40,801 bases of DNA from an uncultured Alphaproteobacteria bacterium. Lineage in GTDB: Bacteria > Pseudomonadota > Alphaproteobacteria > Rs-D84. Every line of letters starts with the position of its first letter. Position 1 is the stretch's first letter. Below the pieces are notes generated by a model. It saw nothing but the letters and a program-made list of their open reading frames with translations, made no database searches and was not told where the DNA came from. The position numbers were made by a program, and so were the translations under genes. Of the stretch, positions 1 through 40,801 are shown in pieces. The stretch is from positions 1 to 40,801 of the forward strand of contig CALXLO010000008.1 in assembly GCA_944389235.1 (NCBI GenBank), read 5' to 3'.

Positions 1-1
1 A

Positions 2-260
2 ATTATAGTAAATGGTTGTGTAAAAGATAAAAGAATATCTTTGCATACGGGCAACATTATAGAGGCTTGTAAAAGAAGTTATCTTAAATCGTTCTGATTT
101 ATCGGGCGTGCGCGAAATAAAATGGCCAGATAAAAATACATGGCTCAAACACCCTCAAAAATCTTATGATTTATGGCGGGCAAAAATGCTTGTACAAAAC
201 AGGTTAAAAGAAATCGCCCAGCCAAACATCCCCGGCCGTGATATATCCAATGAATATTAG
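2..260 (+). pseudogene. 3' remnant of an unrecognised gene, apparently frameshifted
   Basis: The window opens inside a plus-strand coding-like stretch. One frame is open from base 2 to a TGA at 95-97. A second frame is open from 63 to a TAG at 258-260 and reads as a plausible C-terminus (residues such as REIKWPDKNTWLKHP and LVQNRLKEIAQPN). The two frames overlap around 63-94, which would fit a single-base indel in an A-rich run. I do not recognise the family. It could instead be two unrelated short frames; only the second half looks convincingly coding. Confidence 0.35.
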
Positions 261-540
261 ATTTTATCTTTGCTGTGCATAGTGCGTTTTTTAATATAGC
301 GGCCAGAATCTTATTAGATATTCTGCTAATAACAGCTTCAAATATCTTTACATTATATTGTGATATCATAGATATTTCTTTCTTTGCAGTAATATCATAA
401 TAAATGTTCAAAACCGTTCCTGCTGATTTTATTACCTGCTTTTTATATTTAGTTGTCATACCATTGGCGGTAAATGACGGGCACGATACACTGCGACACA
501 CCATAAATCTATTTTTCTGTGGAATCGTTTTTCCGATTTA
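261..540. other. AT-rich stretch without a firm gene
   Basis: A minus-strand frame is open through 145-504, but it runs antisense over the gene remnant before 260, has no good Shine-Dalgarno sequence and matches nothing I recognise. An inner ATG (MTTKYKKQ) would give a more natural N-terminus. I see no convincing gene, RNA or repeat here apart from the promoter at its right edge. Confidence 0.3.
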
Positions 541-549
541 TGTTATAAT
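541..549 (+). promoter_or_regulatory. extended -10 promoter of the leader RNA
   Basis: TGTTATAAT is a perfect extended -10 element (TG-n-TATAAT, hexamer at 544-549). No good -35 is seen at the usual spacing, as expected for extended -10 promoters. It predicts a transcript start near 556, just ahead of the structured leader. Confidence 0.55.
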
Positions 550-555
550 ATAAAT

Positions 556-727
556 AACCCATGGTAAGTCCCTTGGGCCGGGGAGTCGAAACCCCATCTA
601 ACGTGTTCATCATGGACAAAACACTCCAAACCCGGGTTGGAGAGTGGTGAATATATTGAATAAGCCCGCTATTTCGTTAGATGTAGTTTCGACCTCCAAC
701 CGCTTGATTTTTTTCAGCGGTTTTTTT
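556..727 (+). ncRNA. structured leader RNA ending in an intrinsic terminator (candidate attenuator)
   Basis: About 170 nt fold into a rod. Stem 1 pairs 582-592 with 686-697 (one bulged base), stem 2 pairs 596-603 with 675-682 (8 perfect pairs), stem 3 pairs 606-611 with 646-651, and an apical hairpin pairs 624-629 with 637-642. A terminator follows: stem 698-704/716-722 and a T-run at 721-727. Competing pairings exist. 635-642 can pair with 694-701 (8 perfect pairs), which would open the terminator stem, and 580-583 can pair locally with 592-595, which would open stem 1. The Shine-Dalgarno sequence of the next gene (AGGAGG) follows directly and its ATG is 15 nt after the T-run. This looks like a riboswitch or attenuator, or else a stand-alone RNA of 6S-like size and shape. 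I recognise no known family motif. Confidence 0.6.
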
Positions 728-741
728 CAGGAGGTTTTTAC

Positions 742-2709
742 ATGTTCCGACATTTGGGCGTTCTTTTGTTGATATTTTTGCCAATAACCGCACATGCGGC
801 AACTTGTGACCCGGACCAATATCTGGACGGCGAATTTTGTTATACATGTCCTGCGAATGCAACATGTGACGGCACGAATTTTACATGTAATGCAGGCTGG
901 TTTGCCGACGGCGCAATTTGTACGCAATGCAGCGTTGCAAATTCGTCATGTACCGGTCCTGATGATTACAGTTGTTTGCCTGGTTTCTATGACAAAGACG
1001 GTAAATGCAACGCGTGTCCTGATAACGCGACCTGTGCCGGCGGGCATGAGTATTTTTATTGCAAACCGGGGTATTATAAACAGTCGTATAACAATGTTAC
1101 CCAACAATGCTTGTCATGTGCAAATCATGTATGCGATGGTGAAACACTTATCAGTTGTGGCGCGGGGTATTATTTACATTATACGAAACGGTGTACATCT
1201 TGTACTACCGGTCAATATTGTCCAGCCGGAACGACAACTATTATATGTGAAGAAGGCTATTATAAATCAGCCGCTGGAAGTTGTTTGACTTGCCCAATGG
1301 GATATTATTGCCCACATAATACCACGGCAGCCGATATGTATAAATATTGCGCATCTGGATACTATCGCACAGGCGGCAGTTGCAGCGAATGTCCCGATGG
1401 CGTTGTGTGTCCCGGTGGAATATTGGATGAAATGACATGTCCAGACGGATTGTTCAAACACGATAATGGTCAATGCCTGTCGTACGCACCGGGTGATTGT
1501 GGCATCGCACCAAATTGTAACCCGGGTTGTTGGAATAACGGCGATCAATGTACATCATGTATTGCAGAACATTCAACATGCACAGATGGAAATGATTTTA
1601 CATGTATGGCCGGATATTATAAAAACGGTCAATCGTGTGTGGCATGTCCCCAAAACTCAAACTGTCCTGTGGGCAGCACGCAAATTTCATGTATGGATGG
1701 ATATTATTTGGATGCCGGTCAATGCACAATGTGCGAATCCTATGGATATTATTGTACAGGCAATATTCGCTATGAATGTCCGCCTGTAATCGTGGGCGAA
1801 ACATTAAAATTACCGCCCGAAACTACATTAATAACACATGGTAAAAATTATACACTTCCGTCATCTGCGGCATGGGCCGACACACAGTGCATAATTCTGA
1901 ATACACATTTGTCTGCACCAGATGGCGAGTATATGATAAAAGAGTCAAATAACTATGATGGTGCAATGTACAGCATAGATGATTCTTTGATTAAATATTG
2001 GGTGTCTGCGGCAACTGGGCGCTATTTAAGTAACAGGGATATTTCTCCATCTAGTAACGAATTTTACAGAAACAACAATCCTTGTACCAACGGGGCGGAA
2101 AATTCATATTATACCGGTCCTGGTTCGCCCGATGGCAATGATTGCCCATGGGTGTGTAATGATGGTTTCTATCGCGATGGCAATGAATGTTTGACTTGTC
2201 CGCCTGGGATGAATTGCGTCGGTGGCAGCTTGGTTTGTCCAATTGGTATGTATGCTGATAAAAATCAGTGCTTGGCATGTCCATCTGGATATACAGACGC
2301 GCAAACCAATGGTGCACAATCAATTGATATGTGTCAAAAACGGTGCGATGGCGGGACTTATGTCGCCACCCCAAAATCAAATACATGTACAAATGTTGGC
2401 GCAGGATATTGGATTGGTGAAAATTATACAAACTATGGTGCAACAGGTACGCCTAATGCATGCGACGACGGAATGACTACATCAGGCTATGGCGCGGGCG
2501 CAGACGAATCCGCTGATTGTGGTCGAATTTTACATGTTGGCGACAAAATCATATATTTGCGCAGCGCGCGTCGCACAACCCCGTCATTGATGGTTAAGTA
2601 TGCAGATAAATTATTTTACGGCAATATGTCGCCAAACGCGCCCGGCGATGTAAAAATAAAAATTGGAAACACAATATATTCATTATATGACGATTCCATG
2701 ATTGAATAA
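742..2709 (+). CDS. secreted Cys-rich repeat protein (surface or adhesin-like)
   Basis: This 655-residue protein has a Sec signal peptide (residues 1-19, ending AHA). About 60 cysteines lie mostly in tandem units of the form C-x2-C-P-x4-C-...-C-x2-G-(Y/F)-Y spread over residues 20-350 and 440-590, with a Cys-poor insert of about 85 residues between. The spacing recalls the ephrin-receptor-like/GCC2-GCC3 and TNFR/EGF-like disulfide modules of exported proteins. The last 50 residues are Cys-free (RRTTPSLMVKYADKLFYGN) and may be a separate anchoring or sorting domain. There is no membrane anchor or autotransporter barrel. The start has an excellent SD (AGGAGG) directly after the leader terminator, so expression is probably set by attenuation. 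The role is unknown; adhesion or interaction with host cells is inference. Confidence 0.8.
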   Translation: MFRHLGVLLLIFLPITAHAATCDPDQYLDGEFCYTCPANATCDGTNFTCNAGWFADGAICTQCSVANSSCTGPDDYSCLPGFYDKDGKCNACPDNATCAGGHEYFYCKPGYYKQSYNNVTQQCLSCANHVCDGETLISCGAGYYLHYTKRCTSCTTGQYCPAGTTTIICEEGYYKSAAGSCLTCPMGYYCPHNTTAADMYKYCASGYYRTGGSCSECPDGVVCPGGILDEMTCPDGLFKHDNGQCLSYAPGDCGIAPNCNPGCWNNGDQCTSCIAEHSTCTDGNDFTCMAGYYKNGQSCVACPQNSNCPVGSTQISCMDGYYLDAGQCTMCESYGYYCTGNIRYECPPVIVGETLKLPPETTLITHGKNYTLPSSAAWADTQCIILNTHLSAPDGEYMIKESNNYDGAMYSIDDSLIKYWVSAATGRYLSNRDISPSSNEFYRNNNPCTNGAENSYYTGPGSPDGNDCPWVCNDGFYRDGNECLTCPPGMNCVGGSLVCPIGMYADKNQCLACPSGYTDAQTNGAQSIDMCQKRCDGGTYVATPKSNTCTNVGAGYWIGENYTNYGATGTPNACDDGMTTSGYGAGADESADCGRILHVGDKIIYLRSARRTTPSLMVKYADKLFYGNMSPNAPGDVKIKIGNTIYSLYDDSMIE

Positions 2710-2735
2710 CCCCGCAATCCACACTAAAACACGCG

Positions 2736-2766
2736 ACATCCCGCGACACTTCCGCGGGATGTTTTT
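2736..2766 (+). terminator. intrinsic terminator of the Cys-rich gene
   Basis: A 10-bp stem (2736-2745 with 2753-2762) around the loop ACACTTC is followed by a T-run. The left long inverted repeat starts inside this loop, so the right arm carries only the 3' half of the hairpin. Confidence 0.75.
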
Positions 2767-2881
2767 CAAATAAACACCCCCAGATATAAATAATATTGTT
2801 TACCTGGGGCTAATCAGCACAGTACGACAATTGAATTGGTCTTATAGAAATTAATTTATCCGATTTAGGAAAATATACCGC

Positions 2882-2910
2882 TGTACATAAAATAGATAAT
2901 AGGATATAAT
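2882..2910 (+). promoter_or_regulatory. promoter with overlapping operator-like palindrome
   Basis: TGTACA (2882-2887), a 17-nt spacer and a perfect TATAAT (2905-2910). The inverted repeat GATATA-n7-TATATC (2903-2921) covers the -10 and start site, a usual position for autorepression. An identical copy lies on the minus strand at 5859-5887. Confidence 0.6.
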
Positions 2911-2960
2911 TCAACTATATCTAGATTTTAATTCTGGATTAAACACAAGGGGGAGATAAA

Positions 2961-3191
2961 ATGACGCATAATGGTATCTGGGCGGCTGTCGATAAAATTG
3001 CAGCAAGACAAGGTTTAAGTTGTTCTGGACTTGCACGGGCATGTGGTATGGACCCAACCGCGTTTAATAAAAGTAAAAGAATATCAAAATATGGCAAGCC
3101 GCATTGGCCATCTGGAAATACATTGGCCAAGATAGCATCAGTTGCGCATCTTAGTCCCGAAGAATTTGGTCGTATAATTCGGCAAAAGTAA
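2961..3191 (+). CDS. small helix-turn-helix repressor-like protein, left copy
   Basis: This 76-residue protein consists only of a DNA-binding domain. The text LSCSGLARACGMDPTAFNKS is the helix-turn-helix signature seen at the N-terminus of alphaproteobacterial LexA-like/S24-peptidase repressors, followed by the typical HWPS..TLAKI..V segment. The S24 self-cleavage and dimerisation domain is missing and the frame stops cleanly, so this is a stand-alone domain rather than a frameshifted one. The SD is GGGGGAG. The protein is identical to that of 5578-5808 and related to that of 18031-18276. It could compete with full-length repressors at shared operators or be an autoregulated switch protein; both roles are inference. 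Confidence 0.8.
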   Translation: MTHNGIWAAVDKIAARQGLSCSGLARACGMDPTAFNKSKRISKYGKPHWPSGNTLAKIASVAHLSPEEFGRIIRQK

Positions 3192-3244
3192 ATCTGTTCT
3201 TTATTTTATTTTATTTATTTATTTATTGTGTCGTGTATATATCC

Positions 3245-3266
3245 ATCCCGCACCCGCGGGATTTTT
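3245..3266 (+). terminator. intrinsic terminator of the left repressor gene
   Basis: ATCCCGC (3245-3251) pairs with GCGGGAT (3256-3262) around a 4-nt loop and is followed by TTTTT. It lies inside the inverted repeat and is duplicated at 5507-5528. Confidence 0.8.
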
Positions 3267-3367
3267 AATGATGTGTTTTGCAAATATCGCGTTTTATGTG
3301 AATTTTATGTTGACACGCAATGTGAATTTTCTTTATCGTTGCAATATAATATTAAGCAGAGTTTGTA

Positions 3368-3682
3368 ATGAATAACAAGATAACAATCAAATTAAAAATA
3401 GAATTATCAATTCAGCCATTATATTGCAGCATTTGTGGTCAGCCTATCTTAGGTAATCAAAAAATATCATTGGACCATTATATTCCGCGTTGTCATGGCG
3501 GCAAAGACGAAGCGGCTAATTTATTGCCAGCACATACGATTTGCAATTCTATTAAAAACGACATGATGCCAGACCAGTTTGAAGTGGTCAAAAAAGATTT
3601 ATATCAACGCGCATTGGACACATGGCATATTAATCGCAAAGATAAGATAATTGTTGCAAACGCATTAAAATATATGCGTTAA
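3368..3682 (+). CDS. HNH endonuclease-like protein
   Basis: This 104-residue protein holds one HNH domain: a zinc-type C-x2-C pair (CSICGQ, residues 19-24), then SLDHYIPRCHGG with the central DH, then NLLPAHTICNSIK with the conserved Asn, His and CN. Such small HNH nucleases occur in phages, mobile elements and restriction systems. The family usually cuts DNA with one metal ion; the target here is unknown. A TATAAT at 3345-3350 predicts a very short leader, and no clear SD is seen. The direct repeat ATGTGAATTTT (about 3296-3306 and 3319-3329) lies upstream and could be a regulator site. It is the only nuclease inside the inverted-repeat cassette, so it is the best candidate for any role in cassette mobility. 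Confidence 0.75.
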   Translation: MNNKITIKLKIELSIQPLYCSICGQPILGNQKISLDHYIPRCHGGKDEAANLLPAHTICNSIKNDMMPDQFEVVKKDLYQRALDTWHINRKDKIIVANALKYMR

Positions 3683-3711
3683 ATTTTTTATTTATAAATA
3701 TAAAAAATAAT

Positions 3712-3738
3712 AAAAATCCCGCGTGCTGCGGGATTTTT
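3712..3738. terminator. bidirectional terminator between convergent genes
   Basis: ATCCCGC (3716-3722) pairs with GCGGGAT (3728-3734); an A-run precedes and a T-run follows, so it can end both the HNH gene and the convergent barrel gene. Confidence 0.8.
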
Positions 3739-3757
3739 AATCGACATTTGTTCGTAT

Positions 3758-4462
3758 TTAGAACAAATAGCGTATACCCATTTTAACTTCATGCGCATAC
3801 ACAAATTCGCCACCAACATTTGACGAATTGAAACGATAACCGATATCAAAAGCCCAGTCTTCGTTAAAGTTGTATGCCGCACCCAGACCAACCTGCCATT
3901 CAAATCTGTACAGGTCATTATCTGCAACGGTGTTATCACCCAATTTTAATCCAAGTAATGCGAACATCGGTGCCATTTCTGATGGTGCTTGCAGATTTAA
4001 GGTTGCTAATTGGCGATAAGAGCCGACACCAATACCGGCACCAATATATGGGGCCCAACTTGAACCTTGGAATTCAAAGTCATAATACATATTAAACAAA
4101 TAAGAATTATGACGCACAGATGTTGATGCATCCATGCTCAATTCGCCCAGGGGTGGCATTTCTTTCGAATAAATATTATATCCGTCTTCGGATGCGCTGC
4201 GCAGTGCAACTTCTATTTCACCACGAACCGAACCCCACTTGACCCCAGCGGTAATTTCACCGGCGTATGCCATATCAAATTTCATATCGCCACCGCCGTT
4301 TGGTAAAACATTATGTGTTGTTTCGTCGTATCCAACGCGTTTTGCAGATGTTCCAGCCTTGTCAATAACCAGACCTAATCCAACATAAGGTGATATTTCT
4401 GCCGCGAATGCAGATGGTGCAATCATCGCAGCGACTATAAATAAAGCGATTTTATTTTTCAT
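3758..4462 (-). CDS. outer-membrane beta-barrel protein (Opa/OmpA-like)
   Basis: This 234-residue protein begins with a signal peptide (residues 1-20, ending SAFA). The mature part is made of alternating amphipathic strands typical of 8-stranded porin-like barrels of the rickettsial/OmpA-like surface antigen class (ISPYVGLGLVID, SWAPYIGAGIGVGS, FEWQVGLGAAYNF, AFDIGYRF). It ends in MGIRYLF, the C-terminal Phe expected for BAM-mediated insertion. The SD GGAG precedes ATG. A promoter of the form TTGACT-17-TAGTTT lies about 45 nt upstream. It sits inside the inverted-repeat cassette, so inversion would change its orientation relative to the flanking genes. Confidence 0.85.
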   Translation of the reverse strand: MKNKIALFIVAAMIAPSAFAAEISPYVGLGLVIDKAGTSAKRVGYDETTHNVLPNGGGDMKFDMAYAGEITAGVKWGSVRGEIEVALRSASEDGYNIYSKEMPPLGELSMDASTSVRHNSYLFNMYYDFEFQGSSWAPYIGAGIGVGSYRQLATLNLQAPSEMAPMFALLGLKLGDNTVADNDLYRFEWQVGLGAAYNFNEDWAFDIGYRFNSSNVGGEFVYAHEVKMGIRYLF

Positions 4463-4536
4463 TGTTTCTCCTTCTGACTGCTATGTTAAGAAAACTATCC
4501 TATATTAAATTGCAAGTCAACAAAAAAACAATGCTA

Positions 4537-5364
4537 TTATCTGATAATTGTGTATTTGTGTGATTTTTCGTTAAATGAAATTTCATTTGTTATTGTTGTA
4601 TTGTCTATATCTGTTTTATCTGGCGCAACAACCAGCATATCATCTGTTGCGTTGTTTTCATGGTGTATTACCGCAATCACACGACCAGAAAACCGTTTCA
4701 GTGCAATATTTGGACCCAACACATACGCCCGTATCGGATTGCCATCGCTGGACCTGGTTCCTGGAATCAGCCCGATGTTCACAGGTCTGTTATTTCCCAT
4801 TGGTTTGTCTATTTTAACGGTTGTCATATTGTGCAGCATTTCACTTGGCGCAATTTGTATCGGGCGCGATTTTTGTAAATACTTTAACACCATATAGTAT
4901 CCAAACTTGGTTGATGGCACAAAGTCGTTATCTGATTTTATTTCTAAAATTTTACTGGGGCTGGCCCATTGGACAGATTGAACTTCATCAGGTTGCATTT
5001 TAATATCGGCGATATTAATATCTTGGCGTATCATCCATACATCAATAAAGTGCTTTGGCCGCTTGAAAGAACCAACCCAAACAGCGTTTTTTATATCTGG
5101 TGTTATGCCGATTTCTTCGGTGCATTCGCGCACGCATGCATCCCAACTGGTTTCGCCAGTCTGAACCCCGCCGCCAGTTGGCCCCCATTTGTTTGGAAAT
5201 TTTTTAGCCGACCCCAAACGCTGTTGCAACAATATTTCACCGCGTGAATTTACGAACCACGCATGCACAATCATTCTGTTTAATCCATTGGGAATATATT
5301 GCCCACGCGTGGCCTGCCGAATAATTCGACGCGCATCATCATATAAATCTATGATTTCAGGCAT
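4537..5364 (-). CDS. Nudix hydrolase fused to a degenerate inorganic-pyrophosphatase-like domain
   Basis: This is a 275-residue, two-domain protein. Residues 25-160 form a Nudix hydrolase with a complete Nudix box at 65-87 (G-x5-E-x7-RECTEEIGI, REuxEExGu), so hydrolysis of a nucleoside diphosphate-X compound is expected. Residues 180-275 resemble the small family I pyrophosphatases of Firmicutes: VKIDKPMG, then NIGLIPGTR, DGNPIRAYVLG, FSGRVIAVIH and DDMLVVAPD. The metal-binding motif DGxxxD (DGDPVD in E. coli Ppa, Asp65/67/70) reads DGNPIR here (207-212), so two of three acidic residues are gone and the Tyr of NYG is Ile. That half is probably a binding or structural domain. The SD is GGGGG. 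The substrate is unknown. Confidence 0.8.
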   Translation of the reverse strand: MPEIIDLYDDARRIIRQATRGQYIPNGLNRMIVHAWFVNSRGEILLQQRLGSAKKFPNKWGPTGGGVQTGETSWDACVRECTEEIGITPDIKNAVWVGSFKRPKHFIDVWMIRQDINIADIKMQPDEVQSVQWASPSKILEIKSDNDFVPSTKFGYYMVLKYLQKSRPIQIAPSEMLHNMTTVKIDKPMGNNRPVNIGLIPGTRSSDGNPIRAYVLGPNIALKRFSGRVIAVIHHENNATDDMLVVAPDKTDIDNTTITNEISFNEKSHKYTIIR

Positions 5365-5494
5365 GGTTTTACCCCCGCTGTCAGATATATACGATTAAAA
5401 TAAATAGCATATCCAAGTACAATTTCAATCAGATTTTATGTTGAAAACATATTTGCCTTTATAATTAATCAGATAAGATTATTTACCCCGCACG
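5365..5494 (-). promoter_or_regulatory. upstream region of the Nudix fusion gene
   Basis: On the minus strand, TTGTAC and TTTAAT at 17-nt spacing form a plausible promoter about 30 nt before the GGGGG ribosome site. No other feature is seen before the right inverted repeat. Confidence 0.3.
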
Positions 5495-5506
5495 AAACAC
5501 ATCATT

Positions 5507-5528
5507 AAAAATCCCGCGGGTGCGGGAT
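5507..5528 (-). terminator. intrinsic terminator of the right repressor gene
   Basis: Inverted copy of the hairpin at 3245-3266: a 7-bp stem with a T-run on the minus strand. Confidence 0.8.
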
Positions 5529-5577
5529 GGATATATACACGACACAATACAATAAGTAAATAAAAAAAAGAACAGAT

Positions 5578-5808
5578 TTACTTTTGCCGAATTATACGAC
5601 CAAATTCTTCGGGACTAAGATGCGCAACTGATGCTATCTTGGCCAATGTATTTCCAGATGGCCAATGCGGCTTGCCATATTTTGATATTCTTTTACTTTT
5701 ATTAAACGCGGTTGGGTCCATACCACATGCCCGTGCAAGTCCAGAACAACTTAAACCTTGTCTTGCTGCAATTTTATCGACAGCCGCCCAGATACCATTA
5801 TGCGTCAT
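5578..5808 (-). CDS. small helix-turn-helix repressor-like protein, right copy
   Basis: The 76-residue product is identical to that of 2961-3191: a lone DNA-binding domain of the S24-repressor type without a peptidase domain. The two genes face each other across the cassette, each with its own promoter, palindrome and terminator. Identical products should bind the same operators on both sides of the HNH, barrel and Nudix genes. Confidence 0.8.
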   Translation of the reverse strand: MTHNGIWAAVDKIAARQGLSCSGLARACGMDPTAFNKSKRISKYGKPHWPSGNTLAKIASVAHLSPEEFGRIIRQK

Positions 5809-6130
5809 TTTATCTCCCCCTTGTGTTTAATCCAGAATTAAAATCTAGATATAGTTGAATTATATCCTATTATCTATTTTATGTACAGCGGTATATTTTC
5901 CTAAATCGGATAAATTAACTGCTATAAGACCAATTCAATTGTCGTACTGTGCTGATTAGCCCCAGATAAACAATATTATTTATACCTGTGGGTGTTTATT
6001 TGAAAAACATCCCGCAGAAGTGCCACGGAATTGATTTATGCGTTTATTATTTCCATAACACATCACGCTACATTATAGCCGCCGGCATGGCACATGGCCC
6101 GTAAAAATAGTTATTTTAACCGGAGTGGAT

Positions 6131-6156
6131 AAAAAAACACCGCCCAAACGGACGGC
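6131..6156 (-). terminator. terminator after tRNA-Glu
   Basis: On the minus strand, CCGTCC and GGGCGG pair (one G-U) around GTTT, followed a few bases later by seven T (6137-6131). It lies directly after the tRNA 3' end. Confidence 0.7.
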
Positions 6157-6166
6157 GAATCAGATT

Positions 6167-6242
6167 TGGCAGCCCCAACCAGATTCGAACTGGTGTTCTC
6201 GCCTTGAAAGGGCGGTGTCCTGGGCCTCTAGACGATGGGGCC
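6167..6242 (-). tRNA. tRNA-Glu (anticodon UUC)
   Basis: On the minus strand the acceptor GGCCCCA (6242-6236) pairs with TGGGGCT (6177-6171), followed by discriminator G and an encoded CCA (6169-6167). The anticodon stem CGCC/GGCG encloses CTTTCAA, giving UUC, and the T-arm contains GTTCGAATC. All arms are intact. Confidence 0.95.
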
Positions 6243-6250
6243 AAAACTTA

Positions 6251-6280
6251 AAAATGCCGGCAAATTATAACCGGCATTTT
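6251..6280. terminator. bidirectional hairpin after the META lipoprotein gene
   Basis: AAAATGCCGG (6251-6260) pairs perfectly with CCGGCATTTT (6271-6280) around a 10-nt AT-rich loop. It separates the lipoprotein gene from tRNA-Glu. Confidence 0.7.
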
Positions 6281-6311
6281 ATATATTGTCAAGGTAATAT
6301 TACCCAAATTT

Positions 6312-6779
6312 TTATTTTGATGTGTCAGATTCTGGTGCCGCTGGCATTTCTTCAACCTGGGTTGTTAAATCTAACACTTCGTCTGCGGGCAATTCATCTA
6401 CTTGTTGGAACACAATTTCTTTGCCATCTGCGTTCTTTAATGTCAAGCGCCCATTACTGAAATCGTATGTTTCAACAGTTGTCATAAACTGGAAATAATC
6501 TTGTTCAATCTGCATTGCATCCATCGGCCCCATCATCATTGTAGATGCAAATGGATGGAAAGTAATATGATTGCCGCTTGCTTCGTATAAACCATTATAC
6601 AGGTTTACAACCTGGCCGCTGACGCGCATTTCATCTGGTGCGAAAGACAATGTGATATCAACCGCATCATTTGCAGATATAAAGTTTGCGCCTTTTAATT
6701 GTTCTGGGTTTGGTGTGCCGTCGCCGCATGCAGCCAATGCTAACACGCCGGCCAATACGGATAAAGATTTCAGATTCAT
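6312..6779 (-). CDS. META/HslJ-like lipoprotein
   Basis: This 155-residue lipoprotein has the lipobox LAAC (Cys at about 18), giving a lipidated Cys followed by Gly. The mature part has the META (HslJ-like) domain features: DITLSF and V.G.NLYNG.YE.SGN, then HITFHPFASTMMMGP, then LTLKNADGKEIVF. Members of this family are small envelope proteins, some induced by heat or linked to antibiotic tolerance. The exact function here is unknown. The SD GGAG precedes ATG. The tail after residue 130 is acidic and low-complexity. Confidence 0.75.
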   Translation of the reverse strand: MNLKSLSVLAGVLALAACGDGTPNPEQLKGANFISANDAVDITLSFAPDEMRVSGQVVNLYNGLYEASGNHITFHPFASTMMMGPMDAMQIEQDYFQFMTTVETYDFSNGRLTLKNADGKEIVFQQVDELPADEVLDLTTQVEEMPAAPESDTSK

Positions 6780-6867
6780 TGTGTTTTCTCCTTGAAGTTT
6801 TTATATATTGACCTGATGAAAGTTATTATACCAGCACATAAATATATATCAATAAATAATCACTAGG

Positions 6868-6898
6868 AAAAAATAAACACCGCTGAAATAGCGGTGTT
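6868..6898 (-). terminator. terminator after tRNA-Asp
   Basis: A 9-bp perfect stem (6876-6884 with 6890-6898) has a 5-nt loop and a T-rich run on the minus strand at 6875-6868. Confidence 0.75.
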
Positions 6899-6905
6899 AA
6901 AAAGC

Positions 6906-6983
6906 TGGCGGGATTGACGGGGCTCGAACCCGCGACCTTCTGCGTGACAGGCAGACGCTCTAAACCAGCTGAGCTACAACCCC
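6906..6983 (-). tRNA. tRNA-Asp (anticodon GUC)
   Basis: Acceptor GGGGTTG pairs with CAATCCC, discriminator G, and CCA is encoded (6908-6906). The anticodon loop CTGTCAC gives GUC, with stem TCTGC/GCAGA. The T-arm is GCGGG-TTCGAGC-CCCGT. All arms are intact. Confidence 0.95.
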
Positions 6984-7070
6984 TGAAAGCAAGGCTTATA
7001 TTATACTGTTCACGGAATAAAAGCAAGCAGTTTTTTATAAAAAATTACATAATATAAAAATTCATATAAA

Positions 7071-7096
7071 AAAATCGCCCGGATGGGCGATTTTTT
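7071..7096. terminator. terminator of gapA
   Basis: ATCGCCC (7074-7080) pairs with GGGCGAT (7085-7091) with an A-run before and a T-run after, so it can work in both directions. Confidence 0.8.
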
Positions 7097-7110
7097 TTTA
7101 TTATATGTTT

Positions 7111-8112
7111 TTACTGTATCAATTTACCAATTGTTATGGCGGTATCACACATGCGGTTTGAAAAGCCCCATTCATTATCATACCATGCCGTAACATGAAC
7201 CAATTTGTCGCCCAAAACGCGGGTTTGAGACGCATCAAATATTGAACTGTGTGCGTCGCCTTTGAAATCAACAGAAACCAAAGGTTTATCATTATATCCA
7301 AATGTGTTGGATTGGGCCGCACGCATTGCGTCGTTTATTTCATCTGCGGTCGCATCTTTGGTCAGATTTACAACCAATTCGACAACTGATACATCTGGGG
7401 TGGGTACGCGTATTGCCATACCATCCAATTTACCCGCCAGTTTCGGCAGCACCAGTCCGATTGCCTTGGCCGCGCCAGTACTGGTCGGAATCATAGACAA
7501 CCCTGCCGCCCGTGCACGACGGAAATCTTTATGATTTTTATCCAGTAATTGTTGGTCGCCAGTATACGCATGAACAGTTGTCATCCATCCGGATTCAATA
7601 CCAAATTTATCGTCCAGAATCTGGGCAACTGGTGCCAAGCAATTTGTTGTGCATGATGCGTTTGATACGATTAAATCATCTGGTGTTAATGTATCTTGGT
7701 TAACACCAAATACGATTGTTTTATCTGCCCCGGTTGATGGCGCAGAAACCAATACACGCCGTGCCCCACAATCCAGATGTACGCGTGCCTTGTCCGCAGC
7801 AGTAAATATACCTGTGCATTCCATAACAACATCGATATTCAGTTCGCGCCATGGCAATTTAGTCGGGTCTTTTTCAGCAATACATTTTATTTTTTGATTA
7901 CCAACGATTATATATTCGCCATCCAATTGAACATCCATTGGTAGTTTTCCATGAACAGAATCATACTGTAATAGATACGCATTTTGTTCGGCTGGTGCCA
8001 GGTCGTTTACAGCGACAAATTCAATATCATCGCGACCAGACATTAATGCAGCACGCAATACCAAGCGGCCGATGCGACCGAATCCGTTAATAGCAACTCT
8101 TACTTTTGACAT
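7111..8112 (-). CDS. gapA: glyceraldehyde-3-phosphate dehydrogenase, type I
   Basis: This 333-residue protein of usual length catalyses NAD(P)-dependent phosphorylation and oxidation of glyceraldehyde 3-phosphate in glycolysis/gluconeogenesis, in the cytoplasm. The Rossmann motif INGFGRIGR is at the N-terminus. The catalytic Cys is in SNASCTTNCLAPV near residue 153, and the catalytic His follows in TTVHAYTGDQ. The C-terminal WYDNEWGFSNRM motif is intact. An AGGAAG SD precedes ATG. It stands alone, with its own terminator. Confidence 0.97.
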   Translation of the reverse strand: MSKVRVAINGFGRIGRLVLRAALMSGRDDIEFVAVNDLAPAEQNAYLLQYDSVHGKLPMDVQLDGEYIIVGNQKIKCIAEKDPTKLPWRELNIDVVMECTGIFTAADKARVHLDCGARRVLVSAPSTGADKTIVFGVNQDTLTPDDLIVSNASCTTNCLAPVAQILDDKFGIESGWMTTVHAYTGDQQLLDKNHKDFRRARAAGLSMIPTSTGAAKAIGLVLPKLAGKLDGMAIRVPTPDVSVVELVVNLTKDATADEINDAMRAAQSNTFGYNDKPLVSVDFKGDAHSSIFDASQTRVLGDKLVHVTAWYDNEWGFSNRMCDTAITIGKLIQ

Positions 8113-8211
8113 TTTATACTTCCTTTCTATATTTGTTTTATTGGACGGGGATATTTTATCACTGTGGCGAAATAGTGCAATCTGAAAATTTATTTTGGTT
8201 TTGTGGGCGAC

Positions 8212-8239
8212 TTGAATTTCTGGTTTGATAGTTTATAAT
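8212..8239 (+). promoter_or_regulatory. promoter of miaA, predicted leaderless
   Basis: TTGAAT (8212-8217), 16-nt spacer, TATAAT (8234-8239). The miaA ATG begins 8 nt after the -10 box, where the transcript should start, and no SD is possible. Confidence 0.65.
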
Positions 8240-8247
8240 TGCGGAAA

Positions 8248-9111
8248 ATGACGGAAAAGTATGAATCTTATATAATCACAGGTCCGACGGCATCGGGCAA
8301 GTCTGCATACGCACATAATTTAGCGCGCAAATTACACGGGGCTATTATAAATTGCGACAGCGTGCAGATTTATCGTGGAATTGAAAATATTTCGGCCAGT
8401 CCTTTTGCCGGTCGCCCGTTATCTGACGAAATAGACGGTGTGCCGTATCGTTTGTTTTCTGTATTGCCGTTGTCGGAACAAATCAGTGTTGCAGACTATC
8501 TGAATATGGCACGGCGTGAATATGATAATGCCAAAAGTGCTGGGTATACGCCAATATTTGTTGGTGGTACAGGGTATTATATAAACGCGATTATAAATGG
8601 TATTTCACCCATGCCAGATATATCGCACGAAAACCGTTGTCGTGCGCGTGAAATGGTGGCATCTGATATAGATGCTGCGCGTAAAGTTTTACCGCCAGAA
8701 TTTACAGCAACTGACCCGCAACGGGTTGCACGCGCAATAGAAGTTTTTTTAGAAACTGGTCGTCATCTGTCAGAATGGCAAACAATGCCACGCAGTGGCG
8801 CAATTACACCAACACCATTCAAGATTTTAATTAATCCGCCCACAGATGTTGTTCGTGCGCGAATTGAATCGCGCATTCCGGAAATGTTGCGTGGTGGCGC
8901 GATGGATGAAGCATGCGCGATAATTGCGTCAAACTGGGATGTTCGTCGTGCGATTGGCGCGGCGCAATTATGTGCGCTGGTGCGCGGTGAAATTACGATG
9001 GATGAATGTGTACGCGATTGGATTACAAAAACAAATCAGTATGCTAAACGGCAGCGCACTTGGTTTCGTACCCAGTTCGCTGCCGATGAAGTAATAAATC
9101 ATGCGATTTAA
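8248..9111 (+). CDS. miaA: tRNA dimethylallyltransferase
   Basis: This enzyme transfers a dimethylallyl group to N6 of A37 in tRNAs reading UNN codons. Seen are the P-loop GPTASGKS, the substrate motif INCDSVQIYRG, GGTGYYI, RVARAIEVFLETG and the C-terminal TNQYAKRQRTWFR tRNA-binding motif. The length of 287 residues is on the short side but complete. An in-frame TTG at 8239 exists, but it lies inside the -10 box, so ATG 8248 is preferred. It converges with the next gene, whose stop codon directly adjoins. Confidence 0.95.
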   Translation: MTEKYESYIITGPTASGKSAYAHNLARKLHGAIINCDSVQIYRGIENISASPFAGRPLSDEIDGVPYRLFSVLPLSEQISVADYLNMARREYDNAKSAGYTPIFVGGTGYYINAIINGISPMPDISHENRCRAREMVASDIDAARKVLPPEFTATDPQRVARAIEVFLETGRHLSEWQTMPRSGAITPTPFKILINPPTDVVRARIESRIPEMLRGGAMDEACAIIASNWDVRRAIGAAQLCALVRGEITMDECVRDWITKTNQYAKRQRTWFRTQFAADEVINHAI

Positions 9112-9663
9112 TTATCGTTGATATTTGTTTTGTCCACGCATGGTGATATAGCGCTTTTGTGCTTCGCTGAAATTTTTAGCTTGGTCTTTGACATCAATTT
9201 GACCTATGCGCTTTCTGATTCTTTTGTGGGTTTCTGTTTTATTAGGGCGATTTAATTTTTCTTCGTGTGCTTGATTTTGCGCCTGGATATTGGCAATCAG
9301 ATAACGAATGTGATTTGCTTTTTCAAATAATTCAGATTCCATTGCCTGGGCAGCTTGGCGGCGGGTTTCAAATTTATTACTGTGGACAGTGTACCCAGAC
9401 AGATAGTCTGCCATGCCTTTTGTTAATTTTTTAATAAATTTCAGTTGTTTTGTTTTTACATTGATAAAAACAAATTGATTTGTTTTTTGTATTAACATCT
9501 GTTCCAAGTTCGCGTCGTATGGAATAATATCGCGCCATTTATCACCAAATACATCAGCGTTTGCATAATTAACAGTCGACAGTTTAATTGCTTCGCGTAT
9601 AATCTCGGACTTGAAGGCACGAAATAAACGCACAGCTTCGGCGCGTTCTTGTTCTTTGTTCAT
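9112..9663 (-). CDS. hypothetical charged helical protein
   Basis: I do not recognise this 183-residue protein. It is rich in Lys, Glu and Gln and looks mostly helical, with no signal peptide or membrane segment; residues 115-175 (ELFEKANHIRYLIANIQAQN onward) could form a coiled coil. The basic C-terminus (HKRIRKRIGQ) suggests nucleic-acid or membrane contact. GGAG lies upstream of ATG. It is convergent with miaA and has no obvious operon partner. Confidence 0.7.
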   Translation of the reverse strand: MNKEQERAEAVRLFRAFKSEIIREAIKLSTVNYANADVFGDKWRDIIPYDANLEQMLIQKTNQFVFINVKTKQLKFIKKLTKGMADYLSGYTVHSNKFETRRQAAQAMESELFEKANHIRYLIANIQAQNQAHEEKLNRPNKTETHKRIRKRIGQIDVKDQAKNFSEAQKRYITMRGQNKYQR

Positions 9664-9856
9664 CAGAAAACTCCATTGTGTTGTATAATAATATTATGGC
9701 ACAAAATTATAAATTTGTCAATATTTTTATCACAAAGTAAACGGCAAACTATGGTTAAATGCGATAAAAATACAGTGTTTCAAAAAAATTATTTTCCGGG
9801 TGTTATCATGCACAAATGATATTGAAAAAATGGAAAAAAGCAGGTATTTTATAATC

Positions 9857-12064
9857 ATGTTTAATGCGGGCGATATCGTCAAAGTTTTAATACCAAATGT
9901 TGCAAATTCTGGATATGATTACCGGCTGACTGCGCCGGCAGAATTGGGCAGTTTTGTTCGTGTAAATGTTATGGCGCGTTCGTATATCGGCGTTGTTTTT
10001 GGGGTGGGGGACAGTGGTTTGCCACCAGAAAAAATAAAAAACACCACAGATGTTTTTGCAGCGCACTTATCTGTCGCGGATTTACAGTGGATTCAGAAAA
10101 TGTCTGAATGGACACTGATGACACCGGGCGCAGTTTTGCGACTGATTGTGAATGTACCAGACGCATTTTCGCCACCGCGGCAAGAACAATTATATGAATA
10201 CAATTTTAATACATCTGCCCGTATGACATCTGCCCGCCAGGCAGTTGCTGATGCATTTGCGTCAAATGATAATGATTCAATGTCTGCATCAGACATTCAA
10301 AATATTGCGCATGTTAGTGGCGCTGTTGTTCGAACGATGATTCAGCATGGAATTTTGATTCCGCGAAATGTGCGCATTTGCGATGCAGATTTTTCACAAT
10401 ATAAATATCACGATACTGGTGTTGTTTGCCTGAATACAGAACAGGCAGCCGCCGCAAATGAAATTGGTACATCAATCGCCCATGGTGGATTTTCTGTATT
10501 TTTATTGGACGGCATTACCGGCAGTGGTAAAACCCAGGTTTATTTTGATGCGGCTTGGCGCGCATACAGTCGTGGCGCGTCTGTTTTATTAATGATGCCA
10601 GAAATCGCGTTAACTGCGCAATTTATGTCGCGATATGAACATCGCTTTGGCGCACCCCCAGTTGTATGGCACAGCAATTTAACCGCGTCGCGTCGTCGTC
10701 AAATTTGGCGCGGTGTTTTACGCGGTGAAATTCGTATGGTTGTCGGTACGCGCAGCGCGCTGTTTTTACCGTGGCAAAATTTAGGATTGATTGTCGTTGA
10801 CGAAGAACATGATACATCTTATAAGCAAGAAGATATGGGAAATTATCATGCGCGTGATATGGCGGTTTTGCGTGCAAAAATTGCTGGTTTTCCAATTGTG
10901 TTGGCCAGTGCAACCCCATCCGCAGAAACATTGCAAAATGTGTCAGACGGAAAATATCGCCGATTGCGCTTAGTATCACGGTTTGGTGGTGCGACTTTAC
11001 CAACAATTGAAACGATTGATATGCGGCAAAATCGGCCAGAATCATATTCTGTTGATGGGGATTCTGATGATGCGCCACGGCGGTCGGGATATTTATCACC
11101 GATTCTGTGCGATGCAATTCGTCAGACCTTGGGTGATGGACATCAAGTAATGTTATTTATCAATCGTCGTGGGTTTGCGCCGATTGTGCAATGTAAACAG
11201 TGCGGTTGGGTTGCCCAGTGCCCTGATTGCAGTGTCGGAATGACATACCATAAACAAATGGGCAAATTAATGTGTCATATTTGTGGTCGCGCCGCGCCAA
11301 TGCCATCGAAATGCCCAGATTGTGGAAATGAAGTATCTTGTCGTGGGGCAGGGCTGGAAAAAATCCAAGAAGAAATATCTGCAAAATTTCCGTCTGCGCG
11401 TACAGCATTGGTATCCAGTGATACAATTTCATCGCGCCAGGCACTGGAACGTTTGGTGCATAAAATGGAATCTGGCGATATAGACATAATTATTGGTACA
11501 CAAATTTTGGCCAAAGGTCATCATTTTCCAAATCTGACTTTGGTCGGCGCAGTTGATGCAGATATGGGATTATTTGGTACAGATTTTCGTGCGGCTGAAC
11601 ATACTTTTCAACAATTGTTCCAGGTTGCTGGTCGTGCGGGTCGTGGTGATGCGCCGGGGCGGGTATTGCTGCAAACATATCAGCCGGAACATCCTGTGTT
11701 GCAAGCAATATGCAGCAGCAATCGTGATGCGTTTATGGAATCTGATATGAATGCGCGCCGTGCAGCAGGCATGCCACCATACGGACAATTAATCGCAATA
11801 ATTGTTGAATCACAGAAAGAACAAGTATTGCAAAAATTCTGTTCTGATATGGCGGCATGCGCACCAGTCGCAGATGGTGTAAAAATTATGGGACCGATTA
11901 TTGCCCAGGTTTATCAAATTCGTAATTGGTATCGTATGCGTTTTTTGGTTGCTGGTGGTGCGCGGGCAATGCTGCAACCGTTGGTTGCGCGTTGGATGGC
12001 AAAGTTGCGCGTGCCGGCAAATGTACGCGTTAAAATTGATGTTAATCCCCAGAATTTTTCATAA
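9857..12064 (+). CDS. priA: primosomal replication protein N' (PriA helicase)
   Basis: PriA recognises stalled forks and reloads the replicative helicase. The protein has an N-terminal 3'-end-binding domain, then a Walker A GITGSGKTQVYFD, DEEH box (VVDEEHDTSYKQ) and helicase motifs GTQILAKGHHF and VAGRAGRGD. The zinc module has four C-x2-C pairs (CKQCGW, CPDCSV, CHICGR, CPDCGN). ATG 9857 (MFNAGDIVKVLIP) fits the family start. In-frame ATG 9830 and GTG 9800 are alternatives that add 9 or 19 residues unlike other PriA proteins. The partner helicase gene dnaB is also in this window. Confidence 0.95.
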   Translation: MFNAGDIVKVLIPNVANSGYDYRLTAPAELGSFVRVNVMARSYIGVVFGVGDSGLPPEKIKNTTDVFAAHLSVADLQWIQKMSEWTLMTPGAVLRLIVNVPDAFSPPRQEQLYEYNFNTSARMTSARQAVADAFASNDNDSMSASDIQNIAHVSGAVVRTMIQHGILIPRNVRICDADFSQYKYHDTGVVCLNTEQAAAANEIGTSIAHGGFSVFLLDGITGSGKTQVYFDAAWRAYSRGASVLLMMPEIALTAQFMSRYEHRFGAPPVVWHSNLTASRRRQIWRGVLRGEIRMVVGTRSALFLPWQNLGLIVVDEEHDTSYKQEDMGNYHARDMAVLRAKIAGFPIVLASATPSAETLQNVSDGKYRRLRLVSRFGGATLPTIETIDMRQNRPESYSVDGDSDDAPRRSGYLSPILCDAIRQTLGDGHQVMLFINRRGFAPIVQCKQCGWVAQCPDCSVGMTYHKQMGKLMCHICGRAAPMPSKCPDCGNEVSCRGAGLEKIQEEISAKFPSARTALVSSDTISSRQALERLVHKMESGDIDIIIGTQILAKGHHFPNLTLVGAVDADMGLFGTDFRAAEHTFQQLFQVAGRAGRGDAPGRVLLQTYQPEHPVLQAICSSNRDAFMESDMNARRAAGMPPYGQLIAIIVESQKEQVLQKFCSDMAACAPVADGVKIMGPIIAQVYQIRNWYRMRFLVAGGARAMLQPLVARWMAKLRVPANVRVKIDVNPQNFS

Positions 12065-12077
12065 TGATATAAAGAAA

Positions 12078-12101
12078 AGGGGCCCATGCGGGTCCCATTT
12101 C
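12078..12101. terminator. hairpin between priA and the convergent small gene
   Basis: A G/C-rich hairpin (GGGACCC and GGGCCCC blocks) is followed on the minus strand by TTTTCTTT and on the plus strand by a weaker T-rich stretch. It probably serves both genes. Confidence 0.5.
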
Positions 12102-12314
12102 TTATCTTGTCTTTTGCTGTTTAACAAACTTGCGTTTGATTGCGTATAGTATATTTGCGATAATATCTGTAATACCAAAATAGTTTAATAAGTCTGTTTC
12201 ACGCTGTTCCGCATCATGCAATTTATCTGAATCATATTTACGCAGTTGTTTATCCAGACGCGGATTATAAATGCGTTGTGTATTATCAGACATTGATAAA
12301 GGTTCTTGTGTCAT
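12102..12314 (-). CDS. small hypothetical protein
   Basis: The product is 70 residues, or 63 if it starts at the inner ATG at 12293 (MSDNTQ). The N-terminal half is charged and the C-terminal half has an amphipathic or membrane-touching segment (GITDIIANILYAIK) before a basic tail (KRKFVKQQKTR). GAGGT lies before the first ATG. The family is unrecognised. It lies downstream of the VirB11-like gene on the same strand. Confidence 0.55.
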   Translation of the reverse strand: MTQEPLSMSDNTQRIYNPRLDKQLRKYDSDKLHDAEQRETDLLNYFGITDIIANILYAIKRKFVKQQKTR

Positions 12315-12370
12315 GATATAACCTCTTGCTTAATCATGAACGTGGAAATTATATCGCGTTCAAGTATTTA

Positions 12371-13330
12371 TTATACCACTTCTGTTACGGCGCGCAAGGC
12401 CCCATCGCGAGATAATTGTACAACGCGGATTTTCTTTTTCATTTCTGCAATTAAATCAGTTCTGTCGTATGCCGGTTGGGTATGTAATATCCGGTCAGCA
12501 AACGCCGCATACGCCGCATCTGCACTTTCTGCATGAATGGTTGTATAAAAGTGGTCGTGTCCAGTCCCCAACATTTCCCATAACACAGCAGCATTATCGG
12601 TCGAAATTTCGCCACCGATTATAACATCTGGGGTCATGCGAACGACCAAGTCCAACAGTCTTGCATAATTAAATTCGTTTGTTTGTTCTGTACGCGACAA
12701 CACAAAGTGTACCCGATTTAGTTGCGGAACGCGGATTTCGCGTGCATCTTCGACCGTTATAACCCGACTGTTTTTATCAATCAGTGTTAACATGTGGTTC
12801 AAGAAAGTCGTTTTACCCGTTGCAGTTGCACCACTGATTAGAATCGGGCTGCCGTCGTTAATGGCGGTCATTAATCTGTCGTATGGGTCATCTGGTCGCA
12901 CAGATTCGCGTGGTTTCACTTTTAATAATTTTTGACCGCGTTTCAAATGATAGTTTTCAAAACTGGTATCTGGGGCAGCGGTCCCACGGATGTTTAATGC
13001 AACGCCACCGGTTATATCGCGGTCATCATATTGTACATTTGGTCCTGCGATAGCAGTAAATCTGTGATTACCGGGCAATGTTGCATATACAACCGGCATA
13101 CCATGAATTGGGTCAAATGGGCGTTCATAAATATTTGCCACAGTATGAATCAGGTCAATCAGATACTGTTTGGTCAGGATTTCTGAATTATATGCCACCC
13201 ATGGAACATCGGTACCGTGCAAGCGCAGCCAGACTTCGCCAGCATGATTGATTGCAATTTCTTCTACGAACGATGGCGTATAAAATTCTTGCAACGGTTT
13301 CAGTAAAGATTCTAGTACAACATTTGACAT
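12371..13330 (-). CDS. VirB11-type secretion ATPase, solitary
   Basis: This approximately 319-residue protein is a hexameric traffic ATPase of the VirB11/CpaF family. An N-terminal domain (residues 1-130) precedes the RecA-like core with Walker A GATATGKTTF, the Asp box (ITVEDAREI), Walker B VVRMTPDVIIGGE and the His box (TTIHAES). Such ATPases power type IV secretion or Tad pili. None of the partners (VirB4, VirD4, VirB8-10) is in this window, so they must lie elsewhere if it is functional. ATG 13330 is chosen because a promoter ends 7 nt before it; a TTG at 13366 would lie in the -35 box. Confidence 0.88.
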   Translation of the reverse strand: MSNVVLESLLKPLQEFYTPSFVEEIAINHAGEVWLRLHGTDVPWVAYNSEILTKQYLIDLIHTVANIYERPFDPIHGMPVVYATLPGNHRFTAIAGPNVQYDDRDITGGVALNIRGTAAPDTSFENYHLKRGQKLLKVKPRESVRPDDPYDRLMTAINDGSPILISGATATGKTTFLNHMLTLIDKNSRVITVEDAREIRVPQLNRVHFVLSRTEQTNEFNYARLLDLVVRMTPDVIIGGEISTDNAAVLWEMLGTGHDHFYTTIHAESADAAYAAFADRILHTQPAYDRTDLIAEMKKKIRVVQLSRDGALRAVTEVV

Positions 13331-13337
13331 TGTTTTA

Positions 13338-13366
13338 ATTTTATCATAAATCCTGACTTGAATCAA
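13338..13366 (-). promoter_or_regulatory. promoter of the virB11-like gene, predicted leaderless
   Basis: On the minus strand: TTGATT (13366-13361), 17-nt spacer, TAAAAT (13343-13338), then 7 nt to ATG 13330. No SD can be present. Confidence 0.6.
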
Positions 13367-13409
13367 AAAGGTTTATTTGATAAAATTGAAAAAAAGAGAG
13401 AAATATAAA

Positions 13410-13973
13410 ATGAAAAAATCCTTGCTGATAATGATTTGTTCTGTAATGGCATTGGGGGCGTGCGCGACGGATTCTGATATGCCGTATAATACGACTGACT
13501 TTGCCCAGGGCGGGGCAGACGCGCCGTTATACAATGAACGAACCAGCACTTTTATGCAATCGGATAATCCGTATTCTAATATTGATTCTTATCGGCCAAA
13601 AACTGCCGCGGAAAAAGAAGCCAGCGATAACAAGTGGAATACTGCGCGTATGGAAACGCGTTGGCGTGAATATCGTGGGGCGATGGTTCGTGTTCAAATA
13701 TTGTTGGGTAATACCGATTTGCGTGAAATGCGTTTGCGTTTGATGCAGAATGCAGATGGTATGGATATTGATGGTGATGCCCGCACCGTTTTGGCCAAGG
13801 TTGCCGACTATGAAATGAAACGCGTTTGTGGTCGTAATGCGGACAGTATTGTTATGGTATATGACCGTCCGTCATTTGATGTAATGCGCCCGACACCGTA
13901 TTTTGATTATCGCATCGAAGCCGAAGGGTCAACTATGCGTGAATACGGTTTCAGATGTGTTTATAACAACTAA
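13410..13973 (+). CDS. hypothetical lipoprotein
   Basis: The 187-residue product has signal peptide and lipobox LGAC (Cys at about 18), so it should be lipidated in the envelope. A Pro/Ser/Asn-rich linker follows, then a compact domain of about 100 residues (ARMETRWREYRGAMVRVQIL, VCGRNADSIVMVYDRPSF) ending in Cys-Val-Tyr-Asn-Asn. Two cysteines in the mature domain may form a disulfide. The family is unrecognised. The upstream in-frame start at 13377 adds a Lys-rich segment that would spoil the signal peptide, so ATG 13410 is used. The FKBP gene follows 27 nt later on the same strand. Confidence 0.7.
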   Translation: MKKSLLIMICSVMALGACATDSDMPYNTTDFAQGGADAPLYNERTSTFMQSDNPYSNIDSYRPKTAAEKEASDNKWNTARMETRWREYRGAMVRVQILLGNTDLREMRLRLMQNADGMDIDGDARTVLAKVADYEMKRVCGRNADSIVMVYDRPSFDVMRPTPYFDYRIEAEGSTMREYGFRCVYNN

Positions 13974-14000
13974 CCAAATAAAAATAAGGGGGGACAGCTG

Positions 14001-14330
14001 ATGAAGAAACTGATGTCTGTGGTCGCACTGTGTGGTGCAATGTTTTTAACTGCGTGTGACAGCAATGCCGGCGCACAAAATGGTGATACTGTGATAATTG
14101 ATTTTGCAGGGTACAAAGACGGCGTTGCGTTTGATGGTGGAACTGCGACGAATTTTCCATTGGTCTTGGGCAGCGGTCAGTTTGTTCCCGGGTTCGAAGA
14201 ACAGTTAATTGGTATGGAAAAGGGCGAAACCCGTGATATTAATATAACATTTCCCGAAAATTATTATCCAGAATTGGCGGGACAATCCGTCATCTTTACC
14301 GTAACGGTAAATGATATCGTGAAAGAATAA
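14001..14330 (+). CDS. FKBP-type peptidyl-prolyl isomerase lipoprotein
   Basis: The product has 109 residues with lipobox LTAC (Cys at about 19) and one FKBP domain: GDTVIIDFAGYKDGVAFDGG, then LVLGSGQFVPGFEEQLIGM, then F.ENYYPELAGQSVIFTVTVND. The pattern resembles the FKBP domain of trigger factor. It should help fold exported proteins in the periplasm. The SD AGGGGGG is strong. It forms a likely two-gene operon with the preceding lipoprotein. Confidence 0.88.
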   Translation: MKKLMSVVALCGAMFLTACDSNAGAQNGDTVIIDFAGYKDGVAFDGGTATNFPLVLGSGQFVPGFEEQLIGMEKGETRDINITFPENYYPELAGQSVIFTVTVNDIVKE

Positions 14331-14331
14331 T

Positions 14332-14359
14332 AAAAAATCCCGCATCCGCGGGATTTTTT
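14332..14359. terminator. bidirectional terminator between FKBP gene and lpxI
   Basis: ATCCCGC (14337-14343) pairs with GCGGGAT (14348-14354) around a 4-nt loop, with an A-run before and a T-run after. Confidence 0.8.
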
Positions 14360-15176
14360 ATATTGCGGTGATAAATATTTTTAATTCATTGGCGCGTTTT
14401 ATTACTGCGTCTTTATCTACGACAAAGCATGTTTTTGCGTTTACGACAATCCCACGCAATTTTGCCGCCGCAACAGCGTTTACAGTGTCAACCCCAATTG
14501 CCGGAATATCAATGCGTAAATCTTGACCAGGCTTGGTCATTTTTGCAAATATGCCACTTGGTTTTTTGTGATTGCAACGCATTGCAACAACCCGTTCTAA
14601 CATTTTCGCGGTGCCTTCGGCAGCTTCGACCGCGATTACTTGTTTATCAACAACAACAGACGCACCAATATCTGCCGCGCCGATTATATGTGATACATCA
14701 ATTGCGCGTTCAATATCGCGTTTATCACGGGCGGTGGGTTTTGTTTTGGTTTGTACGCCCGGTGTCTGGAAAGTTAATTCCGGTGCTGCGTCTTGGGCGG
14801 CAATAATTTCAAATCCGCGCTTTTCCAGTACTTTATTTAATGCCACTGCCATAGAATCGTACCCCCGTTGGTTTTTTATCAGACTTATCAACAGCCCCAA
14901 TGTCCACAAATCTGGTCGAATGTTAGATAAATTCGGATGCCCCAGTGCCCCGACAAATGTCACACGATGAATTTTCCGTCGACGCAATTCGCGCACGCCG
15001 CGCCACAGACCGCCCAGTCTGATAACGATATCAGGTTTCAAGCGTGTATCATAAAAATCGCGCAGACCGATTGTATAAACATCCCAGCCATTGCGTCGCA
15101 ATGCGTCGCGCGTAAAGAACGGCAAATCTAATGCGCCAGCGACCAAAGCAATTTTTTTATCTTTATTTTTATTCAT
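14358..15176 (-). CDS. lpxI: UDP-2,3-diacylglucosamine pyrophosphatase LpxI
   Basis: LpxI (former DUF1009) makes lipid X from UDP-2,3-diacylglucosamine in lipid A synthesis, and replaces LpxH in many Alphaproteobacteria. Seen are the N-terminal KIALVAGALDLP, FVGALGHPNLSNIRPD, and the C-terminal KPGQDLRIDIPAIGVDTV that holds the catalytic Asp region. The 272 residues match the usual length. Its presence implies that the organism makes lipid A. A promoter lies directly before ATG and suggests a leaderless mRNA. Confidence 0.92.
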   Translation of the reverse strand: MNKNKDKKIALVAGALDLPFFTRDALRRNGWDVYTIGLRDFYDTRLKPDIVIRLGGLWRGVRELRRRKIHRVTFVGALGHPNLSNIRPDLWTLGLLISLIKNQRGYDSMAVALNKVLEKRGFEIIAAQDAAPELTFQTPGVQTKTKPTARDKRDIERAIDVSHIIGAADIGASVVVDKQVIAVEAAEGTAKMLERVVAMRCNHKKPSGIFAKMTKPGQDLRIDIPAIGVDTVNAVAAAKLRGIVVNAKTCFVVDKDAVIKRANELKIFITAI

Positions 15177-15183
15177 ATTTCAA

Positions 15184-15212
15184 ATGGTACGCGTAAATCG
15201 GGCTGGAATCAA
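15184..15212 (-). promoter_or_regulatory. promoter of lpxI, predicted leaderless
   Basis: On the minus strand: TTGATT (15212-15207), 17-nt spacer, TACCAT (15189-15184), then 7 nt to ATG 15176. Confidence 0.6.
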
Positions 15213-15213
15213 G

Positions 15214-15242
15214 TTTCATTTTATGCTAAAATTTTATATAAT
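15214..15242 (+). promoter_or_regulatory. promoter of the twin barrel operon
   Basis: TTTCAT (15214-15219), 17-nt spacer, TATAAT (15237-15242), 25 nt before ATG 15268. It lies nearly back-to-back with the lpxI promoter. Confidence 0.5.
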
Positions 15243-15267
15243 GATAATATAGTCAGGTGCAATAAAT

Positions 15268-16032
15268 ATGAAAAAAATAGCATGTCTGGGGATTTTTACC
15301 GTATTATTGTCTGGTTCGGCGTTTGCCGGATATGATAATGAACAGTTCCGTGCCGAAATTGCCGAAGGCTTGGATTTAGTCGGTGCGCGTGAAAATGTTG
15401 ATGTTGCAGATGTCGCGCCCGGGGAATTGGGTTTAGATGTGTATCAGTCTGCGGATGCGGTACAAAATGATGATATTCAAATGTTTATACCGACATCGTT
15501 ATATCTGCGTGCCGGTGGCGGAATAAATCTGGGGTTTGCAACAGATGATGCGCATGTTGGCGATGTTGGATATACCAGCTGGAACAGTTGGACAACACAA
15601 ATCGGGCTGGGGTGGAATTTATCGTCTTATGTGCGTACGGAAATTGATTTCCAAGAATCAACATTTACATTTGATAAACTGGACAATGCGAACGCATCAT
15701 ATCAAACACTGGGGGCGATGTTGTATTTTGATTTCGCACGCCGATATGTTCAGACCGGTGATATTACCCATCGTCGCGCGTTTGTTCCATTTATGGGGCT
15801 GGGGGTCGCCAGTGGTTTTTACCAGTTTGATGGCACCAATGGTGCAAACGGTTTTGTTATCGCAGCCCCGCGTGCAGTATTGGGCTTTAATGTGATGTTA
15901 AATGATTTGATTGGTATTGACATTATGTATCAGTACCAGATGATGATTGGAAATGGATTCGGTTGGGATGTACGCGCAGGCGGGGTGGATAATATCAGTA
16001 ATGTTATCGCATCGTTCCGGGTTAATTTCTGA
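15268..16032 (+). CDS. outer-membrane beta-barrel protein
   Basis: The 254-residue product has a signal peptide (residues 1-20, ending SAFA). An acidic linker of about 50 residues comes before the barrel strands (LYLRAGGGINLGFATDD, TQIGLGWNLSSYVRTEIDF, PFMGLGVASGFYQF, IGIDIMYQYQMMIG), and the C-terminus is SFRVNF, ending in Phe. It resembles Opa/Omp25-like 8-stranded barrels. The next barrel gene follows at once, and both end in VNF, so they are likely paralogues cotranscribed from one promoter. Confidence 0.85.
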   Translation: MKKIACLGIFTVLLSGSAFAGYDNEQFRAEIAEGLDLVGARENVDVADVAPGELGLDVYQSADAVQNDDIQMFIPTSLYLRAGGGINLGFATDDAHVGDVGYTSWNSWTTQIGLGWNLSSYVRTEIDFQESTFTFDKLDNANASYQTLGAMLYFDFARRYVQTGDITHRRAFVPFMGLGVASGFYQFDGTNGANGFVIAAPRAVLGFNVMLNDLIGIDIMYQYQMMIGNGFGWDVRAGGVDNISNVIASFRVNF

Positions 16033-16055
16033 TGTATAAAGGACAAGGGCAGAAA

Positions 16056-16703
16056 ATGAAATCGAAAATTTTGCTGGCTGTTTTATCTATGCTACCGTTC
16101 GCTGCAAATGCTGCGATTCCATATAGGGTGGAACAGGTTAAGATGCCTGTGCCGGAAACGCCATCAGGCTATGATGACGAAGCGTTTGCCCGTGTTCGTC
16201 GGTTTTATGTTGGTGGTGCATATAATTTGTCTGTGTGGAATGACTGGGGCGATGGCACTGTTGGTATAGACGGCAAGACCACATCTGGTTTTGATGTTTC
16301 TGCTGGGGTGCGTGCATATGACATTTTCAGGGTAGAGGCAAATTATATATACGCAAATGCTAAATGGAACGACTTTTCATTGACCGGTAATGTCGCGATG
16401 CTGAATGCGATATTTGATGCGCGTATAGATAACATTTATCGTCTGTTTTATAATCAACGCATTGTTCCGTATGTTGGGTTTGGTGTTGGTGCATCATGGA
16501 ATACCGCCGATGGCACCACAATCGACAGCAAGGTATCACCTGTGGCGGCGGCATTGGCGGGTGTCGGCATTGAAATGGGTGAACGGTTCGCAGTAGATAT
16601 TGGATACAGATATATGTACATGTTTTCACCAAAGTTCAGTGCAGTTGATAATTTGGCACCGGCGGCACATCAATTGCGTGTCGGGGCGCGTGTAAATTTC
16701 TGA
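16056..16703 (+). CDS. outer-membrane beta-barrel protein, second of pair
   Basis: The 215-residue product has a signal peptide (MKSKILLAVLSM to FAANA), then strands RRFYVGGAYNLSVW, GFDVSAGVRAYDIFRVEANY, VPYVGFGVGASW and FAVDIGYRYMYMF, ending GARVNF. ATG 16056 is preferred because AAGGACAAGGG lies before it and the signal peptide starts there; an ATG at 16032 overlaps the stop of the first barrel gene by one base. It belongs to the same family class as its upstream neighbour. Confidence 0.85.
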   Translation: MKSKILLAVLSMLPFAANAAIPYRVEQVKMPVPETPSGYDDEAFARVRRFYVGGAYNLSVWNDWGDGTVGIDGKTTSGFDVSAGVRAYDIFRVEANYIYANAKWNDFSLTGNVAMLNAIFDARIDNIYRLFYNQRIVPYVGFGVGASWNTADGTTIDSKVSPVAAALAGVGIEMGERFAVDIGYRYMYMFSPKFSAVDNLAPAAHQLRVGARVNF

Positions 16704-16715
16704 TTACGGGGTATT

Positions 16716-17639
16716 ATGAAAACTTGTCCACTTTTCGGTATTTGTGGCGGATGCAAGTATGATTTTGCCGCCAATGATTATCGCGCACAAAAATTACATG
16801 AATTACGCGAATTACCAATAACTAGTGATGCAATATGGATTGCGCCGGGTAATCGTCGACGCGCAGATTTCGCTGTGGCAGATGGAAAATTTGGTTTTTT
16901 TATGGGACGGTCTAAAAATATTGTTCCTGTTCAAAGTTGTCCGCTGTGTTGTCCGGAAATAAATAATATCTTGCCAAATATTGCAGGTTTACCATGGTCT
17001 GGGGCAGGGGGATGCTTGATTACTGCGTGTGATAATGGGATTGATGTTGCTGTAATTAGTACGGTGCCGTATTTTAGTACGAATTTCAAACATGCTGCAG
17101 AACAACTGGCAGTGTTGCGTGTGTCGTGGAATAATAATATCGTTGTTCAACATTCGCAACCAGTTGTAAGTTTTGCTGGACATACTGTTAATTATCCACC
17201 AAATGCGTTTTTACAGCCAACAGTGTGCGGCGAAACAATAATACGCGATATGGTTATATCTGCGGCGCGTGGTGCACAACGCGTGGCAGATTTATTTTGT
17301 GGACTGGGGAATTTTACATTTGCGCTGGATGCAGATGGTTTTGATATTGCGGGTATCGGGATGCAGCGCGATTTATTTCGACAACCATTGACAGTTGGTA
17401 TGTTGAATACATACGATTGTGTTGTAATGGACCCGCCACGCGCAGGCGCAATGGCACAATGTTCAGAATTAGTAAAATCTGGTGTTTCGCGTGTTATATA
17501 TGTATCTTGTAATCCGCAATCATGGCGGCGTGATGCGAATATATTAACGCACGGTGGATTTCGCATGACGACATTGATACCCGTTGACCAGTTCGTCGGC
17601 AGTGCGCATTGGGAACTGTTTTCCGTTTTTGATAAATAA
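16716..17639 (+). CDS. TrmA/RlmD-family RNA uracil-C5 methyltransferase, short form
   Basis: This 307-residue SAM-dependent enzyme would methylate C5 of a uridine in rRNA or tRNA. Fe-S cysteines are present (CPLFGICGGCKYDF at 4-17, and CPLCC near 76). A Rossmann core has VADLFCGLGNFTFAL, VVMDPPRAGA, the catalytic SCNP and the C-terminal PVDQF...HWELFSVF. Typical RlmD/TrmA proteins have about 430 residues with an N-terminal TRAM domain. The TRAM domain is absent here and the middle is compact. Whether it acts on U747, U1939 or tRNA U54 cannot be told. Confidence 0.88.
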   Translation: MKTCPLFGICGGCKYDFAANDYRAQKLHELRELPITSDAIWIAPGNRRRADFAVADGKFGFFMGRSKNIVPVQSCPLCCPEINNILPNIAGLPWSGAGGCLITACDNGIDVAVISTVPYFSTNFKHAAEQLAVLRVSWNNNIVVQHSQPVVSFAGHTVNYPPNAFLQPTVCGETIIRDMVISAARGAQRVADLFCGLGNFTFALDADGFDIAGIGMQRDLFRQPLTVGMLNTYDCVVMDPPRAGAMAQCSELVKSGVSRVIYVSCNPQSWRRDANILTHGGFRMTTLIPVDQFVGSAHWELFSVFDK

Positions 17640-17826
17640 AAAAAACGCCGGCGATTGCCGCCGGTGTTTTCGAATGCCCCGAAAGGAAGGAAAGGAGAAA
17701 AAGAAATGGGCATTCTAAACCATGTTTGGGGCCCAGAGTCCAGAGGAGAGAGAATGTAGGAGGGAGTCTGAATCCCTGAACCCCATGGGGTTTTCACCCC
17801 GTCGCCGGGGTTTCCCCCTTTGACGA
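17638..17826 (-). ncRNA. candidate small RNA rich in anti-Shine-Dalgarno motifs
   Basis: On the minus strand TTGACA (17860-17855), a 17-nt spacer and TACATT (17837-17832) predict a start near 17826. A strong terminator (17667-17645 stem, then eight T) ends the RNA beside the convergent methyltransferase stop. Between them the RNA has GC hairpins (around 17811-17796 and 17790-17779), the anti-SD-like strings CCCTCC, CTCTCC and TCTCCTTTCCTTCC, and a perfect 8-bp stem (17715-17708 with 17679-17672) that displays the last string in its loop. Minus-strand frames here are compositionally odd. Alphaproteobacteria are known to make stress sRNAs with CCUCC loops. The opposite strand would carry six GGA motifs, so a CsrA-type reading is the alternative. 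Confidence 0.5.
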
Positions 17827-17967
17827 ATCGAAATGTAATACATTTTATGTTATTTGTCAAGTATTTTTGTCAAAATATTTTTTTGTGTTGTTTTTGGGAC
17901 AGTTTTCTGCGGATTTTAGGAAATCGTCCTTGTTGCCCATAGTGTCATAGTGGAATAAAATCAATAT

Positions 17968-17983
17968 TAGACATTTATGTCTA
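17968..17983. promoter_or_regulatory. operator-like palindrome before the third repressor-like gene
   Basis: TAGACAT-TT-ATGTCTA is a 7-bp perfect inverted repeat about 48 nt before ATG 18031, a position suited to autoregulation by the small HTH protein. Confidence 0.45.
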
Positions 17984-18030
17984 GGTTATCTGGATTTTCC
18001 GGATGTATAAAATAAATAGGAGAGAGAATT

Positions 18031-18276
18031 ATGACACATGAAGATGTTTGGCGCGCTATCGAGCGTTTCGCAACAGAACACGGGATGTCTTGTTCCGGGT
18101 TGGCAAAGTGCAGTGGATTGGACCCGACAACTTTTAATAAAAGTAAACGCTGGTCCAAAGAAGGTCAGCCGCGTTGGCCATCTACGAACAGTATATCAAA
18201 GATACTGTCGTCAACCGGTGCCAGTATCCAGGACTTTACAAAATACATAGACCCCCAGGATAAAGGCCGCGAATAA
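18031..18276 (+). CDS. small helix-turn-helix repressor-like protein, third copy
   Basis: The 81-residue product is a diverged paralogue of the two inverted-repeat proteins: same MTH start, W at position 7, SCSGLA, GLDPTTFNKSKRWS and RWPSTNSI. It again lacks an S24 peptidase domain. The SD is AGGAGAG. It has its own palindrome and terminator and no phage neighbour on this side, so it seems to be a self-contained regulator. The sequence is closer than the other two to the N-terminal domains of S24 family repressors known in Alphaproteobacteria. Confidence 0.8.
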   Translation: MTHEDVWRAIERFATEHGMSCSGLAKCSGLDPTTFNKSKRWSKEGQPRWPSTNSISKILSSTGASIQDFTKYIDPQDKGRE

Positions 18277-18297
18277 TTTTATCGGTTGTATATCGTG

Positions 18298-18329
18298 GAC
18301 CGCGGCATTGTTTGACCGCGGTCTTTTTT
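18298..18329 (+). terminator. intrinsic terminator
   Basis: GACCGCGG (18298-18305) pairs perfectly with CCGCGGTC (18316-18323), followed by TTTTTT. Confidence 0.85.
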
Positions 18330-18330
18330 A

Positions 18331-18360
18331 TTGGACAATCTGATGGGCTTTTACTATTCT
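18331..18360 (+). promoter_or_regulatory. promoter of the winged-helix/birA pair, predicted leaderless
   Basis: TTGGAC (18331-18336), 18-nt spacer, TATTCT (18355-18360), then exactly 7 nt to ATG 18368. Confidence 0.6.
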
Positions 18361-18367
18361 AAATAAC

Positions 18368-18787
18368 ATGTTGGACGGTATAAAGATTTATTCATCTGAT
18401 TCTGTATGGTGCCAAATATTGACTGATTTAGGCGCGACGATATCTGATGTGCCTGATGCGGCTGATGTAAATTTTGATATGTTGAAATTAAATTTACCGG
18501 CAACACCAATAGATATTAAATCTGCGGTTTTGGCGGCATTTAATGGGGTTGATATATTGAATCAAATTTTTGGTAAAACGGTTGCGCTATCACCGATGCA
18601 GGCGCGAATTGTTATACTGTTGCATAAAACAGGTGGAATGTCCGGGGCAGATTTACGCACTGCGATGGGGTATGCGCCTGATGCAGCAACCCATACCATA
18701 GATACAGCAATATACCAATTACGCAAAATATTTGGTCATGGTTTTATCAGCAACGATAATGGGGTATATCGCATTGGCAGGGTATAA
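18368..18787 (+). CDS. stand-alone OmpR/PhoB-type winged-helix protein
   Basis: The 139-residue product has a C-terminal half (LSPMQARIVILLHKTGG, ADLRTAMGY, THTIDTAIYQLRKIFG, ISNDNGVYRIG) with the recognition helix and wing of response-regulator effector domains. The N-terminal half is about 70 residues and lacks the phospho-acceptor Asp and Lys of a receiver domain. It overlaps the following biotin ligase gene. Canonical BirA of E. coli carries an N-terminal DNA-binding domain, so a link to biotin control is conceivable, but that domain is of another winged-helix type. Confidence 0.75.
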   Translation: MLDGIKIYSSDSVWCQILTDLGATISDVPDAADVNFDMLKLNLPATPIDIKSAVLAAFNGVDILNQIFGKTVALSPMQARIVILLHKTGGMSGADLRTAMGYAPDAATHTIDTAIYQLRKIFGHGFISNDNGVYRIGRV

Positions 18788-19442
18788 ATTGTTTTCTTAT
18801 GATAAAATCCCCAGTACCCAGACATACGCGCTGAACATGGTTGCGTCGGGTACGGCGCGTAATCATACGGTTATCGTGGCTGAGGCTCAATCATCTGGTC
18901 GTGGTCGATACAAACGGACATGGGTTTCGCATCATGGTAATTTATATGCCAGTTTTATTTATTCGTCTGATGATGAACGCGACCCCAGGTTATCTTATGT
19001 TGTTGCAGTTGCTGTGGCGGAAACATTAATTTATTTTGGTATAACGCCACAGATAAAATGGCCAAACGATATTTTGATTGATGGCAACAAGGTTTGTGGC
19101 ATATTGATTGAATATGCAGGGCGATTTGTAATTGTTGGTATTGGAATAAATATAAAAAATTGTCCAACCATAGAAAATTATAAAACAACATGTATGAATA
19201 AATATATCAATGTTGACAAGGCGGATGTATTAAATAAATTGATGGTTAATCTTGACAAGTGGCGACGCGCAAAATTTATTGATGTTCGTGCGCGCTGGAT
19301 GGAATTAGCCGCCGGATTAAACAGTGTTGTAAAATATCGTGGTGATATATTTGAATTAATCGGAATAAATGAAAACGGCGCATTAATATTGCGTCGTGGA
19401 ACGCAATATATGTTGGCATACGGCGATGAAATAACAATGTAA
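18759..19442 (+). CDS. birA: biotin--[acetyl-CoA-carboxylase] ligase, catalytic domain only
   Basis: The 227-residue product activates biotin with ATP and attaches it to the biotin carrier protein of acetyl-CoA carboxylase. Seen are STQTYA, the biotinyl-AMP loop SSGRGRYKRTW, the active-site KWPNDI and GIGINIK, and a C-terminal SH3-like region. The N-terminal DNA-binding domain of bifunctional BirA is absent (group I ligase). Starts at 18732 (TTG), 18738 and 18759 are all possible and all lie within the upstream gene, implying translational coupling. Confidence 0.92.
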   Translation: MGYIALAGYKLFSYDKIPSTQTYALNMVASGTARNHTVIVAEAQSSGRGRYKRTWVSHHGNLYASFIYSSDDERDPRLSYVVAVAVAETLIYFGITPQIKWPNDILIDGNKVCGILIEYAGRFVIVGIGINIKNCPTIENYKTTCMNKYINVDKADVLNKLMVNLDKWRRAKFIDVRARWMELAAGLNSVVKYRGDIFELIGINENGALILRRGTQYMLAYGDEITM

Positions 19443-19465
19443 TTGTTATTCAGAAAAATATTATC

Positions 19466-19599
19466 TTGACTTTTTATTAAAATTATGATAATATACAGCA
19501 CATAAACAGCAAGGATTTTATACCGCGTTCATCCGCGGATTTTTTTTGGTCGTGCAAATTGCGCGACCTTTTTTATTTTAACCAAAAGGTTATATATCA
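19466..19599 (+). promoter_or_regulatory. promoter followed by two tandem terminators ahead of the virion operon
   Basis: TTGACT (19466-19471) with TAATAT (19489-19494) or the overlapping GATAAT gives a start near 19500. Hairpin 1 (19523-19527 with 19534-19538) is followed by eight T. Hairpin 2 (19548-19555 with 19561-19568, one G-U) is followed by six T. The hydrolase ATG comes 25 nt after that. A promoter whose product meets two terminators within 75 nt suggests an attenuated operon or a tiny RNA. Confidence 0.5.
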
Positions 19600-20010
19600 A
19601 TGCAATTGACGCTGATAAAAAATTCAGATGAATTAAAGTACGCGCAATATAAAATTGCGCGTGTTGTTTTTGCACAAACGCATGCAGTATCTTTGCGATT
19701 AGTGGAAGCAATGACATCGCTGATTGCAAACAATGCAAAATCCAGTGGACGAAAATTCGAATCTGTTGCATCAGATGCGAAATTATTTGATGTACTGAAT
19801 GATTCATCGCCGGACAAGAATTTGTTATTTGTTGATGAATCTAATCGTGGATTTCAAATGTGTCTGCGTGCAGCATGGCGAATGTTGCATGGTACTTTGT
19901 CAGACAGTTGCTATGGCGCGACACGATTTCATCGTGCTGATGTAATTCCGTCATGGGCAACATCACTTGGATATATTGCAGATATAGACGGATTTTTATT
20001 TTATCTATGA
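19600..20010 (+). CDS. cell-wall hydrolase of the SleB/Hydrolase_2 type (phage lysin-like)
   Basis: The 136-residue product has a C-terminal region, CLRAAWRMLHGTLSDSCYGATRFH followed by PSWA and IADIDGFLFYL, that matches the Hydrolase_2 pattern (GATHFH, P.WA, FY). Hydrolases of this family act on peptidoglycan and serve as endolysins in phages and gene transfer agents. The N-terminal half is less conserved and the usual catalytic Glu is not evident to me. There is no signal peptide, so export would need the holin-like protein encoded next. Confidence 0.7.
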   Translation: MQLTLIKNSDELKYAQYKIARVVFAQTHAVSLRLVEAMTSLIANNAKSSGRKFESVASDAKLFDVLNDSSPDKNLLFVDESNRGFQMCLRAAWRMLHGTLSDSCYGATRFHRADVIPSWATSLGYIADIDGFLFYL

Positions 20011-20031
20011 TTTAATCACAGGGTTTTTATT

Positions 20032-20253
20032 ATGCAAAAAATTCTTAATGGTGGTTTTTTAGCCGGACACCGAACATATATTATTTCTGGCATCGGGATA
20101 TTGTCAGCAATTGGTGCGTACTTGGTTGGTGATTCAGATATCTTTACGATGCTGCAATCAATATTTACTTTGGGCGGAATTTATTTTCTGCGCAAATCCA
20201 GTGAAACAAAAGGAATCAAAAATGGAAAAAATTCCAGAAAAATTTGTAAATAA
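20032..20253 (+). CDS. holin-like small membrane protein
   Basis: The 73-residue product has two hydrophobic segments (about residues 14-31 and 38-54: YIISGIGILSAIGAYLV and IFTMLQSIFTLGGIYFL) and a strongly basic C-terminal tail (KGIKNGKNSRKICK). This layout fits class II/III holins, which make pores that release the endolysin. It follows the hydrolase gene by 22 nt and overlaps the next gene by 32 nt. Confidence 0.65.
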   Translation: MQKILNGGFLAGHRTYIISGIGILSAIGAYLVGDSDIFTMLQSIFTLGGIYFLRKSSETKGIKNGKNSRKICK

Positions 20254-20878
20254 AGACGGTTCATTAAATACAGATGCGTTATTAAAATCGTATTATGAAT
20301 TAGAAAAGAAAATCGGTGCGATGATATCTGTGCCAGATGCAAATGCAGATGATTCAACGCGCGCGAAATTTAATCGTGCGATTGGTGTTCCTGAAAAGCC
20401 AGATGAATATCCATCGTCTGCGTTGTTTGATGACGATGCGTTGCGTGAAAAGTTTTTTGAAATTGGATTAACATCATCACAAGTTGAAAAATTATACAGC
20501 ATTGCCGAAGAATTTTTATCACCAGTGTTGTCAGATTTATTTGATATGCAAAATGAAACAAGTGCGTTTGCAGAACTGGAAAAATTTTTTGGCAGCACAG
20601 AAAAAATGTATGACGCATTTCGTGCAATAAATACATTTGGTGAAAGATATTTGCCGCGTGATGCATTCGACGCACTGTGTGCCACACCCCAGGGAATCCG
20701 CAGTGTGTACGCGATGATGCAATCTATGGAACCATCTGTACAAACAGATGATTTGCCATCGCAAAATTTATCTGATGCAGAACTGCGTCGCATGATGCGC
20801 AATCCAAAATATTGGCGCGACCATGATGCAGAATATGTCAGAAAAATTGAAAATGGTTTTAGAAAATTGTATTCATAA
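20222..20878 (+). CDS. phage capsid scaffolding-like protein
   Basis: The 218-residue product is acidic and mostly helical. The N-terminus (KFVNKDGSLNTDALLKSYYE) is typical of T7 gp9-like scaffolding or assembly proteins of podoviruses, followed by a low-complexity acidic middle and a C-terminal segment (LRRMMRNPKYWRDHDAEYVR) that would bind capsid. ATG 20222 has AAAGGA in front and lies within the end of the holin-like gene. Scaffolding acts in procapsid assembly and is absent from mature virions. Its place before the capsid gene fits. Confidence 0.75.
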   Translation: MEKIPEKFVNKDGSLNTDALLKSYYELEKKIGAMISVPDANADDSTRAKFNRAIGVPEKPDEYPSSALFDDDALREKFFEIGLTSSQVEKLYSIAEEFLSPVLSDLFDMQNETSAFAELEKFFGSTEKMYDAFRAINTFGERYLPRDAFDALCATPQGIRSVYAMMQSMEPSVQTDDLPSQNLSDAELRRMMRNPKYWRDHDAEYVRKIENGFRKLYS

Positions 20879-20937
20879 TAAAAAAAATTCACTTTCTCCT
20901 TTACTATTTTTTATGTTTAATATAAAATATAAAGTAA

Positions 20938-20955
20938 GAACAAAAAAATTTGTTC
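20938..20955. promoter_or_regulatory. palindrome upstream of the H1-like gene
   Basis: GAACAAA-AAAA-TTTGTTC is a 7-bp inverted repeat 29 nt before ATG 20984, in an AT-rich gap. It may be an operator or a weak hairpin. A strong SD (AAGGAGAG) follows. Confidence 0.4.
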
Positions 20956-20983
20956 TATCCAACAGAAAGAAAAGGAGAGAAGA

Positions 20984-21319
20984 ATGCCATTCAAATTTCT
21001 GAAACCAGCAGCGAAATCAGCGGCGAAAAAGCCGGCTGCAAAGAAGCCTGTGGCCAAGAAACCAGCGGCGAAAAAGCCGGTTGCGAAAAAAGCACCTGCC
21101 AAGAAAGTTGCTGTTAAAAAAGTCGCAGCAAAAAAACCAGCTGCAAAAAAAGTTGCAGTGAAAAAAGTCGCGGCGAAAAAGCCGGTTGCGAAAAAAGCAC
21201 CTGCCAAGAAAGTTGCTGTTAAAAAAGTTGCAGCGAAAAAACCAGTTGCAAAAAAAGTCGCAGTGAAAAAAGTTGCGGCGAAAAAGCCAGCTAAGAAAGC
21301 ATGTGCAAAAAGAAAATAA
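20984..21319 (+). CDS. histone H1-like Lys/Ala/Pro-rich DNA-binding protein
   Basis: The 111-residue product has a short N-terminus ([11 protein letters not shown]) followed by near-uniform [19 protein letters not shown] repeats up to KKACAKRK. It resembles H1-like HctB/AlgP-type basic tails, which bind DNA without sequence preference. It lies inside the virion operon, between scaffold and capsid, with its own SD and, on the downstream side, three terminators. Packaging, DNA compaction in the particle or silencing are possible roles (inference). Longer direct repeats are visible in the DNA, so copy number may vary between strains. Confidence 0.85.
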
Positions 21320-21322
21320 TTT

Positions 21323-21434
21323 AATTCCCTGCATTGCGGGGAATTTTTTATACGCCTGATTTTTATCGGGCGTATTTTTTTTTATAAAATTTTCAGTCTG
21401 ATTTTTTTATATCGTCGGACTGAATATTTTTATT
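21323..21434 (+). terminator. three tandem terminator-like hairpins
   Basis: Hairpin 1: AATTCCC (21323-21329) with GGGAATT (21339-21345), then T-run. Hairpin 2: 21351-21359 with 21366-21374, then nine T. Hairpin 3: 21392-21398 with 21418-21424, then a T-rich run. Together they should insulate the capsid gene from the H1-like gene. Confidence 0.7.
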
Positions 21435-21569
21435 TCGGACAATCCTGATAATGGACCCGGGAATTGGCATAGTGGCGCGTATATTAACGCATAACCGCGA
21501 TACCAGTTTTATTGGCGCAATTTATTTTGCGTATTTTATTTATATAAACAAAAAAAAGGAAAATAAAAA

Positions 21570-22406
21570 ATGTCTGTTTCAGTAGATAATGTTTTTATAA
21601 AACAATTTGAAGCCGATGTTCATCTGGCGTATCAACAGATGGGAACAAAATTGCGTGCAACAGTACGCAGTAAATCTGGTGTTGTTGGTGCGTCTACGAC
21701 ATTTCAAAAAGTTGGACGCGGCACCGCCAGCACAAAATCGCGTCATGGTATTGTTCCAGTAATGAATCTGAATCACGAACCTGTGGAATGTATATTGCAA
21801 GATTATTATGCCGGCGATTGGGTTGACGCATTGGATGAATTAAAAACTAATGTTGATGAACGCCGTGTCGTCGCCAGTGCAGGCGCATACGCATTGGGGC
21901 GCAAGACAGATGAATTAATTATCAACGCAATGGACGGCGCAACTGCATCTGTGGGTGATTATTCAACTGGATTGACCAAAGATTTAATCTTGTCTGCCAT
22001 AGAAGTTATGAATACAAATGATGTCCCAGATGATGGACGCAGATTTGCAGTTGTTGGTGTGCATCAGTGGAATGAACTGTTGTCTATGGATGAATTTGTA
22101 TCTGCAGATTATGTGGGCGATGATTTACCGCTGTTATCTGGTGGCGCATCAAAAAAGTGGCTGGGGATAACATGGTTGTTGCATAACGGTCTGCCATTGG
22201 ATAACGAAGACGAACGCGATTGCTTTATCTATCACGCAACCAGCGTCGGTCATGCCTGTGGTCAAGAAGTTAAAACTGATATTTCTTGGCATGGTGAACG
22301 CGCCGCGCACTTTATCAGCAACAGCATGTCCCAAGGTGCTGTATTAATTGATAATGCCGGCATTGTGCGTATCAAGTGCAAAGATAACGACCAATCAGAA
22401 CAATAA
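21570..22406 (+). CDS. major capsid protein
   Basis: The 278-residue product matches the phage capsid family seen in short-tailed alphaproteobacterial phages: FIKQFEADVHLAYQQMGTKL, VECILQDYYAGDWVDALDEL, VASAGAYALGRKTDELIINA, and a C-terminal DISWHGERAAHFISNSMSQG. It should adopt the HK97 fold and build the head shell. AAAGGAAA precedes ATG. A weak promoter (TTGGCG...TTTATT) is possible in 21505-21540; three terminators upstream imply that it needs one. Confidence 0.88.
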   Translation: MSVSVDNVFIKQFEADVHLAYQQMGTKLRATVRSKSGVVGASTTFQKVGRGTASTKSRHGIVPVMNLNHEPVECILQDYYAGDWVDALDELKTNVDERRVVASAGAYALGRKTDELIINAMDGATASVGDYSTGLTKDLILSAIEVMNTNDVPDDGRRFAVVGVHQWNELLSMDEFVSADYVGDDLPLLSGGASKKWLGITWLLHNGLPLDNEDERDCFIYHATSVGHACGQEVKTDISWHGERAAHFISNSMSQGAVLIDNAGIVRIKCKDNDQSEQ

Positions 22407-22431
22407 CAAATCGTAATCAAAGGAATGATAC

Positions 22432-22662
22432 ATGGCATTTCAAAATAAAAACTTGTCCGTCATTGCGTATGCAAACGGTTTTACATTGTGGCATTATGCA
22501 GCAGATGAAACATTAACCACTATTACGGCATCTGGATATTTTAACAGTGTTAAAACATTGATGAATACGGGGGATATTGTGATTATCAATGGTTCTGATA
22601 ACACATCTATCAAGAAAATAACTGTATCGTCAACAGATGTTAGTGTTGCTGCACTGTCATAA
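22432..22662 (+). CDS. small conserved phage protein after capsid
   Basis: The 76-residue product (LSVIAYANGFTLWHYAADE, GYFNSVKTLMNTGDIVIING) is a small beta-rich protein common directly after the capsid gene in similar phage clusters, with a G-Y-F-N and G-D-I-V/I signature. It may be a head decoration or capsid-stabilising protein, but I know of no proven function. AAAGGAATG is the ribosome site. Confidence 0.65.
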   Translation: MAFQNKNLSVIAYANGFTLWHYAADETLTTITASGYFNSVKTLMNTGDIVIINGSDNTSIKKITVSSTDVSVAALS

Positions 22663-22729
22663 TAATTTTATCAGGGCGGATTTTTATTCCGCCCCATTTT
22701 TATAACACACATATATAAAAAGATTACAA

Positions 22730-23248
22730 ATGAATACGAAAATAGATTTATGTTCAATGGCGTTGTTAAAACTGGGTGAACAACCGATACAGTCATTGAT
22801 GGACGATACACCGGGTGCACAATTGGCGCGAACATTATTTGACCCAGTCATAGATACTTTGTTGGCGATGCATCCATGGCATTTTGCGTGTAAAACATTT
22901 GATTTGAACAAAAATACAGATGGTGATTTTTTGGTGCCAACAGAATGTTTGCGTGTATTAAAATGTCGTGGTGAAATTGTCGGTGGAAAAATTATATCGC
23001 AATCAGACAACATATCTATTACCGCGATTGTGCGTGTTTCGGTTGAATCTTTCCCGGCGTATTTTGTATCGTTGGCTGCGACCAAACTGGCGATGGAATT
23101 TTGTATACCGCTGATTGGCGAACAAAATGTTTTTCGTATGCTGGCGGCATTATATGAAACCGAATTACAAACAGCAAAATTTATAGACAGTACAACCGCA
23201 CCCGTAAGCAACATAGATAGTTTTTCTTTGATTAATTCGCGGTTTTAA
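22730..23248 (+). CDS. tail tubular protein A (gp11-like head-tail adaptor)
   Basis: The 172-residue product has CSMALLKLGEQPIQSLMDDT, then ARTLFDPVIDTLLAMHPWHFA, the hallmark of T7 gp11-like adaptor proteins that form the ring between portal and nozzle. Residues 105-160 hold the helical part that packs against the portal. It is followed 18 nt later by the gp12-like gene, the usual pair. Confidence 0.8.
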   Translation: MNTKIDLCSMALLKLGEQPIQSLMDDTPGAQLARTLFDPVIDTLLAMHPWHFACKTFDLNKNTDGDFLVPTECLRVLKCRGEIVGGKIISQSDNISITAIVRVSVESFPAYFVSLAATKLAMEFCIPLIGEQNVFRMLAALYETELQTAKFIDSTTAPVSNIDSFSLINSRF

Positions 23249-23266
23249 TTAATAAAGGGGGGCGCG

Positions 23267-24982
23267 ATGGCAGATTTTATAAAAACGCAAAATTCTTTTG
23301 CTGATGGCGAAGTTTCACCTGAATTTTTTGCGCGTGATAATATTAATGGATTGTCCAGATTGGAAAATATGGATGTTTTGGCCGGTGGTGGTTTGCGTCG
23401 TCGTCGTGGATTGGTATCTGTTGCAGAATTGCCATCTGTGGCGCGTTTGATTTCATTTTCTGTGGGTGAATCAGAAAACTATTTACTGGCATTGACGAAT
23501 TATCATCTGCGTGTGTATGATGGTACACAGTGCCTGCGTAATTTATTAGCGCCATGGGATGCAGATGATTTAGACCGTCTGCAATATGCCCAGCGTTTTG
23601 GCACTATGATTTTTGTACATCCTGATTATCCGCCGTATGTCTTAAAGAAAACATCAGATGATTTTGAATTATCAGAATTTAACTTTGCCCGCAATGATGC
23701 GGATATGTCAATGAACATGCCGTTTATGCGGTTTGATGATTCAGACGGTATAACTATAACAGTTTCTGCCAATGCCAGCGGTAATAATTTTGCAACATTT
23801 ACAACCAATAAACCTTTTTGGACCCCAGATTGCACAGGCGACCGATTAACACTGATAAATAAACAGTGGGTAATATCGGAATATGTCAGTTCTACGGTTG
23901 TTTATGCGTATGCCACTGGAACATATACAACACCGTCTGGACCGGTGTCAGATTGGTACGAATCTGCATTTGGTAATCGCCGTGGGTGGCCGTGCAGCAT
24001 AACATTTCATCAAGACAGATTGGTCTTTGGGGGGTCGCGTTCATGGCCCAGTGGTGTATGGATGTCCCAAGTTGGTCGTCATAACAATTTTAATACTGGC
24101 ACTGGTTTAGATGACCAGGCTATATTTATTACCTTGTTATCACAGCAACGCCAGCAAATATGCACAGTGGTCAGCAGCGACAATTTGCAAATTTTAACAA
24201 ATGTCGGCGAATGGGCAATTTCCAGCAAGCCTTTGACACCGTCGTCTGTTGATATAAAACAGCATACATCTGTGGGCAGTGTCGCAGGGCGATATTTGCC
24301 GCCGCAAAAGATAGAAGGCGCAACAGTTTTTATTTCTAATACACGCAAAGATATCCGTGAACTTAGCTTAGACCAATTGGGTGAAAACTATAATGCAAAT
24401 GATTTATGCGCCCAGGCGAAACATTTAATGCGCGACCCGGTTGATATATCGTATAACGACGAAACGCGTCAGTTATTTGTTGTTATGTCTGATGGCGAAA
24501 TGGCGGTATTAAATCAAAATTCTGCGTTGGGAATTTCTGCGTGGGCGCAATATAAAACCCAGGGTCAATTCAAATCTGTGGCGGTGGTTGATGGAAAAAC
24601 AAATGTTGTGGTTATGCGTGGCAATGCGTTTTACCTGGAACAATTTTCAGATGACGCACTGCAAGACGCGGGTCAATATGGTTTTTCATTTACTGCGTCG
24701 GCAATGCCACTGCGGGCATCTGGGCATAATGCGAACCTGCTTAGAATCAGGAAAATATCTGCACGGGTGTTAAACACCAAGACATTATTTATAAATAGTT
24801 CGCGGGCGCTGTTGCCAAATGAAATTTATGATGACGCGTCCACCGGATTCACTGGTGATGTTTCTGTAAATTTACTGGGAACGCAACGACAGTGTATTAA
24901 CGCACCGTGGGAAATTACCAGCAGTGAACAATTGCCGGTTACAGTTTTATCTGTCTGTATGTACGGATATTACAATGTTTAA
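23267..24982 (+). CDS. tail tubular protein B (gp12-like nozzle)
   Basis: The 571-residue product has an N-terminus (QNSFADGEVSPEFFARDNI, followed by L.NMDVLAGGGLRRRRG) typical of nozzle proteins of podovirus tails. The middle has repeated beta segments (GRHNNFNTGTGLDDQAIFIT, LQILTNVGEWAIS). The usual T7 gp12 is about 790 residues, so this is a shorter version such as found in many prophages. It forms the DNA exit channel. The SD is AAGGGGGG. Confidence 0.82.
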   Translation: MADFIKTQNSFADGEVSPEFFARDNINGLSRLENMDVLAGGGLRRRRGLVSVAELPSVARLISFSVGESENYLLALTNYHLRVYDGTQCLRNLLAPWDADDLDRLQYAQRFGTMIFVHPDYPPYVLKKTSDDFELSEFNFARNDADMSMNMPFMRFDDSDGITITVSANASGNNFATFTTNKPFWTPDCTGDRLTLINKQWVISEYVSSTVVYAYATGTYTTPSGPVSDWYESAFGNRRGWPCSITFHQDRLVFGGSRSWPSGVWMSQVGRHNNFNTGTGLDDQAIFITLLSQQRQQICTVVSSDNLQILTNVGEWAISSKPLTPSSVDIKQHTSVGSVAGRYLPPQKIEGATVFISNTRKDIRELSLDQLGENYNANDLCAQAKHLMRDPVDISYNDETRQLFVVMSDGEMAVLNQNSALGISAWAQYKTQGQFKSVAVVDGKTNVVVMRGNAFYLEQFSDDALQDAGQYGFSFTASAMPLRASGHNANLLRIRKISARVLNTKTLFINSSRALLPNEIYDDASTGFTGDVSVNLLGTQRQCINAPWEITSSEQLPVTVLSVCMYGYYNV

Positions 24983-25005
24983 TATATGAACAAATGGGGG
25001 AAAAA

Positions 25006-25353
25006 ATGGGACAATTGGTATCAGATGTTAAAAATATACTAGATTATCGCGATGAAAAACGCGATGCAGAATCTGCGCGGCAAAAAATCTTGTCAGAAAT
25101 GGCCGCAGATGAACAAGAAAAAACAAATTTAGTCAAAAAAACATTGGCATCACAACGGGCAAAATATGGTGCGTCTGGTGCATCTGGCCGCAGTATGTCC
25201 ACAGGGGCTGTTTTGCGTCGGTTAAAGACAGAAACAGAACAACCATATAATGAAAAACGACGCGCTAATGCAGAAAAATTAAAGAAAACACAGGTCAAGC
25301 GTCCAAATCTGTTGCAGTCTTTTTTAGATAAATTTGATGACTTGTTAAGTTAA
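25006..25353 (+). CDS. coiled-coil phage structural or accessory protein
   Basis: The 115-residue product is charged and helical (ILDYRDEKRDAESARQKI, EQEKTNLVKKTLASQRAKYG), with a GASGASGRSMSTGAVLRRL hinge typical of small virion proteins found after the nozzle gene. ATG 25006 is preferred because GGGGGAAAA lies in front; an upstream start at 24994 overlaps that ribosome site. The function is unknown. An internal-virion-like or tail-plug role would fit the position. Confidence 0.6.
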   Translation: MGQLVSDVKNILDYRDEKRDAESARQKILSEMAADEQEKTNLVKKTLASQRAKYGASGASGRSMSTGAVLRRLKTETEQPYNEKRRANAEKLKKTQVKRPNLLQSFLDKFDDLLS

Positions 25354-25369
25354 AAAATGGGGCCAAGAA

Positions 25370-25918
25370 ATGTATAAAATATCTTATATCGCAGATGGCA
25401 TGACATCTGAATACGCATTTGCGTTTCCTTTTTTCCAAGACGCAGATGTGCATGTCGCACTGGATGATGTACTGGCAACCGACAACCAATATTCTGTTAT
25501 TGCGAACGAAGATTTTGATGGCGGTAATATTGTATTTTCAATACCGCCACCTGAAAACACCAAGATAGACATTTTTCGACAAATATCACTGTCGCGTGTT
25601 GTGGATTACCAACCAACTGCGAAAATAGACCCAGAATCATTAAACGCAGATTTTAACTTTTTATTGGAAGCATTCCGGGATTTGCACAACATAGATATTG
25701 ATTTAACCGAATGGGCGAATACGCATGACAATATCAAAAACTTTTTAGAATATACCGTTCAACTGATTCAAGATAAACTGGCTGGCGGTGCTGTCTTGGG
25801 GTTATATTCAAATTTGTTATCGGTATTAAATAGCGCGCTGCCCAGTTTAATAAATGATTACGGCAGTGTTTCTGAACCTGCGCCAAATGAAAATCGCGAT
25901 GACTATGGCGTTTTATGA
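25370..25918 (+). CDS. T7 gp17-like tail fibre N-terminal adaptor
   Basis: The 182-residue product resembles the N-terminal tail-binding domain of T7 gp17: YIADGMTSEYAFAFPFFQD, VHVALDDV, VFSIPPPENTKIDIFRQISL, DPESLNADFNFLLEAFRDL. In phages this domain carries a long fibre shaft and receptor-binding tip, but here only about 45 extra residues follow. The protein may be an adaptor for another fibre, for instance the Mtd-N-like protein of 33079-33579, or a truncated remnant. Its end overlaps the terminase start by about 14 nt, so the reading frames are tightly packed. Confidence 0.78.
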   Translation: MYKISYIADGMTSEYAFAFPFFQDADVHVALDDVLATDNQYSVIANEDFDGGNIVFSIPPPENTKIDIFRQISLSRVVDYQPTAKIDPESLNADFNFLLEAFRDLHNIDIDLTEWANTHDNIKNFLEYTVQLIQDKLAGGAVLGLYSNLLSVLNSALPSLINDYGSVSEPAPNENRDDYGVL

Positions 25919-26510
25919 TTTTATGGATGAATGGAATGCTATACTGGGGTTTCAAACACCGGCACATCACCGTAAAATAATGGATTTTCTGGTATCTGTG
26001 TGGCAAACACCACCACGGCGCGGATTGCTGATGTCTTTTCGTCATTCTGGTAAATCAACAGTGGTCGGTATATTTGCGGCATGTGTATTATATTTACACC
26101 CAGAAACCAGAATTTTAATATTATCTGCGGAAAGTTCGTTGGCATCGCGCATGGTCGCACATATTCGTAATATCTTGGAAAACCATCCGCGTTGTGTGGA
26201 TTTGATTCCCGCCGTCAGAAAAGAATGGTCGCATGGACGCATAACCGTTAATCGACCAATTGGTATACGCGAACCATCGGTTGTATGCCAGGGCATTCAT
26301 GGCAATATTACTGGTATGCGCGCAGACTTAATTTTATGCGATGATATAGAAGTTCCAAATACATCAAACACGGCACAAAAGCGTGAAATGCTGCGTGAAC
26401 GATTGCGCGAATTAGATTTTATATTATCACCATCTGGTGCAATGATTTATATTGGTACGCCGCATACACTGGATACGATTTATCGCACATCAGACGACGA
26501 TACTAATTGA
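25905..26510 (+). CDS. large terminase, N-terminal ATPase piece
   Basis: The product is about 201 residues with Walker A LMSFRHSGKST, the adjacent TRILILSAESSLASRM segment, Walker B DLILCDDIEVP and the coupling motif IYIGTPHTLDTIYRT, after which it stops (SDDDTN). This is the complete packaging-motor ATPase of a podovirus-type TerL without the nuclease. The nuclease domain continues at about 29906 beyond a reverse-oriented block. ATG 25905 is chosen; 25887 and 25899 are also possible. Stop TGA at 26508 immediately precedes the stop of the next reverse gene. Confidence 0.85.
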   Translation: MAFYDFMDEWNAILGFQTPAHHRKIMDFLVSVWQTPPRRGLLMSFRHSGKSTVVGIFAACVLYLHPETRILILSAESSLASRMVAHIRNILENHPRCVDLIPAVRKEWSHGRITVNRPIGIREPSVVCQGIHGNITGMRADLILCDDIEVPNTSNTAQKREMLRERLRELDFILSPSGAMIYIGTPHTLDTIYRTSDDDTN

Positions 26511-27191
26511 TTAAATTGATGTCGGTGCATCTGGCGCGTTGTCTGAATCAATCGGTTTCATAGTTGTTATAAATGACCGCAGTTTAGCCAACAATTCTGT
26601 GCCGGCATCGCCAAACATTGGCAAATAAGTTTCGTATTCTGGCATGTCGGCCTGTAATTGCGCGCGTGCGCGTTCAGACAGCGGTTGATTTAACATATCG
26701 CTGGCCACTTTCCATAAGTAATATGCGCGATATGTTTTGGCAATAATTGACCATTTATCCAATAAGTCCGGTCGCGCAGACAGCGCAGCGCGAATTGCAA
26801 CCAACCATTGGTCGCCAAACTTTTTTATAACATCCAATTGCTGGATTTTATCCAGTCCGTCTTGGTCTGTTGTAAATGCGTTAATACCAGATTCCAGTTC
26901 TGACCATTCATCAGCGGTCAGTGGCACTGTTGCGATTGTTTCCGCCATCAATCCGCCATAGGGCAATAAATCGCGGTTAATTGAATCCATAGGGGTTTTG
27001 CCACTGCGCAGGTTTTCAATATGCTTAATCAGATTTTTACCTGTTGGTAATTCGCGCAATTCGTGCAGTACATCTGGGGTAGCTTCATTAATAAATACTT
27101 GGTTGACAGCCGCCCATCCGCCAAATATAACATGTTCTTGACGATACAGATTTAACAGTTTTTGTGCGATTGTGCCTGCTTTTGCCTGCAT
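26511..27191 (-). CDS. hypothetical protein
   Basis: The 226-residue product has a likely start at ATG 27191 (SD AGGGGGG just before). It looks helical and soluble (AAVNQVFINEATPDVLHELR, WSELESGINAFTTDQDGLDK, ARAQLQADMPEYETYLPMFG), with no signal peptide or membrane segment. I do not recognise the family. It follows the tandem-HTH gene by 32 nt and is probably cotranscribed, which suggests a shared role with that regulator. Its stop codon touches the truncated terminase. Confidence 0.65.
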   Translation of the reverse strand: MQAKAGTIAQKLLNLYRQEHVIFGGWAAVNQVFINEATPDVLHELRELPTGKNLIKHIENLRSGKTPMDSINRDLLPYGGLMAETIATVPLTADEWSELESGINAFTTDQDGLDKIQQLDVIKKFGDQWLVAIRAALSARPDLLDKWSIIAKTYRAYYLWKVASDMLNQPLSERARAQLQADMPEYETYLPMFGDAGTELLAKLRSFITTMKPIDSDNAPDAPTSI

Positions 27192-27222
27192 TGCGTGTTC
27201 CCCCCTGGTGTATAAATTTATG

Positions 27223-28230
27223 TTATTCCATAACAATCATCACAACTTTGTGCATGGTTGTGGCAATAATTTTTTCGTCTGGTGATGCAATTTGACCATA
27301 AATTTTGCCTTTGGCATCTTGACGAACAATTACAATTTGCGCGGTTGCAGTATCATTTGAATCCATTGATTCAAAATCTGAATCAATACAAACTGCCATA
27401 TCACCAACACTGGCGGGTATTTCAGCATCTGCAAAAACATAGGATTTTTCTGGTATAAAACCGCCCAATCGTTTTGCATTTGGTACAACGGCATATATAC
27501 CCTTGCGTCCTTCTAGTGGCATAGGGGCAACAATCATTGTTTTGTCAGATTTTTTGAAGGATATTGCCTTGCCCATTGGGGTGCCGAACACAGGAACCAG
27601 TTTTTTACGCGCACTGTCGTACAGTTTGGCACCGTATAAGCTGCTGTGCATATCCAGCCCAGATAATGGATTGCCAGGTATCAGTACGGATTTAACGCGT
27701 TCTTTGACTTTATTAATTTGTTTGTTTAATTCGCCTGATTTATATAATGCGGCAATTTTATCAAACAGTTTTTCAACACTTAATGCAAAAGATTTCGCCA
27801 ATGGTTCAATTTCGTCTTGGTATACTTCGCGTTGACCAACTTCTATTTTATGATATACCGATAATGTCATACCTGCGTCTTTGGCGGCCTGGGCAATGGT
27901 TTTGCCTGATTGCTGGCGAATTTTACGCAGACCACTGCCGAAAATTTTTAATCCGCTGTCTTCATTATCATTCAGTCGGCGTTTTATCTCGCTTTGCCAT
28001 TGGTCAGCGACAGCATCATCTTCTTTGATAAAAATATCAGACAATTTACAACCCAAGATATTACATATATTTAATAATTGTTTTTGGTTCAAGCGGCGCA
28101 CGCCTTTTTCAATCTTGGAAACCGCAGACAACGATAAATTTGCCTGACGCGCCAGTTCGGTCATTTTCATACCGTTGGCCAAACGAATGTTTCTGATATT
28201 ATTTGGAAATATTATTTCTTCTTGGGCCAT
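27223..28230 (-). CDS. tandem-HTH (XRE) regulator with possible S24-like tail
   Basis: The 335-residue product starts at ATG 28230 (SD AGGAGG). The first Cro/C1-type HTH is IRNIRLANGMKMTELARQAN followed by LSLSAVSKIEKGVRRLN (about residues 10-65). The second is LRKIRQQSGKTIAQAAKDAG, then MTLSVYHKIEVGQREVYQDE (about 100-160). The C-terminal 90 residues (DAEIPASVGDMAVCIDSDFE, IVIVRQDAKGKIYGQIASPD, MHKVVMIVME) resemble the beta domain of S24/LexA-like repressors; I cannot identify the Ser/Lys pair. The upstream palindrome may be its operator. It could control dnaB-linked or virion genes. Confidence 0.7.
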   Translation of the reverse strand: MAQEEIIFPNNIRNIRLANGMKMTELARQANLSLSAVSKIEKGVRRLNQKQLLNICNILGCKLSDIFIKEDDAVADQWQSEIKRRLNDNEDSGLKIFGSGLRKIRQQSGKTIAQAAKDAGMTLSVYHKIEVGQREVYQDEIEPLAKSFALSVEKLFDKIAALYKSGELNKQINKVKERVKSVLIPGNPLSGLDMHSSLYGAKLYDSARKKLVPVFGTPMGKAISFKKSDKTMIVAPMPLEGRKGIYAVVPNAKRLGGFIPEKSYVFADAEIPASVGDMAVCIDSDFESMDSNDTATAQIVIVRQDAKGKIYGQIASPDEKIIATTMHKVVMIVME

Positions 28231-28253
28231 CGCGAACCTCCTGTGGGATTTAC

Positions 28254-28272
28254 TTGACAAAATTTTAGTCAA
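28254..28272. promoter_or_regulatory. operator-like palindrome before the tandem-HTH gene
   Basis: TTGAC-n9-GTCAA is a perfect 5-bp inverted repeat with an AT spacer, 24 nt upstream of ATG 28230. The position fits autoregulation. It lies between the dnaB stop (28305) and the regulator start. Confidence 0.45.
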
Positions 28273-28304
28273 TTTTACCAGGGTTGGCAAGCATAAAATA
28301 ATTA

Positions 28305-29870
28305 TTACAATGGAATATCGTCTGGGATTGCATCTGTATCAATCGCGTCAACTGGTGCTGGTTCATATTCTTCGTCTGGCATTGGGCCCGAATGAACAGA
28401 TGAATTATCTATAAATTCGCTTGCCGGTCCCACTGCATCGTCCAAGTTGTCAAACAGACTGTAATCGCCAAAGAACGCCAAATGTACAGTTTCTGGGCGA
28501 CCATGGCGGTTTTTCCCGATTATAACATCGGCCTTGCCGCGTGCGCGTTCCAGACGCTTTTGATAACTTTCAATAATTTTTTCATTTGCGTTGCCAGAAA
28601 TTCGTTGTGATGGGTCGCGGTTTTCCAGATAATATTCTTCGCGATATGTGAACATAACGATGTCGGCATCTTGTTCAATAGACCCTGATTCACGCAGGTC
28701 AGACAACTGGGGGCGTTTATCATCGCGTGATTCGACACTGCGCGATAATTGCGATAATGCGATTACTGGTACATCTAATTCCTTGGCCAGCATTTTTAAT
28801 CCGCGTGTAATTTCGGATATTTCTTGGACACGGTTATCTTTGTTGCGTCCCCCGGGTGATGTCATCAGTTGCAGATAGTCGATAACAATCAATGCGATAC
28901 CACCGCATTTGCGTGCCAGCCGGCGTGCACGGGTGCGAATCATCGGCACAGACATCCCAGGTGTGTCGTCAATATACAGCGGGACCTTGCCAATTGCCGC
29001 CGAATATTGCGACATTTTCAAAAAGTCTTCGTCTGTCAGTGAACCTTCGCGCATGGCAGATGCCGGAATTTTTGATTGTGATGACAATACACGCGCCGCC
29101 AGTTGAGATGACGACATTTCCAGACTGAAAAACGCCACAGCACCGTGGTACTGTTCGTTTGCGCGACCATACTGTATCGCATTTGCCGCGTTAAACGCGA
29201 TATTCATTGCCAAGGTTGTTTTTCCCATCGCCGGGCGACCAGCAATTATAATTAAATCAGAATGATGCAGTCCGCTGATTGATTTATCCAATGCGGTTAA
29301 CCCAGTGGTTAAACCAGATAATTTTCCATCGGCTTTATATGCGATTTCTGCTTCTTGCAGGGCACTTTGCAATGCGGTTGCGATTGATGACACTTCGCGT
29401 TCAGACACCCCAGACGATGCCATTTCAAACAGTTTTTGTTCTGCGGTTTCAATTTGTGCAGACACAGGGTTATCTAAATCTTCTACGAACGCTGCATCGG
29501 TAATAGATTGACCCAGATTGATTAATTCGCGCCGCATTGCGTTGTCATAAACAATGCGACCATATTGTTCAACATTAACAACAGTTGCGCCCGCACCAGC
29601 CAGTTGGGTTAAATAATCAATTCCGCCGACTGATTCCAGTGTTCCTTGTTGGTCCAGATAGTTTTTAGCTGTAATGATATCAAACGGAACCCCGGCGGCA
29701 AATTGGCGTTGTGCCAGTTTATAGATTTCTTGGTGCGCCGGATGTGAAAAATGTTCTGGTTTCAAAAATTCAGACACCCGTTCCAGTGCGCGATTGTTCA
29801 TCAATACTGCGGCCAGAACAGCTTGTTCTGCCTCTAAATTCGTTGGCAATGTTTTCGGGGTAAAGTCCAT
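28305..29870 (-). CDS. dnaB: replicative DNA helicase DnaB
   Basis: The 521-residue protein is of full host type. Its N-terminal collar domain (LEAEQAVLAAVLMNNRALER) precedes the RecA core with Walker A GRPAMGKTTLAMN, VAFFSLEMS, Walker B IALIVIDYLQLM, PVIALSQLSRSVESR and the arginine-finger motif GSIEQDADIVMF. An acidic C-terminal tail of about 60 residues follows. It unwinds DNA at the fork with DnaG. No intein is seen. It is in reverse orientation within the terminase gene. Its ATG shares two bases with the putative ATG of the terminase C-terminal piece. If it is the only copy, the insert is locked in the chromosome. Confidence 0.95.
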   Translation of the reverse strand: MDFTPKTLPTNLEAEQAVLAAVLMNNRALERVSEFLKPEHFSHPAHQEIYKLAQRQFAAGVPFDIITAKNYLDQQGTLESVGGIDYLTQLAGAGATVVNVEQYGRIVYDNAMRRELINLGQSITDAAFVEDLDNPVSAQIETAEQKLFEMASSGVSEREVSSIATALQSALQEAEIAYKADGKLSGLTTGLTALDKSISGLHHSDLIIIAGRPAMGKTTLAMNIAFNAANAIQYGRANEQYHGAVAFFSLEMSSSQLAARVLSSQSKIPASAMREGSLTDEDFLKMSQYSAAIGKVPLYIDDTPGMSVPMIRTRARRLARKCGGIALIVIDYLQLMTSPGGRNKDNRVQEISEITRGLKMLAKELDVPVIALSQLSRSVESRDDKRPQLSDLRESGSIEQDADIVMFTYREEYYLENRDPSQRISGNANEKIIESYQKRLERARGKADVIIGKNRHGRPETVHLAFFGDYSLFDNLDDAVGPASEFIDNSSVHSGPMPDEEYEPAPVDAIDTDAIPDDIPL

Positions 29871-30717
29871 GTCAAATATAGTATATAAAAATTTTGCTTT
29901 TTCAACGCCTTTTTTACGCGGGTACAGGGTATTGAAAATACCAATAATTTATCCAGATGGTACATCTGTGTGGCCAGAAATGTTCCCTGTGTCGCGTATA
30001 GATGAAATTCGCAACACTGTCGGCATGCGATATTTTTCTGCGCAAATGATGCTGGAATATATTGCCCCAGAACGGGCGCGCTTGGACCCAGATGCGCTGG
30101 ATTTATATGATAGTGAATTTGATGTGCGTACCGCACGAATTGGTACATGGCATATAACCGGTGTGGCGGCATATTGGGACCCGTCGTCTGGACGCAAAAA
30201 TGCTGATGGCAGCGTTTGTGTATTGCTGTACCGTGATGATAAATCACGACATTTTTTTATTCATGATGTGCGCTATTTGATTGTGTCTGATTCAGATATT
30301 CATCCGTTGGCGCGGCAATGTGATATGGTACTAGATTTTTTAATGCGATATGGTGTACATCGTATTTACATTGAAACAAACGGAATAGGGAACGCATTAC
30401 CAGAAATCATGCGTAATGCCGCAGATGCCCGCGGCGTGTCAATAAATATTCAACGCGTTGTGAATCATGCAAAAAAAGAAACCAGAATTTTAGATGCGAT
30501 TGAACCGATACTAACCACCGGACGACTGCATGCACATCGGCGCATTCAGTCGACACCAATGATTGCAGAAATGCTGGGGTGGTGTCCAATGGGTGGGGTC
30601 GGTCATGATGATGGTCTGGACGCGGTCGCTGGTGCGATATGTGCAATGCCGACACCTGTGCGTCCGGTGGGGCAATTTATACGCCCAATTTCGGCGAATA
30701 CAGATTTCAAAATTTAA
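29869..30717 (+). CDS. large terminase, C-terminal nuclease piece
   Basis: The product is 282 residues from ATG 29869. Terminase homology begins near FLRGYRVLKIPIIYPDG and WPEMFP, then the RNase H-like nuclease: VAAYWDPSSGRKNADGS (first Asp), RIYIETNGIGNALPEIM (Glu) and GHDDGLDAVAGAI (last Asp). All catalytic acids seem intact. The first 12-15 residues are read from the dnaB promoter region and are probably not original. GGGG before ATG is a weak ribosome site. The ATPase half lies 3.4 kb upstream at 25905-26510. Confidence 0.82.
   Translation: MSNIVYKNFAFSTPFLRGYRVLKIPIIYPDGTSVWPEMFPVSRIDEIRNTVGMRYFSAQMMLEYIAPERARLDPDALDLYDSEFDVRTARIGTWHITGVAAYWDPSSGRKNADGSVCVLLYRDDKSRHFFIHDVRYLIVSDSDIHPLARQCDMVLDFLMRYGVHRIYIETNGIGNALPEIMRNAADARGVSINIQRVVNHAKKETRILDAIEPILTTGRLHAHRRIQSTPMIAEMLGWCPMGGVGHDDGLDAVAGAICAMPTPVRPVGQFIRPISANTDFKI
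29878..29905 (-). promoter_or_regulatory. promoter of dnaB, predicted leaderless, inside the terminase junction
   Basis: On the minus strand: TTGAAA (29905-29900), 16-nt spacer, TACTAT (29883-29878), then 7 nt to the dnaB ATG (29870). These bases also encode the first codons of the terminase C-terminal frame. Confidence 0.6.
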
Positions 30718-30735
30718 TTCAGGAGGAAACAAACC

Positions 30736-31959
30736 ATGCAAACAAACCTTGAACAAATGTATCGGCGTGCGCTGGACATGCGTGCGCCATGGCTGACCCG
30801 TTGGGACAGTGCGTTGCGCTATACTATGCCAACCGCAGATGACGATGCAGCAACACTGTTTGATGCCACGGCTGCGGATGCCGCAGATAATTTGGCGGCA
30901 TCAATATATTCACTGTTAACACCCCCAGAATCACTGTGGGTTTCTTTGGTCCCGGAAAGTCCAGAATCACCAGATGCCACATCGGCAACTATGGCATTGC
31001 GGGCAAATTTGAACGATTCTAATTTTTATACGACAATTCATCAGTGTTATATGGATTTGATTATATTAGGTACAGCATGTCTGTTTATGGCAGAAAATCC
31101 AATTGGTGCGGCATCTGCGTTTTCGTTTACCGCGATTCCTATGCGTGATATTGCGATATTAAATGGTGCAGTATTTCATACGGCGACAATGCCAGCGCGT
31201 GAAGTTATGGAAAAATATCCAACATGGACACCCCCAGCAGACATTCGTGATGCGATAAAAAAAGACCCAGAACTGCCGTTAAAATTGGTGCAAAGTTTGG
31301 TTGGAACTGATTTTACGGCATGGTTGGATGTTGGCGGAAATATAGAAAATAATATTGTTGCCGCCGGACACTTTGAAACCAACCCATATATTATATTTCG
31401 TTGGGCGGTGGCCAGTGGTGAACAATATGGGCGTGGTCCTGTCTTGCGTGCGTTGCCAGATATAAAAACTGCGAATAAAGTAGTAGAATTGGTTTTGAAA
31501 AACGCAACAATCGCAGTATCTGGCATTTGGCAGGCCGATGATGATGGCGTAATAAATCTGAATAATATTAATTTAACACCGGGCGCAATTATTCCAAAGG
31601 CGGTTGGTTCATCTGGCTTGACACCGTTAAGTTCTGGGGCGGATTTTGATGTATCACAGATTGTATTAAAAGATTTGCGTGAACGCATACGCCATGCATT
31701 ACTGGCGGACAGATTGGGGCTGTTAAGTGAAAAAGAAATGACCGCCACAGAAATTATGGCACGCAATGCAGATATGATGCGAATACTGGGGGCGACATAC
31801 GGTCGTCTGTTGCATGAATTTATACGACCATTGGTAGAACGCGGATTACAAATTTTATCGCGTCGTGGGGTCATAGATAAAATATCACTGCATGGTGATG
31901 CAGAATTAAAATATATTGCGCCAATTGCGCAAATGGCAATCGAAGAAACATTAATATAA
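30736..31959 (+). CDS. portal (head-to-tail connector) protein, podovirus type
   Basis: The 407-residue product has MYRRALDMRAPWLTRWDSAL and LFDATAADAADNLAASIYSL, then LTPPESLWVSLVPE, the signature of the Head-tail_con family. It also has YMDLIILGTACLFMAENP, FRWAVASGEQYGRGPVLRAL (YGRGP) and a long C-terminal helix region (MTATEIMARNADMMRILGAT). It forms the dodecameric portal on which terminase docks. Relatives are usually 500-550 residues; the shortened part is the C-terminal barrel. The SD is AGGAGG. It follows the terminase nuclease piece by 18 nt. Confidence 0.88.
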   Translation: MQTNLEQMYRRALDMRAPWLTRWDSALRYTMPTADDDAATLFDATAADAADNLAASIYSLLTPPESLWVSLVPESPESPDATSATMALRANLNDSNFYTTIHQCYMDLIILGTACLFMAENPIGAASAFSFTAIPMRDIAILNGAVFHTATMPAREVMEKYPTWTPPADIRDAIKKDPELPLKLVQSLVGTDFTAWLDVGGNIENNIVAAGHFETNPYIIFRWAVASGEQYGRGPVLRALPDIKTANKVVELVLKNATIAVSGIWQADDDGVINLNNINLTPGAIIPKAVGSSGLTPLSSGADFDVSQIVLKDLRERIRHALLADRLGLLSEKEMTATEIMARNADMMRILGATYGRLLHEFIRPLVERGLQILSRRGVIDKISLHGDAELKYIAPIAQMAIEETLI

Positions 31960-31983
31960 TAAATTAAAGCCAGAGGTTTTGAC

Positions 31984-32175
31984 ATGACTGATACAGAACG
32001 AAATTATGCGCGTACATTTTCAACACCGTCCGGCGTGGCGGTGTTGGAACATTTGCGAAATATTACTGTGGAACGCGTTTTGGGGACGGATGCAACAGAT
32101 GCGCAATTGCGCAGTCTAGAAGCCCAACGCGCACTGGTGCATCAAATTGAAAATATGATAAAGCGGGGCAAGTAA
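31984..32175 (+). CDS. Bbp19-like small phage protein
   Basis: The 63-residue product (YARTFSTPSGVAVLEHLRNI, then SLEAQRALVHQIENMI) resembles the Bbp19-like family first seen in Bordetella phage BPP-1, usually next to the portal gene. Its function is unknown. Its stop overlaps the next start by one base, so the two are translationally coupled. Confidence 0.65.
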   Translation: MTDTERNYARTFSTPSGVAVLEHLRNITVERVLGTDATDAQLRSLEAQRALVHQIENMIKRGK

Positions 32176-32435
32176 TGTATAATAAATCAAACGGCGCAAT
32201 AGGGATTTTAGATTTTTTGCGCAACAGTTGGTTTTTAATCGCCTTTATCGCCGGGGTTATATATTGGGCTGCGCGTCAAGATTCATCATGGGCAGAACTG
32301 GAACGCACAGACCACAGATTGACTGCGCTGGAAAATCGCACGACGATACTTGAAACCGGCATAGGTCAACTGCAAATAAAATTGGATACAATTCGTGAAG
32401 ATGTTGCATTAATAAAAACCGCTGTGATACAGTAA
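32175..32435 (+). CDS. membrane/coiled-coil phage protein (spanin- or holin-associated-like)
   Basis: The 86-residue product has one N-terminal hydrophobic segment (SWFLIAFIAGVIYWAA, about residues 18-34) and then a predicted coiled coil (LERTDHRLTALENRTTILE, IGQLQIKLDTIREDVALI). The arrangement fits Rz-like or holin-accessory proteins in phage lysis regions. Its position after the portal gene is common in related prophages. A strong terminator follows. Confidence 0.6.
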   Translation: MYNKSNGAIGILDFLRNSWFLIAFIAGVIYWAARQDSSWAELERTDHRLTALENRTTILETGIGQLQIKLDTIREDVALIKTAVIQ

Positions 32436-32463
32436 AAAATCCCGCAATCGCGGGATTTTTTTT
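32436..32463. terminator. terminator after the portal operon
   Basis: AATCCCGC and GCGGGATT pair around AATC, followed by eight T. An A-run precedes it, so it may also end the reverse lipoprotein gene. Confidence 0.8.
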
Positions 32464-32466
32464 ATT

Positions 32467-32613
32467 TTAGCATCCTGTGGCGGAACCAATCCACTTAGAA
32501 ATTGAAATATCTTTATGCAGCAGGAAATCGTATTCACAATTACCAGATTTATAATGTCCCATACATGCAGATAATGTTAATACGGCAACCAGCGCCAATA
32601 TAACTTTTTTCAT
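32467..32613 (-). CDS. tiny lipoprotein (48 residues)
   Basis: The frame from ATG 32613 to TAA at 32469-32467 encodes a signal peptide with lipobox LSAC (MKKVILALVAVLTLSAC), then about 30 residues including HYKSGNCEYDFLLHKDI and ending in Cys. Two further cysteines could pair. The SD AAGGAG precedes ATG at good distance. Such very small lipoproteins are usually missed by gene finders. There is no phage signature; it lies between two virion gene groups. Confidence 0.7.
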   Translation of the reverse strand: MKKVILALVAVLTLSACMGHYKSGNCEYDFLLHKDISISKWIGSATGC

Positions 32614-32683
32614 TTTTTACTCCTTTTGGCGTTCAAGAACATAGTCCTATTATACATAAAACATATTTATGGTGCAAGGCACT

Positions 32684-33025
32684 TTATATCGCGCCGCGAA
32701 TCCATTTGATTGTGCATGGGGTAATAACAATCATATCAAATCGTGCGTCGTTCATCCAATGTGTTTGGGTAATATATGTTTCTGCGGCGCGTCGTAAACG
32801 CATTGCCTGGGATGGTGGGATGGCGTTCAGTCCAGTTGCGATGTTCGGGCGATATTTAACCTCTATAAACACCAACAAATTTTTGCGGCGGGCGATTATA
32901 TCAATTTCTGCGCGACCAGTATGATGACCCGTTGTATATCGTCGTCGCAGTATGCGAAACCCATGTAAACGCAAATATATACATGCAACAGTTTCGCTAA
33001 TCAGTCCAGCATAATAACTTGTCAT
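32684..33025 (-). CDS. yraN: YraN/UPF0102 family endonuclease-like protein
   Basis: The 113-residue product starts from ATG 33025. Motifs are SETVACIYLRLHGFRILRRR, G..EIDIIARRKNLLVFIEV and KYR, i.e. the Glu-Asp-Glu-x-Lys core of a Holliday-junction-resolvase-like nuclease fold. It is a conserved bacterial family of unclear function, often beside rsmI or rnhB in other genomes. A TATAAA box ends 9 nt before ATG and no SD is visible. It separates the Mtd-N-like tail gene from the rest of the virion cluster. Confidence 0.85.
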   Translation of the reverse strand: MTSYYAGLISETVACIYLRLHGFRILRRRYTTGHHTGRAEIDIIARRKNLLVFIEVKYRPNIATGLNAIPPSQAMRLRRAAETYITQTHWMNDARFDMIVITPCTIKWIRGAI

Positions 33026-33078
33026 GCTGAAAATTTTATAACAATTTTTAACCCATATAAATAAAAAAAAGGAAAAAT

Positions 33079-33579
33079 ATGTCAAGACAAATACAAATTC
33101 GCCGTGGTACAGCATCTGAACACGATAATTTCACCGGCGCAATCGGTGAAATTACAATGGATACAACAAATAATACATTGCGTGTTCACGATGGTCAAAC
33201 AATTGGTGGCACCGCATTAGCCAAAGAAAGTGAAATACCGTCTGATATAAATATTGCAGATTATGTTATCGCGACCCAACTGCCCAGTTCAGAAAACAAT
33301 TGGCAATGGTATCGTAAATATAAATCAGGTTGGGTGGAACAAGGCGGTTTTTTACCAAATAAAAACGGGTCTGGGACAATACAGTTAATAATTCCGTTGA
33401 CCAGTGCGCCGGCTGTGGTCAGTTTTGTACCGGTAAATAATTCGGGCACGCCATGGGCCAGTGGTCAGGCAAATCCAGAATATAATTATTCTGCATCCAG
33501 CGGAACTGCAATTGCCTATGTTGTTAATGATGGTCGGCAACAGATGTTTTGGTGGGCTGCTGGTATGGCAGCATCGTAA
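33079..33579 (+). CDS. tail fibre/receptor-binding-like protein with Mtd-N-type domain
   Basis: The 166-residue product starts MSRQIQIRRGTASEHDNFTG, then GEITMDTTNNTLRVHDGQT, which is the major-tropism-determinant N-terminal/phage tail repeat found at the N-terminus of many tail-tip proteins. The C-terminal 100 residues (NNWQWYRKYKSGWVEQGG, FVPVNNSGTPWASGQ, FWWAAGM) form a beta-rich domain seen at the ends of fibres. It likely recognises a surface receptor. AAAGGAAA precedes ATG. It lies directly before the reverse-strand polysaccharide operon. Confidence 0.72.
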   Translation: MSRQIQIRRGTASEHDNFTGAIGEITMDTTNNTLRVHDGQTIGGTALAKESEIPSDINIADYVIATQLPSSENNWQWYRKYKSGWVEQGGFLPNKNGSGTIQLIIPLTSAPAVVSFVPVNNSGTPWASGQANPEYNYSASSGTAIAYVVNDGRQQMFWWAAGMAAS

Positions 33580-33607
33580 ACATAAAGCCGGTTTTACCGA
33601 CTTTATG
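33579..33607. terminator. hairpin between tail gene and gmd
   Basis: CATAAAG-cCGG pairs with CCGa-CTTTATG around TTTTA; it can end both convergent units, although T-runs are short. Confidence 0.55.
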
Positions 33608-33608
33608 T

Positions 33609-34691
33609 TTATTCTTGTGGATTAAATACAGTAAACCCATTGTCGCGCAATATTTTTTCGCGTTTGGCCAGTTGCAAATCAGATTCAATCATTTCGTGTA
33701 CCAGCGATTTCAAATCATATTTCGGTTTCCAGCCCAGTTTTGTTTGCGCTTTTGTACTGTCGCCTAATAACAAATCAACTTCGGCAGGACGGAAATATCG
33801 CGGGTCAACTTCTATTAAAACACGACCTGTTTTTGAATCAATGCCGCGTTCGTTCAGACCAGTGCCGACAAATTCAATATTTATCCCCAGTTCTGCGAAT
33901 GCCATTTTACAAAAATCGCGTATAGATGTTGTAACGCCGGTGGCCAGCACAAAATCGTCGGGCGTGTCAGATTGTAAAATTTGCCACATACCATATACAT
34001 AATCTTTGGCATGTCCCCAATCGCGTTTGGCTGACAGGTTGCCTAGATATAATTTATCTTGCAGACCAACAGATATTCTGGTTGCCGCCATAGTAATTTT
34101 TCTGGTTACAAATGTTTCGCCACGACGCGGAGATTCATGATTAAACAAAATTCCATTAGACGCAAACATTCCGAAACTTTCACGATAATTCACTGTAATC
34201 CAATACGCATACAGTTTTGCAACTGCATACGGTGAACGCGGATAGAACGGTGTGCATTCATTTTGCTTTGGTGCCTGGATTAATCCGTATAGTTCAGATG
34301 TAGATGCCTGGTAAAACCGTATTTTTTCAGACATTTTATTGTTGCGTATCGCTTCTAATAATCGCAGTGTTCCCATTGCATCACAGTCTGCGGTATATTC
34401 TGGGCAATCCCAAGAAACTTTTACATGGCTTTGTGCCCCCAGATTATATATTTCATCTGGGCATATTTCTTGGATTAAACGACTAAGATTAGATGAATCT
34501 GTCAAGTCCCCATAATGCAGAAAAAAGTTTGAATCAGAATGTACATCTTGGAACAAGTGGTCAATACGCGTTGTGTTAAACGACGACGCACGGCGTTTTA
34601 TGCCATGAACTTCATATCCTTGGTCCAACAGTAATTCTGCTAAATAAGACCCATCTTGACCAGTGATACCTGTAATAAGTGCGGTTTTCAT
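33609..34691 (-). CDS. gmd: GDP-mannose 4,6-dehydratase
   Basis: The 360-residue enzyme converts GDP-mannose to GDP-4-keto-6-deoxymannose with NADP. Seen are the Rossmann motif [27 protein letters not shown], the catalytic [10 protein letters not shown] (YxxxK) and [18 protein letters not shown] typical of Gmd. This is the last gene of the operon as transcribed, and its product feeds the ColD-like and Fcl/ColC-like enzymes encoded upstream. Confidence 0.96.
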
Positions 34692-34716
34692 AGGTGCCCC
34701 CCTTTGTGTTTGTTTA

Positions 34717-35568
34717 TTAAAATTTTATCCATTGTTCTGGCACGATGTCATTTGGTTTATTATCGGCAAACCATTGATTGGGCGCAATAACAATTTTATT
34801 TTTATTGGTATTCAGCCATGCACCCCACCAAGAAAAAGATGAATTTGCAATTATGTTATGTTTACAATTTCGCATCAGTTCCATATCAAAATATCCACGG
34901 CTGGCGGTGTTTATATCAACAACAGTTGATGGATGCTTTATATTCAGATTTTCTTGCACCCATTTTGGGTCGTCCGAAAATAAAAAGAAGTGTGGTGCAT
35001 CCACGCGTTCTGCAACATAGTCAATTGCGCGTGTGTAATAATCCAGACTGCATAACCCATGAACATGTTGCAGTTTTACATAATCACCGCGTCGTACATG
35101 TAATGATACAGAATTACATGCACAGATTTTATCGCGCATTTTCAAATTTTCTGTGTTCAGTGGTATACGCAATGTAAAATCACGGCAGATTTTATCACGA
35201 TATTTTGCGAAATACATTTCTGTTTGAAAATATCCACGAAAATTTATATTACCAACTTGGCGTAAATACAGCGGATTATATTTCATATTGTCGTTTTCAG
35301 ATATAATCCGTGGATGACGCAATGCAGATATACTAAAATGATGCAATGGCGGCACATGTGGCGCGTTGTTAAATTTTTGGATATCGGTTTCAGACGCGAA
35401 CTTGGCGTTTATATTGAATATATCCAGTTGATACGGCCAAGTTTTGTATTCATTAAAAGTCTGCTTGTTCAGGCGCGCATTTAATAAATGTTTTTCATTG
35501 TACGCGACCATAAACGCGTATTGAAACATTTGATTCCCCAGTCCGCCGATTAAATCAACAATAACCAT
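34717..35568 (-). CDS. GT11 alpha-1,2-fucosyltransferase-like glycosyltransferase
   Basis: The 283-residue product has the N-terminal [13 protein letters not shown] nucleotide-sugar motif, [10 protein letters not shown] (the alpha-1,2/alpha-1,6 fucosyltransferase signature) and [10 protein letters not shown]. Enzymes of this family move fucose from GDP-fucose; colitose transfer from GDP-colitose is also known for related enzymes. It would decorate the glycan with a 6-deoxyhexose made by the neighbours. It lies 25 nt upstream of gmd in transcription order and 3 nt after the ColD-like gene. Confidence 0.88.
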
Positions 35569-35571
35569 ATT

Positions 35572-36759
35572 TTATTTCCTTGATTTAATAAATTCATCTA
35601 TGGTTTGTGCCAAATAGTCTATTTTATCAGTTATATCAAATTGATGATTTCCGACAAATAAACCGTTTTTATCCAAATTTGCAGCATTTTTCATTTCGCC
35701 AAAAATTTCATAATCAAAATATTTTAATACTTCATTTTTAGTAAAATCACCGGCAACAATTGGTCTGGTATCTATACCGGCATCGGTTAAAAACTTTACA
35801 AATTCGTCGCGCTGGATGCCAGATTCTGGTTTTAATATCAATGAAAATCCAAACCAACTGGGGTTGCCGATTGCAGATTGTATCAAGAAATATGGATTAT
35901 CATGAAATTTAGATTGAAAATATTGTGCATTTTTGCGTCGCCACATATTAAATTCTGGCAATTTTTTTAATTGTTGAATACCAACTGCGGCTTCGATTTC
36001 CAATGGTCTGACATTATAGCCAGGTAATACAAATCTGAAACTTTCATAAAACGCATTATCGCTTTTTTTGCCGCATACCAAATTGTCTGACGGTAAATTA
36101 CGCGTCCATCCGTGTGCGCGCAGGCATAACAGTATATGATACAATTCTGTATCATCGGTTATAATTACCCCGCCTTCCATAGTAGATATATGGTGCGAGA
36201 AAAATGTAGAAAATGTCCCCATTATGCCAAAAGTACCAGTCTTTTTACCGTTCAAATCTGCACCCATTGATTCACAATTATCTTCGACCAAGATAATATC
36301 TGTATCGCGTATCAGTTCTTGGATTACGGTAAAATCATTTGGATTCCCCAGTAAATTAACCGCCATAATCGCACGCGTCTGCGGGGTAATTGCCCTGCGC
36401 AATGCAGATAAATCGTAATTTAGTGTGTTTATATCAATATCAACGAATTTCAGTTTTAATCCATATTGTTGCAACGGATAATATGTCGTAGACCAAGATA
36501 CCGCCGGAACAATAATTTCATCGCCGCGTTTTAATGGGTTGTGTTGTCTGAAAAACAATGACGCAATCATTAATAAATTTGCACTGGACCCCGAATTAAC
36601 CATTACCGCATATTTTGCGCCCATAAATTCTGCGAATTGTTTTTCGTATTCAACAACATTTTTACCCATTGTTGTAAAGCCGGATTCCAAGACGGAATTA
36701 ATTGCATCCAGTTCTTCGGTTCCCCAACTGCTGGTGGCCAGTTCATAATGTTTTGTCAT
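35572..36759 (-). CDS. DegT-fold dehydratase resembling GDP-4-keto-6-deoxymannose 3-dehydratase (ColD)
   Basis: The 395-residue PLP-fold protein has IIVPAVSWSTTYYPLQQYGL, LVEDNCESMGADLNGKKTG and, where DegT/DnrJ aminotransferases have the PLP-binding Lys, a His-containing segment (TFFSHHISTMEGG). Replacement of that Lys by His marks the 3-dehydratases (ColD, and CDP-sugar analogues such as RfbH). With Gmd and an Fcl-like reductase beside it, removal of the 3-OH in colitose synthesis is the best reading. The alternative would be a GDP-perosamine-type aminotransferase, which the missing Lys argues against. Confidence 0.8.
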   Translation of the reverse strand: MTKHYELATSSWGTEELDAINSVLESGFTTMGKNVVEYEKQFAEFMGAKYAVMVNSGSSANLLMIASLFFRQHNPLKRGDEIIVPAVSWSTTYYPLQQYGLKLKFVDIDINTLNYDLSALRRAITPQTRAIMAVNLLGNPNDFTVIQELIRDTDIILVEDNCESMGADLNGKKTGTFGIMGTFSTFFSHHISTMEGGVIITDDTELYHILLCLRAHGWTRNLPSDNLVCGKKSDNAFYESFRFVLPGYNVRPLEIEAAVGIQQLKKLPEFNMWRRKNAQYFQSKFHDNPYFLIQSAIGNPSWFGFSLILKPESGIQRDEFVKFLTDAGIDTRPIVAGDFTKNEVLKYFDYEIFGEMKNAANLDKNGLFVGNHQFDITDKIDYLAQTIDEFIKSRK

Positions 36760-37679
36760 TTTGTATGCTCCATTTTATAAAATTTATATGTTTCGCGTAT
36801 TCCGTCGACCAGTTTGGTTTTAGGCTGCCATCCAAATTTTGTTTGTCGTGATATATCCAACAGTTTTTGCTGCATTCCCACAGGTTTACTGACATCATGG
36901 GTAAAATCGCCATGGTATTCGATTACATCTTGGATAATTTGATAATATTCGTTAATTGTATAATCACGCCCAACGCCAACATTCATCAAGTTTGGAACTT
37001 GATTAAAATTTTGAACAGCGCATGCGATACAGTCAGCTAAATCGCCAGCATATAAAAATTCGCGTCGCGCATTTCCATCGCCCCAGATTGTAACAGATGG
37101 TGCACCCGCCATTTTTGCGTCATGTATCTTTCTAATTGCCGCCGGTATCATGTGCGAATTAGATTCACCAAACTTATCATACTTGCCATATAAATTACAA
37201 GGTATCAAAGTTTTATATTGAAAATCTGGATATTCGCGTGAAATATATTCACACATTTTTAACACGGACAATTTTGCCAATGCGTATCCTTCATTTGTTG
37301 GTTCTAATTCACCACGCAGTATATATTCTTCTTTTAATGGTTGTATATAGTTGCGCGGATATGCACACGACGAAGACAGATTTATAAACCGTTTAATTCC
37401 GATACTTTTAGCGGCACGAACCAAATTAATTCCCATTACGGCATTTTCGGTAAAGTATTCATATAAATAATTCATATTTGCCTGAATCCCGCCAACTTTG
37501 CCGGCGCAATGGATGATAAAGTCGGGCTTGGTATCACCCAAAAATTGATATACACGATTATAATCTGTTAAATCCAGTTCACTTGACCGTGGTGTAATCA
37601 GTGTATGTGTTTTTATATACGGATTTTCGATAACATTCCGACCAACCATCCCCCCAGAACCTGTTACAAACAATTTCAT
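36756..37679 (-). CDS. GDP-L-fucose/GDP-L-colitose synthase (Fcl/ColC-like)
   Basis: The 307-residue short-chain dehydrogenase has VTGSGGMVGRNV, the Ser in NLSSSCAYP, YALAKLSVLKM (YxxxK), NLYGKYDKFGESNSHMIPA and WGDGNARREFLYAGDLAD, as in GDP-fucose synthase. Both enzymes epimerise C3/C5 and reduce C4 with NADPH; ColC handles the 3,6-dideoxy sugar. The ColD-like neighbour favours colitose, but Gmd plus this enzyme alone would give GDP-L-fucose. It overlaps both neighbours by 4 nt (ATGA type). Confidence 0.85.
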   Translation of the reverse strand: MKLFVTGSGGMVGRNVIENPYIKTHTLITPRSSELDLTDYNRVYQFLGDTKPDFIIHCAGKVGGIQANMNYLYEYFTENAVMGINLVRAAKSIGIKRFINLSSSCAYPRNYIQPLKEEYILRGELEPTNEGYALAKLSVLKMCEYISREYPDFQYKTLIPCNLYGKYDKFGESNSHMIPAAIRKIHDAKMAGAPSVTIWGDGNARREFLYAGDLADCIACAVQNFNQVPNLMNVGVGRDYTINEYYQIIQDVIEYHGDFTHDVSKPVGMQQKLLDISRQTKFGWQPKTKLVDGIRETYKFYKMEHTK

Positions 37680-38545
37680 AAATTTAATCCTTTTTTATTG
37701 TGAACATATCTTTTATCAAAAGTATGCCGGGCGGTACGATTAAATATAAATATTCTTATTATTCTGCCCATCCAACGCGGCAGTTTGAATCCTGGGGCAA
37801 CATCATTTCCGTTGATGAAAATATCAGACAATATATTTTGATATTTGGGATTTGTGGTTAAATAATCCAAAATATTTTGTTGAATTTTTCTAGAATTATT
37901 TAATTGAATATCTGATTTTGTCGCGCTGATGTTTTCACCATGCCAACGATAATCCAATAAAATATCTGGCAGATTCTGAATTTCTGTGTATCGTATCATT
38001 CGCGACCATAATTCATAATCTTCGGCGTGCTGGTATTCCGGGTCATAGTACAATTGATATTTTCGCAACACAGATGTACGCATCATAACCGTTGGATGTG
38101 CAACACAGCATTGTTTTAACAAGTCCAGAATTTTAACATCGCACGGCAGTGTTATTAACGCAGATTTTGTGCCAAACATTTGATATGCGCCACCCAGTAA
38201 CCCTGTGCCAGGATGCGCGTCCATATATTTAACCTGTAATTCCAGACGATTTTTGCGCGCAATATCATCACTGTCCATGCGTGCGATATATTCACCACGA
38301 CATAAATCCAGTCCTTGATTTAATACAGCAACCAAACCGCTGTTAACATGATTATTTATAAATCGTATTCTGTTATCATGTTGTTCGTATTCATGAACAA
38401 TATTTGGCGTGTTATCCGTACTGCCATCATTAACGATAATAAGTTCAAAATCTGTAAAAGTTTGATTTAATACAGATTCAATCGCAGCGCCAATATATTT
38501 TTCTGCGTTATATGCCGGCATTAAAACAGAAACCCGCGGATTCAT
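37676..38545 (-). CDS. family 2 glycosyltransferase
   Basis: The 289-residue product has the GT-A start RVSVLMPAYNAEKYIGAAIE, FELIIVNDGSTDNT, the metal-binding DSDD (residues 91-94) and AHPTVMMRTSVLRKY, with YELWSRM for the acceptor site. It lacks membrane segments and a long C-terminal extension. It should transfer one sugar of the polysaccharide repeat, but its specificity is unknown. Confidence 0.9.
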   Translation of the reverse strand: MNPRVSVLMPAYNAEKYIGAAIESVLNQTFTDFELIIVNDGSTDNTPNIVHEYEQHDNRIRFINNHVNSGLVAVLNQGLDLCRGEYIARMDSDDIARKNRLELQVKYMDAHPGTGLLGGAYQMFGTKSALITLPCDVKILDLLKQCCVAHPTVMMRTSVLRKYQLYYDPEYQHAEDYELWSRMIRYTEIQNLPDILLDYRWHGENISATKSDIQLNNSRKIQQNILDYLTTNPKYQNILSDIFINGNDVAPGFKLPRWMGRIIRIFIFNRTARHTFDKRYVHNKKGLNL

Positions 38546-39382
38546 TTATTTATCCTTTACTTGTGTACCCAAACAACTAATATCCTGTTGAGTGTTTTTA
38601 ATTTTATATATTGGTATCTTGAAAATTTTGATTTTATTATCTTGGATTCTGAAAAAGAACCGCGTAATTTTACGCCTGTATCGTGATTTTATGTATTTTG
38701 ATATATCTGGATATTTTTTATGTAATAATCGTACTAATTTAATATGTTTCTTTTTGTTTTGCATATTACGCGATTCGTCAACATTTTTGATACGATAAAA
38801 AAATAATATTTCTGGTACGCGATAAATTTTTTTATTATGTAAAAATAAAAAGTTTAACCATAAATCATAATCTTCCAGTGCGATATTAAAATCCGTTGAA
38901 TATCCACCAGTTTTCAAAAAATCAGATTTGCGAAACAGGGCGGCATTAACCAAACAATTGTTAAATGCCATATTGTATTTTGTCGGTTGTGGCAAGTACA
39001 TTTCTTGGTTCTGGTTGCCAAACAGCATAACGCGACAGGTTATAATATCACCCAATTTTGATTTGATTGCATTATATAATAATTCCAGTGCGTTTGGCGC
39101 GATAAAATCATCGCTGTCCAGTGGAAAAATATATTTCCCACAAGCTGTGGCAATTGCATTGTTTCGCGCAGCAACGACCCCCATATTTTTTTGATTTATA
39201 ATTTTTATACGATTGTCAGTTGCCGCATACTGATTTAATATTTCTGCACTGTTATCTGTACTGCCATCATTTATACAAATTATTTCCAAATCATTAAATG
39301 TTTGACCAATTACACTATCTAGGCATTTAGACAGATATTTTGCGGTATTATAAACAGGGATAATAACGCTGATTTCTGGCAT
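38546..39382 (-). CDS. family 2 glycosyltransferase
   Basis: The 278-residue product has EISVIIPVYNTAKYLSKCLD, LEIICINDGSTDNS, GVVAARNNAIATACG, the FPLDSDDF metal site and ALEDYDLWLNFLFL with the catalytic-base region. The C-terminus is Lys-rich (YRRKITRFFFRIQDNKIKIF). Its ribosome site lies between the two transferase genes with almost no gap. Residues at the acceptor site differ from those of its neighbours, so it likely makes a different linkage. Confidence 0.9.
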   Translation of the reverse strand: MPEISVIIPVYNTAKYLSKCLDSVIGQTFNDLEIICINDGSTDNSAEILNQYAATDNRIKIINQKNMGVVAARNNAIATACGKYIFPLDSDDFIAPNALELLYNAIKSKLGDIITCRVMLFGNQNQEMYLPQPTKYNMAFNNCLVNAALFRKSDFLKTGGYSTDFNIALEDYDLWLNFLFLHNKKIYRVPEILFFYRIKNVDESRNMQNKKKHIKLVRLLHKKYPDISKYIKSRYRRKITRFFFRIQDNKIKIFKIPIYKIKNTQQDISCLGTQVKDK

Positions 39383-39388
39383 AATTAT

Positions 39389-40231
39389 TTACCTCCGTTT
39401 AATTTTTATAATTGGGATACATTCAAACAGTTGTATCCAATTATGTTTAATTTTTATCAATGGAATAAACCCGAACAGTCGCAGTCGGAATTGTGTTCCA
39501 GATTTGGGTATGATTTTGTATAACTCTGCGGTGTATGCGGGATATTTATTTTGCAATTCCAATGCAATATTTTTATGTGCCATAGCCATTTTTTTACGCT
39601 GATTAATCGTTGTCATGCAATCATGTGTCCTGTATTTAACCAAGACATCTTGAATATTATAAAAATGCGTAAACGCCATTAATTGTGCAAATAAACGGTA
39701 ATCTTCGGCTGGACTGAAAAAATCTTCGTATTCAATATTGTTTTGTGTTAATACAGATTTGCGTATCATACATGCGGTATGCGCAATAGGACATCCATCC
39801 ATTAACATAATTTTAATTTCTGTATCTGTTTCCGGTTTTGTATACAATTTATCGGTATTGCCAAAACCCTGTAATAAACCGGATACAACACCGACATGGG
39901 GATGTGTGTCTAGATATTGCACCTCTTGTTCCAGACGGCTTGGCACAGAAATATCATCGTGGTCAAATATGGCGACATATTCGCCATGGGCCATTTTTAA
40001 TAACTTGTTGCGTGATTTAGATATCCCCAGATTTTGTTCGTTTTTTATATATTGTATGCGTCTGTCAGAATATTCACTTATAACCGCATCCAGTTCGGTA
40101 TTGTCGGGACTGTCGTTCAAAATTAAAAATTCAAAATCTGTAAATGTTTGATTTAATATACTATCAATACATTCACGCAAATGTGCCGGATTTGTATTAT
40201 ATACAGGTGTTAATACTGATACGCGTGGCAT
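39389..40231 (-). CDS. family 2 glycosyltransferase
   Basis: The 280-residue product has RVSVLTPVYNTNPAHLRECI, FEFLILNDSPDNTE, GISKSRNKLLKMAHG, the metal site FDHDDISVPSR (DHDD) and AHTACMIRKSVL, then AEDYRLFAQL. The tail has two copies of an IPLIKIK/IPIIKIK motif, a C-terminal signature of many surface-polysaccharide transferases. It is the first recognised gene of the minus-strand operon. Confidence 0.9.
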   Translation of the reverse strand: MPRVSVLTPVYNTNPAHLRECIDSILNQTFTDFEFLILNDSPDNTELDAVISEYSDRRIQYIKNEQNLGISKSRNKLLKMAHGEYVAIFDHDDISVPSRLEQEVQYLDTHPHVGVVSGLLQGFGNTDKLYTKPETDTEIKIMLMDGCPIAHTACMIRKSVLTQNNIEYEDFFSPAEDYRLFAQLMAFTHFYNIQDVLVKYRTHDCMTTINQRKKMAMAHKNIALELQNKYPAYTAELYKIIPKSGTQFRLRLFGFIPLIKIKHNWIQLFECIPIIKIKRR

Positions 40232-40483
40232 AGCCTAAAAACCTTAAAATATAAACTTGATTTTTGGAAATCCGCAAAAAAAGAAAAACTGTTGTTTTTG
40301 GAAACAATGGTTTTTACATATACAAAAAACCAACAGCAGCATTATTATACGCCGCCGTAAATATTGTTAAGTGCAATTTGCACCGATAATTTTGTTTCTA
40401 AGTCACAGGTTTTCAATTTTTGATTGAAATCCAATGCTTAGTTTATATTGTTTATATGTCAAAGTAAAGAAAAATGTATATTA
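40232..40483. other. AT-rich gap before the polysaccharide operon
   Basis: No gene is seen. On the minus strand TTGACA is present (about 40459-40454) with TAAACT- and TAAGCA-like boxes at imperfect spacing, so the operon promoter may be here. A weak hairpin (GGTTTTT/AAAAACC) lies near 40309-40331. Confidence 0.3.
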
Positions 40484-40765
40484 TTATATATTTCGGTAGT
40501 ACCATACAGTTATCTTGAATATTTTTATACGGGTTATGTATTTATGTTGTTCTGTTCTGTATAAAAAACGCCAAATTTTATCGATACCCCATTTTATAAA
40601 CATAATCGGATGAAAGTTTGTTTGTACTAGTGGTGGATTAGATGTATCAGAAATAACATAACCTGCATGGTACACAACCTGGCCAAACACGCGTTCCATA
40701 ACATGTGCAAATTGCGCCGTGTGTGATTTAGTTGGTTTATCAAATAAATCTATACCAATATTCAT
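40484..40765 (-). CDS. short unknown protein, possibly a partial polysaccharide gene
   Basis: The 93-residue product has MNIGIDLFDKPTKSHTAQFA, then a central part with FGQVVYHAGYVISD and a basic, aromatic tail (ITRIKIFKITVWYYRNI). The tail resembles the short C-terminal motifs of the transferases downstream. I do not recognise the body. No clear SD precedes ATG and the window ends 36 nt beyond, so this may be the remnant of a longer gene or a small real gene. Confidence 0.4.
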   Translation of the reverse strand: MNIGIDLFDKPTKSHTAQFAHVMERVFGQVVYHAGYVISDTSNPPLVQTNFHPIMFIKWGIDKIWRFLYRTEQHKYITRIKIFKITVWYYRNI

Positions 40766-40801
40766 TTTTTGTATAGGCTGGAATATATTTGCACGGCATA
40801 T

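Follow-up and report, generated by a model that had tools for sequence, protein, structure and literature searches.

The locus raises the question of what kind of RNA precedes the gene at 742..2709 of the window (the whole 40,801-nucleotide stretch analyzed here, on contig C8 of the 0.82 Mb genome G000). The gene encodes a 655-aa Cys-rich protein with a signal-peptide-like N terminus, and its orthologues lie behind the same leader in genomes G028 and G017. The original prediction was a transcription-attenuating riboswitch or protein-responsive leader that matched no family, with a stand-alone regulatory RNA as the alternative.

Architecture and covariation of the leader

All elements of the leader are on the forward strand and, between 544 and 744, follow in the order -10 box, P0, two-part stem, C:C', terminator, Shine-Dalgarno (SD) sequence and ATG. 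The promoter -10 box TATAAT, read from the sequence, is at 544..549. The minimum free energy (MFE) fold begins with P0 (558..577; 558-564/571-577, one T-T mismatch), the first hairpin of a domain that resembles c4-a1b1. A GGG(G)-A-CCC hairpin (580..595) holds strand A (a1; GTCGAAAC, 585..592) in its loop, and is followed by strand B (b1; ATCTAACG, 596..603) and by P2 (604..618; 604-608/614-618), a hairpin seen in the fold whose sequence and length vary among copies. The 5' strand of P3, anti-C (624..629), pairs with 637-642, which lies within strand C (GGTTGGAG, 635..642). C is the 5' strand and C' (CTCCAACC, 694..701) the 3' strand of a c4-like P1 stem of 8/8 Watson-Crick pairs. Between them lie P4 (644..669), with an internal loop GAATA...GAATAA conserved in the alignment of copies, P5 (669..686; CTAT 669-672 with GTAG 683-686), with strand B' (b'; CGTTAGAT, 675..682) in its loop, and strand A' (a'; GTTTCGAC, 686..693). 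A pairs with A' and B with B'. C' overlaps an intrinsic terminator (698..727) recognized by its sequence, its covarying arms (AACCGCT 698-704, AGCGGTT 716-722) and its run of seven T. The SD sequence AGGAGG (729..734) and the ATG start codon (742-744) follow. The MFE fold extends A through GGGG 580-583 to CTCC 694-697, so that the two-part stem with this extension equals the stem 582-603/675-697 of the original prediction, all of whose elements were recovered in a base-for-base sequence check. The MFE of the window copy is -64.3, compared with -42.7 +/- 4.4 for shuffled sequences (z -4.9; 0/200 shuffles reach it); much stronger evidence comes from the comparison of copies.

A DNA search returned 7 matches in the same genome and matches in 49/99 sampled relatives. 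A covariance model, R1, was built from an alignment of 24 copies; it matches the window at E 4e-29, the window copy being one of the 24 model sequences, and detects 16 copies in the same genome at E<1e-4. Within the genus (Ca. Enterousia, order Rs-D84), 145/156 genomes have R1 matches, as do 14 of the 18 genera sampled in the order and six genomes outside the order and inside the class, other families included. At least 27 copies were scored in some genomes, and under stricter R1 filters two fairly complete genomes of the same genus, G040 and G129, have no leader match. The named records that carry the leader are MAGs of Alphaproteobacteria, among them Candidatus Enterousia and 'Rickettsiales' from termite gut. 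Enterousia is a member of order Rs-D84; its genomes are reduced, and it is presumed to live in dependence on partners (PMC12306168). Three IMG/VR contigs filed as viral (L232-L234) carry the leader, two of them with identical scores over the element, and are probably bacterial or prophage sequence. A phage origin of the present-day copies was rejected, as the motif is on only three viral contigs.

It had been asked beforehand whether 582-603/675-697 and 635-642/694-701 covary in homologues; both stems do. The copies' own strands were compared with strands from other copies in an alignment-free test (n=192) that counts related copies as independent, which makes its P values rough. The AUC of own against foreign strands was 0.925 for A:A' (P = 2e-72), 0.914 for B:B' (P = 2e-68), 0.861 for the terminator arms, 0.767 for C:C', 0.742 for P5, 0.677 for the GGG:CCC of the a1 hairpin (P = 2e-13) and 0.614 for P3, and all seven tested helices gave P of about 1e-6 or smaller. 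A matrix of the a/b strands of the 16 copies in the same genome, some of them mis-bounded or degenerate matches, gave 32 on the diagonal against 21 off it, and the own pairing was the row maximum in 10/16.

Pair counts agree with this test. In an alignment of 121 sequences the modelled helices have 508 two-sided changes against 120 in shuffles (0/500), and P3 is 95% paired with more G-U. Two-sided changes affect 7/7 modelled pairs of A:A', which is 98.1% paired. C:C' and P5, neither of which is in the model, have 95.5% standard pairs, two-sided changes in 10/13 pairs (121 sequences), and 127 two-sided cells against 37 in shuffles (0/500); their score collapses when the partners are slid by 1-3 columns. 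All four pairs of P5 have two-sided changes (CTAT/ATAG and CAAT/ATTG). Across the order, C and C' are replaced together in divergent copies (GGCAGGAGG/CCTCCTGCC, GGCGGGAGG/CCTCCCGCC, GGACTGGGAG/CTCCCAGTCC, CGTCAGGAAG/CTTCCTGACG). SD/anti-SD sensing through the GGAGG in C was discarded because the GGAGG core changes along with C' in these copies, and a leader peptide (MNILNKP, from GTGAATATATTGAATAAGCC) because its start codon and frame are not kept (GCGAAT and TATAGAAT variants). The many copies per genome, the tandem arrays and the decayed copies at C2:28637 and C6:12263 of the same genome are what would be expected of a selfish or decaying promoter-RNA-terminator cassette that spreads without regulatory function, but every helix shows compensatory changes between genera and between families, and this, with the conserved SD/ORF spacing, makes that explanation barely credible.

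The terminator and C:C' both use AACC 698-701. Since C overlaps P3 and C' overlaps the terminator, C:C' excludes both. C:C' is more stable than P3 in 170/192 copies (medians -16.5 and -12.6 kcal/mol). The leader thus has a terminator before the gene and an alternative pairing that disrupts it. Transcription-attenuating riboswitches and T-box leaders carry mutually exclusive antiterminators and terminators before the SD sequence, and the leader is like them in this respect. The covarying exclusive helices, with the terminator ahead of SD and ORF, bear out the original prediction of a transcription-attenuating cis leader with mutually exclusive pairings, and support its classification as a transcription attenuator with predicted termination. 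It differs from riboswitches and T-boxes in that the fold is decided by a/b pairs specific to each copy, with no evidence of an aptamer or a ligand.

Relationship to c4 and sRNA-Xcc1

Rfam searches of the window copy, at gathering thresholds and at E<=10, gave no relevant match and none to the c4 clan. In other members of the order, RF02221 (sRNA-Xcc1) was found at the leader position with 40.2 bits (L238), 39.1 bits (L278 and L243) and 35.2 bits (L253); in G165, of the same genus, it coincides with an R1 match (39.7 bits, E 6.3e-6). The best of these leader scores, 40.2 bits, does not reach the RF02221 gathering cut-off of 53 bits. When L169, a 231-nt sister leader from Enterousia, was compared with 4227 Rfam families, the best two were sRNA-Xcc1 on its 3' half (E 0.0011) and c4-a1b1 (RF03163, 'a1, b1 targets of C4 antisense RNA') on its 5' half (E 0.0019; 21.4 bits, below the cut-off of 46.7). 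The order and register in L169 are right: P0 is the first RF03163 hairpin and GGG-A-CCC the second, with a1 in its loop. RF01695 and RF02944 did not match the leaders in Rfam scans of the window and sister leaders. Because the Rfam scores are below the gathering cut-offs, the kinship with c4 rests on the position, order and anatomy of the sister copies.

The 87-nt RF02221 model aligns one-to-one with C, P4, P5, A' and C' of the leader in both fold and order, and the P4 internal loop has the same position as the AAUA/GGAAUAA loop of RF02221. In the reverse test, R1 gave only weak matches on RF02221 loci, two of them correctly placed (21.4 and 17.5 bits). As in c4, a closing stem encloses two stem-loops, b' lying in the loop of the second and a' between that one and the 3' strand, all of which covary; a1 and b1 lie upstream and are complementary to a' and b' (own against foreign P = 3e-76, n=175, kinship ignored). 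Phage P1/P7 c4 and c4-a1b1 (RF01695, RF02944, RF03163) share with the leader the order a1, b1, C, P2-like hairpin, b' hairpin, a' and C', the variable and specificity-giving a' and b', and the GG at the 5' end of the closing stem. Phage P1 itself has the a1/b1-a2/b2 arrangement. The leader, in contrast to phage P1/P7 c4, is without a2/b2, has a terminator as its putative read-out, and lies outside a phage immunity operon. A test for a2/b2 flanking the downstream ribosome-binding site (RBS) in Enterousia-type leaders gave 15.1 for own and 14.7 for foreign strands (P = 0.2). As neither a2/b2 nor a score at the gathering level was found when tested, the leader is not filed as c4 antisense RNA or sRNA-Xcc1. 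In c4, the closing stem has at its 5' end a GGW where RNase P cuts, and a' and b' act on the target RBS (PMC5320573). C in the window begins with GGT, which fits the motif reported for the RNase P site of c4, and in 179/192 copies the first four bases of C include GG. The C4-derived Group 1 sRNAs of Acinetobacter baumannii also have many copies per genome and a variable a', but are processed trans-acting sRNA candidates (PMC5320573), whereas the leaders are gene leaders with a built-in terminator.

RF02221 loci in other Proteobacteria have the order GGGG-a1-CCCC, b1, C-P4-P5(b')-a'-C', and then a2 and b2 around the SD sequence of the gene, as in L318 (CCGAAAAC...CCAAACAG / CTGTTTG...GGTTTTCGG / CCGAAAAGGAGCAAACAGCCATG); the complementarity is significant for a1/b1 upstream (P = 2e-7) and for a2/b2 at the RBS (P = 1e-6). 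These loci suggest that the 87 nt filed as the sRNA sRNA-Xcc1 make up the 3' half of a longer switch that acts in cis and also contains a1/b1 and a2/b2. The genes at these loci include Bro-N, KilA-N, P22 antirepressor, Rha and SymE proteins, and in Xanthomonas integrons sRNA-Xcc1 lies before symE (PMC12444791). The leader and sRNA-Xcc1 have in common the C:C' closing stem, the P4 AAUA/GAAUAA loop, P5 with b', the a' linker, a1/b1 upstream, and the position before a gene. They differ in that, at sRNA-Xcc1 loci, a2/b2 flank the RBS and a T-run precedes C (25/30 loci) but as a rule does not follow C' (1/30), whereas Enterousia-type leaders are without a2/b2 and have a P3 hairpin and a terminator overlapping C', with a T-run after the terminator stem in 188/192. 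The targets also differ: phage antirepressors and SymE for sRNA-Xcc1, mainly exported-protein or HTH genes for Enterousia-type leaders. In the latter, an intrinsic terminator that makes use of C' seems to have taken the place of the RBS target.

Further features were seen at the RF02221 loci L300-L329. The run of at least four T, found between b1 and C in 25/30, is 20-80 nt upstream of the RF02221 match and often behind a G+C-rich terminator-like hairpin whose loop resembles the anti-C sequence. In L309 a c4-2 RNA (RF02944, 2890-2958; 34.8 bits, below cut-off) is about 1.4 kb from an sRNA-Xcc1 copy that adjoins a P22-type antirepressor gene.

The riboswitch or protein-responsive leader of no known family gives way here to the anatomy of the phage c4 system, and nothing points to a metabolite. 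From its sequence, the leader is best read as a c4-type module converted to an attenuator. An attenuator of the riboswitch kind would have a ligand or protein bound at the P4 internal loop and/or the P0 loop decide between P3 plus terminator and C:C'. These loops (GAATATATTGAATAA in P4, GNRTT in P0) are indeed the most conserved single-stranded parts across the order, and one leader is common to a large regulon. The P4 internal loop, however, needs no new ligand, since it also belongs to sRNA-Xcc1; the regulated genes have no common pathway; and copy-specific A and B are not called for by a common ligand. We regard such a binder as quite improbable.

Genes and neighboring copies

Of 149 copies with enough downstream sequence, 107 are directly before an SD-preceded ORF (at least 45 aa, 5-60 nt from the match end), a situation met at 6% of random positions; the median distance is 27 nt. 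Among the other 42 copies, 23 have another same-strand copy within 400 nt. The result runs against an RNA that is mostly without a downstream gene, a test set beforehand. In 184/198 copies, the 60 nt preceding the GGG contain a match of at least 5/6 to TATAAT (median position -34), compared with 111/198 after shuffling. Since the space between terminator and SD is too short for a second promoter, the gene would depend on readthrough.

Signal-peptide-like N termini, scored with a crude, home-made rule, are present in 36/49 downstream genes of at least 120 aa and in 120/618 background ORFs; the Cys content of the proteins from these genes is 3.9%, compared with 1.7% in background ORFs. The window gene, a Cys-rich protein, is of the type enriched behind leaders. 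Pfam matches of downstream proteins are to Ephrin_rec_like/TNFR-like Cys-rich, OMP_b-brl, Gly_rich_2, HTH_31/HTH_3, GmrSD, glycosyltransferase 2, ABC transporter and YgjV; they reveal no shared pathway and no phage antirepressor operon. Small HTH proteins are common, and the small ORFs have only weak generic HTH matches in PHROGs and Pfam. The succession of RNA, terminator, SD and small ORF recalls a type III toxin-antitoxin locus, with an RNA antitoxin before a small toxin gene, the more so as some copies precede 50-90 aa HTH-like ORFs and relatives precede SymE. The downstream genes are nevertheless for the most part unrelated, encoding secreted Cys-rich proteins, beta-barrel OMPs, GmrSD, a glycosyltransferase and an ABC transporter, and the RNA does not have the form of a short tandem repeat; we discarded this very improbable reading because of gene content.

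Some cassettes deserve separate description. In the same genome as the window, C5:468, C9:51 and C5:26806 (L067, L098, L101) encode near-identical short proteins (MAKSKTKAELFDELLNAYC...), one of them cut by a contig end, behind leaders with clearly different a/b strands; as judged from their sequences, these cassettes are cases of fast divergence of the address part only. Four stages of decay are represented by cassettes of a leader and a small HTH ORF (MNVILVDARRYGHV...) at C18:563, C9:35160, C2:28637 and C6:12263, the last two being among the decayed leader copies. In G273, of another order, the same leader type is ahead of pilin-like genes (MIKKKVNTELGRSMVEMLGTLAIMG...; L291, L292, L293).

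Tandem arrays of 2-6 units occur in L204 (3939-5042), L216 (101-1397), L213 (1064-1705), L159 and L222. Where measured, the units are about 175-285 nt apart, each with promoter and terminator and mostly with no ORF between; in the L204 array the combination of A and B pieces varies from unit to unit, as though they had been shuffled. Truncated copies in L146 (2785-3086), L194 (6182-6344), L195 (370-532) and L208 (3657-3787) are without P0, a1, b1 and the P3 5' strand and begin at C directly behind a TATAAT-like box. In L195, the b1 of the full upstream copy fits the b' of the truncated copy better than its own b'. Integron attC sites, which have inverted repeats, were rejected because the copies are scattered with promoter and terminator and do not form a cassette array.

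These units bear on the stand-alone RNA of the original prediction, which fits the upstream tandem units, each of which has a promoter and a terminator but no gene, but not the 107 copies before an SD-preceded ORF. They bear also on a trans-acting antisense sRNA, as in phage c4, sRNA-Xcc1 and the c4-derived group of A. baumannii, in which the terminated leader or an RNase P product would use a' and b' on other mRNAs and the leader's own gene would be expressed by leakage. In its favor, the relatives have been described as sRNAs, 23/154 copies have a further copy at most 400 nt downstream and lack a gene of their own, and the RNA released from such gene-less units, each with promoter and terminator, may have a role of its own. 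Against this stand the same count of copies before genes, a' and b' strands that fit their own a1 and b1 far better than those of other copies, the lack of an a2/b2 target near the RBS, and a terminator built to conflict with C:C'. We therefore consider a trans-acting sRNA unlikely.

A proposed switch and its significance

The leader is probably a c4-type module, its 5' half c4-a1b1-like and its 3' half sRNA-Xcc1/c4-like, that acts in cis as a default-off transcription attenuator. P0, the a1 hairpin, b1 and P2 would be transcribed first, and P3 would next sequester C by pairing it with anti-C. On emerging, b' and a' would bind b1 and a1. While P3 retained C, C' would be available to the terminator, transcription would stop and an RNA of about 165 nt would be released. 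If a1 and b1 were kept off a' and b', or C were freed from P3, the RNA would adopt the c4 fold, in which C:C' closes a junction with P4 and P5 and withdraws AACC from the terminator, and polymerase would read on into the SD and gene. Termination in vivo, the default state and RNase P cleavage at C are steps that we infer.

In pseudoknot-free folding of hand-set structures, the terminator state has -41.8 kcal/mol and the nested c4 fold -22.1 kcal/mol. As energy alone favors the terminator state, the switch would need help: the ON state must be assisted or be a pseudoknot. Candidate triggers are a mature c4-like RNA, a released 5' half, or a neighboring tandem copy. Because the a/b codes are copy-specific, a cognate RNA would be the most economical trigger, and a competing RNA of this kind is most likely the signal. 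The a/b strands differ between copies and match within a copy, so that each leader would be a largely private switch. The truncated copies that start at C behind their own promoter (L146, L194, L195, L208) look like ready-made c4-like RNAs. A more far-reaching scheme, possible but doubtful, is addressing by RNA only: a phage-immunity RNA would have been duplicated into dozens of leaders, each with a private a/b code, and cognate c4-like RNAs would switch single exported-protein genes in trans, as phage c4 does with antirepressors. That the cognate RNAs would come from tandem units, truncated copies or terminated leaders is likewise possible but doubtful.

The leader has no description in Rfam at gathering scores or in the literature searched. 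Yet almost all genomes of a gut genus rich in species, which measure about 1 Mb or less, contain it, some of them in at least 27 copies, and the organisms that bear it are thought to live off partner cells (PMC12306168). It links the c4/sRNA-Xcc1 phage-immunity RNA to the control of bacterial exported proteins, a link not found elsewhere in the literature searched. As the a/b pairs are copy-specific and the rest is fixed, the leaders would form a natural set of near-orthogonal RNA attenuators, which could be tested in E. coli.
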